From: an uncultured Actinomycetes bacterium
GTDB lineage: Bacteria > Actinomycetota > Acidimicrobiia > Acidimicrobiales > Microtrichaceae
Direction of reading: 5' to 3'
Assembly: GCA_903868545.1 (NCBI GenBank)
Contig: CAIPVR010000228.1
Location: forward strand, 1-41,338
Length of the DNA: 41,338 nucleotides
The position numbers and the translations under genes are program-made. Position 1 is the stretch's first letter, and each line of letters starts with the position of its first letter. Shown here one piece after another: positions 1-41,338 of the stretch. The notes beneath the pieces were generated by a model. The model was not told where the DNA came from. It saw nothing but the letters and a program-made list of their open reading frames with translations, and did no database searches.

Positions 1-280
1 CCACCCCCACGATCAGGAACACGATCCCGATCAGGAACAGGTCGGTCACCTTCAGCAGGTCCGCGATCACATCGAGGTCGGAGGGATCGCCGACGACGTC
101 GACCGCCACCCACACCGCCTTGTACGTGGCCCACAGCACGGTTCCGAGGCTCAACAGCACCATGCCCACCGCCGGCACCGCGGCCACGAAGCGGGCACGC
201 TCCATCGCCCGGCCGACGGGACCCGGCCGGGCGCCCCGCTCCCCCGTGGCCTCCACCGGTGCGGCGTCGTCGGCTCCCAT
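1..280 (-). CDS. UPF0114/YqhA-like membrane protein (partial, C-terminus outside window)
   Basis: Reverse-strand reading from CAT at 278-280: MGADDAAPVEATGERGARPGRVGRAMERARFVAAVPAVGMVLLSLGTVLWATYKAVWVAVDVVGDPSDLDVIADLLKVTDLFLIGIVFLIVGV; ER(A)RF start plus TM helices and D-LI-ID/FLIG pattern like UPF0114. Confidence 0.6.
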   Translation of the reverse strand, partial: MGADDAAPVEATGERGARPGPVGRAMERARFVAAVPAVGMVLLSLGTVLWATYKAVWVAVDVVGDPSDLDVIADLLKVTDLFLIGIVFLIVGV

Positions 281-352
281 GTGACGAGCCTACGACGGCC
301 GGCCGCCATCCCGTGTCGGTCCGATGACGCGCCTGTTACGGTCCCGGCCGGG

Positions 353-1468
353 ATGGACGTCATGGGAGGGTCACCGGGAAGGGCGCGCCGTCGCTGGTGG
401 CGGTCGTCCCGGCGCTGGCCGCCGATCGCCCCGGCCGTGGCGCTCACGGGATCCGAGCTGGTGCATCTCGGCGGCGGTGAGTCGATCCCCTGCCCCGGTG
501 CCGAGCACCTGCACCTCGACCCGACGGCGGTCCGCCTCGGGCTCGGCACGTCCTCCCTCGCTCTGCCCCCGGCACGGGTGCACGTCCTCCGCGATGCGCT
601 CGTCTCGCCCTCCAACCGCGTGGCGCTCGCCCGGGACGGGCGCGTCGTGGCGGAGTCGGTGACGCAGGACCTCCTGCGGACCCCACCGAGGGACCCGGCT
701 GAGTTCCGGGCACCGTCGCGCCGGATGCAGGGCACGATCGCGCTGTACCGGACGCCCGCCGACGGGCGGTTCCACACCCTCGTGCACCACCTGCCCCGGG
801 CCGCGCTGCTGGCCCATCCGGCGCTGCGCCGGCTCGGTCCGATCACCCTGGTCCACGACGGCCCGTTGGCTCCGGTGGAGTCGTGGGCGCTGCCCGGTCT
901 CGTCGGTCGTCAGGTCCGGATCGTGGAGGTGGAGCCCGGCACGCCGCTGTGGGCCGACACCGTGGTGGTCCCCGGGTACGTGACCCGGCCGGGAGCCGGG
1001 GCCATCCCGAGCTGGTACCGCCGCTGGGCCGACGGTGCCGCCGAACGGGCCGACGGCGGCGGGCCGCGCCGGATCTTCATCGACGCCGGTGAGGGGCCGA
1101 CGGCGGTCGCGAACCGTGAGGCGCTCGACGCCGTGCTCCAGCGCCACGACGTGGAGGCGGTGGACCCATGGCGCCTGGATCCGTCCCGCGCCGTGGGGCT
1201 GTTCCGCGACGCCGACCTGGTCGTGGGGGTGCACGGCACGGGCGTGTCGCACTGCCTGTTCAGCCGGCGGGCGCACGTGGTGGAACTGACCACGGCGCGG
1301 ACCCTGCGCCCCGAGCTGTACTACCTGTGCACCTCGAAGGGGCTCCCCTACGACTTCGTGCCCGCCGTCGAGGCCCCGGGCCGGAACCGCCACGCGGCAC
1401 CGGGCAGGGACGGGGTCACCGTCGACGTGACCTGGCTCGACTCACTGCTCGGCCGCATCGCGCGCTGA
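353..1468 (+). CDS. Glycosyltransferase family 61 (DUF563)-like protein
   Basis: ORF 281..1468; in-frame ATG at 353. C-terminal RRIFIDAGEG...NREAL...F..ADLVVGVHGTGVSHCLFS...VVELT resembles the GT61/DUF563 core. Confidence 0.65.
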   Translation: MDVMGGSPGRARRRWWRSSRRWPPIAPAVALTGSELVHLGGGESIPCPGAEHLHLDPTAVRLGLGTSSLALPPARVHVLRDALVSPSNRVALARDGRVVAESVTQDLLRTPPRDPAEFRAPSRRMQGTIALYRTPADGRFHTLVHHLPRAALLAHPALRRLGPITLVHDGPLAPVESWALPGLVGRQVRIVEVEPGTPLWADTVVVPGYVTRPGAGAIPSWYRRWADGAAERADGGGPRRIFIDAGEGPTAVANREALDAVLQRHDVEAVDPWRLDPSRAVGLFRDADLVVGVHGTGVSHCLFSRRAHVVELTTARTLRPELYYLCTSKGLPYDFVPAVEAPGRNRHAAPGRDGVTVDVTWLDSLLGRIAR

Positions 1469-1479
1469 GGCGCCGCGCA

Positions 1480-2583
1480 TCAGGCCCGTGCGGCGATGCT
1501 CGCACCGAGGTCGAGGAGCTGGCGGGTGGTGCCACCGAGCTGGAGCTCGAGCTCCTTTGCCTGGAGGAAGCACCGGTGCAGCGGGTAGTCGCGGTCGACG
1601 CCCACTCCGCCGTGGAGGTGCTGGGCGGCGTGCACCACCCGCTGGCCCCCCCACGCGGCCCAGAACTTCGCCACCGCCACCTCCTCGGTGGCGTCCTCCC
1701 CCGCCCCCAGGCGCCACAGCGCCTGGTGGGTGGTGAGTCGGATCGCCTCCGTGTCGATGTACGCGTCGGCGGCCCGGTGGGCGACCGCCTGGAAGCTGGC
1801 GATGGGGACGTCGAACTGCTTGCGTTCCTTGGTGTAGTCCGCGGTCAGCTCGAGGGCCCGGGCGCACACGCCCACGGCCACTGCGCACTGGGTGCCGACG
1901 GCTCGCTCGTAGGCCCACCGGAGCACCTCGTGGCCCTCACCCACGAGCCGGGCGGGCGCCTCGGCGAGCAGCAGCGCGGCCTGCGGGTCGCCCAGGGTGG
2001 TGAGGAGCGGTTCCACGCCGACCCCCTCCCCCGGCACCGACACCAGGAACAGGCCGACGGAGCCGCCCTCGACGGCGGCCGGTACCAGCACGTGGTCGGC
2101 GACGAGCCCGGCCGGAACGCAGATCTTGGTGCCGGTCAGGGACCAGCCGTCGCCGGAACGCTCCGCCACCGTGGTGGGAGCGAGCGGCTCGCTGCCGTCC
2201 TCGTGCCACGCGGCGGTGAGCACGGACTCCCCCGCGGCCACCGCCGGCAGCACCTCGGCGGCGAGGTCGGCGGGGGCGAACTCCGAGATCGGCAGCACCC
2301 CGAGGCCGATCGTCTCCCACAGCGGGACCGCGGCGGCGGTCCGTCCCGCCGCCTCGAGCACCCCGCCGAGGGCCACCAGGTCGAGCCCGGCACCACCGTG
2401 GGCCTCGGGCACGAAGGCGCCGAGCACCCCGGTCTCGGCGAGCTTCGCCCACAGCTCGCGGTCGAAGCGCGGTGCGTCGCCGCGTTCCACGTCGCGCAGA
2501 CGTTCGTGGGTGCTCAGGTCGCCGAGCACCTGGCCGGCGAGTTCCGCGATGGCCTGCTGTTCCTCGTCGAATCGGAAGTCCAT
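1480..2583 (-). CDS. Acyl-CoA dehydrogenase, smaller/FadE27-28-like subunit
   Basis: 367 aa, MDFRFDEEQQAIAELAGQVLGD..., ACAD C-terminal AVAVGVCARALELTADYTKERKQFDVPIASFQAVAHRAADAYIDTEA. Confidence 0.85.
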   Translation of the reverse strand: MDFRFDEEQQAIAELAGQVLGDLSTHERLRDVERGDAPRFDRELWAKLAETGVLGAFVPEAHGGAGLDLVALGGVLEAAGRTAAAVPLWETIGLGVLPISEFAPADLAAEVLPAVAAGESVLTAAWHEDGSEPLAPTTVAERSGDGWSLTGTKICVPAGLVADHVLVPAAVEGGSVGLFLVSVPGEGVGVEPLLTTLGDPQAALLLAEAPARLVGEGHEVLRWAYERAVGTQCAVAVGVCARALELTADYTKERKQFDVPIASFQAVAHRAADAYIDTEAIRLTTHQALWRLGAGEDATEEVAVAKFWAAWGGQRVVHAAQHLHGGVGVDRDYPLHRCFLQAKELELQLGGTTRQLLDLGASIAARA

Positions 2584-2598
2584 GTGGCGCTCCGTCCC

Positions 2599-3777
2599 CT
2601 AGTTGCGCAGCGCCCGCGGCAGGCCGAGGCCGAACATGCCGATGAGGTCGCGCTGGATCTCGTTGGTGCCGCCGCCGAAGGTGAGGATCAGCAGGCTGCG
2701 GTAGTTCATCTCGAGCCGGCCCTTGAGGACCGACCCCACGGAGGTGCGCTCGAGGTACGCCCGGGGGCCGAGCACCTCCATCAGGAGGCGGAAGGCCTCC
2801 AGGTAGAACTCGGTGCCGAACGCCTTGATGGTCGAGGCGTCCGCCACGTCGAGGTGGCCCTCGGTGGCGGTCCAGGCCACCTTCCAGTTGATGAGCTTCA
2901 GGAACTCGAGCCCCGCACGCACCCGGGCGAGGTTCACCTGCACCCACTCCTGGTCGATCACCCGCCGCCCGTCGGCGAGGGTGGTGCCCGCGGCCCAGTC
3001 GCGCACCTCGCTGTAGCTCTGCTCGAGGAGGCCGGGCGAGCACAGGGTCACCCGCTCGTGGTTGAGCTGGTTCACGATGAGCGTCCAGCCGTTGTTCTCG
3101 CCGCCGACCAGCCACGACGCCGGCGCGCGCACGTCGTCGAAGAACGTGGCGTTGATGTCGTGGGTGCTCAGGAGGTGCAGCGGGTCGACCGTGATCCCCG
3201 GCGACTTCATGTCGACGATGATCATGGAGATGCCCTTGTGCTTCGGGGCGTCCGGGTCGGTGCGCACGGCGAGCCAGCAGTAGTCGGCGTCGGAGGCGAG
3301 CGACGTCCACATCTTCCGGCCGTTGATCACGAACTCGTCGCCGTCGCGCACGGCGCGGGTCGTCAGCGCGGCGAGGTCGGTGCCCGCCTCCGGCTCGGAG
3401 TACCCGATGCAGAAGTGGAGGTCGCCGGCGAGGATCTTCGGCAGGAAGAAGTCCTTCTGCTCCTGGGTGCCGAACTCCATGATCGTGGGGCCCACGGTGT
3501 TGATGGTGAGCATCGGCACCGGGGCGCCGAGCCGCATCGACTCGTCGAAGAAGATGAACTGCTCGAGCTGGCTGCGGCCCTGCCCGCCGTACTCGGTGGG
3601 CCAGCCGATGCCGAGCCACCCGTCGGCGGCCATCTGCTTCACGACCTGCCGGGTGACGGGGCCCACGCCGTGCTCCTTGTGGAGCTCGTCGCGCAGCTCG
3701 TCGGTGAGCAGGCCGTCGTAGTACGCCCGGAGTTCGTCGCGCAGCGCCTGCTGCTCCTCCGTGTACGCGATGTGCAT
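2599..3777 (-). CDS. Acyl-CoA dehydrogenase, larger/FadE26-29-like subunit
   Basis: 392 aa, MHIAYTEEQQALRDELRAYYDGL...WPTEYGGQGRS...CIGYSEPEAGTDLAALTTRA...FGGGTNEIQRDLIGMFGLGLPR. Confidence 0.88.
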   Translation of the reverse strand: MHIAYTEEQQALRDELRAYYDGLLTDELRDELHKEHGVGPVTRQVVKQMAADGWLGIGWPTEYGGQGRSQLEQFIFFDESMRLGAPVPMLTINTVGPTIMEFGTQEQKDFFLPKILAGDLHFCIGYSEPEAGTDLAALTTRAVRDGDEFVINGRKMWTSLASDADYCWLAVRTDPDAPKHKGISMIIVDMKSPGITVDPLHLLSTHDINATFFDDVRAPASWLVGGENNGWTLIVNQLNHERVTLCSPGLLEQSYSEVRDWAAGTTLADGRRVIDQEWVQVNLARVRAGLEFLKLINWKVAWTATEGHLDVADASTIKAFGTEFYLEAFRLLMEVLGPRAYLERTSVGSVLKGRLEMNYRSLLILTFGGGTNEIQRDLIGMFGLGLPRALRN

Positions 3778-3823
3778 GCGTCCCCCTGTGGTCCGTCCCG
3801 GCCCCCGGCCGGTGCGGCCGAAC

Positions 3824-3837
3824 TGTAACGCGTTCTA
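3824..3837. promoter_or_regulatory. Candidate TetR-family operator, KstR-type (TGTAACGCGTTCTA)
   Basis: Exact match to TNNAACNNGTTNNA, with perfect AACGCGTT core, in the divergent gap between the acyl-CoA dehydrogenase pair and the mtr-like gene; a minus-strand TACAGT (-10-like) overlaps it. Confidence 0.5.
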
Positions 3838-3887
3838 CCGTCGGGGCCCCGGGCACGCCCCCGGACGGCCGGGCCTAGGGTGACGCC

Positions 3888-5294
3888 GTGGGTGACGCGA
3901 CCACCGACCTCGACCTGCTGATCATCGGCAGCGGCTCGGGCAACTCGATCCTCACCGACGAGCACGCGGGCTGGCGCGTGGGGATCGTGGAGCGGGGGAC
4001 CTTCGGCGGGACGTGCCTCAACGTGGGGTGCATCCCGTCGAAGATGCTCGTGCTGCCCGCCGGCCGGGTGACGGAGGCACGCGAGGCCGCACGCCTGGGG
4101 GTGGACCTCCGGCTCGACGGCGTGGACTGGCCGGCGATCCGTGACCGGGTGTTCGGGCGGATCGACCCGATCTCCGCAGGAGGGCTCGACTGGCGTCGGC
4201 AGCAGTCCGGCGTGACCGTGTTCGAGGGGGATGCCCGCTGCACCGGACCGCACACCGTGGCGGTCCGTGCCGCCGACGGGTCCGTCACCGAGCTCGTGTC
4301 GGAACGCATCGTCCTGGCCGCGGGCGCCCGGGCGTCGGTTCCGCCGGTCCCGGGCCTCTCCGAGGTGCCGTTCCACACCTCGGACACCCTCATGCGGGTG
4401 GACCGCCTCCCGGAGCACCTCCTGGTCCTCGGCGGCGGCTTCATCGCTGCCGAGATGGGGCATGTGTTCGCCGCGCTCGGCTCGCGGGTGAGTCTCGTGC
4501 ACCGCGGTGACCGCCTGCTGCGTCACGAGGACGTGGACGTCTCGGTGCGCTTCACCGAGAGCTTCTCCAACCGTGCGTTCCTCCACCTGAACGCAGAGGT
4601 CCGCTCCGTCGCGCACGTCGATGGCGAGTTCGTGGTCGAGGTGGAGCGCGACGACCCGGGCCGGGAGCCGGCGCTCGAGGTGCTCACCGGCGACGCTCTG
4701 CTGGTGGCCACCGGCCGGGTCCCGAACGGTGGCCAGCTGAACGTGACCGCCCTCGGGGCCCGCCTGGACGCCGGCGGGTACGTCGTCACCGACGACACGC
4801 TGCGGACCGATGCTCCCGGCGTCTGGGCCCTCGGCGACATCCGTAACCGACTGCAGCTCAAGCACCTGGCCAACCAGGAGGCCCGGGTGGTGTCGCACAA
4901 CCTCCTCCACCCCGACCGCCCCGCCCGCATCGACCAGCGCGTGGTCCCCCACGCCGTCTTCTCGCACCCAGAGGTGGGATCGGTCGGCGAGCGGGAGGTG
5001 GACCTCCGTGCCCGTCGCCACCCGTACCGGGTGGGCCGCTGCGACTACGCCGGGGTGGCCTACGGGTGGGCGCTCGAGGACACGACGGGGTTCGCCAAGG
5101 TGCTGGTCTGCGCCGAGACGGGGCTGCTGCTCGGCGGCCACGTGGTCGGGCCGCAGGCGGCCACCCTGGTGCAGCAACTGGTGCAGGCGATGCAGTTCGG
5201 CATCCCGGCCGAGCGCCTGGCCCGCGAGCAGATCTGGTGCCATCCCGCCCTGGGTGAGGTGCTCGAGAACGCCCTCCTCGACGCCGCCGGCTGA
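3888..5294 (+). CDS. mtr: Mycothione reductase / class I pyridine nucleotide-disulfide oxidoreductase
   Basis: 468 aa; LLIIGSGSGNSI, GGTCLNVGCIPSKM redox motif, LAAGARASVPPVPGL, NAD-binding LVLGGGFIAAEMGHVF, C-terminal dimerisation domain. Confidence 0.8.
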   Translation: MGDATTDLDLLIIGSGSGNSILTDEHAGWRVGIVERGTFGGTCLNVGCIPSKMLVLPAGRVTEAREAARLGVDLRLDGVDWPAIRDRVFGRIDPISAGGLDWRRQQSGVTVFEGDARCTGPHTVAVRAADGSVTELVSERIVLAAGARASVPPVPGLSEVPFHTSDTLMRVDRLPEHLLVLGGGFIAAEMGHVFAALGSRVSLVHRGDRLLRHEDVDVSVRFTESFSNRAFLHLNAEVRSVAHVDGEFVVEVERDDPGREPALEVLTGDALLVATGRVPNGGQLNVTALGARLDAGGYVVTDDTLRTDAPGVWALGDIRNRLQLKHLANQEARVVSHNLLHPDRPARIDQRVVPHAVFSHPEVGSVGEREVDLRARRHPYRVGRCDYAGVAYGWALEDTTGFAKVLVCAETGLLLGGHVVGPQAATLVQQLVQAMQFGIPAERLAREQIWCHPALGEVLENALLDAAG

Positions 5295-5305
5295 CCGGCA
5301 GGCTC

Positions 5306-5337
5306 CCCGCCCCCGCCGCCGCAGCGGTCGGGGCGGG
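5306..5337. terminator. Convergent GC-rich hairpin (12/14 pairs, 4-nt loop)
   Basis: cccgcccccgccgc / gcggtcggggcggg between convergent stops at 5294 and 5342. Confidence 0.45.
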
Positions 5338-5341
5338 TCCG

Positions 5342-6247
5342 TCAGTGACCGGCCCGTGCCAGCCAGGCGTCGGCCAGCCTCCCGAAGCCGTCGCGCCAGG
5401 CCACCCGGTTGGGGCCGGTCACCGCCTCCATGGCGGTGGTGTCCACGGTGACCCCGCCGATGGTCGAGGTGGTCGCCTCGAACCGGGCGTCGTAGCCGCA
5501 GCGGTCGGCCAGGTAGCGGCACCACTCCTCGAGCCCCACCTGCTCGTGGCCGGCCCAGTTGAGGACGGTGGCCGGGACGGTGGCGGCGTCGAGCAACGCC
5601 GGGACCGTGGCCGCGATGTCGTCGAGATCGATCGGGTTGAAGAGGTTGGGTTCCCCGGGGAAGAGCGGAATGGGCATCCCGGCCTCCATCATCGCCAGAT
5701 GGAACGCGGGCCAGCCTCGCGGCGTGCCGTCGGGGCCCACCCCGTAGGGCACGTTGAGCCGGGCGATCGTGGTGGGCACCTCGAGGAGGCGGCACATCGT
5801 CCGGACCACCTCCTCCGCCGCGATCTTCGAGATCGAGTACGTGGGCATGATCGCCCGGTGGTTGTCGCCGAGGGGGGAGCGCTCGTCGAGCACCTCGGCA
5901 CCAGCGGGTGCGTACACGCCGGTGGAGGAGCAGTGGAGCAGTCGTCCCGGGCGGACGTGGGCGGTGAGCAGGCCGATCCCCTCCGCGTTCGAGCGCAGGT
6001 CGAGGTCCCAGCGCTGCGACTTCACCACTGCGAAGTTCACCAGGGCGTCCGCCCCCGGGGGCACGTCGGCGAAGTCGGCCGAGGCGAGATCGGCCACGAC
6101 GCAGCGGACCCCCGCCGACTCGAGCCGGTCGCGGGCCGCGGCGTCGGTGAAGCGGGCCAACCCGACCACCTCGTGATCGGCGGCGAGCGCCACGGCGACG
6201 GACTCGGCGACCTGCCCGGTGACGCCGGTGAGGAGGTAGGTGCCCAT
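5342..6247 (-). CDS. NAD-dependent epimerase/dehydratase family protein
   Basis: 301 aa; MGTYLLTGVTGQVAESVA (GxxGxxG), CSSTGVYAP, YSISKIAAEEVVR (YxxxK). Confidence 0.85.
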   Translation of the reverse strand: MGTYLLTGVTGQVAESVAVALAADHEVVGLARFTDAAARDRLESAGVRCVVADLASADFADVPPGADALVNFAVVKSQRWDLDLRSNAEGIGLLTAHVRPGRLLHCSSTGVYAPAGAEVLDERSPLGDNHRAIMPTYSISKIAAEEVVRTMCRLLEVPTTIARLNVPYGVGPDGTPRGWPAFHLAMMEAGMPIPLFPGEPNLFNPIDLDDIAATVPALLDAATVPATVLNWAGHEQVGLEEWCRYLADRCGYDARFEATTSTIGGVTVDTTAMEAVTGPNRVAWRDGFGRLADAWLARAGH

Positions 6248-6335
6248 GGGACGCGCAGGCTAGGGCGGCGGCGTGTGGCGCGGCACGGATCTCACTTTCC
6301 GGTCGCCGAGCCCCCTCCGTTAGGTTGGGCGCCCT

Positions 6336-7697
6336 ATGTCCCGTCGTCTCGAGATCGAGCTCACCAGTGAACGCCCCGACGGCACCTGGACCTGGCGTGC
6401 CGCGGGCGCCCGCCAGCCCAAGGGTGAGCTCGACGGCGGGGTCCTTCCCGAGGGCACCAAGGTCGGCGACGTCCTGCGCGCCGATGCCGAGTTCCTGGTG
6501 GACGGCATCGAGATCACTGCGGTGCTCCCGCCGAAGGCGGCCCGCAAGGAGGCCGAGACCCTCCAGATCCTCGGTTCCGGCAAGGAGGAGCCGCTCGTCA
6601 CCACGCAACTCGCTCCCAAGGGTCGCGGTGGCGGCCGCCGTGACCGCGGCGACCGTGGAGAGCGGGGCGACCGACGTGACCGTGGTGAGCGTCGCGACCG
6701 CGGCCGCGACGGGGACCGCCGCGGCCCGCGTCCGGACCGCCCCCGGGGCCCGCGGCCCGACCCGGTGCCGGAGCGGCCCAAGCCGAAGCGGCTCCGGCCG
6801 GGACGGGCCCACCGCAACGCCGTGCTCGACGAACTCGCCGTGGAGCAGCGTCCGATCGCCGAACAGGTCCTCCGCGGGGGCGTCCCCGCCGTCCGCGAGG
6901 CCATCGCCAAGCAGAACGAGGAGGCCAGGGCACAGAGCCGGCCCGAGGTGCCGGCCGACCAGCTCGTGGCCATGGCCGAGCAGCTGCTCCCCCGCCTCCG
7001 GGTGGCCGAGTGGCGCGACCGGGCCGAGGCGGCGCTGGCCGGCATCGACGATCTCGACCTGCGTGACCTGAGGTCCGTGGTCGTCGCCGGCGACGGGCTC
7101 GCCCGCGACGAGTCGACGAGAAACCTCCTGGAGCAGCTCCAGGCCGGACTGGCACGTCGGGTGGAGGAGGAGCACACCAACTGGGTGGCCGACATCACCG
7201 CGAACCTCGACGCCGGTCGCTTCGTCCGGGCCCTCCGCCTGAGCTCGCGGCCGCCCAAGGCCGGCACCCCGGTACCGCCCGAGCTGGCCGAGCGTCTCGT
7301 CACCAGCGTCTCGGAGGGGCTCACGTCGGGCACCAACCAGGAGTTGTGGGCGGCGGCGCTCGACGCGTTGGCGTTCTCGCCGGTGAGGTCACAGGTGCTG
7401 CCCGCATCACGTCCGGAACAGCCCACCGACGATCTGCTGGAGGCCGTGCGGCGGGTCGCGGACCGGGTCCCGAAGGTCGCCGCCCTCTTCGGCGTGGACC
7501 CGACCGAGGCCGCCGCAGCGAAGAAGCGCCGTCCGCCGCGCAAGCCGAAGTCCGGCGCGGCGCCGGCTGCGGGCCGGGCCCCGCTCCCCCCTCCTCCGCC
7601 CAAGCTGGAGGACGCTGCTCCTGTGGAGGACGCTGCTCCTGTGGAGGACGCTGCTCCTGTGGAGGACGCTGCTCCTGTGGAGGACGCTCAGCCGTAG
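6336..7697 (+). CDS. Uncharacterised protein with RGD/RDR-rich basic linker and C-terminal VEDAAP repeats (possible RNA-binding)
   Basis: 453 aa ORF; GRGGGRRDRGDRGERGDRRDRGERRDRGRDGDRRGPRPDRPRGPRP segment, helical C-half, then 4 perfect 18-bp repeats. Confidence 0.7.
   Translation: MSRRLEIELTSERPDGTWTWRAAGARQPKGELDGGVLPEGTKVGDVLRADAEFLVDGIEITAVLPPKAARKEAETLQILGSGKEEPLVTTQLAPKGRGGGRRDRGDRGERGDRRDRGERRDRGRDGDRRGPRPDRPRGPRPDPVPERPKPKRLRPGRAHRNAVLDELAVEQRPIAEQVLRGGVPAVREAIAKQNEEARAQSRPEVPADQLVAMAEQLLPRLRVAEWRDRAEAALAGIDDLDLRDLRSVVVAGDGLARDESTRNLLEQLQAGLARRVEEEHTNWVADITANLDAGRFVRALRLSSRPPKAGTPVPPELAERLVTSVSEGLTSGTNQELWAAALDALAFSPVRSQVLPASRPEQPTDDLLEAVRRVADRVPKVAALFGVDPTEAAAAKKRRPPRKPKSGAAPAAGRAPLPPPPPKLEDAAPVEDAAPVEDAAPVEDAAPVEDAQP
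7607..7688 (+). repeat. 18-bp tandem repeat (ggaggacgctgctcctgt), 4 perfect copies plus a partial fifth
   Basis: 7607-7624, 7625-7642, 7643-7660, 7661-7678 identical; 7679-7688 partial; in frame, encodes (VEDAAP)n. Confidence 0.95.
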
Positions 7698-8242
7698 AGG
7701 TCGAGCAACTGGTCCGGCCGGTCGAGGACGAGACCGCCCGGCCGGGCCGAGGCGACGCGGGGGTTCCAGCCGGCCCAGGCGAACCGGCACCCGACCCCCT
7801 CCGCACAGCGGACGTCACCGTCGCTGTCGCCCACCATCACCACCCCGTCCGCTCCGAGGCCCATGAGCGACAGCACGGGCCCGAGCGACTTGTGGGCCCA
7901 GTCGAAGTGGTCCGCGAACACGGCGAGTTCCGGCTCCCAGCCGAGCCGCTCGAGCTCGGCCCGGCCCGAGCGGGGATGCTTGTTGGAGCACAGCGCCCAA
8001 CGTCCCAGGAGCGGCACCACGTCGTCCACCCCCGCGAACGGTGACGCCGCCGTCTCGTCGTAGGCGTCCGCGTACTCCTCCACCGTGCAACCCACGTGCG
8101 CGCACGCCTCGGCGATCGCGTGGCCGAAGCCGACCGCGGCCGGGTCGGCCCCGACGGCCCGGAACGCGGCGTCCAGCGCCTCGTCGGAGTCCACGAGGGT
8201 GCCGTCGAAGTCGAAGATGAGTGCCTCCACCGCCCGCGGCAT
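7688..8242 (-). CDS. HAD-superfamily hydrolase (phosphoglycolate phosphatase-like)
   Basis: 184 aa; FDFDGTLVDSDEALD motif I, ALCSNKHPRSG, VGDSDGDVRCAEGVGCRFAWAGWN motif IV. Confidence 0.85.
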   Translation of the reverse strand: MPRAVEALIFDFDGTLVDSDEALDAAFRAVGADPAAVGFGHAIAEACAHVGCTVEEYADAYDETAASPFAGVDDVVPLLGRWALCSNKHPRSGRAELERLGWEPELAVFADHFDWAHKSLGPVLSLMGLGADGVVMVGDSDGDVRCAEGVGCRFAWAGWNPRVASARPGGLVLDRPDQLLDLYG

Positions 8243-8308
8243 CGGCGCACCGTAGCCGCCCGTGCCGACGGGACCGACCGGTCGGGTGCGGCGCTAGAGT
8301 CCTGCGCC

Positions 8309-9085
8309 ATGAGCGTGGACTACGAGAAGCAGGGCAACGTCGGCATCATCACGATCAACCGTCCCGACGCCCGCAACGCCGTGAACACCGCGGTGGCACA
8401 GGGCATCGAGGCGGCCGTCGACGAGATGGAGTCCGACGACGAGGTGTGGGTGGGCGTCCTCACCGGCGCCCGCACCGAGAAGGGCTACATCTTCTGCGCC
8501 GGGGCCGACCTCAAGCAGATGAGCACCGACCCGGGCGGCATGACGACGGCCAAGGGCGGCTTCGGTGGCCTCACCCAGAGGGAGCGCGCCAAGCCGCTGA
8601 TCGCCGCGGTCGACGGTCCGGCGCTCGCGGGCGGGACCGAACTCGTGCTGGCGTGCGACCTCGTGGTGGCCTCCCGCACCGCCGTGTTCGGGATCCCCGA
8701 GGTGAAGCGCAACCTGGTGGCGGCCGCCGGAGGTCTGTTCCGCCTCCCGAGGAAGCTGCCGCGCAATGTCGCCATGGAGCTGGCGCTGACCGGCCGGCTC
8801 GACTTCCCGGCCGAGCGGGCCTACCACTTCGGGTGGGTCAACCGTCTGTGCGAGGAGGGCGAGGCGCTGTCCACCGCCCTCGAACTGGCCGGCGAGATCA
8901 CCGCTGCCGCACCGCTGGCGGTCCGTGAGAGCAGGGCGATCATCCTCGCGGCCACGGACGAGCCCGACGAGGTGGGCTGGAAGCTCTCGGGCGACGGCAT
9001 CGCGAAGATGTTCGGCACCGAGGACTTCGGCGAGGGTCTCACGGCGTTCATCGAGAAGCGCGACCCGGTCTGGAAGGGTCGCTGA
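8309..9085 (+). CDS. Enoyl-CoA hydratase/isomerase (crotonase) family protein
   Basis: ATG at 8309: MSVDYEKQGNVGIITINRPDARNAVNT...FCAGADLKQM...AAVDGPALAGGTELVLACDLVVAS. Confidence 0.9.
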   Translation: MSVDYEKQGNVGIITINRPDARNAVNTAVAQGIEAAVDEMESDDEVWVGVLTGARTEKGYIFCAGADLKQMSTDPGGMTTAKGGFGGLTQRERAKPLIAAVDGPALAGGTELVLACDLVVASRTAVFGIPEVKRNLVAAAGGLFRLPRKLPRNVAMELALTGRLDFPAERAYHFGWVNRLCEEGEALSTALELAGEITAAAPLAVRESRAIILAATDEPDEVGWKLSGDGIAKMFGTEDFGEGLTAFIEKRDPVWKGR

Positions 9086-9091
9086 GTCGGT

Positions 9092-9126
9092 CCTGCGCCC
9101 GCCCCTCCACGGGGTGCGGGCGCAGG
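9092..9126. terminator. Convergent hairpin terminator candidate
   Basis: Perfect 11-bp stem cctgcgcccgc / gcgggcgcagg extended by ccc/ggg with one bulge, between stops at 9085 and 9131. Confidence 0.6.
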
Positions 9127-9130
9127 GACC

Positions 9131-9535
9131 TCAGGTGAGGGTCTCGATCACGCCGTGCTCGGCGAGGAATTCGGCGAGGCCCTCCGGGAGCCGGAGTTCC
9201 GGCACCTCCCACACGGGCACCCACCTCGCTTCCGTCGCGTCGTCACCGGCTTCCGGCGGCTCGGTGGTCAGGACGGTGCACTCGAAGTCGAGCACGACCC
9301 ACGGACGCCCGGCAGTCGGGTCCTCCGCCCACCCCAGGAGCGGGCCGCACACGCCGTGGAGGCCGGTCTCCTCCTCGAGCTCGCGCACGACCGCCTCCGC
9401 CAGCGTCTCGCCCGCCTCGACCCTGCCCCCGGGCAGGGCCCACGTCCCGGCGGCCGGACCGTGCCCCCGACGGACCATCAGCAGGTCGTTGCCGCGACGG
9501 CACACCGCCCCCACACAGACCTCGGGCCGGCCCAT
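9131..9535 (-). CDS. NUDIX hydrolase
   Basis: 134 aa; Nudix box [24 protein letters not shown]. Confidence 0.9.
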
Positions 9536-9538
9536 CGG

Positions 9539-10054
9539 CTATCCGGGGCCGCCGTCGTCGGCGGTGAGGTCGCGGTGCACGGTGAGCAGGCGAGCGACGA
9601 GTCCGGAGGACTCGAAGAAGTTCTTGGTGTCCCGGTCACCCGGGAGGGCCCGTGCGTCGATCCCCCGGCACCCGCGATCGCGGGCGAACCGGACGAGCGC
9701 GTCCATGAGGGAGTGACCGACCCCCACCTCCCGCGCCCCGGGCTCGACGAAGATGGCCTCGATGATCGCCAGGGGCGCCCCGTCGAGCTGCTCGACGGTG
9801 GCCACCCCGTAGGCCACGACCACCGTTCCGATGCACCCGACGAGGACGGTTCCGGCATCCGTCCCCAACACGTCGGACCACCGGTCGGGTGCCGTCCATC
9901 CCGTGTACTCACGGGCCAGCAGGAGCGCACCGCCCCGCTCCCCCTCCACCTCGGCCCGGGCGAGCCCGGCCAGGCGCACGAGGTCGGCCAGGTCGTCGGT
10001 GGTCGCCGGTCGGGCCAGGAGGACGGGATCGGCGGAGCCGGGGACCGCGCTCAT
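9539..10054 (-). CDS. GNAT-family N-acetyltransferase
   Basis: 171 aa; IEAIFVEPGAREVGVGHSLMDALVRFARDRGCRGIDARALPGDRDTKNFFESSGL; start overlaps upstream stop by 4 nt. Confidence 0.8.
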   Translation of the reverse strand: MSAVPGSADPVLLARPATTDDLADLVRLAGLARAEVEGERGGALLLAREYTGWTAPDRWSDVLGTDAGTVLVGCIGTVVVAYGVATVEQLDGAPLAIIEAIFVEPGAREVGVGHSLMDALVRFARDRGCRGIDARALPGDRDTKNFFESSGLVARLLTVHRDLTADDGGPG

Positions 10055-10614
10055 CCCTCGAGGAGCTGCGACACCCGGCCGAGGATCGTCTGACGGTTCC
10101 GGTGGGCCCGCTCGTAGGCCCGGACCGCCTCGAGCTCCTCGGGGCTGAGTGAGGCCAGCCGCGGCACCACCTGCGAGGCCGAGAGGGCGTCGTAGTCGGG
10201 GACGGCCAACTCCCCCGCCGGCGGGACGGGTGCCTCCGGCGTCGTGGAGGTCGGGGCGACGGTGCCGGAGGCCGTCTCCGGGTCGATCGTGCCCGGGGTG
10301 GGCCCCGCCGCGGCCTCGGCGGAAGCGATGGGGTCGGGCTCGGCGATCACCGTCAGCACGTCGATGGGCGCCACCTCGTGGGCCGGCACCTGCACGTCAC
10401 GTGGTGGCGGGGCGAGAAACCCGGCGCAGGGCAGGTGGCCGGCGACCCGCCGGGCCAGATCCACCTGACGACGGGTGCGGCCCATCAGGCGGGGGACGGC
10501 GGCCATCACCTCCCCGGCCACGGCGACGGGGATGCCGAGCAGGCCCCCGAGCGGGGGCTCACCGGAGGAGGAGGTCCGGTCGCCGGTCGAGGGCCCATCC
10601 GCGTGGCTGCTCAT
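10051..10614 (-). CDS. Actinobacterial 'lipid droplet-associated'-like protein
   Basis: 187 aa; C-terminal LAVPDYDALSASQVVPRLASLSPEELEAVRAYERAHRNRQTILGRVSQL pattern. Confidence 0.5.
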   Translation of the reverse strand: MSSHADGPSTGDRTSSSGEPPLGGLLGIPVAVAGEVMAAVPRLMGRTRRQVDLARRVAGHLPCAGFLAPPPRDVQVPAHEVAPIDVLTVIAEPDPIASAEAAAGPTPGTIDPETASGTVAPTSTTPEAPVPPAGELAVPDYDALSASQVVPRLASLSPEELEAVRAYERAHRNRQTILGRVSQLLEG

Positions 10615-10657
10615 CGTCCCAGCTTGCCCGCTGGGGACCCGGTAACGGCAAACCGGG

Positions 10658-11176
10658 TCAGCCGCGGCGCGCCGCCTTCTTCAGGAGCTTCTCGACGTGC
10701 TTGATCCCCTCGCAGGGGTCGTAGCCCTCCGGACAGGTGAGGTTCCCGGCCCGACCGAACTGGCGCGGGTGCACGATGAGGAAGCAGGTGCCGCAGGTGA
10801 ACTCGTCGGCGCCCTTGGCCGCCACCCGCTCCTGGGCCTCCGGGCTGCCGTCGTCGACCTCGTCCTCGTCCTCGTCGTCGTCGTCGCCCGCGGCGATGCG
10901 GTCCTTGAGGATCGTGTCCAGGTCGGCCTCGACGTCATCGGGGTTGAGGTCGTCCTCGTCCTCGTCCTCGTCGTCGCCGGCCCGCTTCGCCCGCGCCGTG
11001 GGGACCGCGTCCGCATCCTCCTCGTCGTCCCCGTCGGCGGCGTCCACGACCTCGTCGTCGCCGTCGAGGTCGTCACCGTCGACCAGTTCGTCGTCGTCGA
11101 GTTCCTCGTCGCCGTCGAGTTCCTCGTCGAGGTCCTCGTCGAGTTCGTCGTCCACCAGCTCGTCGTCGTCGCTCAT
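10658..11176 (-). CDS. Highly acidic protein with C-terminal Cys-rich (DUF4193-like zinc ribbon) domain
   Basis: 172 aa; Asp/Glu-rich N-terminal two thirds, then ADEFTCGTCFLIVHPRQFGRAGNLTCPEGYDPCEG. Confidence 0.75.
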   Translation of the reverse strand: MSDDDELVDDELDEDLDEELDGDEELDDDELVDGDDLDGDDEVVDAADGDDEEDADAVPTARAKRAGDDEDEDEDDLNPDDVEADLDTILKDRIAAGDDDDEDEDEVDDGSPEAQERVAAKGADEFTCGTCFLIVHPRQFGRAGNLTCPEGYDPCEGIKHVEKLLKKAARRG

Positions 11177-11280
11177 CGGTCCTCTGGGGCCCCGGTCGGG
11201 GGCGGGAAGGGGCTCAGGTCCGGCGCATCATAGACACGCCGACCGCACCGGGCGTGACGGCCGCGGCGGGTCGGCCCGGA

Positions 11281-12909
11281 TCAGCGTCCGGCGCCGGTCC
11301 GCCGCTCCTCGGCCCGGCGCTCGGAGCCGAGCCGCTCGAGGTCCTGTTCCCCGGAGTGGTCGACGAACCGCATCATCTCCGCGATGGTGCGGTGGCCCGC
11401 CTGCTCGGCGATGAGGTGGTGCATGCGCTGCCCCACCGAACGGTAGGACGGGTGACCCTGCACCGAGGTGCGCAGCTCGATCAGGTGCATGGCCTCGCGG
11501 GCGTTGAACTGCATGACGTAGCGGATCCGGTAGGCCAGGGCCACGGCGTACGGCGCCCGCTCCGGGTACCGCTCGGCGAGGGCGCTCCAGAGGGAGGCCG
11601 AGATGTCCATCGCCTCGTCGAAGCGGCCGGCGAGGCCGGCCTCGTCGATCGACGGCGGCCGCGTGTAGCCGTGGAGCGGGGACAGCTCCTGCCACTCGAC
11701 GGTCATGAGGCGGTGACGCTGCAGATCCCGGAACGCCCCGTAGTCGGACACGACGTCGAAGCGGTAGTCGGTCCGCTCGAGGGCCCGGCCCGGCTTGTGG
11801 CGCCGGTTGGCCCGGTCGCCCACGTACGCCCGTACGACGGCCAGACGGTCCTCGACCGACATGGCCCGGACCCGCTCGAGGAGCCTCGTCTCGCTCAGAC
11901 CCGTGTACGGGTAGAGCATGGCGGCCACGACCTTGACCTCGCCGTCGGGGTCGAAGTCGACGAGCTCGACCTGTGGCTCGGTGGGACCCTGCACCCCGTC
12001 GCCGGAGAGCAACTCGTAGGCCGCGGTCTCCATGGCCTGGCGGTTCGTCTCCAGGTAGCGGCTCCAGGCGAGTCCCCGGTCCGGCAGGTCCACCCGCTTC
12101 AGGAAGCTCGGGATCACCTTGCGCAGCTCGGTGAGCATGAGGTCCGCGTAGGCCCGGGCCTCGGGGAGCGGGTGTGAGCGCATCCGCAGCAGCAGCGCCT
12201 CGAACCCCTGCCCGGAGCCGTAGATGCCCACGTTGGACAGTGCCGCGGCCGGGAGGATGCCACGGGTGGCGTCGAAGGCCTTCGCCCGGATGGCCTGCCG
12301 GTACACGAAGTCCGAGTCCGCCTCACTCTTCGGGTGGCGTTCCCGGAAGTGGTCCTGCACGTCGCGCGCGAGGCCGGCGTAGGAGTCGAACAGCCGGTCC
12401 ATGTCGCCGACGTAGCGGGCCCCCAGGTTGGATCCGAGGATCTCGGGGTCCCGGAAGTAGCGGTACCGACCACCGAGCCGTTCGTCGTAGGGGATGTAGC
12501 GGGTGGACTGCTCCAGGTAGCTCATGAGCCGACCCCACTCCAGCACCTTGGTGAGGAGGTTGGAGGCCTGTTCGCAGGCCAGATGCACCCCACCCAGCTG
12601 GGCGACGCTGTCGTCGCCGTACTCGAAGAACACCCGGTCGTAGAGGGCCTCGGCCCGCTCGAGCCCGATCGTTGCGTCGATCGTCTCGTCCCCGGTGGTG
12701 TCGAGCTCCCCCACGAACTCGTCAAGGAAGAGCCGGCGCAGCGACTTCGCGGAACGGCTGTAACGGGCGAACAACGCCCCCTTCACCACCTCGGGCAGGT
12801 TGACCAGGGCGAAGACCGGCCCGTCGAGGTTGGTGAAGTACCGCCGCAGGACGGCCTGCTCGTCCTCGGTGAACTGCTCGCCCACGTAGGTGGGCACCGG
12901 TGCGCTCAT
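11281..12909 (-). CDS. ThyX-like (FAD-dependent thymidylate synthase family) tandem-domain protein
   Basis: 542 aa from ATG at 12909 (MSAPVPTYVGEQFTEDEQ...). Half 1: LLTKVLEWGRLMSYLEQSTRYIPYD; half 2: FRDLQRHRLMTVEWQELSPLHGY...NAREAMHLIELRTSVQGHPSYR. Confidence 0.75.
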   Translation of the reverse strand: MSAPVPTYVGEQFTEDEQAVLRRYFTNLDGPVFALVNLPEVVKGALFARYSRSAKSLRRLFLDEFVGELDTTGDETIDATIGLERAEALYDRVFFEYGDDSVAQLGGVHLACEQASNLLTKVLEWGRLMSYLEQSTRYIPYDERLGGRYRYFRDPEILGSNLGARYVGDMDRLFDSYAGLARDVQDHFRERHPKSEADSDFVYRQAIRAKAFDATRGILPAAALSNVGIYGSGQGFEALLLRMRSHPLPEARAYADLMLTELRKVIPSFLKRVDLPDRGLAWSRYLETNRQAMETAAYELLSGDGVQGPTEPQVELVDFDPDGEVKVVAAMLYPYTGLSETRLLERVRAMSVEDRLAVVRAYVGDRANRRHKPGRALERTDYRFDVVSDYGAFRDLQRHRLMTVEWQELSPLHGYTRPPSIDEAGLAGRFDEAMDISASLWSALAERYPERAPYAVALAYRIRYVMQFNAREAMHLIELRTSVQGHPSYRSVGQRMHHLIAEQAGHRTIAEMMRFVDHSGEQDLERLGSERRAEERRTGAGR

Positions 12910-12941
12910 CGGCGCCGAGACTAGATGCCGGGCCGGGGACC

Positions 12942-14132
12942 TCAGGGGATGGCGGTCGGGAGCGGCTCCGTGGCCGGGGTGGGGCCCGCCGCCCAACGAT
13001 CGAGCGCCGTGTGCGCCATCAGCACGGCGCCGTCCACCACCGCACGGTCCCCCTCCGGACCCCGGGCGAACCCGGCGAACTCGGGCGTGTGGATCGACAC
13101 GCCCCGGGGGGCCACCTGCAGCATGGGATGGATGCTCGGGACCAGGTGGCTGACGTTGCCCATGTCGGTGCTCCCCACCACGTGGCCCACCTCGGCGGGG
13201 TCGAGCGGCGGGCGTCCGAGCGCTGTGGCGTTCGCCACCCAGGCCGCCAGCAACCACGGGTCGTCGACGAGGTCGGCGTAGGCCGGGTCCTGCCAGGTGT
13301 GTTCCATCGAGCAGCCGGCCGCGTGCGCGCCGGCCTCGAGGCACGCCAGCACGCGGGGCTGCAGCGCAGCGAGCGACCCCGTGGTGTCCGACCGCACGTA
13401 CCACTCTGCGGCCGCCCGGCGCGGGACGATGTTCGGCTTCTCCCCGGCCTCGGTGAAGATGCCGTGGATCCGCTCCCCGTCGCCGATGTGCTGGCGCAGC
13501 GCAGCCACGTTCACGTAGCCGAGCACGGCGGCGTCCAGTGCGTTCCGGCCGAGCTCGGGCGCCGCCGCGGCGTGGGAGGCCACGCCGTGGTAGGTCACCT
13601 CGAGGCGCTGGATGGCGATGGCCCGCATGGTCGGGAGGTCCCGGTCGGCCGGGTGCACCATCATCGCGGCGTCGACCCCCTCGAACGCACCGGCACGGAT
13701 CAGGAACTCCTTGCCGCCGCCGCCCTCCTCGGCCGGCGTGCCGATGATCCGGACCCGTCCGCCCATCTCGTCGGCGAGTTCGGCGAGCGCGAGCCCCGCC
13801 CCCAGGCCGGCCGCCGCGATCACGTTGTGGCCGCAGGCGTGGCCGATGTCGGGCAGCGCGTCGTACTCGAGCAGCACGGCGACACAGGGACCTTCCGTGC
13901 CCGCCTCCGCCACGAAGGCGGTGGGAAGGCCGTGCGCATGGGGCGTGGGGGCCAGCCCGGCCCCGGCGAGCACCTCGACGAGGAGGTCGTGGGCCCGGTG
14001 CTCCTCGAAGCACAGCTCCGGGTGCTCCCAGATGGTGTGGCTGACCGAGAACAGCAGGTCGCGATGGCGCGCCACCGCTTCGTCGGCACGGACCTTGGCC
14101 CGCGCCGGGCCGGGAGCTCCCGCCGCGTCCAC
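12942..14132 (-). CDS. M20-family metallopeptidase / amidohydrolase
   Basis: 396 aa; HPELCFEEHRAHDLLVEVL, GHACGHNVIAAAGLGAGLAL, GTPAEEGGGGKEFLIRAGAFEGVDAAMMVHP. Confidence 0.9.
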   Translation of the reverse strand: MDAAGAPGPARAKVRADEAVARHRDLLFSVSHTIWEHPELCFEEHRAHDLLVEVLAGAGLAPTPHAHGLPTAFVAEAGTEGPCVAVLLEYDALPDIGHACGHNVIAAAGLGAGLALAELADEMGGRVRIIGTPAEEGGGGKEFLIRAGAFEGVDAAMMVHPADRDLPTMRAIAIQRLEVTYHGVASHAAAAPELGRNALDAAVLGYVNVAALRQHIGDGERIHGIFTEAGEKPNIVPRRAAAEWYVRSDTTGSLAALQPRVLACLEAGAHAAGCSMEHTWQDPAYADLVDDPWLLAAWVANATALGRPPLDPAEVGHVVGSTDMGNVSHLVPSIHPMLQVAPRGVSIHTPEFAGFARGPEGDRAVVDGAVLMAHTALDRWAAGPTPATEPLPTAIP

Positions 14133-14149
14133 GAGGGCGACCGGAGGGC

Positions 14150-14335
14150 TCAGGCCTTGTCGGACGTGGAGTTGGTGGCCGGCTTGGTGGCCGGGGTCTC
14201 GTCGTCGTCCTTCATCGACTTCTTCAGCTCCTTCTGGGCCTCACCGAGGCTGCGGGCCAGCTTGGGGAGCTGGGAGCCGCCGAAGAGCACGAGGGCGATG
14301 ATGACGACGATCAACCATTCGTTGCCGCTGAACAC
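14150..14335 (-). CDS. tatA: Twin-arginine translocase subunit TatA/TatE
   Basis: 61 aa; MFSGNEWLIVVIIALVLFGGSQLPKLARSLGEAQKELKKSMKDD: N-terminal TM, FG hinge, amphipathic helix. Confidence 0.88.
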   Translation of the reverse strand: MFSGNEWLIVVIIALVLFGGSQLPKLARSLGEAQKELKKSMKDDDETPATKPATNSTSDKA

Positions 14336-14390
14336 AAGGCCACTGTAGGCCCTCCCGACCCGGAAGCGACACCGCCGGGCTGCGGCGGCG

Positions 14391-15374
14391 TCACGGGTGC
14401 TCGAGGACCACCTTGCCGAGCTGCGCGGCGGTCCGCAGCCGCTCGAGGGCCCGGGGGTACTCCGACAGCGGGAGGATCTCGTCGATCACGACCGGCAGGC
14501 CGTCGGCCACCAGGCCCGTGACGTGGTCGAACTCCTCCTGACTCCCGCAGCTGGCACCGATCACGTCGAGCTGCTTGAAGAACAGGCGGGGCAGGTTCAG
14601 CTGCACCTTCGGTCCGGACGTCCCTCCGCAGACGCACATCCGTCCGCCGTGGCGGAGCGTGCGGATGGCGTGCTCCCAGGTGGCGGGACCGATCGAGTCC
14701 ACGACGATGTCCACCGTCACGGGATAGGGCTCCTCGGAGTCGAAGGCGCCCTCGGCGCCCAGCTCCAGGGCACGGCGGCGCTTCTCCTCCTCGCGGGAGG
14801 TGACGAACACCCGGGCTCCCAGGTGCAGCGCCAGCATCATCGCGGCCGTGGCCACCCCGCCGCCGATGCCGGTGACGAGCACCGTGTCACCGGCCTGGAT
14901 CCGGGCCCGGCGCAGCAGACGCCACGCCGTGGTGGAGCACACCGGGTAGGCGGCGACCTCCGCCCAGCTACGGTTCGGCGGCTTGCGGGCCAGCTGGTGG
15001 GCCGGCACCACGCAGTACTCGCCGTGTCCGCCCCAGCAGTGCTCGCCCAGGAGTTGCATGGCAGGGTCCAGGACCGAGTCCACACCACGTGCCAGCGCCT
15101 CGGCCGGCACCACGGCCGTGTTGACCACGACCTCGTCGCCCACCTGCCAGTCCGTCACGCCCGCGCCGACCGACTCGACCACGCCCGCCACGTCGTTGCC
15201 CGGCACGTGGGGGAACGCCGGCGGCTTGGGGAGACCGGTCGTGAGCCACAGGTCCATGTGGTTGAGCGCCGAGGCCTTCACCGCGACCCGTACCTCGCCC
15301 GGCCCGGCGACGGGGTCGGGTACCTCGCCCTCCACGTACTGGCCGGGCGACTCCTCGAGGTGCCATGCGCGCAT
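14391..15374 (-). CDS. Zinc-binding / quinone oxidoreductase-type MDR alcohol dehydrogenase
   Basis: 327 aa; MRAWHLEESPGQYVEGEVPDPVAGPGEVRVAVKASALNHMDLWLTTG..VPGNDVAGVVESVG..VLVTGIGGGVATAAM. Confidence 0.88.
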   Translation of the reverse strand: MRAWHLEESPGQYVEGEVPDPVAGPGEVRVAVKASALNHMDLWLTTGLPKPPAFPHVPGNDVAGVVESVGAGVTDWQVGDEVVVNTAVVPAEALARGVDSVLDPAMQLLGEHCWGGHGEYCVVPAHQLARKPPNRSWAEVAAYPVCSTTAWRLLRRARIQAGDTVLVTGIGGGVATAAMMLALHLGARVFVTSREEEKRRRALELGAEGAFDSEEPYPVTVDIVVDSIGPATWEHAIRTLRHGGRMCVCGGTSGPKVQLNLPRLFFKQLDVIGASCGSQEEFDHVTGLVADGLPVVIDEILPLSEYPRALERLRTAAQLGKVVLEHP

Positions 15375-15419
15375 CCACCGAGCGTAACGGTGGCGGCGGC
15401 CGGACCGGCTGCGGCCCGT

Positions 15420-16442
15420 TCAGTTCAGGTCGGGGCCCGAGGGCACGGCCGTGGCCACCGGGGCACTCGCCCCCGGCGCGGTGACGGTCGCCGTCCCGGC
15501 GGGATCGGCGCCGGCCGGGCCGGCACCGGCCGGGCCGTCGGCCGTGGCGGTCCCGCGAGTGGCCCGGGTGGAGAGACGCTCACCCGAGGCCCGGGCCGCG
15601 GCCACGCGTCGGGCGTCGCGCCGGCGCCGGACATCGGCCTGGTCACGTTCGTACCAGCGGAACCAGATGACGGCCATGACCGTCCAGATGACCGGCAGGT
15701 TCCCCACCTTCATGATGACGCCGGCCATCTGCTGGTCCTCCAGCGCCGACGGCCCGATCCGGGGCGCCAGTTCGTAGGTGCCGTACAGCGGCTCCGGCGA
15801 GAAGGCGATGAAGCCGCCCGGGATCATCGGCACCACGGCGGCGGCGAGGAACAGGTACACGAGCTTGGCGGGAGCGGACCGCGCCTGGCGCTCGGGCAGC
15901 GGGCTCACCACCGGCGTCCAGAGGATGATCCCCGAGAGGAGCCAGACCATGTCGAGCGCGAAGGACCCCACCTGGGTGGAGCGCAGCGCGTCGACCGACA
16001 CCGGGGCATGGGTGGCGATCAGGACCAGGTTGAACAGCAGGGCCGCGACCACGGGGTTGGCGACGAGTCGGTAGGCCGTGTCGAGCCGGGTGTGCCGCAG
16101 CAGGTTCCGGAGCATCCACTCCGGCATGCCCATGAGGAGCAGCGGCGCCGCCCCGAGCGTGTACAGCATGTACTGGAGCATGTGCACCGCCGACAGGTAC
16201 CCGGCGCCGAGCGCGCCGAGGGGCCAGTCGGAGGCCACCCAGAGGAAGCCCGTGCCGAGCACGAACCAGACCGCCCGGCGCCGGTCCTTCGGGTCCGCGG
16301 GTGCATCGGGGTGGTCCCGCCGGTACACCGCCCGGGAGCGGAAGTAGAGCGCGAGGAGTGCCCCGCACAGGATCCACACCCCGATGTACGGCCTCGGCAC
16401 CCACGACCACGGGGCGTCGACGGCGGCGCACCACCACCTCAT
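15420..16442 (-). CDS. Cytochrome c oxidase assembly protein, caa3 CtaG family
   Basis: 340 aa multi-TM; SVHMLQYMLYTLGAAPLLLMGMPEWMLR, HAPVSVDALRSTQVGSFALDMVWLLSGIILWTPVVSPLPE. Confidence 0.82.
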   Translation of the reverse strand: MRWWCAAVDAPWSWVPRPYIGVWILCGALLALYFRSRAVYRRDHPDAPADPKDRRRAVWFVLGTGFLWVASDWPLGALGAGYLSAVHMLQYMLYTLGAAPLLLMGMPEWMLRNLLRHTRLDTAYRLVANPVVAALLFNLVLIATHAPVSVDALRSTQVGSFALDMVWLLSGIILWTPVVSPLPERQARSAPAKLVYLFLAAAVVPMIPGGFIAFSPEPLYGTYELAPRIGPSALEDQQMAGVIMKVGNLPVIWTVMAVIWFRWYERDQADVRRRRDARRVAAARASGERLSTRATRGTATADGPAGAGPAGADPAGTATVTAPGASAPVATAVPSGPDLN

Positions 16443-16981
16443 CGCGGCACCTCCTCGGCGAGTTCGGTGAGGCCCACCACCGGCACGTCCACCGTGCGGG
16501 GACCCGAGCGTTCGAAGCGGAGGGTGAGCTCGATCCGCCCACCCTCCCGGAGCGGCGCCCCGACGCCCTCCAGCATGAGGTGGGAGCCCCCGGGCCGCAA
16601 CTCGAGGCGACCTCCGGCCGGCACCTCGAGGGTGTCGACCCGCTCCATGAGCGAGACACCCCTCGGACCGGTGTTCTCGTGCAGCGTGACCCGTTCGGCC
16701 GCAGGACTGGCGGCGCCCACGAGACGGTCACCCCCGCCGTTGTCGACCACCGTGAGGTACGCCGCCGCCACCGGCCCGGGCGAGGCGCCGGCCTGCGGCC
16801 GTTCGACGGTGAGCGCCGGAGGCCCGGCGGTGCCCCGGGCCAGTACCCATCCGGCGACGAGTGCCACGACGGCCGAGCCCACCACGGCCGCCACGACCCG
16901 TCGGCGACGCGGGGTCCGGTCGGCGCGAACCGGCACCGGGCCAGTGGCGGACGACCCCACCGCCGGCGGCGCGGCGCTCAC
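16439..16981 (-). CDS. Copper chaperone PCu(A)C domain protein
   Basis: 180 aa, N-terminal TM; H-x10-M-x21-H-x-M motif matched exactly (HENTGPRGVSLM...GGSHLM). Confidence 0.88.
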   Translation of the reverse strand: MSAAPPAVGSSATGPVPVRADRTPRRRRVVAAVVGSAVVALVAGWVLARGTAGPPALTVERPQAGASPGPVAAAYLTVVDNGGGDRLVGAASPAAERVTLHENTGPRGVSLMERVDTLEVPAGGRLELRPGGSHLMLEGVGAPLREGGRIELTLRFERSGPRTVDVPVVGLTELAEEVPR

Positions 16982-17691
16982 GTGGGTCGCTCCCCTTCGA
17001 GCAGCCGGGGCAGGTCACGGTTCCAGTCCGTCCGTCGCGTCCCGAACGGGTAGACGATGCGGGCCGTGCCGTCGGCCTGGTAGGCGATCATCTGGGTGGC
17101 GTGGCCCACCGTGTAGTCGCCGTCCTCGCCGGGCGGGTCGTCGGCGGCCGGCGGCACCCCGGCCGCCCGTTGGGCGGCGGCCACCTGTTCCGGGGTGCCG
17201 GTCAGTCCCACGAAGTCCACGTTGAAGCGGTCGAGGTAGGAGCGGAGCGCCTCCGGCGTGTCACGGGCGGGATCGACGGTCACGAACACCATGCGGAGAC
17301 CGCGTCCGGTGGTGAGGTCGAGGTCCTCCATCGCCGCCGACAGCGTGGAGAGGCTGATCGGGCAGAAGTCCGGGCAGTTGGTGTACCCGAACATGAGCAG
17401 CGTCATCACGCCCTCTGTCTCGGCCCGGAGGTCGTAGGGCCGGCCCGAGGTGTCGGTCAGCACCAGGTCCGGCTTCTCCTGCGGGCGCTCGAGCACCGTG
17501 CCCGCCCAGTCCGAGGGCGCGGTGCGCGACCGCGTTCCGACGACGAGCCCGACCACCAGCACCACCACCCCGATCGCGGCGAAGGCGATCAGCAGGCGGC
17601 GGTTCCCGGCGATCGCCTGCTCCGGGTCGTCCCCGGGGGTCGGTCCTGCCGAGTCCTCGGCGGACTGCACGTCGGTACCGGCGGAACCCAT
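16978..17691 (-). CDS. SCO1/SenC family protein
   Basis: 237 aa; FGYTNCPDFCPISLSTL (CxxxC), FVTVDPARDTPEALRSYLDRF, conserved His in YTVGHATQMI. Confidence 0.92.
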   Translation of the reverse strand: MGSAGTDVQSAEDSAGPTPGDDPEQAIAGNRRLLIAFAAIGVVVLVVGLVVGTRSRTAPSDWAGTVLERPQEKPDLVLTDTSGRPYDLRAETEGVMTLLMFGYTNCPDFCPISLSTLSAAMEDLDLTTGRGLRMVFVTVDPARDTPEALRSYLDRFNVDFVGLTGTPEQVAAAQRAAGVPPAADDPPGEDGDYTVGHATQMIAYQADGTARIVYPFGTRRTDWNRDLPRLLEGERPT

Positions 17692-17758
17692 GACGGGTCC
17701 AGCATCGCGTGGCGCGGCCCACCGGACCAGCCACCCCTGCGCGTCCGGGAGACGCCGG

Positions 17759-18415
17759 TCACACCACCACGAGCAGTGCGTCGGGCAGTACCCGGACGTG
17801 CCCGCCGACCACCGCCCCGGCGGGCACGCCGTCGAGCCATGCCATGCCGTGGTCGAGGCCCTCGACGAGCACCTCGCGGGTGCGGCGCTCGCCGAGCGCC
17901 GGGTGCGGCACGTGGGTTCCGGTCACCGCCCGGTCCGCCGCCCGGCGCCGGTCCCGGCGCGGCAACCCGCCGTCGGTCACGTCGAGGAGCCCGTCGCCCG
18001 GATGGGCCCGGGGGCCGAGGTCGAGGTCGCCGACGTGCGTCGCGTTCATCACCACGACGGTGCGGCCGCGCCACCACGCCGGGGTTCCGTTCCGTGCGGC
18101 CCGGCCGAACACCACGTGTGCCACCGCGTGGCGCCGCACCAGCTCCCCGTCCGGGCGGCGGAGCTCCACCTCCATGGCGTCGCAGGGCAGGCGCAGGCCC
18201 TCCCCGGAGCGAAGGGACCCGGCGGACCTCGCGGGCGCGCCGAGCGTGCGGTGAAGGTCACCCCCCACCAGACCGGCCTCGATCGGGAGGCCCTCCCCCA
18301 CCCCGGTGCCGGCGCGGTCCAGCAACGCGGCCAGGTCCGCGTCGCCGCCCACCACCGGCGCGTTCGCGGCGAGCGGTCCGGGTGCGCCCCAGTCCTCCCC
18401 CCGACGGATGGTCAT
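17759..18415 (-). CDS. Diacylglycerol-kinase/LCB5 C-terminal-domain-like protein lacking an evident GGDGT catalytic domain
   Basis: 218 aa; RTVVVMNATHVGDLDLGPRAHPGDGLLDV...VTGTHVPHP...VRVLPDALLVVV; 4-nt overlap with helY stop. Confidence 0.5.
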   Translation of the reverse strand: MTIRRGEDWGAPGPLAANAPVVGGDADLAALLDRAGTGVGEGLPIEAGLVGGDLHRTLGAPARSAGSLRSGEGLRLPCDAMEVELRRPDGELVRRHAVAHVVFGRAARNGTPAWWRGRTVVVMNATHVGDLDLGPRAHPGDGLLDVTDGGLPRRDRRRAADRAVTGTHVPHPALGERRTREVLVEGLDHGMAWLDGVPAGAVVGGHVRVLPDALLVVV

Positions 18416-21048
18416 CCCGGCTCACCGCCGGAGCGAACCACGCCGCGGTGCAACGCCTCCGCAGCGGCCCGGCACCGCGCCGCGGTCTCGGGCACCGGCG
18501 CCACCTCGCCGAGCTGCCGCAGGAGGTCGATGAGCTGCCGGCAGTTCCGGACGAAGTCCCCACCGGTCAGGTCCTCGTCGAGGACGCGGTCGAGTGGCTC
18601 CCCGGCCGCCCACGCGTGTGCGGCCGGGGCGAAACCCGCCTCGGGCACACGCGTCTCGCCCACCCGCGCCGCCCGTTCGTGGCGCTGGAGGCCGTCGGCG
18701 AGGTCGCACATCCGACGGAAGCGACGATGGAGCTCGCCGTCGGGGAACCCCGGAGGTGGCGGGGGTTCCGCGCTCCGGTGCTCGTAGGTCAGGCAGCTGC
18801 ACACGGCGGCGACGCCCGGGACGTCGAGGTCGTCGAAGATCCCGCCCTCCAACGCGAGTGACACGAGGAGGTCGCTCTCGTGGTAGATCCGCCGCAGCCG
18901 CTCACCGCTCGCGGTGAGTTCCCAGCCGTCCACGTGGCCGGTGCGGCCCAGCACGTCGAGCACCGACTCGAAGCGTCGGACGAGGCCCGATCCCCGTCGC
19001 CGCACCTGCCGGTCGAGGTCGCGCCGCTCGGATCGGAGGCGTTCCACACGGCGATGGGCCGCCACGAGTTCGTCGCGGTCGTCACGGGCGTGCAGCGGAT
19101 GGGCCTCGAGGGCGACGAGGGCCTCGCCGTAGGGGTCGGGAGCGTCCTCACCCCCCCGACCCGACCGACGGCCCTTCGGGCGCGCACGGCGGAGGTTCGT
19201 GCGCCGCAGCACCGCAGCGGCCTCCCGTCGGTAGGTCGGGTCCTGGGGCGCGAACGGCACCGGGAGGTCGACGGTGGCGAGGCGCTCGACCGGGGTGCCC
19301 GTGTTCGCCAGGTGGAGGTTCACCTGCTCGCCCTGCGCGGTGATCGCCCGCACACGGATGCTCCCGCCCTTGCGGTAGGCCACCGACAGGACGAGGAGCA
19401 GGCGCCGACCCCGGTCGGTGCGGCGCTCGACCACGTCGCCCGGGCGGAGCGCGGCGAGCGACGCCTCGATGTCGGCGCGGCCGCCCTGGCGGTTGCGGTG
19501 CGCGGCGCGCGCCCGTTCCGCGAGCGCCGCGTATCCGGCGACGTCGAGGCCGGCCCCCGCCCCCGCAGCGGCCACCGCCTCCTCGAGGTCGTGGTCGAGC
19601 GCCGCGACCCGGGTGCGGAGCCGCACGACCGCCCGGTCGGCCTGGAACTGAGCGAAGGAGCGTGCCAGCACCTCCTCGGCCGGCTCGCGGTCGTAGCGGT
19701 GCACGAGGTTGACGGCCATGTTGTACGTGGGCCGGAACGCGGAGACCAGGGGGTACTCGCGGCTGCCGGCCAGCGTCGCGACCTGCGAGAACGTCACGAA
19801 CGGCGACCACAGCACGACGGCCGACCCGCGTTCGTCGATCCCGCGCCGGCCGGCCCGCCCGGTGAGCTGGGTGAACTGGGCCGCGGAGAGGAACTCGTGG
19901 GACTCGCCGTTGAACTTCGTCAGCCGCTCGATCACCACGGAGCGGGCGGGCATGTTGATGCCGAGGGCGAGGGTCTCCGTGGCGAACACCGCCTTCACCA
20001 GGCCCTCCACGAAGCAGTGCTCCACCGTCTCGCGGAACGCCGGGATCATGCCCGCGTGGTGCGCGGCCACCCCGTGCTCGAGGGCGGCGAGCCAGCGGTC
20101 GTAGCCCAGCACGTCGAGGTCGGCGTCGGAGAGCGCAGCGGTGTGGTGCTCCGCGAGCAGCCGGATCCGGGCCCGTTCCGCGGCGTCGGTCAGCCGGAGT
20201 CCGGCATCGAGGCAGTGGCCGGCCGCGTCGTCGCAGGCCGCGCGGCTGAAGATGAAGTAGATCGTGGGGAGCAGGCCCTCGTCGTCGAGCCGCTCGAGCG
20301 TCTCGAGCCGCCGCGGGGTGACGAACCGGGGCCGCGTCCGCCGGCCCCCACCCCCTCGCCCACCCCTGCCGCCGGGCCGGCGCGTCCCCTCCGCGTCGAA
20401 TCGGTGGCCCTCCGGGTTCGGCCGTCCGTCCACGAGGACCGGGACCAGGTGGTCGCGCTCGGACCCTCGGTCACCGACGAGGTACAGGGGGTCAAGACGG
20501 ACGGGACGCTCATGCTCCACGACCGTGACGGTCGGGCCGCGCAGCGCGGTGACCCAGTCCCCGAGTTCCTCCGCGTTCGACACCGTGGCCGAGAGGCACA
20601 CGAACCCGGTTCCCGGCGGAGTGTGGATCAGGACCTCCTCCCAGACCGGCCCCCGGTACGCGTCCTGGAGGAAGTGCACCTCGTCGAGGACCACCCACCG
20701 CAGCCCGCGAAGGGTGTCGGACCGCGCGTAGACCATGTTGCGGAGCACCTCGGTGGTCATCACCACCACCGGTGCGTCGGGACGGATCGAGTGGTCCCCG
20801 GTCAGCAGCCCGACGCGGTCCTCACCGAGGACACCCACGAGGTCCGCGTACTTCTGGTTGCTGAGCGCCTTGATGGGCGCCGTGTAGAAGGCCTTGCCGC
20901 CCGAGCGCAGCGCCGCGGCCACCGCGTGCTCCCCCACGACGGTCTTGCCGGAACCGGTGGGGGCCGCCACCAGGACGTTCCGGCCGTCGTCGAGCGCCGC
21001 GATCGCCTCGCGCTGGAAACGGTCGAGGGGGAACCCGTGGTCGAACAC
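18412..21048 (-). CDS. helY: Ski2/HelY-type DEVH-box RNA helicase
   Basis: 878 aa; AAPTGSGKTVVGEHAV, VVLDEVHFLQDAYRGPVWEEVLIH, LSATVSNAEELGDW, QLTGRAGRRGIDERG, DSHCT-like C-terminus. Confidence 0.92.
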   Translation of the reverse strand: MFDHGFPLDRFQREAIAALDDGRNVLVAAPTGSGKTVVGEHAVAAALRSGGKAFYTAPIKALSNQKYADLVGVLGEDRVGLLTGDHSIRPDAPVVVMTTEVLRNMVYARSDTLRGLRWVVLDEVHFLQDAYRGPVWEEVLIHTPPGTGFVCLSATVSNAEELGDWVTALRGPTVTVVEHERPVRLDPLYLVGDRGSERDHLVPVLVDGRPNPEGHRFDAEGTRRPGGRGGRGGGGRRTRPRFVTPRRLETLERLDDEGLLPTIYFIFSRAACDDAAGHCLDAGLRLTDAAERARIRLLAEHHTAALSDADLDVLGYDRWLAALEHGVAAHHAGMIPAFRETVEHCFVEGLVKAVFATETLALGINMPARSVVIERLTKFNGESHEFLSAAQFTQLTGRAGRRGIDERGSAVVLWSPFVTFSQVATLAGSREYPLVSAFRPTYNMAVNLVHRYDREPAEEVLARSFAQFQADRAVVRLRTRVAALDHDLEEAVAAAGAGAGLDVAGYAALAERARAAHRNRQGGRADIEASLAALRPGDVVERRTDRGRRLLLVLSVAYRKGGSIRVRAITAQGEQVNLHLANTGTPVERLATVDLPVPFAPQDPTYRREAAAVLRRTNLRRARPKGRRSGRGGEDAPDPYGEALVALEAHPLHARDDRDELVAAHRRVERLRSERRDLDRQVRRRGSGLVRRFESVLDVLGRTGHVDGWELTASGERLRRIYHESDLLVSLALEGGIFDDLDVPGVAAVCSCLTYEHRSAEPPPPPGFPDGELHRRFRRMCDLADGLQRHERAARVGETRVPEAGFAPAAHAWAAGEPLDRVLDEDLTGGDFVRNCRQLIDLLRQLGEVAPVPETAARCRAAAEALHRGVVRSGGEPG

Positions 21049-21052
21049 CAGC

Positions 21053-21910
21053 TCAGTCGGCCCCGGGGCCGGCGGGCTCCTCGGTCCCCGTCGCCGCGGC
21101 GACCTCCGCCGTGGCCGCCGCGGCCAGTTCCTGGCGCTTGCGCTTCCGGCGGAGGAACAGGCGGCCCACCACGATGCTGCCCTCGTAGAAGACGTACATC
21201 GGCACGGCCAGCGCGAACAACGAGATGGGGTCGCCGCTCGGTGTGATGGCGGCGGCGATGACCACGATGATCAGGAAGGCCTGGCGGCGCCACTTGCTGA
21301 GGTTCTGGGGCGTGACCACGCCGACCATCTGGAGTGCGACGACCACCACGGGGAACTGGAAGCCCAGACCGAAGGCCAGGATCATGAACAGGGACAGCTT
21401 GAAGAAGTCCTGCGGTCCCGAGCGGACGTCGACGGCCGGGCCGGCGACGCCCACGAGGAACTGCACCGCCTTGTCGAGCGTGAGGTAGGCGATCGCCCCG
21501 CCGAGGACGAACAACGTGATGCTCGACACGGTGAACGCCAGTGCGTAGCGCCGCTCCCGCCGGTACAGCCCCGGGGCGATGAAACGCCAGAGCTGCCACA
21601 TGATCACCGGCATCGCCATGATCAGCGCGCCGTAGCTGGCCACGCGGAGCCGGAGCGTGAACGGGTCGAGCACGTTGGTCGACAGGAACTTGCAGTTGGA
21701 GCCGGGATCGACGCTGCGCAGGGCCTCGCAGTACGGGGCGTTGAGCAGTTCGGTCAGCCACGGGTACAGGTACCAGGCCGGGATGAGCAGCACGAGGATC
21801 GTGCCCATGCAGATCAGCAGGCGGGTGCGCAGCTCCTTGAGGTGGTCGCCCAGCGCCATGTGGCCCGCGTCGCGTTCGGCTCCCTTGAGGACACCTTTGA
21901 CCTTGGCCAC
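21053..21910 (-). CDS. tatC: Sec-independent translocase TatC
   Basis: GTG start at 21910 (VAKVKGVLKG...); MALGDHLKELRTRLLICM.., AFTVSSITLFVLGGAIAYLTLDKAVQFL, FGLGFQFPVVVVALQMVGVVTPQNLSKWRRQAFLIIVVIAAAITPSGDPISL. Confidence 0.93.
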   Translation of the reverse strand: MAKVKGVLKGAERDAGHMALGDHLKELRTRLLICMGTILVLLIPAWYLYPWLTELLNAPYCEALRSVDPGSNCKFLSTNVLDPFTLRLRVASYGALIMAMPVIMWQLWRFIAPGLYRRERRYALAFTVSSITLFVLGGAIAYLTLDKAVQFLVGVAGPAVDVRSGPQDFFKLSLFMILAFGLGFQFPVVVVALQMVGVVTPQNLSKWRRQAFLIIVVIAAAITPSGDPISLFALAVPMYVFYEGSIVVGRLFLRRKRKRQELAAAATAEVAAATGTEEPAGPGAD

Positions 21911-21911
21911 C

Positions 21912-22448
21912 TCAGCCGGCTTCCGTCTCGGCACGCTCCGCCACGGTCGCCTCGGGGATCGCCTCCGGGGCACCCTGCGTGCCGGGGTCGGGGGTGACGG
22001 GAACGGGGGTGACGGGGTCCGGCTCGTCGGTCGTCGATGCCGGCCCCTGACCGGCGGACGGGTCCGGCTCCGCAGCGGCCTCCGTCGCGCCGGACGTCAC
22101 ATGGGCCACGGGAGGGTTGGCCGCCGCCGGCGGAGTCTCCGGCTGCTCCTGGCGGAACCGCTCCTCCGCCTCGGCCTCCAGTGCGTACTCGGCGAGCTTC
22201 TGCCGCGGGCGGGCGGCGAACTCCCCCAACTCCCGGAGCGGGGCCATCGCCGGGTCGTTCGCGATGTCCTGCACCTGGGAGGACATGCCGTCGGTCATCG
22301 TGCGGAGCTTGTGGAGGCCCTTGCCCATGCTGCGGGCGAGCGCCGGCAGCCGCTCGGGGCCCACCACGAGGAGCGCGACGAGGAGGATGACGACCAGCTC
22401 GCCGCTGCCGAAGTTCTGGAAGAAGGCCAGGAGGCGCCCGCCGGCCAT
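21912..22448 (-). CDS. tatB: Sec-independent translocase TatB-like
   Basis: 178 aa; FFQNFGSGELVVILLVALLVVGPERLPALARSMGKGLHKLRTMTDGM with GPERLP hinge. Confidence 0.87.
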   Translation of the reverse strand: MAGGRLLAFFQNFGSGELVVILLVALLVVGPERLPALARSMGKGLHKLRTMTDGMSSQVQDIANDPAMAPLRELGEFAARPRQKLAEYALEAEAEERFRQEQPETPPAAANPPVAHVTSGATEAAAEPDPSAGQGPASTTDEPDPVTPVPVTPDPGTQGAPEAIPEATVAERAETEAG

Positions 22449-22457
22449 GGCCTGATG

Positions 22458-22655
22458 CTACCGGTCGAGGTGCCGGCCGACCGCACCGCCGAGGCGGCCG
22501 GTCTCCCGCCCGAGTCGTCGCGTGGCCGCCGGAACGAGCGGGTTGTCGCTGCGAACCAGGTGGGCGGCCCGCGCCACCCGGTCGGCCGCCGAGGCGGCGA
22601 CGAACGCGGCCACGCCCACGGAGAGGAGGGCCATGACGGGGGCGAGGAACTGCAC
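22458..22655 (-). CDS. Small single-TM membrane protein
   Basis: GTG start at 22655: VQFLAPVMALLSVGVAAFVAASAADRVARAAHLVRSDNPLVPAATRRLGRETGRLGGAVGRHLDR, just upstream of tatB. Confidence 0.45.
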   Translation of the reverse strand: MQFLAPVMALLSVGVAAFVAASAADRVARAAHLVRSDNPLVPAATRRLGRETGRLGGAVGRHLDR

Positions 22656-22711
22656 GTCGCCGACCGTACCGCCTGCGGCGTCGTGCCGGGCGCCGGGACG
22701 CCCGCGCCCGT

Positions 22712-23041
22712 TCAGGGGTTGGTCATCGTGGCGAGGGTGACGAACCAGTCCGGGGTGGACAGCAGCTCGTGGAAGTCGAGCACGTCGTCGTGCGTGATCG
22801 GGGAGCCGCCGTGGCGCTCCTCGAGTTCGGCGGGCAGGTGCCACTCCACGCACGGCACACCGGCCGCGAGGAGCACGTCGACCACGTGCGGCTCCGCCGG
22901 TCGGACCTCGATCATCCGGCACACGGGGCACCGGAAGAGGTAGGTCGCCGACTCGTTGTCCTGACACATGCGGACCTTCAGGTCCCGTGAACGGAGTTCC
23001 ACGTCGCCACAGTCAGTGCACGTCGCTCGGATGAGTGCCAT
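22712..23041 (-). CDS. Zinc-ribbon protein, uncharacterised
   Basis: 109 aa; CTDCGD...FRCPVCRM. Confidence 0.75.
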   Translation of the reverse strand: MALIRATCTDCGDVELRSRDLKVRMCQDNESATYLFRCPVCRMIEVRPAEPHVVDVLLAAGVPCVEWHLPAELEERHGGSPITHDDVLDFHELLSTPDWFVTLATMTNP

Positions 23042-23206
23042 TGCTCGCTCCCGATCTCAACTACGCACCTTCCTTCGGCCGCCTCTCGGGTCCGGTTGAC
23101 CTTTCGGGGCGAAAAGCTCCGACGGCGGGGCCGAACGGCCCATGCGGCGAGCGGGTCCCACCGGTGCACCTTGGTGGCCGGATCCGTCGTGGTGGAGACT
23201 CCTGCC

Positions 23207-23962
23207 GTGGGTCCGCGCATCGAACCCCTCCGCCGCCCACCGGTGCTGTTCGCCCATCGTGGCGCCCGGGCCCACGCCCCGGAGAACACGATCGAGGCCT
23301 TCACGCTCGCGGTGCGCCTGGGCGCCACCGGCCTCGAGAGCGACGTGTGGCTCACCGCCGACGGCGTCGCGGTCCTCGATCACGACGGAGTGGTGGGCGG
23401 CCGACTCCGCCGGCGCCCGATCTCGGGGCTGACCGCGGCCGACCTGCCGCCGCACATCCCCACCCTCGAGCAGCTGTACCGGGAGGTGGGGACCCGCCAC
23501 CCGCTCTCGCTCGACGTGAAGGACCCCGAGGCGGTGGACGAGGTCCTGCGGGTGGCCCGCACGGCCGGCGCGGTGGCGGAACTGTGGCTCTGCCACGACG
23601 ACCTCGCCGTGCTCGAGGGGTGGCGGGAGCGCTCCGGCGCAGCCGTCCTCGTGCATTCCACCTACCGGGGCTTCATCGACGGTCCGCCGGAGCGGCACGC
23701 CGCCCGCCTCCGGGACAGCGGTGTCGACGCGGTGAACCTCCACCACACCGAGTGGAGCGGCGGCCTCGTGGCGCTCTACCACCGGTTCGGTCGCCTCACC
23801 CTCGGCTGGGACGCCCAGCACGACCGGGTGATCGACGGGCTCCTCCACCAGGGCCTCGACGGCGTCTACTCCGACCACGTCGACCGACTGGTCGACGCCG
23901 CACGGCGCGCCGGCTCACCGGACGACCCGGATGCCCCTGAGGTCGGAGCCCCGGTTCGCTAG
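23207..23962 (+). CDS. Glycerophosphodiester phosphodiesterase family protein
   Basis: In-frame GTG at 23207; LFAHRGARAHAPENTIEAFTLAVRLGATGLESDVWLTADGVAVLDHDGVV. Confidence 0.88.
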   Translation: MGPRIEPLRRPPVLFAHRGARAHAPENTIEAFTLAVRLGATGLESDVWLTADGVAVLDHDGVVGGRLRRRPISGLTAADLPPHIPTLEQLYREVGTRHPLSLDVKDPEAVDEVLRVARTAGAVAELWLCHDDLAVLEGWRERSGAAVLVHSTYRGFIDGPPERHAARLRDSGVDAVNLHHTEWSGGLVALYHRFGRLTLGWDAQHDRVIDGLLHQGLDGVYSDHVDRLVDAARRAGSPDDPDAPEVGAPVR

Positions 23963-24570
23963 AGCCCGCCGAAGCGGGAGAACGGCCACACCACCACGAA
24001 GGCCCGCCCGATGATCGTGTCCTCCGGGATCGTGCCGAACACCCGACCGTCGGCGGAGTTCGCCCGGTTGTCACCGAGGACGAGCACCTGGCCCTCGGGT
24101 ACCACGACGGGTGTCCCGAGGTTCTCCGTGCGGGTCCCCTCCGGGAGGTACGGCTCGTCGAGGGGTCGACCGTTCACGAACACCCTGCCGTCCTTCGCCT
24201 GCACCGTGTCGCCGGGCAGGCCGACGACGCGCTTGATCAGGTCGGCGGGCTGGTCCGGACCCTCCGGCAGGTTCGGTGGCCGGGTGAACACGACCACGTC
24301 GCCGCGGTTCACGTCGTGGAGGCGGTAGCTGAGCTTGTTCACGAGCACGCGGTCGCCGACCTGCAGCGTGGGATCCATGCTCTCGCTGGGGATGCGGAAG
24401 GCCTGGACGAGGAACGTCTTGACCAACAGCGCCACCACCACGGCGCCGACCACCACGACGATCCACTCCACGGCGTTGCGGGTGCCGCTGGTGCCCCGAC
24501 GGCGGCGCGCCACGGGTGCGGGGGGTGGCGGTGCCGGCACCGACGCGCCCGGGTGGGCCTGCTCAGTCAT
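23959..24570 (-). CDS. lepB: Signal peptidase I
   Basis: 203 aa; FLVQAFRIPSESMDPTLQVGDRVLVNKLSYR, DLIKRVVGLPGDTV, VLGDNRANSADGRVFGTIP. Confidence 0.95.
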   Translation of the reverse strand: MTEQAHPGASVPAPPPPAPVARRRRGTSGTRNAVEWIVVVVGAVVVALLVKTFLVQAFRIPSESMDPTLQVGDRVLVNKLSYRLHDVNRGDVVVFTRPPNLPEGPDQPADLIKRVVGLPGDTVQAKDGRVFVNGRPLDEPYLPEGTRTENLGTPVVVPEGQVLVLGDNRANSADGRVFGTIPEDTIIGRAFVVVWPFSRFGGL

Positions 24571-24581
24571 CCGGGCTCACG

Positions 24582-25517
24582 CTAGCGGTACCGCTGGAGC
24601 ACCCGGTCGGCGGCCCTCGAGGCGACCGGGGCGAGGCTCGCACCCGTGTCGGCGTCGGTGGGTTCGCCCGCAGCCCCGAGGCGCAGGAGCAGTCGCTCCA
24701 GCCATGCGGTCGCGGTGACGCCGAGCACCACCCGCCGGCGCCCGTCCGGCAGGTCCACGACGTCGGCGACCGGGTAGGTCTCGGCGACCCACTCCGTGGA
24801 CGGGCCCAGCACGAGGGCGATCGAACGGTCCACGACCGACGGGTCGAAATCGAACGGATCCGGCGCCTCCACCGGGGCGAACGACTCGTCGTCGACCACT
24901 GCGCGCACCACCCGGTCCACCCTGAAGACGCGGTCCGCCCCGGCCGTGCGGCAGTGCGCACGGAGGTACCAGTGGCCGTCGGCGAGTTCCAGGCGTGCCG
25001 GCTCCACCTCACGCCGACTGAACTCGTCGCGACCGAACGACCAGTAGTCGATGGTCAGCACCCGGTGTTCCTCGACGGCCCGGCGCACAGCGGCCAGCAC
25101 GGTCGGGTCGGCCCCGCCGGTCCTCACGTCCACGCGCTCCCCGGCCGCCCCCAGCACGGCCGCGAGCTTGTCCACCGCGGGGGCGAGGGCGGGGGGCGGC
25201 TCCGGTCCGTCGAGGGCGGCCCGCCCGGCGGCGAGGAGGGTGACCGCCTCCTCCGGAGTGAGGCGCAACGGCCGCCGGAAGTAGTCGCCGAGGTGCACCG
25301 ACACCCGGTCGTCATCGATGACCACGTCCACGCGGGCGTCCGGGGTGAACGGGTGGACGCCGACCTCCATGAAGACCGTCTCCAGATCGCGCACCAGGTC
25401 GTCGCGGTCGACGTCGAAGCGCCGGCACACCTCGCCGACCGGCACGTCGGGGTGCTCGATCAGCCACGGGAGGATGGCGAGCACCCGCTCCACCCGCTCG
25501 GACGCGGTGGCGGTCAC
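24582..25517 (-). CDS. pafC: WYL-domain transcriptional regulator PafC
   Basis: GTG at 25517 (VTATASERVERVLAILPWLIEHPDVPVGEVCRRFDVDRDDLVRDLETV...); VLTIDYWSFGRDEFSRREVEPARLELADGHWYLRAHC. Confidence 0.88.
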   Translation of the reverse strand: MTATASERVERVLAILPWLIEHPDVPVGEVCRRFDVDRDDLVRDLETVFMEVGVHPFTPDARVDVVIDDDRVSVHLGDYFRRPLRLTPEEAVTLLAAGRAALDGPEPPPALAPAVDKLAAVLGAAGERVDVRTGGADPTVLAAVRRAVEEHRVLTIDYWSFGRDEFSRREVEPARLELADGHWYLRAHCRTAGADRVFRVDRVVRAVVDDESFAPVEAPDPFDFDPSVVDRSIALVLGPSTEWVAETYPVADVVDLPDGRRRVVLGVTATAWLERLLLRLGAAGEPTDADTGASLAPVASRAADRVLQRYR

Positions 25518-26488
25518 GCCGCACCCTCCACGAGGCCCTCGAGCCACGACACGAGGTCGGCGCGCAGCTCGGGCGGCGCCACGAGCTCGGCCCGGTCGAG
25601 GAATGACAGCACGAAGGAACGCAGGCCGGCGGTGTCGCTCACCCGCAGGTGGAGCTCCGCCGAGCCGTCGGGGAGGCTCACCGCGTCCTCGGCGAGACCG
25701 GGATCGTCCGCCAGCGCCGGGCCGGCCGCGACGGGGTCCAGGAGGACGACCGCCTCCACCGCCGGCGCGTCGCCGAACTCCCACGGCCGCATACGCACCG
25801 CGGCCGCCACTTCGGGGGCGGGGAAGGTCTCGTCGGGCTCGCCGAGCTCCACGTCGCCGCTCACCCGGTCGAGCCGGAAGGACCTGGGTGCGTCACGGTC
25901 GCGGTCGTGGCCGCTCACGTACCAGTGGCCCCGTTCGAACTGCACCCGGTGCGGCTCGACGGTCCGCAGCGCACCTCCGTGCCGGAAGCGGACGACCCGC
26001 CGGTCCTGCACCGCCTCGAACAGCACGGGCAGGGTGGCCGGCACCGCCACGCTCCCCCACCCGGCGGGCCGGCCGTCGGCCGAAGGGTCCGCGGGGTGCA
26101 CGCCCCCCAGCTTGCGCAGCGCGTCGGCGGCGCCGTCCTCGTCGAGTCCGTCGATCCGGACGGCGGTGGCGGCCACCTGGAGGGCGGCGAGCTCCTCGGG
26201 CGTGAGGCCCGGGTCGGGCAGTTCGTAGCGGTCGCGCCGGATGCGGTACGCCGAGGAGGTCTCCTCGTGGTGCTCGACGCTGACGGTCTCGATCGGAACG
26301 CCGATGGCCCGCAACTCGTCCTTGTCGCGCTCGAAGGCCCGGCGGAAGGTGGCCGTGGAGGCGTCCTCCGGGTAGCCGGGTACCCGGGACCGGAGTTCGT
26401 CGGCGGTGAGGGGGACCGTCGTGGCCTGCAACGCCGCCACCAGGTTGAGGAGGCGGGCGAACTTCTCCGGGCGGTGCTCGTTGGCCAC
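25514..26488 (-). CDS. pafB: WYL-domain transcriptional regulator PafB
   Basis: 324 aa; RPEKFARLLNLVAALQATTVPLTADELRSRVPGYPEDASTATFRRAFERDKDELRAIGVPIE; WYL-like RVVRFRHGGALRTVEPHRVQFERGHWYVSGHD; 4-nt overlap with pafC. Confidence 0.9.
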   Translation of the reverse strand: MANEHRPEKFARLLNLVAALQATTVPLTADELRSRVPGYPEDASTATFRRAFERDKDELRAIGVPIETVSVEHHEETSSAYRIRRDRYELPDPGLTPEELAALQVAATAVRIDGLDEDGAADALRKLGGVHPADPSADGRPAGWGSVAVPATLPVLFEAVQDRRVVRFRHGGALRTVEPHRVQFERGHWYVSGHDRDRDAPRSFRLDRVSGDVELGEPDETFPAPEVAAAVRMRPWEFGDAPAVEAVVLLDPVAAGPALADDPGLAEDAVSLPDGSAELHLRVSDTAGLRSFVLSFLDRAELVAPPELRADLVSWLEGLVEGAA

Positions 26489-26494
26489 GGGCGC

Positions 26495-27541
26495 TCAGTG
26501 TAGGGAACCCGCGAGCGCCCCCACGGCGCCCGCCGCCGCGGCCGCGGCGAAGAAGAGCGGGTCCTCCCCCGGGCCACGGCCCATCGTCGTGACCCGCAGG
26601 CCGGCGGCGTCGAGGAGGGGGCCCGGCTCGGGGACGACGGGCGGTGCCACCACCCGTACCCCGGGCAGGTCGGCAGCGGCGGGGGGCACCGGCGCCACCC
26701 ACGGCCGGGAGGAGGTGAGCCCGGCGACCGTACGACTGTGGTGGGACACCCCACGGTGTCGCTCGCGGGCGTCGCCGTCGGAGGCGCGCACGCACAGCAC
26801 CGGTGTGCCGCCCAGCGCGGCGGCGACATCGAGGACCGAGGCGGCCTCCACCGCGGTCGTCCCGAGTGCGGTCCCGGTCCCGACCACCCCGGGACCCATG
26901 GCGACGATCACCAGCTCGGCCTGCAGCACGTGGGTCGCGAGCCCGAGGGCCGAGGGGACCCCGACGGCCTCGAGGTCGCCACCCACCGCGTGGCCGGCGG
27001 TGACCGTGCCGCACATGTGGCCTCCGTCGCGCAGCGCCGCCACCAGGTCCGACAGGACCAGCGGCAGGGCGGCGCCATCGGTCATGACATAGGCGACCCG
27101 GAGGTCCGGGCGCACCACCCGGGCGGCGAGACACACCAGTGGGACCTGGCTGTGGACGGTGCACGCCACCACCGGCACCCCGCCCAGCGGCCGGTCGCAC
27201 TCGGGGTGGAGCAACTCGCTCGTGCCCACGTCGGACTGGAGGCTCGTGTAGCGGAGCTTCATCACGTGGTCGGGCCCCGGCTGCACCAGTTCCTCCCGCC
27301 CGAGGTTCCAGTGGACGACGTGCCAGCCGCCGGTGCCCAGACCCAGTTCGACGGCCGTGGTGTTGAGCACCACGCGGTCGCCCTCGGCGCAGTCCCCCAC
27401 CTGGTCCACCACGGCGTACGCCCGCGCCGCGGAACCGTCGGCCATGCGGACCTCCATCCGCGCCAAGCCGGCTCTCGACGGGAGCAGCCCCGTCACCTGG
27501 GCGGTCCGGAAGGTGGGCACCCGTGCACGGTAGCCCTGCAC
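26495..27541 (-). CDS. DUF3866-family protein
   Basis: 348 aa; LNTTAVELGLGTGGWHVVHWNLGREELVQPGPDHVMKLRYTSLQSDVGTSE; 6-nt gap to pafB. Confidence 0.75.
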   Translation of the reverse strand: MQGYRARVPTFRTAQVTGLLPSRAGLARMEVRMADGSAARAYAVVDQVGDCAEGDRVVLNTTAVELGLGTGGWHVVHWNLGREELVQPGPDHVMKLRYTSLQSDVGTSELLHPECDRPLGGVPVVACTVHSQVPLVCLAARVVRPDLRVAYVMTDGAALPLVLSDLVAALRDGGHMCGTVTAGHAVGGDLEAVGVPSALGLATHVLQAELVIVAMGPGVVGTGTALGTTAVEAASVLDVAAALGGTPVLCVRASDGDARERHRGVSHHSRTVAGLTSSRPWVAPVPPAAADLPGVRVVAPPVVPEPGPLLDAAGLRVTTMGRGPGEDPLFFAAAAAAGAVGALAGSLH

Positions 27542-27622
27542 GACGGAGGTCCCGGAGGTGGGTGGCAGCAGGTCGCCCGTCCCCGACGGCCGCCCCGTTC
27601 CGCGGTCGCGACCCGCGGCGGT

Positions 27623-29791
27623 TCAGCGGACCGGCAGCGCCTCCCGGCACGGTTGGCCCCGGAGCGCTCCGGCGGGCGGGAGGTCGGCCGGGTACTCGGG
27701 CACCTCGTCCCACACCGGCAGGACGAGGCAGGTCGCGTGCTCGCCGCCCACACCGACGGTCTGCACGGCACCCGGTGTCGCCGGGTTCTCGAAACACCAG
27801 AAGGGGTGGTCCCGGCCCGGCGTCGACAGCTGGAGCCGCAGTCGGGACCCGGGTCGGAAGAGGTGGGTGAACGGGTGCAGCGGGAGGCGGAAGCGGAGCC
27901 ACTCGCCCACCTCGAGGCGCTCCCGGTGGTCGGGGTCGAAGGTGTACTCGGCCCGGAGCTCGTCCGAGCGGGCCGGATCCTCCACGCGGTGCACAGGTCG
28001 GTGCCACCCGCACTGCACGCGCTGCTCCAGCCCGTCGGGCCGGATCTCGGTGAGTGTCGCCTGCACAGCGGTGTCGTCGGTCCCGGGCCGGAGCCAGAGG
28101 TCCACGTGCCCGGCGCCGGCGACCAGCAGCGGTTCCGCGAGCGGCTCCGTCTCCCAGGCCAGCCGGTGCCGCTCCTCGAACCGGGTCCAGGTGATCGGTA
28201 CCTGCGGGTGGGTGAAGCGGTCCAGGTCGTCGAGCAGCTCCATGGAGTACGCCAGCCCGCCGGCGTCGGGGTCGTCCTCGTAGGTCTCCTCCGTCGCGCC
28301 CTCCGGCGCGTGGTCGCCGAGCGTGCCGCCGGGGCCGGGCCACCAGCGGTGGGCCCGCACGTCCGGAGGTGGGAACGCGGTGGTGCCCACCTCGTAGCGG
28401 TGTGCCGTCGCTCCCAGCACCTCGTGGCCGGCACCGTTCTCGAAGAGGATGCGGACGCGGGGCTCGGCCCGGTACTCGGCGAGGGCGGCCTCCACGTCGT
28501 CGCCGTGGTGGTCGAACCGGTCAGCCTCCAACTCCGGGCTGAACCCGAACACCTCCGCGAACTGCGCCGGCGCGAGGGCCCGGATCAGTTCGTTCACCCG
28601 CGGCACGCGTCGGGCGACGTGGAAGGACAGGAACTCGAACCAGCGGCCGATCACCATCGGGCTGTAGCCGTCGGGGTGGTGGCCGTTGAAGAGGGTGATG
28701 CGTTGCTCGGGGCTCGACGTGAAGTCCTCGAGCATGTTGGCGAAGCGGCTGCCCGTCTGTTCGTCCTGCCAGGCGCCGGTCAGGTAGACGGGCACCTCGA
28801 TCCGGTCGATCAGCGCGCCGGAACGCCGCGCCTCGAGCATCGGGCGGAACGCGTCGACGGCCCGGCCGAACCGCTCGAAGTCGAAGTTCTGGCTACGGAT
28901 CCGCTGGTTCTCGCGGGCGACCTCGTCGCCGGCCTCGATGCGGCGCTGGTCCCACGCCTGGCCACCCGCTGCCGTGGCCATGTCGCGGGCGGCCAGCCAC
29001 GCCCGGGTGAAGCCGGAGTTGTAGACGCCACCGGGCCACTGCTGGCGCCACGGGTCGTCGATCACCGACAGCGGCGTGATCGCGGCCAGGCTGGGAGGAC
29101 GGGTCGCCGCCACGTAGAGCTGGCTGATCCCCGGATAGCTGAGGCCCACCATCCCCACCCGGTGGTGCAGCACCCACGGCTGCCGGGCGACCGTCTCGAT
29201 GATGTCGTAACCGTCGGCGGCCTGGGCGGGGCTGAAGACCTCGAACACCCCGCCGGAGCAACCCGAGCCCCGCATGTTGACCCCCACGGCGGCGAACCCC
29301 ATCAGGTTGGCGAGCAGGGTGCCGGGCTGGGGCGCGTCGGGGTCCGAGGGCGTGTAGCCGGAGTACTCCACGACCGTGGGGTACGGCGGCGGCCCGTACA
29401 GCTCGGCGGGCGGGAAGCGCACCATCACCGACAGCTGCACCCCGTCACGCACGGTCAGGTACCCGTAGCCCTCGGGGAGCTCCTGCTCGTAGAGGGAGGG
29501 GTCGGGCAGCTCGTCGAGCGCGAGCACGTGCACGGGTTCGACCGTCCCCCCGGGGCCGGTCACCGTGTAGTCGCCGGGCGGCAACGGCGAGCCGGTGGCG
29601 AGTGCGGCCGCCACGTCGTCGGGCCCGGCCACCACGACCGGTTCGGACGGGAGGAAGGCGAGGTGGGCGTTCCCTGCGTGGTCGACCACGAGCGTCACGA
29701 GCTCACGGCCCCCGTCGTCGCGCACCGCGAGCTGCTCGCCCGGCTCCGCCCCGGTCACGGTCAACGTCTCGACGCCACCTCGAACCTGCAT
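27623..29791 (-). CDS. CocE/NonD family hydrolase (X-Pro dipeptidyl-peptidase-like)
   Basis: 722 aa from ATG at 29791; TVVEYSGYTPSD, NMRGSGCSGGVF, GMVGLSYPGISQLYVAA nucleophile, C-terminal beta domain. Confidence 0.88.
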   Translation of the reverse strand: MQVRGGVETLTVTGAEPGEQLAVRDDGGRELVTLVVDHAGNAHLAFLPSEPVVVAGPDDVAAALATGSPLPPGDYTVTGPGGTVEPVHVLALDELPDPSLYEQELPEGYGYLTVRDGVQLSVMVRFPPAELYGPPPYPTVVEYSGYTPSDPDAPQPGTLLANLMGFAAVGVNMRGSGCSGGVFEVFSPAQAADGYDIIETVARQPWVLHHRVGMVGLSYPGISQLYVAATRPPSLAAITPLSVIDDPWRQQWPGGVYNSGFTRAWLAARDMATAAGGQAWDQRRIEAGDEVARENQRIRSQNFDFERFGRAVDAFRPMLEARRSGALIDRIEVPVYLTGAWQDEQTGSRFANMLEDFTSSPEQRITLFNGHHPDGYSPMVIGRWFEFLSFHVARRVPRVNELIRALAPAQFAEVFGFSPELEADRFDHHGDDVEAALAEYRAEPRVRILFENGAGHEVLGATAHRYEVGTTAFPPPDVRAHRWWPGPGGTLGDHAPEGATEETYEDDPDAGGLAYSMELLDDLDRFTHPQVPITWTRFEERHRLAWETEPLAEPLLVAGAGHVDLWLRPGTDDTAVQATLTEIRPDGLEQRVQCGWHRPVHRVEDPARSDELRAEYTFDPDHRERLEVGEWLRFRLPLHPFTHLFRPGSRLRLQLSTPGRDHPFWCFENPATPGAVQTVGVGGEHATCLVLPVWDEVPEYPADLPPAGALRGQPCREALPVR

Positions 29792-29900
29792 GTCGTCCCC
29801 CTCGGAGCCCGCGGTGTGGTGTTCCCGACCACACATGGGTAGTCGCTGGCAACGCCGAGCGGGGAATCAACCGCCGGTGGGGCGGGGTGGTGTGCCCGGG

Positions 29901-31259
29901 TCAGAGGGAGTCGATCAGGCGCTCGACCCGCTCGTCGTGGGCCCGGAACGGGTCCTTGCAGAGCACGGTGCGCTGGGCCTGGTCGTTCAGCTTCAGGTGG
30001 ACCCAGTCCACCGTGTAGTCCCGCTTGCGTTCCTTCGCCCGACGGATGAACTCGCCCCGCAACCGGGCACGGGTGGTCTGCGGGGGCGTGTCCACCGCCT
30101 CCGCGATGTCGGCGTCGGTCACCACCCGCTCCACACGACCCGCCGCCTGCAGCTTGTAGAAGACGGAACGGCGGCGGCTGATGTCGTGGTACTGGAGGTC
30201 GAGCAGGGCGATGCGGGGATGACCGAGCGGCAGGTCGAACTTCTCGCGGTACTGCTCCACGAGGTTGTGCTTGGTCACCCAGTCCACCTCGCGGTCGAGG
30301 CTGAACGGGTCGCGCTCGAGGCCCGTCATGACGTGCTCCCACATCTGCAGCGCCTGCTTCTCCTGCGGGCTGAGGTCGTGGTTCTCCGCGTACCGCAGGG
30401 CGCGGTTGAGGTACTCCGACTGGATCTCCCAGGCCGAGGCCTCCCGGCCGTTGTGCAACTGCACTCGCCGTGTGCAGGTGAGGTCGTGGGAGATCTCCCG
30501 GATCGCGCGGATGGGGTTGGCCAGTGTCATGTCGCGCAGGACCACCGACGGGTCCTCGAGCATCCGCAGGATCAGCGCGCACGCCCCCACCTTCAGGAAC
30601 GTGGCGTACTCGCTCATGTTCGAGTCGCCCACGATCACGTGCAGGCGCCGGTAGCGGTCGGAGTCCGCGTGCGGCTCGTCACGGGTGTTGATGATCGGCC
30701 GCGAGCGGGTGGTGGCCGAGCTGACGCCCTCCCAGATGTGCTCGGCGCGCTGGGCGATCGAGAACTGGGCGCCCCGGGCGGTCTGCAGCACCTTCCCGGC
30801 GCCCGCGTAGATCTGGCGGCTCACGAGGAACGGGATCAGCACCTCGGAGTAGTGGCCGAGGTCGTCGTGGCGGCTCGTGAGGTAGTTCTCGTGGCAGCCG
30901 TAGCTGTTGCCCGCCGAGTCGGTGTTGTTGCGGAACAGGTAGATGTCGCCGCGGATCCCCTCCTCGGCGAGGCGCTGCTCGGCCGACTCGAGGAGCTGCT
31001 CGAGGATCCACTCCCCCGCCTTGTCGTGCGCCACCAGATCGGTGAGCGAGTCGCACTCGGGCGTGGCGTACTCGGGGTGGCTGCCGACGTCGAGGTAGAG
31101 CCGGGCTCCGTTGGCGAGGAACACGTTCGAGGAACGGCCCCAGGACACGACGCGGCGGAACAGGTACCGCGCCACCTCGTCGGGGCTGAGGCGCCGCTGC
31201 CCTCGCAGGGTGCAGGTGACGCCGTACTCGTTCTCCAGGCCGTAGATCCTGCGTTCCAT
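29901..31259 (-). CDS. pafA: Pup--protein ligase PafA
   Basis: 452 aa; [35 protein letters not shown].., [39 protein letters not shown]. Confidence 0.97.
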
Positions 31260-31319
31260 GTGGCGGTCAACCTATCGCCGCACCGGCGCGACGCGGGGTT
31301 GCCCGGTAGCGTGCGCCGC

Positions 31320-31700
31320 ATGGAGATGGTGGTCGTCGCCACCGTGGGGTCGCGCTTCGAGGCGGAGCTCCTCGCCGCCAAGCTCGGGGCCCACGGCCTC
31401 CTGTGGGAGATCCGGTCGCGCCAGCTCCTGCCCCCCATCGCCTACCCCTTCGGGGCGCTCGACGTGATGGTCCCAGCGGATGAGCGGGCCGACGCCGAGG
31501 CGGTGCTCGCCCCTGACGAGCTGCCGGTCATGGACGACGAGGGCCGCACCGTCGAGGTGCTCGACGTGGGCCACACGCCGCTGTCGCCCACGCTCAAGGC
31601 CCTGCGAGTGGCCCTGGCGCTCGCGCTGCTGGTGCCGGCCGCGGTGGCGCTGGCCCTCTGGGCCGCGAGCGCGCTGCGGTTCTTCGACGTGGTGCGCTGA
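31320..31700 (+). CDS. DUF2007-like protein with C-terminal TM helix
   Basis: ATG at 31320; MEMVVVATVGSRFEAELLAAKLGAHGLLWEIRSRQLLPPIAYPFGALDVMVPADERADAEAVL..., then hydrophobic tail. Confidence 0.65.
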   Translation: MEMVVVATVGSRFEAELLAAKLGAHGLLWEIRSRQLLPPIAYPFGALDVMVPADERADAEAVLAPDELPVMDDEGRTVEVLDVGHTPLSPTLKALRVALALALLVPAAVALALWAASALRFFDVVR

Positions 31701-31708
31701 ACCGGCGG

Positions 31709-31732
31709 GCCGGGCCCTGCCGTGCCCGGCCG
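31709..31732. terminator. Convergent hairpin (8-bp stem, 8-nt loop)
   Basis: ggccgggc / gcccggcc between stops at 31700 and 31745. Confidence 0.45.
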
Positions 31733-31744
31733 ACCGCTTCCGGG

Positions 31745-32425
31745 TCAGTCGGCGAGGAGGGCGGCGACCTCGTCGTCGTCGAGGCGACGGAAGGTGCGCC
31801 GGCCGTTGCCCCTGGCGAGCACCGCCACCTCGAGCTCGGGTGCGGGCAGCTCGCGGTCGGGCCCGGCCAGGGCCCCCACCGCAGCACCGAGCGCCGCGCC
31901 GAGGGTGCCGCCCTCGGTCCACGCCCCGGTCATCCGCTCCCGGATCGCGTCGGCCTCGCCACCGAGGACGGCCCAGCCGCTCTCGTCGATCAGCGTGCCG
32001 TCGTAGAGGATGTGGAAGAGCTGGTCGCCGGCGGCCTCGTGGCCGACCTCGGCCACGAGGATCTCCACCTCCATCGGCTTCATCTCGTGGGTGAAGACCT
32101 GCCCGAGGATCTGCGCGTACTGGTTGGCGAGGCTCCTGGCGTCGACGTCCTCGCGGCTGAAGGCGAAGCCCTTCAGGTCGGCCGAGCGCACGCCCGCGAT
32201 CCGGAGCTGGTCGAACTCGTTGTACTTGCCGACGCCGGCGAAGCCGATCCGGTCGTAGATCTCCGAGACCTTCCGCAGCATCCGCGACGGGTTCTCCGCG
32301 CAGAGCAGGATGCCGTCGTCGTAGGTGCAGGCCACCAGGGCACGCCCACGGGCGATGCCCTTCCGGGCGTAGTCCGCCCGGTCCTTCATCATCTGCTCGG
32401 GCGCGACGTAGAACGGCATGCTCAT
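31745..32425 (-). CDS. prcA: 20S proteasome alpha subunit
   Basis: 226 aa; MSMPFYVAPEQMMKDRADYARKGIARGRALVACTYDDGILLCAENPSRMLRKVSEIYDRIGFAGVGKYNEFD. Confidence 0.96.
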   Translation of the reverse strand: MSMPFYVAPEQMMKDRADYARKGIARGRALVACTYDDGILLCAENPSRMLRKVSEIYDRIGFAGVGKYNEFDQLRIAGVRSADLKGFAFSREDVDARSLANQYAQILGQVFTHEMKPMEVEILVAEVGHEAAGDQLFHILYDGTLIDESGWAVLGGEADAIRERMTGAWTEGGTLGAALGAAVGALAGPDRELPAPELEVAVLARGNGRRTFRRLDDDEVAALLAD

Positions 32426-33225
32426 GGCTCCACCTCCCCCCGCTCGGCGGCGACGCGCTCGATGAGCGCCGTGGTGCGGTCGCGCAGTTCGGAGTCCTCG
32501 AGCCGCTCGAACCCGGCCCCCGTGATCGTGGCGACCACCGGGAAGATGCCACGGACCAGGTCGGGCCCGCCGGTGGCGGAGTCCTCGTCCGCGGCCTCGA
32601 ACAGCGAGCGGAGCACGAGGTCGACCGCGGCGTCCCGGGCGAGGCCCTCGCGGTAGCCGAGCTTCACCACCGTGGCGGCGTGCAGGCTCCCCGATCCGGT
32701 GGCGGCGTGGTCGTACTCCTCGTACCGACCGCCGGTGACGTCGTACTGGAAGAGCCGGCCGGCGGCGCGGGCGGTGTCGTACCCGGCGAAGATCGGCACG
32801 ACCGCCAGGCCCTGCATCGCCGCCGGGAGGTGGTTGCGCACCATCTGGGACAGCTGGTTCGCCTTGCCCTCCAGGCTCAGGGGGGATCCCTCGACCTTCT
32901 CGTAGTGCTCGAGTTGGAGCTGGAACACCCGCACCATCTCCACGGCGGGCCCTGCCGCGCCGGCGATGGCGACACCCGAGTGGCGGTCGGCCGGGAACAC
33001 CTTCTCGATGGTCCGGTGGCTGATGAAGTTCCCGGAGGTGGCCCGCCGGTCACCGGCCATCACCACGCCGTCCGCGTAGCGCACGGCCACGCACGTGGTG
33101 CCGTGGGTGACGGTGGACGGGTCCACCGCAGCGGCGGGAACCGGCGCGGCCAGGCCGGTGCGACGCAGCAACTCGGCGAAGTCGGGCCCCGGGTCGTCCT
33201 GGGGTCGGTACAGCGGGAGGGTCAC
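32422..33225 (-). CDS. prcB: 20S proteasome beta subunit with propeptide
   Basis: 267 aa; cleavage/nucleophile region VTHGTTCVAVRYADGVVMAGDRRATSGNFISHR; 4-nt overlap with prcA. Confidence 0.96.
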   Translation of the reverse strand: MTLPLYRPQDDPGPDFAELLRRTGLAAPVPAAAVDPSTVTHGTTCVAVRYADGVVMAGDRRATSGNFISHRTIEKVFPADRHSGVAIAGAAGPAVEMVRVFQLQLEHYEKVEGSPLSLEGKANQLSQMVRNHLPAAMQGLAVVPIFAGYDTARAAGRLFQYDVTGGRYEEYDHAATGSGSLHAATVVKLGYREGLARDAAVDLVLRSLFEAADEDSATGGPDLVRGIFPVVATITGAGFERLEDSELRDRTTALIERVAAERGEVEP

Positions 33226-33257
33226 GAATCGGAGGCTACCGGCACCGCGGACGGTGC

Positions 33258-33452
33258 CTACTGCCCACCCTTCTGGATGTAGGACTTCACGAAGTCCTCC
33301 GCGTTCGTCTCGAGCACGTCGTCGATCTCGTCGAGGAGTTCGTCGAGCTCGGCCTTGAGCTTCTCACCCTGCTCGGTCGAGGCAGGGGCCTCCTCGGCCT
33401 CCTCGGTCCGGCGCTGGGGCGCCGGCTTCTTCTTCTGTTCCCGCTCGGCCAT
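33258..33452 (-). CDS. pup: Prokaryotic ubiquitin-like protein Pup
   Basis: 64 aa from ATG at 33452; MAEREQKKKPAPQRRTEEAEEAPAS...ELDELLDEIDDVLETNAEDFVKSYIQKGGQ (C-terminal GGQ). Confidence 0.96.
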   Translation of the reverse strand: MAEREQKKKPAPQRRTEEAEEAPASTEQGEKLKAELDELLDEIDDVLETNAEDFVKSYIQKGGQ

Positions 33453-33552
33453 CCTGGGGGTACCTCCGTGTCGGTGCCTCCGCGTGCGGCTCACCGTACC
33501 GCGACGCCCCGACGATCAGTGGCCACCTTTCCGGGGAGTGCGGCCGCGCCGG

Positions 33553-35067
33553 TCAGCGGCCGAGTCGGGCGAGGAGGTCGGCGGTGGAGGTCGCCTCGCG
33601 CAACAGGTCACCGACGTGTGCCTCGGTCCCCCGGCCGGGTTCCAGCATCGGTACGCGCTGCAACGACGAGTCGCCGGTGTCGAAGACGATCGAGTCCCAG
33701 TTGGCGGCGACGATGTCCTCGGAGAAGCGGGCCAGACAACCACCCCGGAAGTACGCGCGGGTCCCCGACGGCGGCTCCGACGTGGCCCGCTCCACCTCCT
33801 CGTCGGTGGTCAGGCGCCGCAGCCCGAGGCGACGCCCCAGCGACGACGCCGGACGCAGGTCGTGGTACTGCAGGTCCATCGCCGCGAGGCGCGGATCGTT
33901 CCACTCGAGACCGTGGCGGTCGCGGTAGCCCCCGAACAGCCGGTACTTCGCCACCCAGTCGAGCCGGTCGGCGAGCTCCATCGGGTCGCGTTCGAGCGCT
34001 TCGAGCACCTCCTGCCACCCGCTGAGCACCTCGCGGGCCACGGACTCCCCGCCGATCACGTCGAGGTCCCCGTGCTCGGCCCAGCGAAGGGCGAGGTCGA
34101 GCAACCCGAACTGGAGTTCCAGCGCCGTCGCCCCACCTCCCTCCGCCAGCTCGACCGCCTCCCCGAGCGAGAGGTCCCGACTCACGCGGTGCATGGCCTG
34201 CACCGGACGGGCGAACGACCTCGGCGCGCCCAGCACGTCGTCCTCCACCATGGCGAGCACGATCGCGGTGGTGCCGAGCTTCAGGAAGGTCTGGTACTCG
34301 CTCAGGTTGGCGTCGCCGGTGATGACGTGGAGCCGTCGGTACTTCTGCGCGTCCGCGTGCGGCTCGTCGCGGGTGTTGATGATGGGGCGCTTGAGCGTGG
34401 TCTCGAGGCCGACCTCCTCCTCGAAGAAGTCGGCCCGCTGCGTCAGCTGGAACGGCACCGAGTCCGTGCGGGTACCGGGTGCCTCGGAGCCGACCTTGCC
34501 CGCACCCGTGAACACCTGACGGCTCACGAGATGGACGGTCATGTGGGCGACGATCCGACCGAAGGGCACCGAGCGGTCCACCAGGAAGTTCTCGTGGCAC
34601 CCGTAGCTGTTGCCCTTGCCGTCGGAGTTGTTCTTGTAGACGACGATCTCCTGGCCCTCGGGCAGCAGCGAACGGGCCGCCTCCATCGACCGAACGAGGA
34701 TCTCCTCGCCGGCCCGGTCGTGGACCAGCGCCGTGCGGGCGTCGGGCGCCTCGGGACACGAGTACTCGGGGTGGGCGTGGTCCACGTAGTAGCGGGCGCC
34801 GTTCGTGAGCACCGCGTTCACGAGGTGCGTCTCCACCTCCGGCGCCAGCGACAGGAGCAGTGCCTCACCACGCGCGTCGTTACCGGGCGACTCGTCGTCG
34901 AAGTCCCACCCCACCCGCTGGGTCCGGTGCACGCCCCGGTCGGCGTCGAGCGAGGCGAGGTAGGCGTTGATCAGCAGGGACGACGCGGAGATGGGGTTCG
35001 ACTCGGGCGCGCCGCGCACGAGGATCCCGTACTCGGTCTCGATGCCACAGATCTTCGGGATGGCCAC
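33553..35067 (-). CDS. dop: Pup deamidase/depupylase Dop
   Basis: 504 aa; MAIPKICGIETEYGILVRGAPESNPISASSLLINAYL..., Dop-loop DDESPGNDARGEAL, YYVDHAHPEYSCPE. Confidence 0.96.
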   Translation of the reverse strand: MAIPKICGIETEYGILVRGAPESNPISASSLLINAYLASLDADRGVHRTQRVGWDFDDESPGNDARGEALLLSLAPEVETHLVNAVLTNGARYYVDHAHPEYSCPEAPDARTALVHDRAGEEILVRSMEAARSLLPEGQEIVVYKNNSDGKGNSYGCHENFLVDRSVPFGRIVAHMTVHLVSRQVFTGAGKVGSEAPGTRTDSVPFQLTQRADFFEEEVGLETTLKRPIINTRDEPHADAQKYRRLHVITGDANLSEYQTFLKLGTTAIVLAMVEDDVLGAPRSFARPVQAMHRVSRDLSLGEAVELAEGGGATALELQFGLLDLALRWAEHGDLDVIGGESVAREVLSGWQEVLEALERDPMELADRLDWVAKYRLFGGYRDRHGLEWNDPRLAAMDLQYHDLRPASSLGRRLGLRRLTTDEEVERATSEPPSGTRAYFRGGCLARFSEDIVAANWDSIVFDTGDSSLQRVPMLEPGRGTEAHVGDLLREATSTADLLARLGR

Positions 35068-35081
35068 GGACGCCGGCCGGC

Positions 35082-36842
35082 CTACAGGTACTGCCCGGTG
35101 GCGACCCGCTCGATCGCCCGGCCGCCGGCGGGATCCTCGGACTCCGCGTGGTGCACGAGCGTGCGCACGTAGACGATCCGCTCGCCCTTCTTGCCGGAGA
35201 TCTTCGCCCAGTCGTCGGGGTTCGTGGTGTTGGGCAGGTCCTCGTGTTCCTTGTACTCGCGATGGATCGAGTCGATCAGGTCCTGGACCCGCACCCCGCG
35301 GGCGCCACCGGCGAGCTGGCGCTTGATGGCCAGCTTCTTCGCCCGCCGGACGATGTTCTCGATCATGGCGCCGGAGGAGAAGTCCTTGAAGTACATGACC
35401 TCCTTGTCGCCGTTCTGGTACGTCACCTCCAGGAACTGGTTCGCCTCGTCGGTGCGGTACATCTCCTCGACGGTGCGTTCGATCATCGCCTGCACGGCCT
35501 TCGCCGGGTCACCGCCGCCGAGGGACGACACCTCGTCCTCGTCGAGCGGGAGGTCCGTGGTGAGGTAGCGGTGGAAGATCTGGGCGGCCGACGTCTCGTC
35601 GGGACGGTTGATCTTGATCTTCACATCGAGGCGGCCGGGACGCAGGATCGCCGGATCGATCAGGTCCTCACGGTTGGAGGCACCGATCACGATGACGTTC
35701 TTGAGCGTCTCCACGCCGTCGATCTCCGCGAGGAGCTGCGGCACGATCGTGGCCTCCATGTCGGACGAGATGCCGGTGCCCCGGGTCCGGAACAACGACT
35801 CCATCTCGTCGAAGAACACGATGACGGGGGTGCCGTCCTCCGCCTTCTCCCTGGCCCGCTGGAACACGAGTCGGATGTGGCGCTCGGTCTCCCCCACGTA
35901 CTTGTTCAGCAGCTCCGGGCCCTTGATGTTGAGGAAGTAGCTCCGGGCCTCACGACCGGTCGCCTCGGTGACCTTCTTGGCCAGGCTGTTGGCCACGGCC
36001 TTGGCGATGAGGGTCTTGCCGCAGCCGGGAGGGCCGTACAGCAGGATGCCCTTCGGCGCGGGGAGGTCGTACTCCCGGAACAGGTCCTGGTGGAGGAACG
36101 GCAGTTCGACCGCATCGGTGATCTGTTCGATCTGCTCGTCGAGGCCGCCGATGTCCTCGTAGGAGATGTCGGGCACCTCCTCGAGGACGAGCTCCTCCAC
36201 CTCGGGCTTCGGCAGCCGCTCGAGCAGCAGGGCCGAGCGCGGGTCCATCAGGAGGCTGTCGCCGGCCCGCAGCTTCGTGCCGACGAGCTGGTCGGCCAGC
36301 TCGGCCACCCGCTCCTCGTCGGCCCGGCCCACGACCAGCGCACGGCGGCCGCCCTCGAGGACCTCCTTGAGGGTCACCGTCTCGCCCGCGACCTCCGCCG
36401 AGCGCACCATCACCACGTTGTACGCGTCGTTGAGCACCACCTCGGCGCCCCGGGCCAGGTCGTCGGGGTCGACCTGGGGAGACACCTCCACCCGCATCTT
36501 CCGGCCCGACGCCTGGACGTCCACCGTGCCGTCGTCGTTCACCCCGAGCAGGGTGGCGTAGGCCGACGGCGGCTGGGTGAGCTTCTCCACCTCGTCCCGC
36601 AGGGCGGCGATGTGGTCGCGTGCCTCGCGCAGCGTGTAGCTCAACTTCTCGTTCTGGCTCACCGCCTGCGCCAGCTGGCCCTTCGTCTCCAGCAGCCGTT
36701 CCTCCAGGGTGCGGACGCGCTTGGGTGCGTCCTGGAGGCGGCGAACGAGGGAGGCCACTTCCTCCTCGAGGTCGCGCACCTGCTCACGCAGGGCCGCCGC
36801 GTCACCCGCCGGATCCTGGTCCTGCACCTCGTCGCCGCTCAC
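35082..36842 (-). CDS. arc: Proteasome-associated AAA ATPase ARC/Mpa
   Basis: GTG at 36842; coiled-coil N-terminus, OB domains, [38 protein letters not shown]-terminal ...TGQYL as in Mpa. Confidence 0.96.
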
Positions 36843-36987
36843 GGCACCTCCCTGGCGACCCGCGCGTGCACGCGGGAACCCTGACGTTCTACCCCCGTCC
36901 GGGCGGGGTGCCGCGGCAGCGCGTCCGGCGCCGGACGGAAACCCGCTGATTTCCACCGCGAATACCGTGAATATTTCCTCCCGCGCG

Positions 36988-36993
36988 TAGAAT
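36988..36993 (+). promoter_or_regulatory. Candidate -10 element (TAGAAT) for the ferredoxin gene
   Basis: TANNNT hexamer about 58 nt upstream of ATG 37051 in a locally AT-rich intergenic stretch; no convincing -35. Confidence 0.3.
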
Positions 36994-37050
36994 GAGCGGG
37001 TCCGACTCCCCCCGGCGTCCGACCGGGCACACGAAGGCAGGTCAGCAACG

Positions 37051-37284
37051 ATGAAGGTCTGGATCGACCAGGATCTCTGCACCGGCGACGGGCTCTGCGA
37101 GGAGATCTCCCCCGCCGTCTTCACGCTCCTCGACGACGGCCTCGCCTACGTGAAGGAAGGCGACAAGGTCTTCTCCGACCCGGGTGGCGCCGAGGGCCTC
37201 GCCAACATCCCCGACGGCGAGCTCGAGGGCGTGATCGAGTCGGCCGAGGAGTGCCCCGGCGAGTGCATCTTCATCGAGCCCTGA
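37051..37284 (+). CDS. Small single-cluster ferredoxin
   Basis: 77 aa; [27 protein letters not shown]...[15 protein letters not shown]-like gaagg upstream. Confidence 0.9.
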
Positions 37285-37305
37285 GCCGGCCCGGACCGAT
37301 CCGCA

Positions 37306-37337
37306 ACGGCCCGCACCCCGACGGGGATGCGGGCCGT
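37306..37337. terminator. Hairpin terminator candidate downstream of ferredoxin
   Basis: Perfect 10-bp stem acggcccgca / tgcgggccgt plus cccc/gggg with a single-A bulge. Confidence 0.65.
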
Positions 37338-37367
37338 GGCGCGTCCGGGGGCGGGTCGGTCACCGAC

Positions 37368-37859
37368 TCACGGGCCGACCGACACCCCGCCCTGCGGTCC
37401 CCTCGTCGTCGGCGCCGCGGTGGTGGGTGCCGCGGTGGTGGGTGCCACCGTGGTGGGTGCCGCGGTCGTGGGTGCCGCCGTGGTCGGTGGGCGCGTGGTG
37501 GGCGCCGTGGTCGGTGCCGACGTGGGACGGGCGGTGGTGGAGACCACCGTGGACGTGCTCGAGGTGCTCGAGGTGGACGTGGACGAGGTGGTGGTCGTGG
37601 TGTCGGTCGAGTTCCCGCGGCCGAGCAGGAAGGCCACGGCGGCCACGAGCACCACGATCACGGCGATGAGTCCCCAGGCCCACCCGGGCAGACCGGAACC
37701 CTTCCCGTCGTCGGATGCTGCGGCCCCGGCCGCAGGCTGGGCGTAGCCGGCGGTGGGATCAGCGACGGGGGGTGGTGTGCCGGGGGCCGGCACGGCGGCC
37801 TGGTTCGGCATCACCCGGGTCGGCTCGTCGGGTGGAACGGGGGGCTGCTGGTCGGTCAT
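37368..37859 (-). CDS. Single-TM protein with Pro-rich cytoplasmic N-terminus and Thr/Ser/Pro-rich extracytoplasmic tail
   Basis: 163 aa from ATG at 37859; [40 protein letters not shown], (PTTAA)n. Confidence 0.7.
   Translation of the reverse strand: MTDQQPPVPPDEPTRVMPNQAAVPAPGTPPPVADPTAGYAQPAAGAAASDDGKGSGLPGWAWGLIAVIVVLVAAVAFLLGRGNSTDTTTTTSSTSTSSTSSTSTVVSTTARPTSAPTTAPTTRPPTTAAPTTAAPTTVAPTTAAPTTAAPTTRGPQGGVSVGP
37411..37485. repeat. Imperfect 15-bp tandem repeat (ggtgccgcggtggtg)n, 5 units
   Basis: Units 37411-425, 426-440, 441-455, 456-470, 471-485 encoding PTTAA/VA pentapeptides on the minus strand. Confidence 0.85.
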
Positions 37860-37983
37860 GTGGCACCTCGGGGGGACGGATCCTCGGCCGGCCAACGGCT
37901 CGGCCGGGTGCCGACGCTAGACCCGGCGACCAGCTGCTCGGGGGACCACGTGGCGCCCCACGCGGCCGCCCCTGCGGGCCGTG

Positions 37984-39153
37984 TCAGCGGTCGAGGCACG
38001 GGCCCGTCCCGACGGGGGCACGGGACCCACCGAGGGAGGCGACCAGGGAGCGGACCTGATCCGGGGCGAGCGCGTACGCCACCCCCGGCCGGTCGGGGGC
38101 CACCGCCACCGCCACCCCCCCCACCGGTCCCTGCGGCGTGGCGACGGCGCTGCCGGAGTCGCCGGGTGCGAGGTCGGTCGCCAGCACGACGAGGCGACGG
38201 TCGACGAGGTCGCGGTCGTAGATGTCGTACCCGCGTGCGTCGAGCAGGCCGGCCACCGAGTACGGGGACGGGTCGAACCCGCCGCCGCCGGGGAAGCCGA
38301 GGACCAGGCCGTCGCGACCCTCCTCGGGCTCCTCGAGCCGGAGCGCGGGCCGGGTGAGGTCGGTGGCCACCAGGGCGAGGTCCACCGACGGGTCGAACGC
38401 CACCACGGTGCCGCGGGCCGACCGGTCGTCCGTGGTGCGCAGCTCCACCCCCCGGGTGCCGGCCACGACGTGGGCGTTGGTGACCACCAGGCCGGGCGCC
38501 ACCACGAACCCGCTCCCGGTCTGGATCGTGTCGCACGCCCGTCCCTCCAGACGCACCGAGCTGGCGGCGAGGCGGTCGAGCGTGCCGGCCGACACCGTGG
38601 AGCCCCTCGGTGGTGGCGGGACCGACGTGACCGGCCGTGCCTCGCTGAACAGTTCGGGGAAGTTGCCCTCCGCCAGCTGCTGCTCGAGGTCCGCGAGTTG
38701 CTCCGGCGGCTCGGGGAGTCGTTCGGTGGCGAACCGCGCCACGGCCGAGGACCGGGCGGCCTCGGCCGCCCAGCCCTCGGTGCGCGACATGAACGGCAGT
38801 ACCAGCCAGGCCAGGACCGCCACCCCGAGCAGGCCGAGCAGGCAGCCGCCGAGCGCGTCGAGCGTGCGGGCCCCGCGGCTGCGCACGGGTGGCCGGAGCC
38901 GTGCACCGATCGCGGAGCCCACTCCCTGGCCCAGCGAGGCCACGAGCACCAGCGCGAGCACGCCGGCACCGAGCAGGAGGGTGTCGGACGGCCAGTCGAC
39001 GAGGCGCAGTGCCCTCGGGACCAGCACGACCGCCAACCCGAGGCCGAGTGCCGCGCCCAACCAGCCGAAGGCGCGGGTGAGGAAGCCGAGACGCCACCCC
39101 AGGAGCGCCGCGAGGGCGGCCAGGACGAGCAGGGCGATGTCGAGGCCGTTCAC
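37984..39153 (-). CDS. MarP-like membrane serine protease (CvpA-type TM domain + trypsin-like domain)
   Basis: 389 aa from GTG at 39153; VNGLDIALLVLAALAALLGWRLGFLTRAFGWLG; triad context NAHVVAG / DPSVDLALV / APGDSGSAV. Confidence 0.87.
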   Translation of the reverse strand: MNGLDIALLVLAALAALLGWRLGFLTRAFGWLGAALGLGLAVVLVPRALRLVDWPSDTLLLGAGVLALVLVASLGQGVGSAIGARLRPPVRSRGARTLDALGGCLLGLLGVAVLAWLVLPFMSRTEGWAAEAARSSAVARFATERLPEPPEQLADLEQQLAEGNFPELFSEARPVTSVPPPPRGSTVSAGTLDRLAASSVRLEGRACDTIQTGSGFVVAPGLVVTNAHVVAGTRGVELRTTDDRSARGTVVAFDPSVDLALVATDLTRPALRLEEPEEGRDGLVLGFPGGGGFDPSPYSVAGLLDARGYDIYDRDLVDRRLVVLATDLAPGDSGSAVATPQGPVGGVAVAVAPDRPGVAYALAPDQVRSLVASLGGSRAPVGTGPCLDR

Positions 39154-39929
39154 GCCCCGAGTCGGGCCGAGGTGAGGAACCCGGTGTGGGCCACCATCCG
39201 GTGGTCGGGCCGGACGGCCTGCCCCTCGACGTACCACCCGCGCTGGAGCACCTCCCGGGTGTCGGGATCGAAGAAGCGGGAGCGGGCGAGCGCCTCCCGC
39301 AACTGCGTGACCTGCAGCACCGAGGGCGTGTAGGCGAGCAGGATGCCTCCCGGCCGGAGCGCCTCCTCGGCGTGGGGCACCACCTGCCACGGCTCGGGGA
39401 GGTCGAGCACGACCCGGTCGAGGTCGGTCTCGTCGATCCCCTCGTAGCAGTCCCGCAGTTCCACCCGGTAGCGGGCCAGCACCTCCGGACCGAGGAACTT
39501 CTCCACGTTGGCGCGGGCCCGCTCGGCGAAGTCCTCCCGCAGTTCGTAGCCGACGATGTCGGCACCGGACCGGAGCATCGCCATGGAGAGCGCGCCGGAG
39601 CCGACGCCGCTCTCGAGCACCCTCACGCCCGGCGCGATGTCGGCCAGCATCAGGATGGGGCCGAGGTCCTTCGGGTAGATCACCTGCGCACCGCGGGGCA
39701 TCTTGAACACGAAGTCGGCCAGGGTCGGCCGGATCACGATGAAGGCCTGCCCGCGGGTGGTCCGCACCGTGGACCCCTCGGGGAGGCCCAGCAGGTCGTC
39801 GTGCTCGATGAAGCCGGAGTGCGAGTGGAACTGCTTCCCTGCCGTGAGGGTGGCCTGGTAGCGCCGGCCCTTGACGTCGATGAGTTGCACCAGGTCGCCC
39901 TCGGCGAGGGGCCCCACCCGCGCCGTCAC
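39150..39929 (-). CDS. trmI: tRNA (adenine-N1-)-methyltransferase, m1A58 (TrmI)
   Basis: 259 aa from GTG at 39929; IYPKDLGPILMLADIAPGVRVLESGVGSGALSMAML, DLPEPWQVV, AYTPSVLQV. Confidence 0.9.
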   Translation of the reverse strand: MTARVGPLAEGDLVQLIDVKGRRYQATLTAGKQFHSHSGFIEHDDLLGLPEGSTVRTTRGQAFIVIRPTLADFVFKMPRGAQVIYPKDLGPILMLADIAPGVRVLESGVGSGALSMAMLRSGADIVGYELREDFAERARANVEKFLGPEVLARYRVELRDCYEGIDETDLDRVVLDLPEPWQVVPHAEEALRPGGILLAYTPSVLQVTQLREALARSRFFDPDTREVLQRGWYVEGQAVRPDHRMVAHTGFLTSARLGA

Positions 39930-40873
39930 GGTGTGCTCCGGCGGCCGAGTTCCACCGGGACCGGCCCCGGCGTACCGCCGGCCCGCTCCACGAGGCGGCA
40001 GAAGGCGCAGACCTCGCCGGGGGTGGGTGATCCGCAGACGGCGCAGGAGCCCAGCGTCTCCCGTTCCGCCTCCGCCTCCGCCTCGAACCGTGAGGCGGCC
40101 CGTCGGAGGAATCCCGCGTAGAAGTCGGCCTTCGTGCCGGGCGACTGCACCTCGATCGCGTTGAGCGCCTCCTTGTAACCGAGGTGCTTGTTGCCGACGG
40201 CCATCGGGCACTCCTCCACCTGGTACTCGATCCCCGACACGATGCAGTACGCAGCGGTCTCCCGCTCCGAGAGGCGGACGAGCGGCTTCACCTTCCGGGG
40301 GAAACCGTCGCGGGCCTCGAGCACCGGTCGCTGCCGCCCGAGGTACTCGGTCTGCCAGCGCAGGACGTTGCCGAACAACACGGCGGCCTCGTCGTCGAGG
40401 TTGTGCCCGGTCACCAGCACGTCGTACCCCTCCTCGAGGGCCACTCGGTCGAACACGTGCCGCTTGCTCATGCCGCAGGCGGAACACGGGGCCCGCCGGG
40501 CGGCGCGTGCGCCGGTGGGGATGTCGTAGCCGTAACGCTCCACCAGGTCGACCACCCGCAGCCGCGCTCCCCTCGACGCGGCGTAGGCCTCGGCGTACTC
40601 GTGGGACACGTCGCTGTAGGACCCGATCCCGAGACCCACGTACAGGCCGTCGGCCTCCACGCCGAGGTCGAGGAGCAGGTCCCAGACGGCGAGCGAGTCC
40701 TTGCCGCCGGACACGGCCACGAGGGCGCGCTCGCCCGGCCGCAGCATCTCGTGCTCGTCGATGGCCCGTTGCACCTGGTCACGGCAGAACTTCGTGAAGT
40801 GGGGGACGCAGAAGTTGGCGTTGTGGCGCCGGAGGTCGATGATCGCCGGCTCCCGGCAGACCGTGCACTTCAC
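39926..40873 (-). CDS. TtuA/TtcA-type tRNA 2-thiolation ATP-pyrophosphatase
   Basis: 315 aa; N-terminal CTVC...C zinc finger, PP-loop VAVSGGKDSLAVW, CSACGMSKR, C-terminal CAVC...CAFC. Confidence 0.85.
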   Translation of the reverse strand: MKCTVCREPAIIDLRRHNANFCVPHFTKFCRDQVQRAIDEHEMLRPGERALVAVSGGKDSLAVWDLLLDLGVEADGLYVGLGIGSYSDVSHEYAEAYAASRGARLRVVDLVERYGYDIPTGARAARRAPCSACGMSKRHVFDRVALEEGYDVLVTGHNLDDEAAVLFGNVLRWQTEYLGRQRPVLEARDGFPRKVKPLVRLSERETAAYCIVSGIEYQVEECPMAVGNKHLGYKEALNAIEVQSPGTKADFYAGFLRRAASRFEAEAEAERETLGSCAVCGSPTPGEVCAFCRLVERAGGTPGPVPVELGRRSTP

Positions 40874-40886
40874 CGTGGTCCCCCGA

Positions 40887-41087
40887 TCATGCCGCGCCGC
40901 CGGAGATCACCGGGCGGACCTCCACCTCGTCGTCGTCCTCGAGGCGTTGGTCGCCCGGGACGATCGTCCCGTTGCGCACCACGAGCACCGACTCCCGGTT
41001 CACCCCGAGCCGGTCGAGCACGACCGACACCAGGGCGGGGCCGGCCACCTCGACCGTGCGCGACGGATTGCGGAGGTGCACCTTCAT
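40887..41087 (-). CDS. MoaD/ThiS/TtuB-like beta-grasp sulfur-carrier protein
   Basis: 66 aa; MKVHLRNPSRTVEVAGPALVSVVLDRLGVNRESVLVVRNGTIVPGDQRLEDDDEVEVRPVISGGAA. Confidence 0.8.
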   Translation of the reverse strand: MKVHLRNPSRTVEVAGPALVSVVLDRLGVNRESVLVVRNGTIVPGDQRLEDDDEVEVRPVISGGAA

Positions 41088-41139
41088 CGGCTGGCTCCGG
41101 AACGTTCGCCCACGTGGTGGAGTCTCGCGGACCGGGGGG

Positions 41140-41338
41140 TCACTCGAACACGCGGGTCCGTCGGCGGCCGGGGATGCGGCGCCGGTGGCGCCGGGCCTCC
41201 TCGAAGCGGCGCTCCCGCGACCGGTCCAGGCGATCGGTGACCGTGTCGAGTTCCGCCCGTGTGCGCAGCAGGCGCTTCGAGGGCGATGTGAGACGGTCGA
41301 ACCGCTTCCCGAGGGCCATCTCGGCCCGGGCCGCCCGG
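41140..41338 (-). CDS. Basic C-terminal protein fragment (partial; continues beyond window)
   Basis: Open reverse frame from stop at 41140-41142 to window edge: ...RAARAEMALGKRFDRLTSPSKRLLRTRAELDTVTDRLDRSRERRFEEARRHRRRIPGRRRTRVFE*. Confidence 0.4.
   Translation of the reverse strand, partial: RAARAEMALGKRFDRLTSPSKRLLRTRAELDTVTDRLDRSRERRFEEARRHRRRIPGRRRTRVFE

Follow-up and report, generated by a model that had tools for sequence, protein, structure and literature searches.

A tandem ThyX with complementary halves as a probable flavin-dependent thymidylate synthase of Acidimicrobiia

Thymidylate synthase makes the DNA letter T, and its flavin-dependent form, ThyX, is a drug target that, to our knowledge, is absent from humans. 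Canonical ThyX (also FDTS; PF02511, EC 2.1.1.148), as in Thermotoga TM0449 and Mtb ThyX, is a homotetramer. According to the passage of PMC6514825 on active-site composition, the active site of solved ThyX is composed by three subunits: A provides the RHR motif and R174 (Thermotoga numbering, used below; Mtb R199), B provides S/T55 and R165 (Mtb S71 and R190), and C provides S88, R90, and Y91 (Mtb S105, R107, and Y108) together with a backbone contact at E86. The same passage states that R174 contacts dUMP and that T55 is a FAD contact from subunit B; it assigns S30 and R147 to no subunit, and these were counted here by their conservation in each half. ThyX users often lack folA because ThyX returns H4folate (PMC9931769; PMC1971073). 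Both the domain family and the name given to proteins like the one studied here (NCBI: FAD-dependent thymidylate synthase) are already known. In the open-licence PMC literature, we found no description of a tandem, double, or fused ThyX or of a split site, nor of a family-wide partition or a sole-synthase role in most Acidimicrobiia.

The window, a 41,338-nucleotide contig (CAIPVR010000228.1) of an uncultured bacterium of the Microtrichaceae (Acidimicrobiia), contains one tandem ThyX gene (Table 1). The sequence-only reading had its coordinates right but omitted the strand; the ORF lies on the minus strand. Alignments with homologs begin at residues 1–11 of the 542-aa protein. An in-frame extension of the ORF up to 14013 was rejected as spurious because it overlaps an M20 peptidase gene (12942–14132) in a different frame of the same strand. 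No link to dTMP synthesis was found among the neighbors in the window (GNAT, M20 peptidase, zinc dehydrogenase, CtaG, SCO1, and helicase). Adjoining the tandem gene, on the minus strand at 10658–11176, is a very acidic 172-aa ORF with a CxxC...HPRQFG tail, for which no Pfam match was found at 1e-4.

Table 1. Coordinates in the window of the tandem ThyX gene, its halves, and its key residues (Tm, Thermotoga ThyX numbering; counts refer to 54 tandem proteins)
Feature	Coordinates	Strand	Remarks
Tandem ThyX gene	11281..12909	-	542 aa; ATG at 12909, stop 11281-11283
Half 1 (residues about 1-300)	12010..12909	-	Thy1 domain; retains partner-subunit-side residues of the ThyX site
Half 2 (residues about 301-542)	11284..12009	-	Thy1 domain; retains RHR/R174 side of the ThyX site
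Half-1 motif WGRLMSYLEQSTRY, residues 125-138	12496..12537	-	E133, S135, R137, Y138 = Tm E86, S88, R90, Y91; invariant 54/54; RH lost
Half-2 motif RHRLMTVEWQELSPLHGY, residues 398-415	11665..11718	-	R398 H399 R400 = Tm R78 H79 R80; 54/54; SxRY 0/54
S101 = Tm T55	12607..12609	-	Invariant in half 1 only (n=54)
R216 = Tm R147	12262..12264	-	Invariant in half 1 only (n=54)
R480 = Tm R174 (dUMP-contacting Arg)	11470..11472	-	Invariant in half 2 only (n=54)

The presence of two ThyX-like segments, first proposed from the letters of the sequence, was confirmed using profile searches. The whole protein scored 115 bits against Pfam Thy1 (PF02511) over two Thy1 stretches, and the halves run separately scored 36.6 bits (half 1) and 63.6 bits (half 2), both passing the gathering cut-off of 24.8 bits. 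The boundary between them, however, lies near residue 300 and not at residue 260, where the protein had been split into 1–260 and 261–542. Against TIGR02170, the NCBIfam thyX equivalog, the protein reached 44.4 bits, under the cut-off of 87.9 bits. Two AlphaFold models had pLDDT values of 66 and 69, with half 2 modeled well and the half-1 motif region below 50. A Foldseek search with the AlphaFold model gave Thermotoga ThyX (TM0449) chains as all of its best 50 matches, with a TM score of about 0.65 over the target. This medium-confidence model indicates a ThyX fold in at least one half, as the Foldseek output is silent on which half aligned. Comparison of the single sequence with solved structures gave nothing meaningful, and profile comparison gave a marginal ThyX match (E 0.07).

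Residues were mapped onto Thermotoga ThyX by profile–profile alignment (hhalign), which replaced a MAFFT alignment of the halves with Thermotoga ThyX that misplaced the motifs, and were then counted in 54 diverse tandem proteins (Actinomycetota, Parabacteroides, Bacillus/Paenibacillus plasmids, and two phages; identity down to about 21%). In the window protein, the motif region reads EWGRLMSYLEQSTRY in half 1 (residues 124–138) and QRHRLMTVEWQELSPLHGY in half 2 (residues 397–415). R78, H79, R80, and R174 were each present in half 2 of all 54 proteins; in half 1, H79 and R174 were found in 0/54 and R78 in 9/54. S30, T55 (as Ser), E86, S88, R90, Y91, and R147 were each present in half 1 of all 54 and unconserved in half 2. 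Thus, the claim that half 1 keeps the SxRY part and half 2 keeps RHR held in 54/54 proteins, with no counterexample. The sequence-only reading was also right that RH is lost from half 1, but the second Arg of RHR stays there (R80; R127 in the window protein, retained in 49/54 homologs). Neither the 54-sequence diverse set nor an 81-sequence close set contained any protein with RHR in half 1, SxRY in half 2, or intact motifs in both halves, and a contiguous RHRxxSxNExSxRY within one domain occurred in 0/54. The complementary pattern is identical in the two sets and far beyond chance. When both halves are combined, the catalytic and dUMP-binding residues of canonical ThyX are complete in 54/54 proteins, indicating that the family overall carries one complete residue set, partitioned along subunit lines.

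The R165 slot, assigned to subunit B, sits less easily with the composite reading and behaved differently between branches. Actinobacterial members have Gln in half 1 (Q234; 12208–12210) and Arg in half 2 (R471; 11497–11499), and the divergent phage/plasmid members have a half-1 Arg in 4/5 and a half-2 Arg in none; that is, the FAD-phosphate Arg switched halves between the actinobacterial and the phage/plasmid branch.

A scan of contigs from one genome per species yielded 389 relatives; the 80 retained came almost entirely from Acidimicrobiia or were otherwise actinobacterial. A family profile search detected the tandem form in 73/248 Actinomycetota genomes, and searches of plasmid and phage proteins added long relatives from Euzebya, Miltoncostaea, Parabacteroides distasonis, plasmids of Bacillus and Paenibacillus, and phage Tunturi_5; Vibrio phages gave a partial match (77%). 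In the tree, the half-1 sequences of every lineage formed one clade (100/100), and therefore one ancient fusion explains all sampled lineages, indicating that the tandem form arose once. The half-2 sequences fell on one side of the tree, less well supported (56/77), and canonical ThyX stood apart (99/96); the finer structure is unsure because the branches are long. These data bear on whether the protein could be a degenerating duplicate whose reciprocal losses reflect neutral decay toward a pseudogene. Part of the motif is indeed missing from each half, but the same pattern persists down to about 21% identity and across phyla and phages, and close relatives are strongly conserved; this conservation already refutes decay, to which we assign next to no probability. 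Of the "reciprocal decay" originally suggested, the reciprocal loss stands and the decay does not; a partition of roles fits better because, with one role per half, the lost residues would no longer be needed.

The tandem ThyX of P. distasonis (Bacteroidota; NZ_OY725790, labeled a plasmid) is 46% identical to the window protein and is encoded four genes upstream of dihydrofolate reductase; horizontal transfer is possible in this case. At five other loci (L145–L149), in families whose other genera have tandem ThyX, we observed single Thy1 proteins of about 250–300 aa that seem to be circularly permuted: they start with the motif region (TTxEVTLHRFVLAELNTHRxFSRNSxSSRAIP), and their end resembles the canonical N-terminus (CARVSYLTHDG...PPHWSPxEHVATP).

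Next, we considered the thymidylate synthase content of the genomes. No ThyA, second Thy1, thymidine kinase, or DHFR was found in the host assembly (97% complete), which answers the question, raised with the sequence-only reading, of a thyA or canonical thyX elsewhere in it. Wider counts came from 119 Acidimicrobiia and 248 Actinomycetota, sets that are phylogenetically non-independent, with Fisher-test p-values too small given this relatedness. Among the 119, 10 had no Thy1, all 10 of which had ThyA, and 8 small genomes had a single canonical ThyX; the other 101 were counted as tandem, including G016 and G116, each of which gave one match (in G016 at the edge of a contig). Full or split ThyA occurred in these 101 only in G096 and G009, with partial matches in G042 and G057. 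Among the 248, ThyA above 200 bits was found in 1/73 tandem genomes, and another thymidylate synthase candidate in 171/175 non-tandem genomes, many of these being weak ThyA-like matches. Together, these results suggest that the host and most members of its class make thymidylate with tandem ThyX alone. Many Actinomycetota (families f37, f48, f50, and others), most without Thy1, had only a weak partial ThyA match of about 33–48 bits, mostly to the C-terminal part, in frames of roughly 220–330 aa; these may represent a divergent ThyA type.

DHFR (PF00186) was detected in 9/12 ThyA genomes of Acidimicrobiia versus 2/99 tandem-only genomes (one a weak, 27-bit match) and 0/8 canonical-ThyX genomes, and in G096 the DHFR gene adjoins ThyA. 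DHFR tracks ThyA, not the tandem protein, and tandem genomes obey the ThyX folate rule. Three ThyA-only Acidimicrobiia of one group (f30 g63; G071, G108, and G111) had no PF00186 match, and therefore another dihydrofolate reductase may serve in them. Near the tandem genes of relatives, dCMP deaminase is encoded in phage Tunturi_5 and dCTP deaminase in Euzebya, neighbors in keeping with thymidylate synthesis. These genome data weigh on the second alternative of the sequence-only reading, a repurposed flavoprotein that binds FAD and nucleotide without making dTMP (e.g., for another uracil methylation or as a regulator). Such a role would be in keeping with the lack of a whole ThyX motif in either half and with the score under the TIGR02170 cut-off. 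However, the catalytic residues are retained across both halves in 54/54 proteins, the host has neither a second thymidylate synthase nor a thymidine kinase, and the tandem pattern complements ThyA over the 119 and 248 genomes. We consider repurposing improbable because in the host, as in most of its relatives, no thymidylate synthase other than this protein is recognizable and because DHFR is absent from these genomes, as in ThyX users.

The composite active site, the other alternative first proposed, is supported: the kept residues match the subunit assignment in the cited passage of PMC6514825, and the partition is invariant in the family. Tandem ThyX is very probably an active flavin-dependent thymidylate synthase working as a chain dimer (pseudo-tetramer) with two composite and two dead sites. 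It would convert dUMP to dTMP with CH2H4folate, FAD, and NADPH. Two chains would come together, their four Thy1 domains re-forming the ThyX tetramer in alpha2beta2 form, as a pseudo-tetramer. Half 2 (beta) would play the subunit-A role, with RHR acting on FAD and R174 on dUMP, and half 1 (alpha) the subunit-C role, with E86, S88, R90, Y91, and probably R147 serving dUMP and the lid; the other half-1 domain (alpha) would play the subunit-B role through S/T55. Two of the four sites would then be complete, and the remaining two dead, with RHR/R174 missing from one side and SxRY from the other. Fusion probably fixed the role of each half, with the residues of the opposite role being lost afterward. 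Of the three roles, B is assigned with the least certainty: S101 favors half 1, but the R165 slot varies by lineage. The invariance of S101 in half 1, together with that of the C-role residues, points to a contribution from two half-1 domains.

The same residues speak to a thymidylate synthase whose composite site forms within a single chain (a pseudo-dimer monomer) or in some assembly other than the chain dimer. Fusion could set the A-role and C-role domains side by side, and the movement of R165 between halves among lineages hints at an adjusted geometry. Known ThyX sites nevertheless draw residues from three subunits, according to the passage of PMC6514825, and the B-role S101 is invariant in half 1 alongside the C-role set; we regard such an arrangement as unlikely, albeit less so than repurposing. 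Overall, the evidence points, with good probability, to a widespread type of thymidylate synthase, essential in most of an actinobacterial class, for which an ancient single fusion made a pseudo-heterotetramer out of homotetrameric ThyX, with one half-domain dedicated to FAD/RHR, another to dUMP/lid, and only two working sites. The family would thus offer a clear natural case of a shared-interface active site divided by duplication and fusion. Since the site is divided between the halves, mutations could address one by one the subunit roles that are difficult to disentangle in the homotetramer. The tandem form is also putatively essential for thymidylate synthesis in a large group of environmental bacteria, and phages and plasmids carry it as well. 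Annotation is affected too: the score of the tandem form against the canonical ThyX equivalog lies below the cut-off, and a motif scan would label each half broken.

Compared with the canonical homotetramer, tandem ThyX shares the Thy1 domain, as judged by profile and by Foldseek, and has all key active-site residues once the halves are summed, and a similar genomic setting without ThyA and DHFR. It differs in that two Thy1 domains are fused in one chain, neither with the full RHRxxSxNExSxRY, in that two sites per four domains are predicted versus four in canonical ThyX, and in that Asp occupies the H53 position of half 1 in 49/54 tandem proteins. The long RefSeq records named FAD-dependent thymidylate synthase (Euzebya, Miltoncostaea, P. 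distasonis, and Bacillus/Paenibacillus plasmids; 84–94% of the query covered, 22–50% identity) belong to the same tandem family and show the same motif partition, but their annotation consists of the name only and does not mention a complementary site. The thymidylate synthase of Tunturiibacter phage Tunturi_5 is likewise tandem, with the same partition and an adjoining dCMP deaminase gene; it is, however, only 27% identical over aligned positions, and its half 1 retains His at H53 and Arg at R165.
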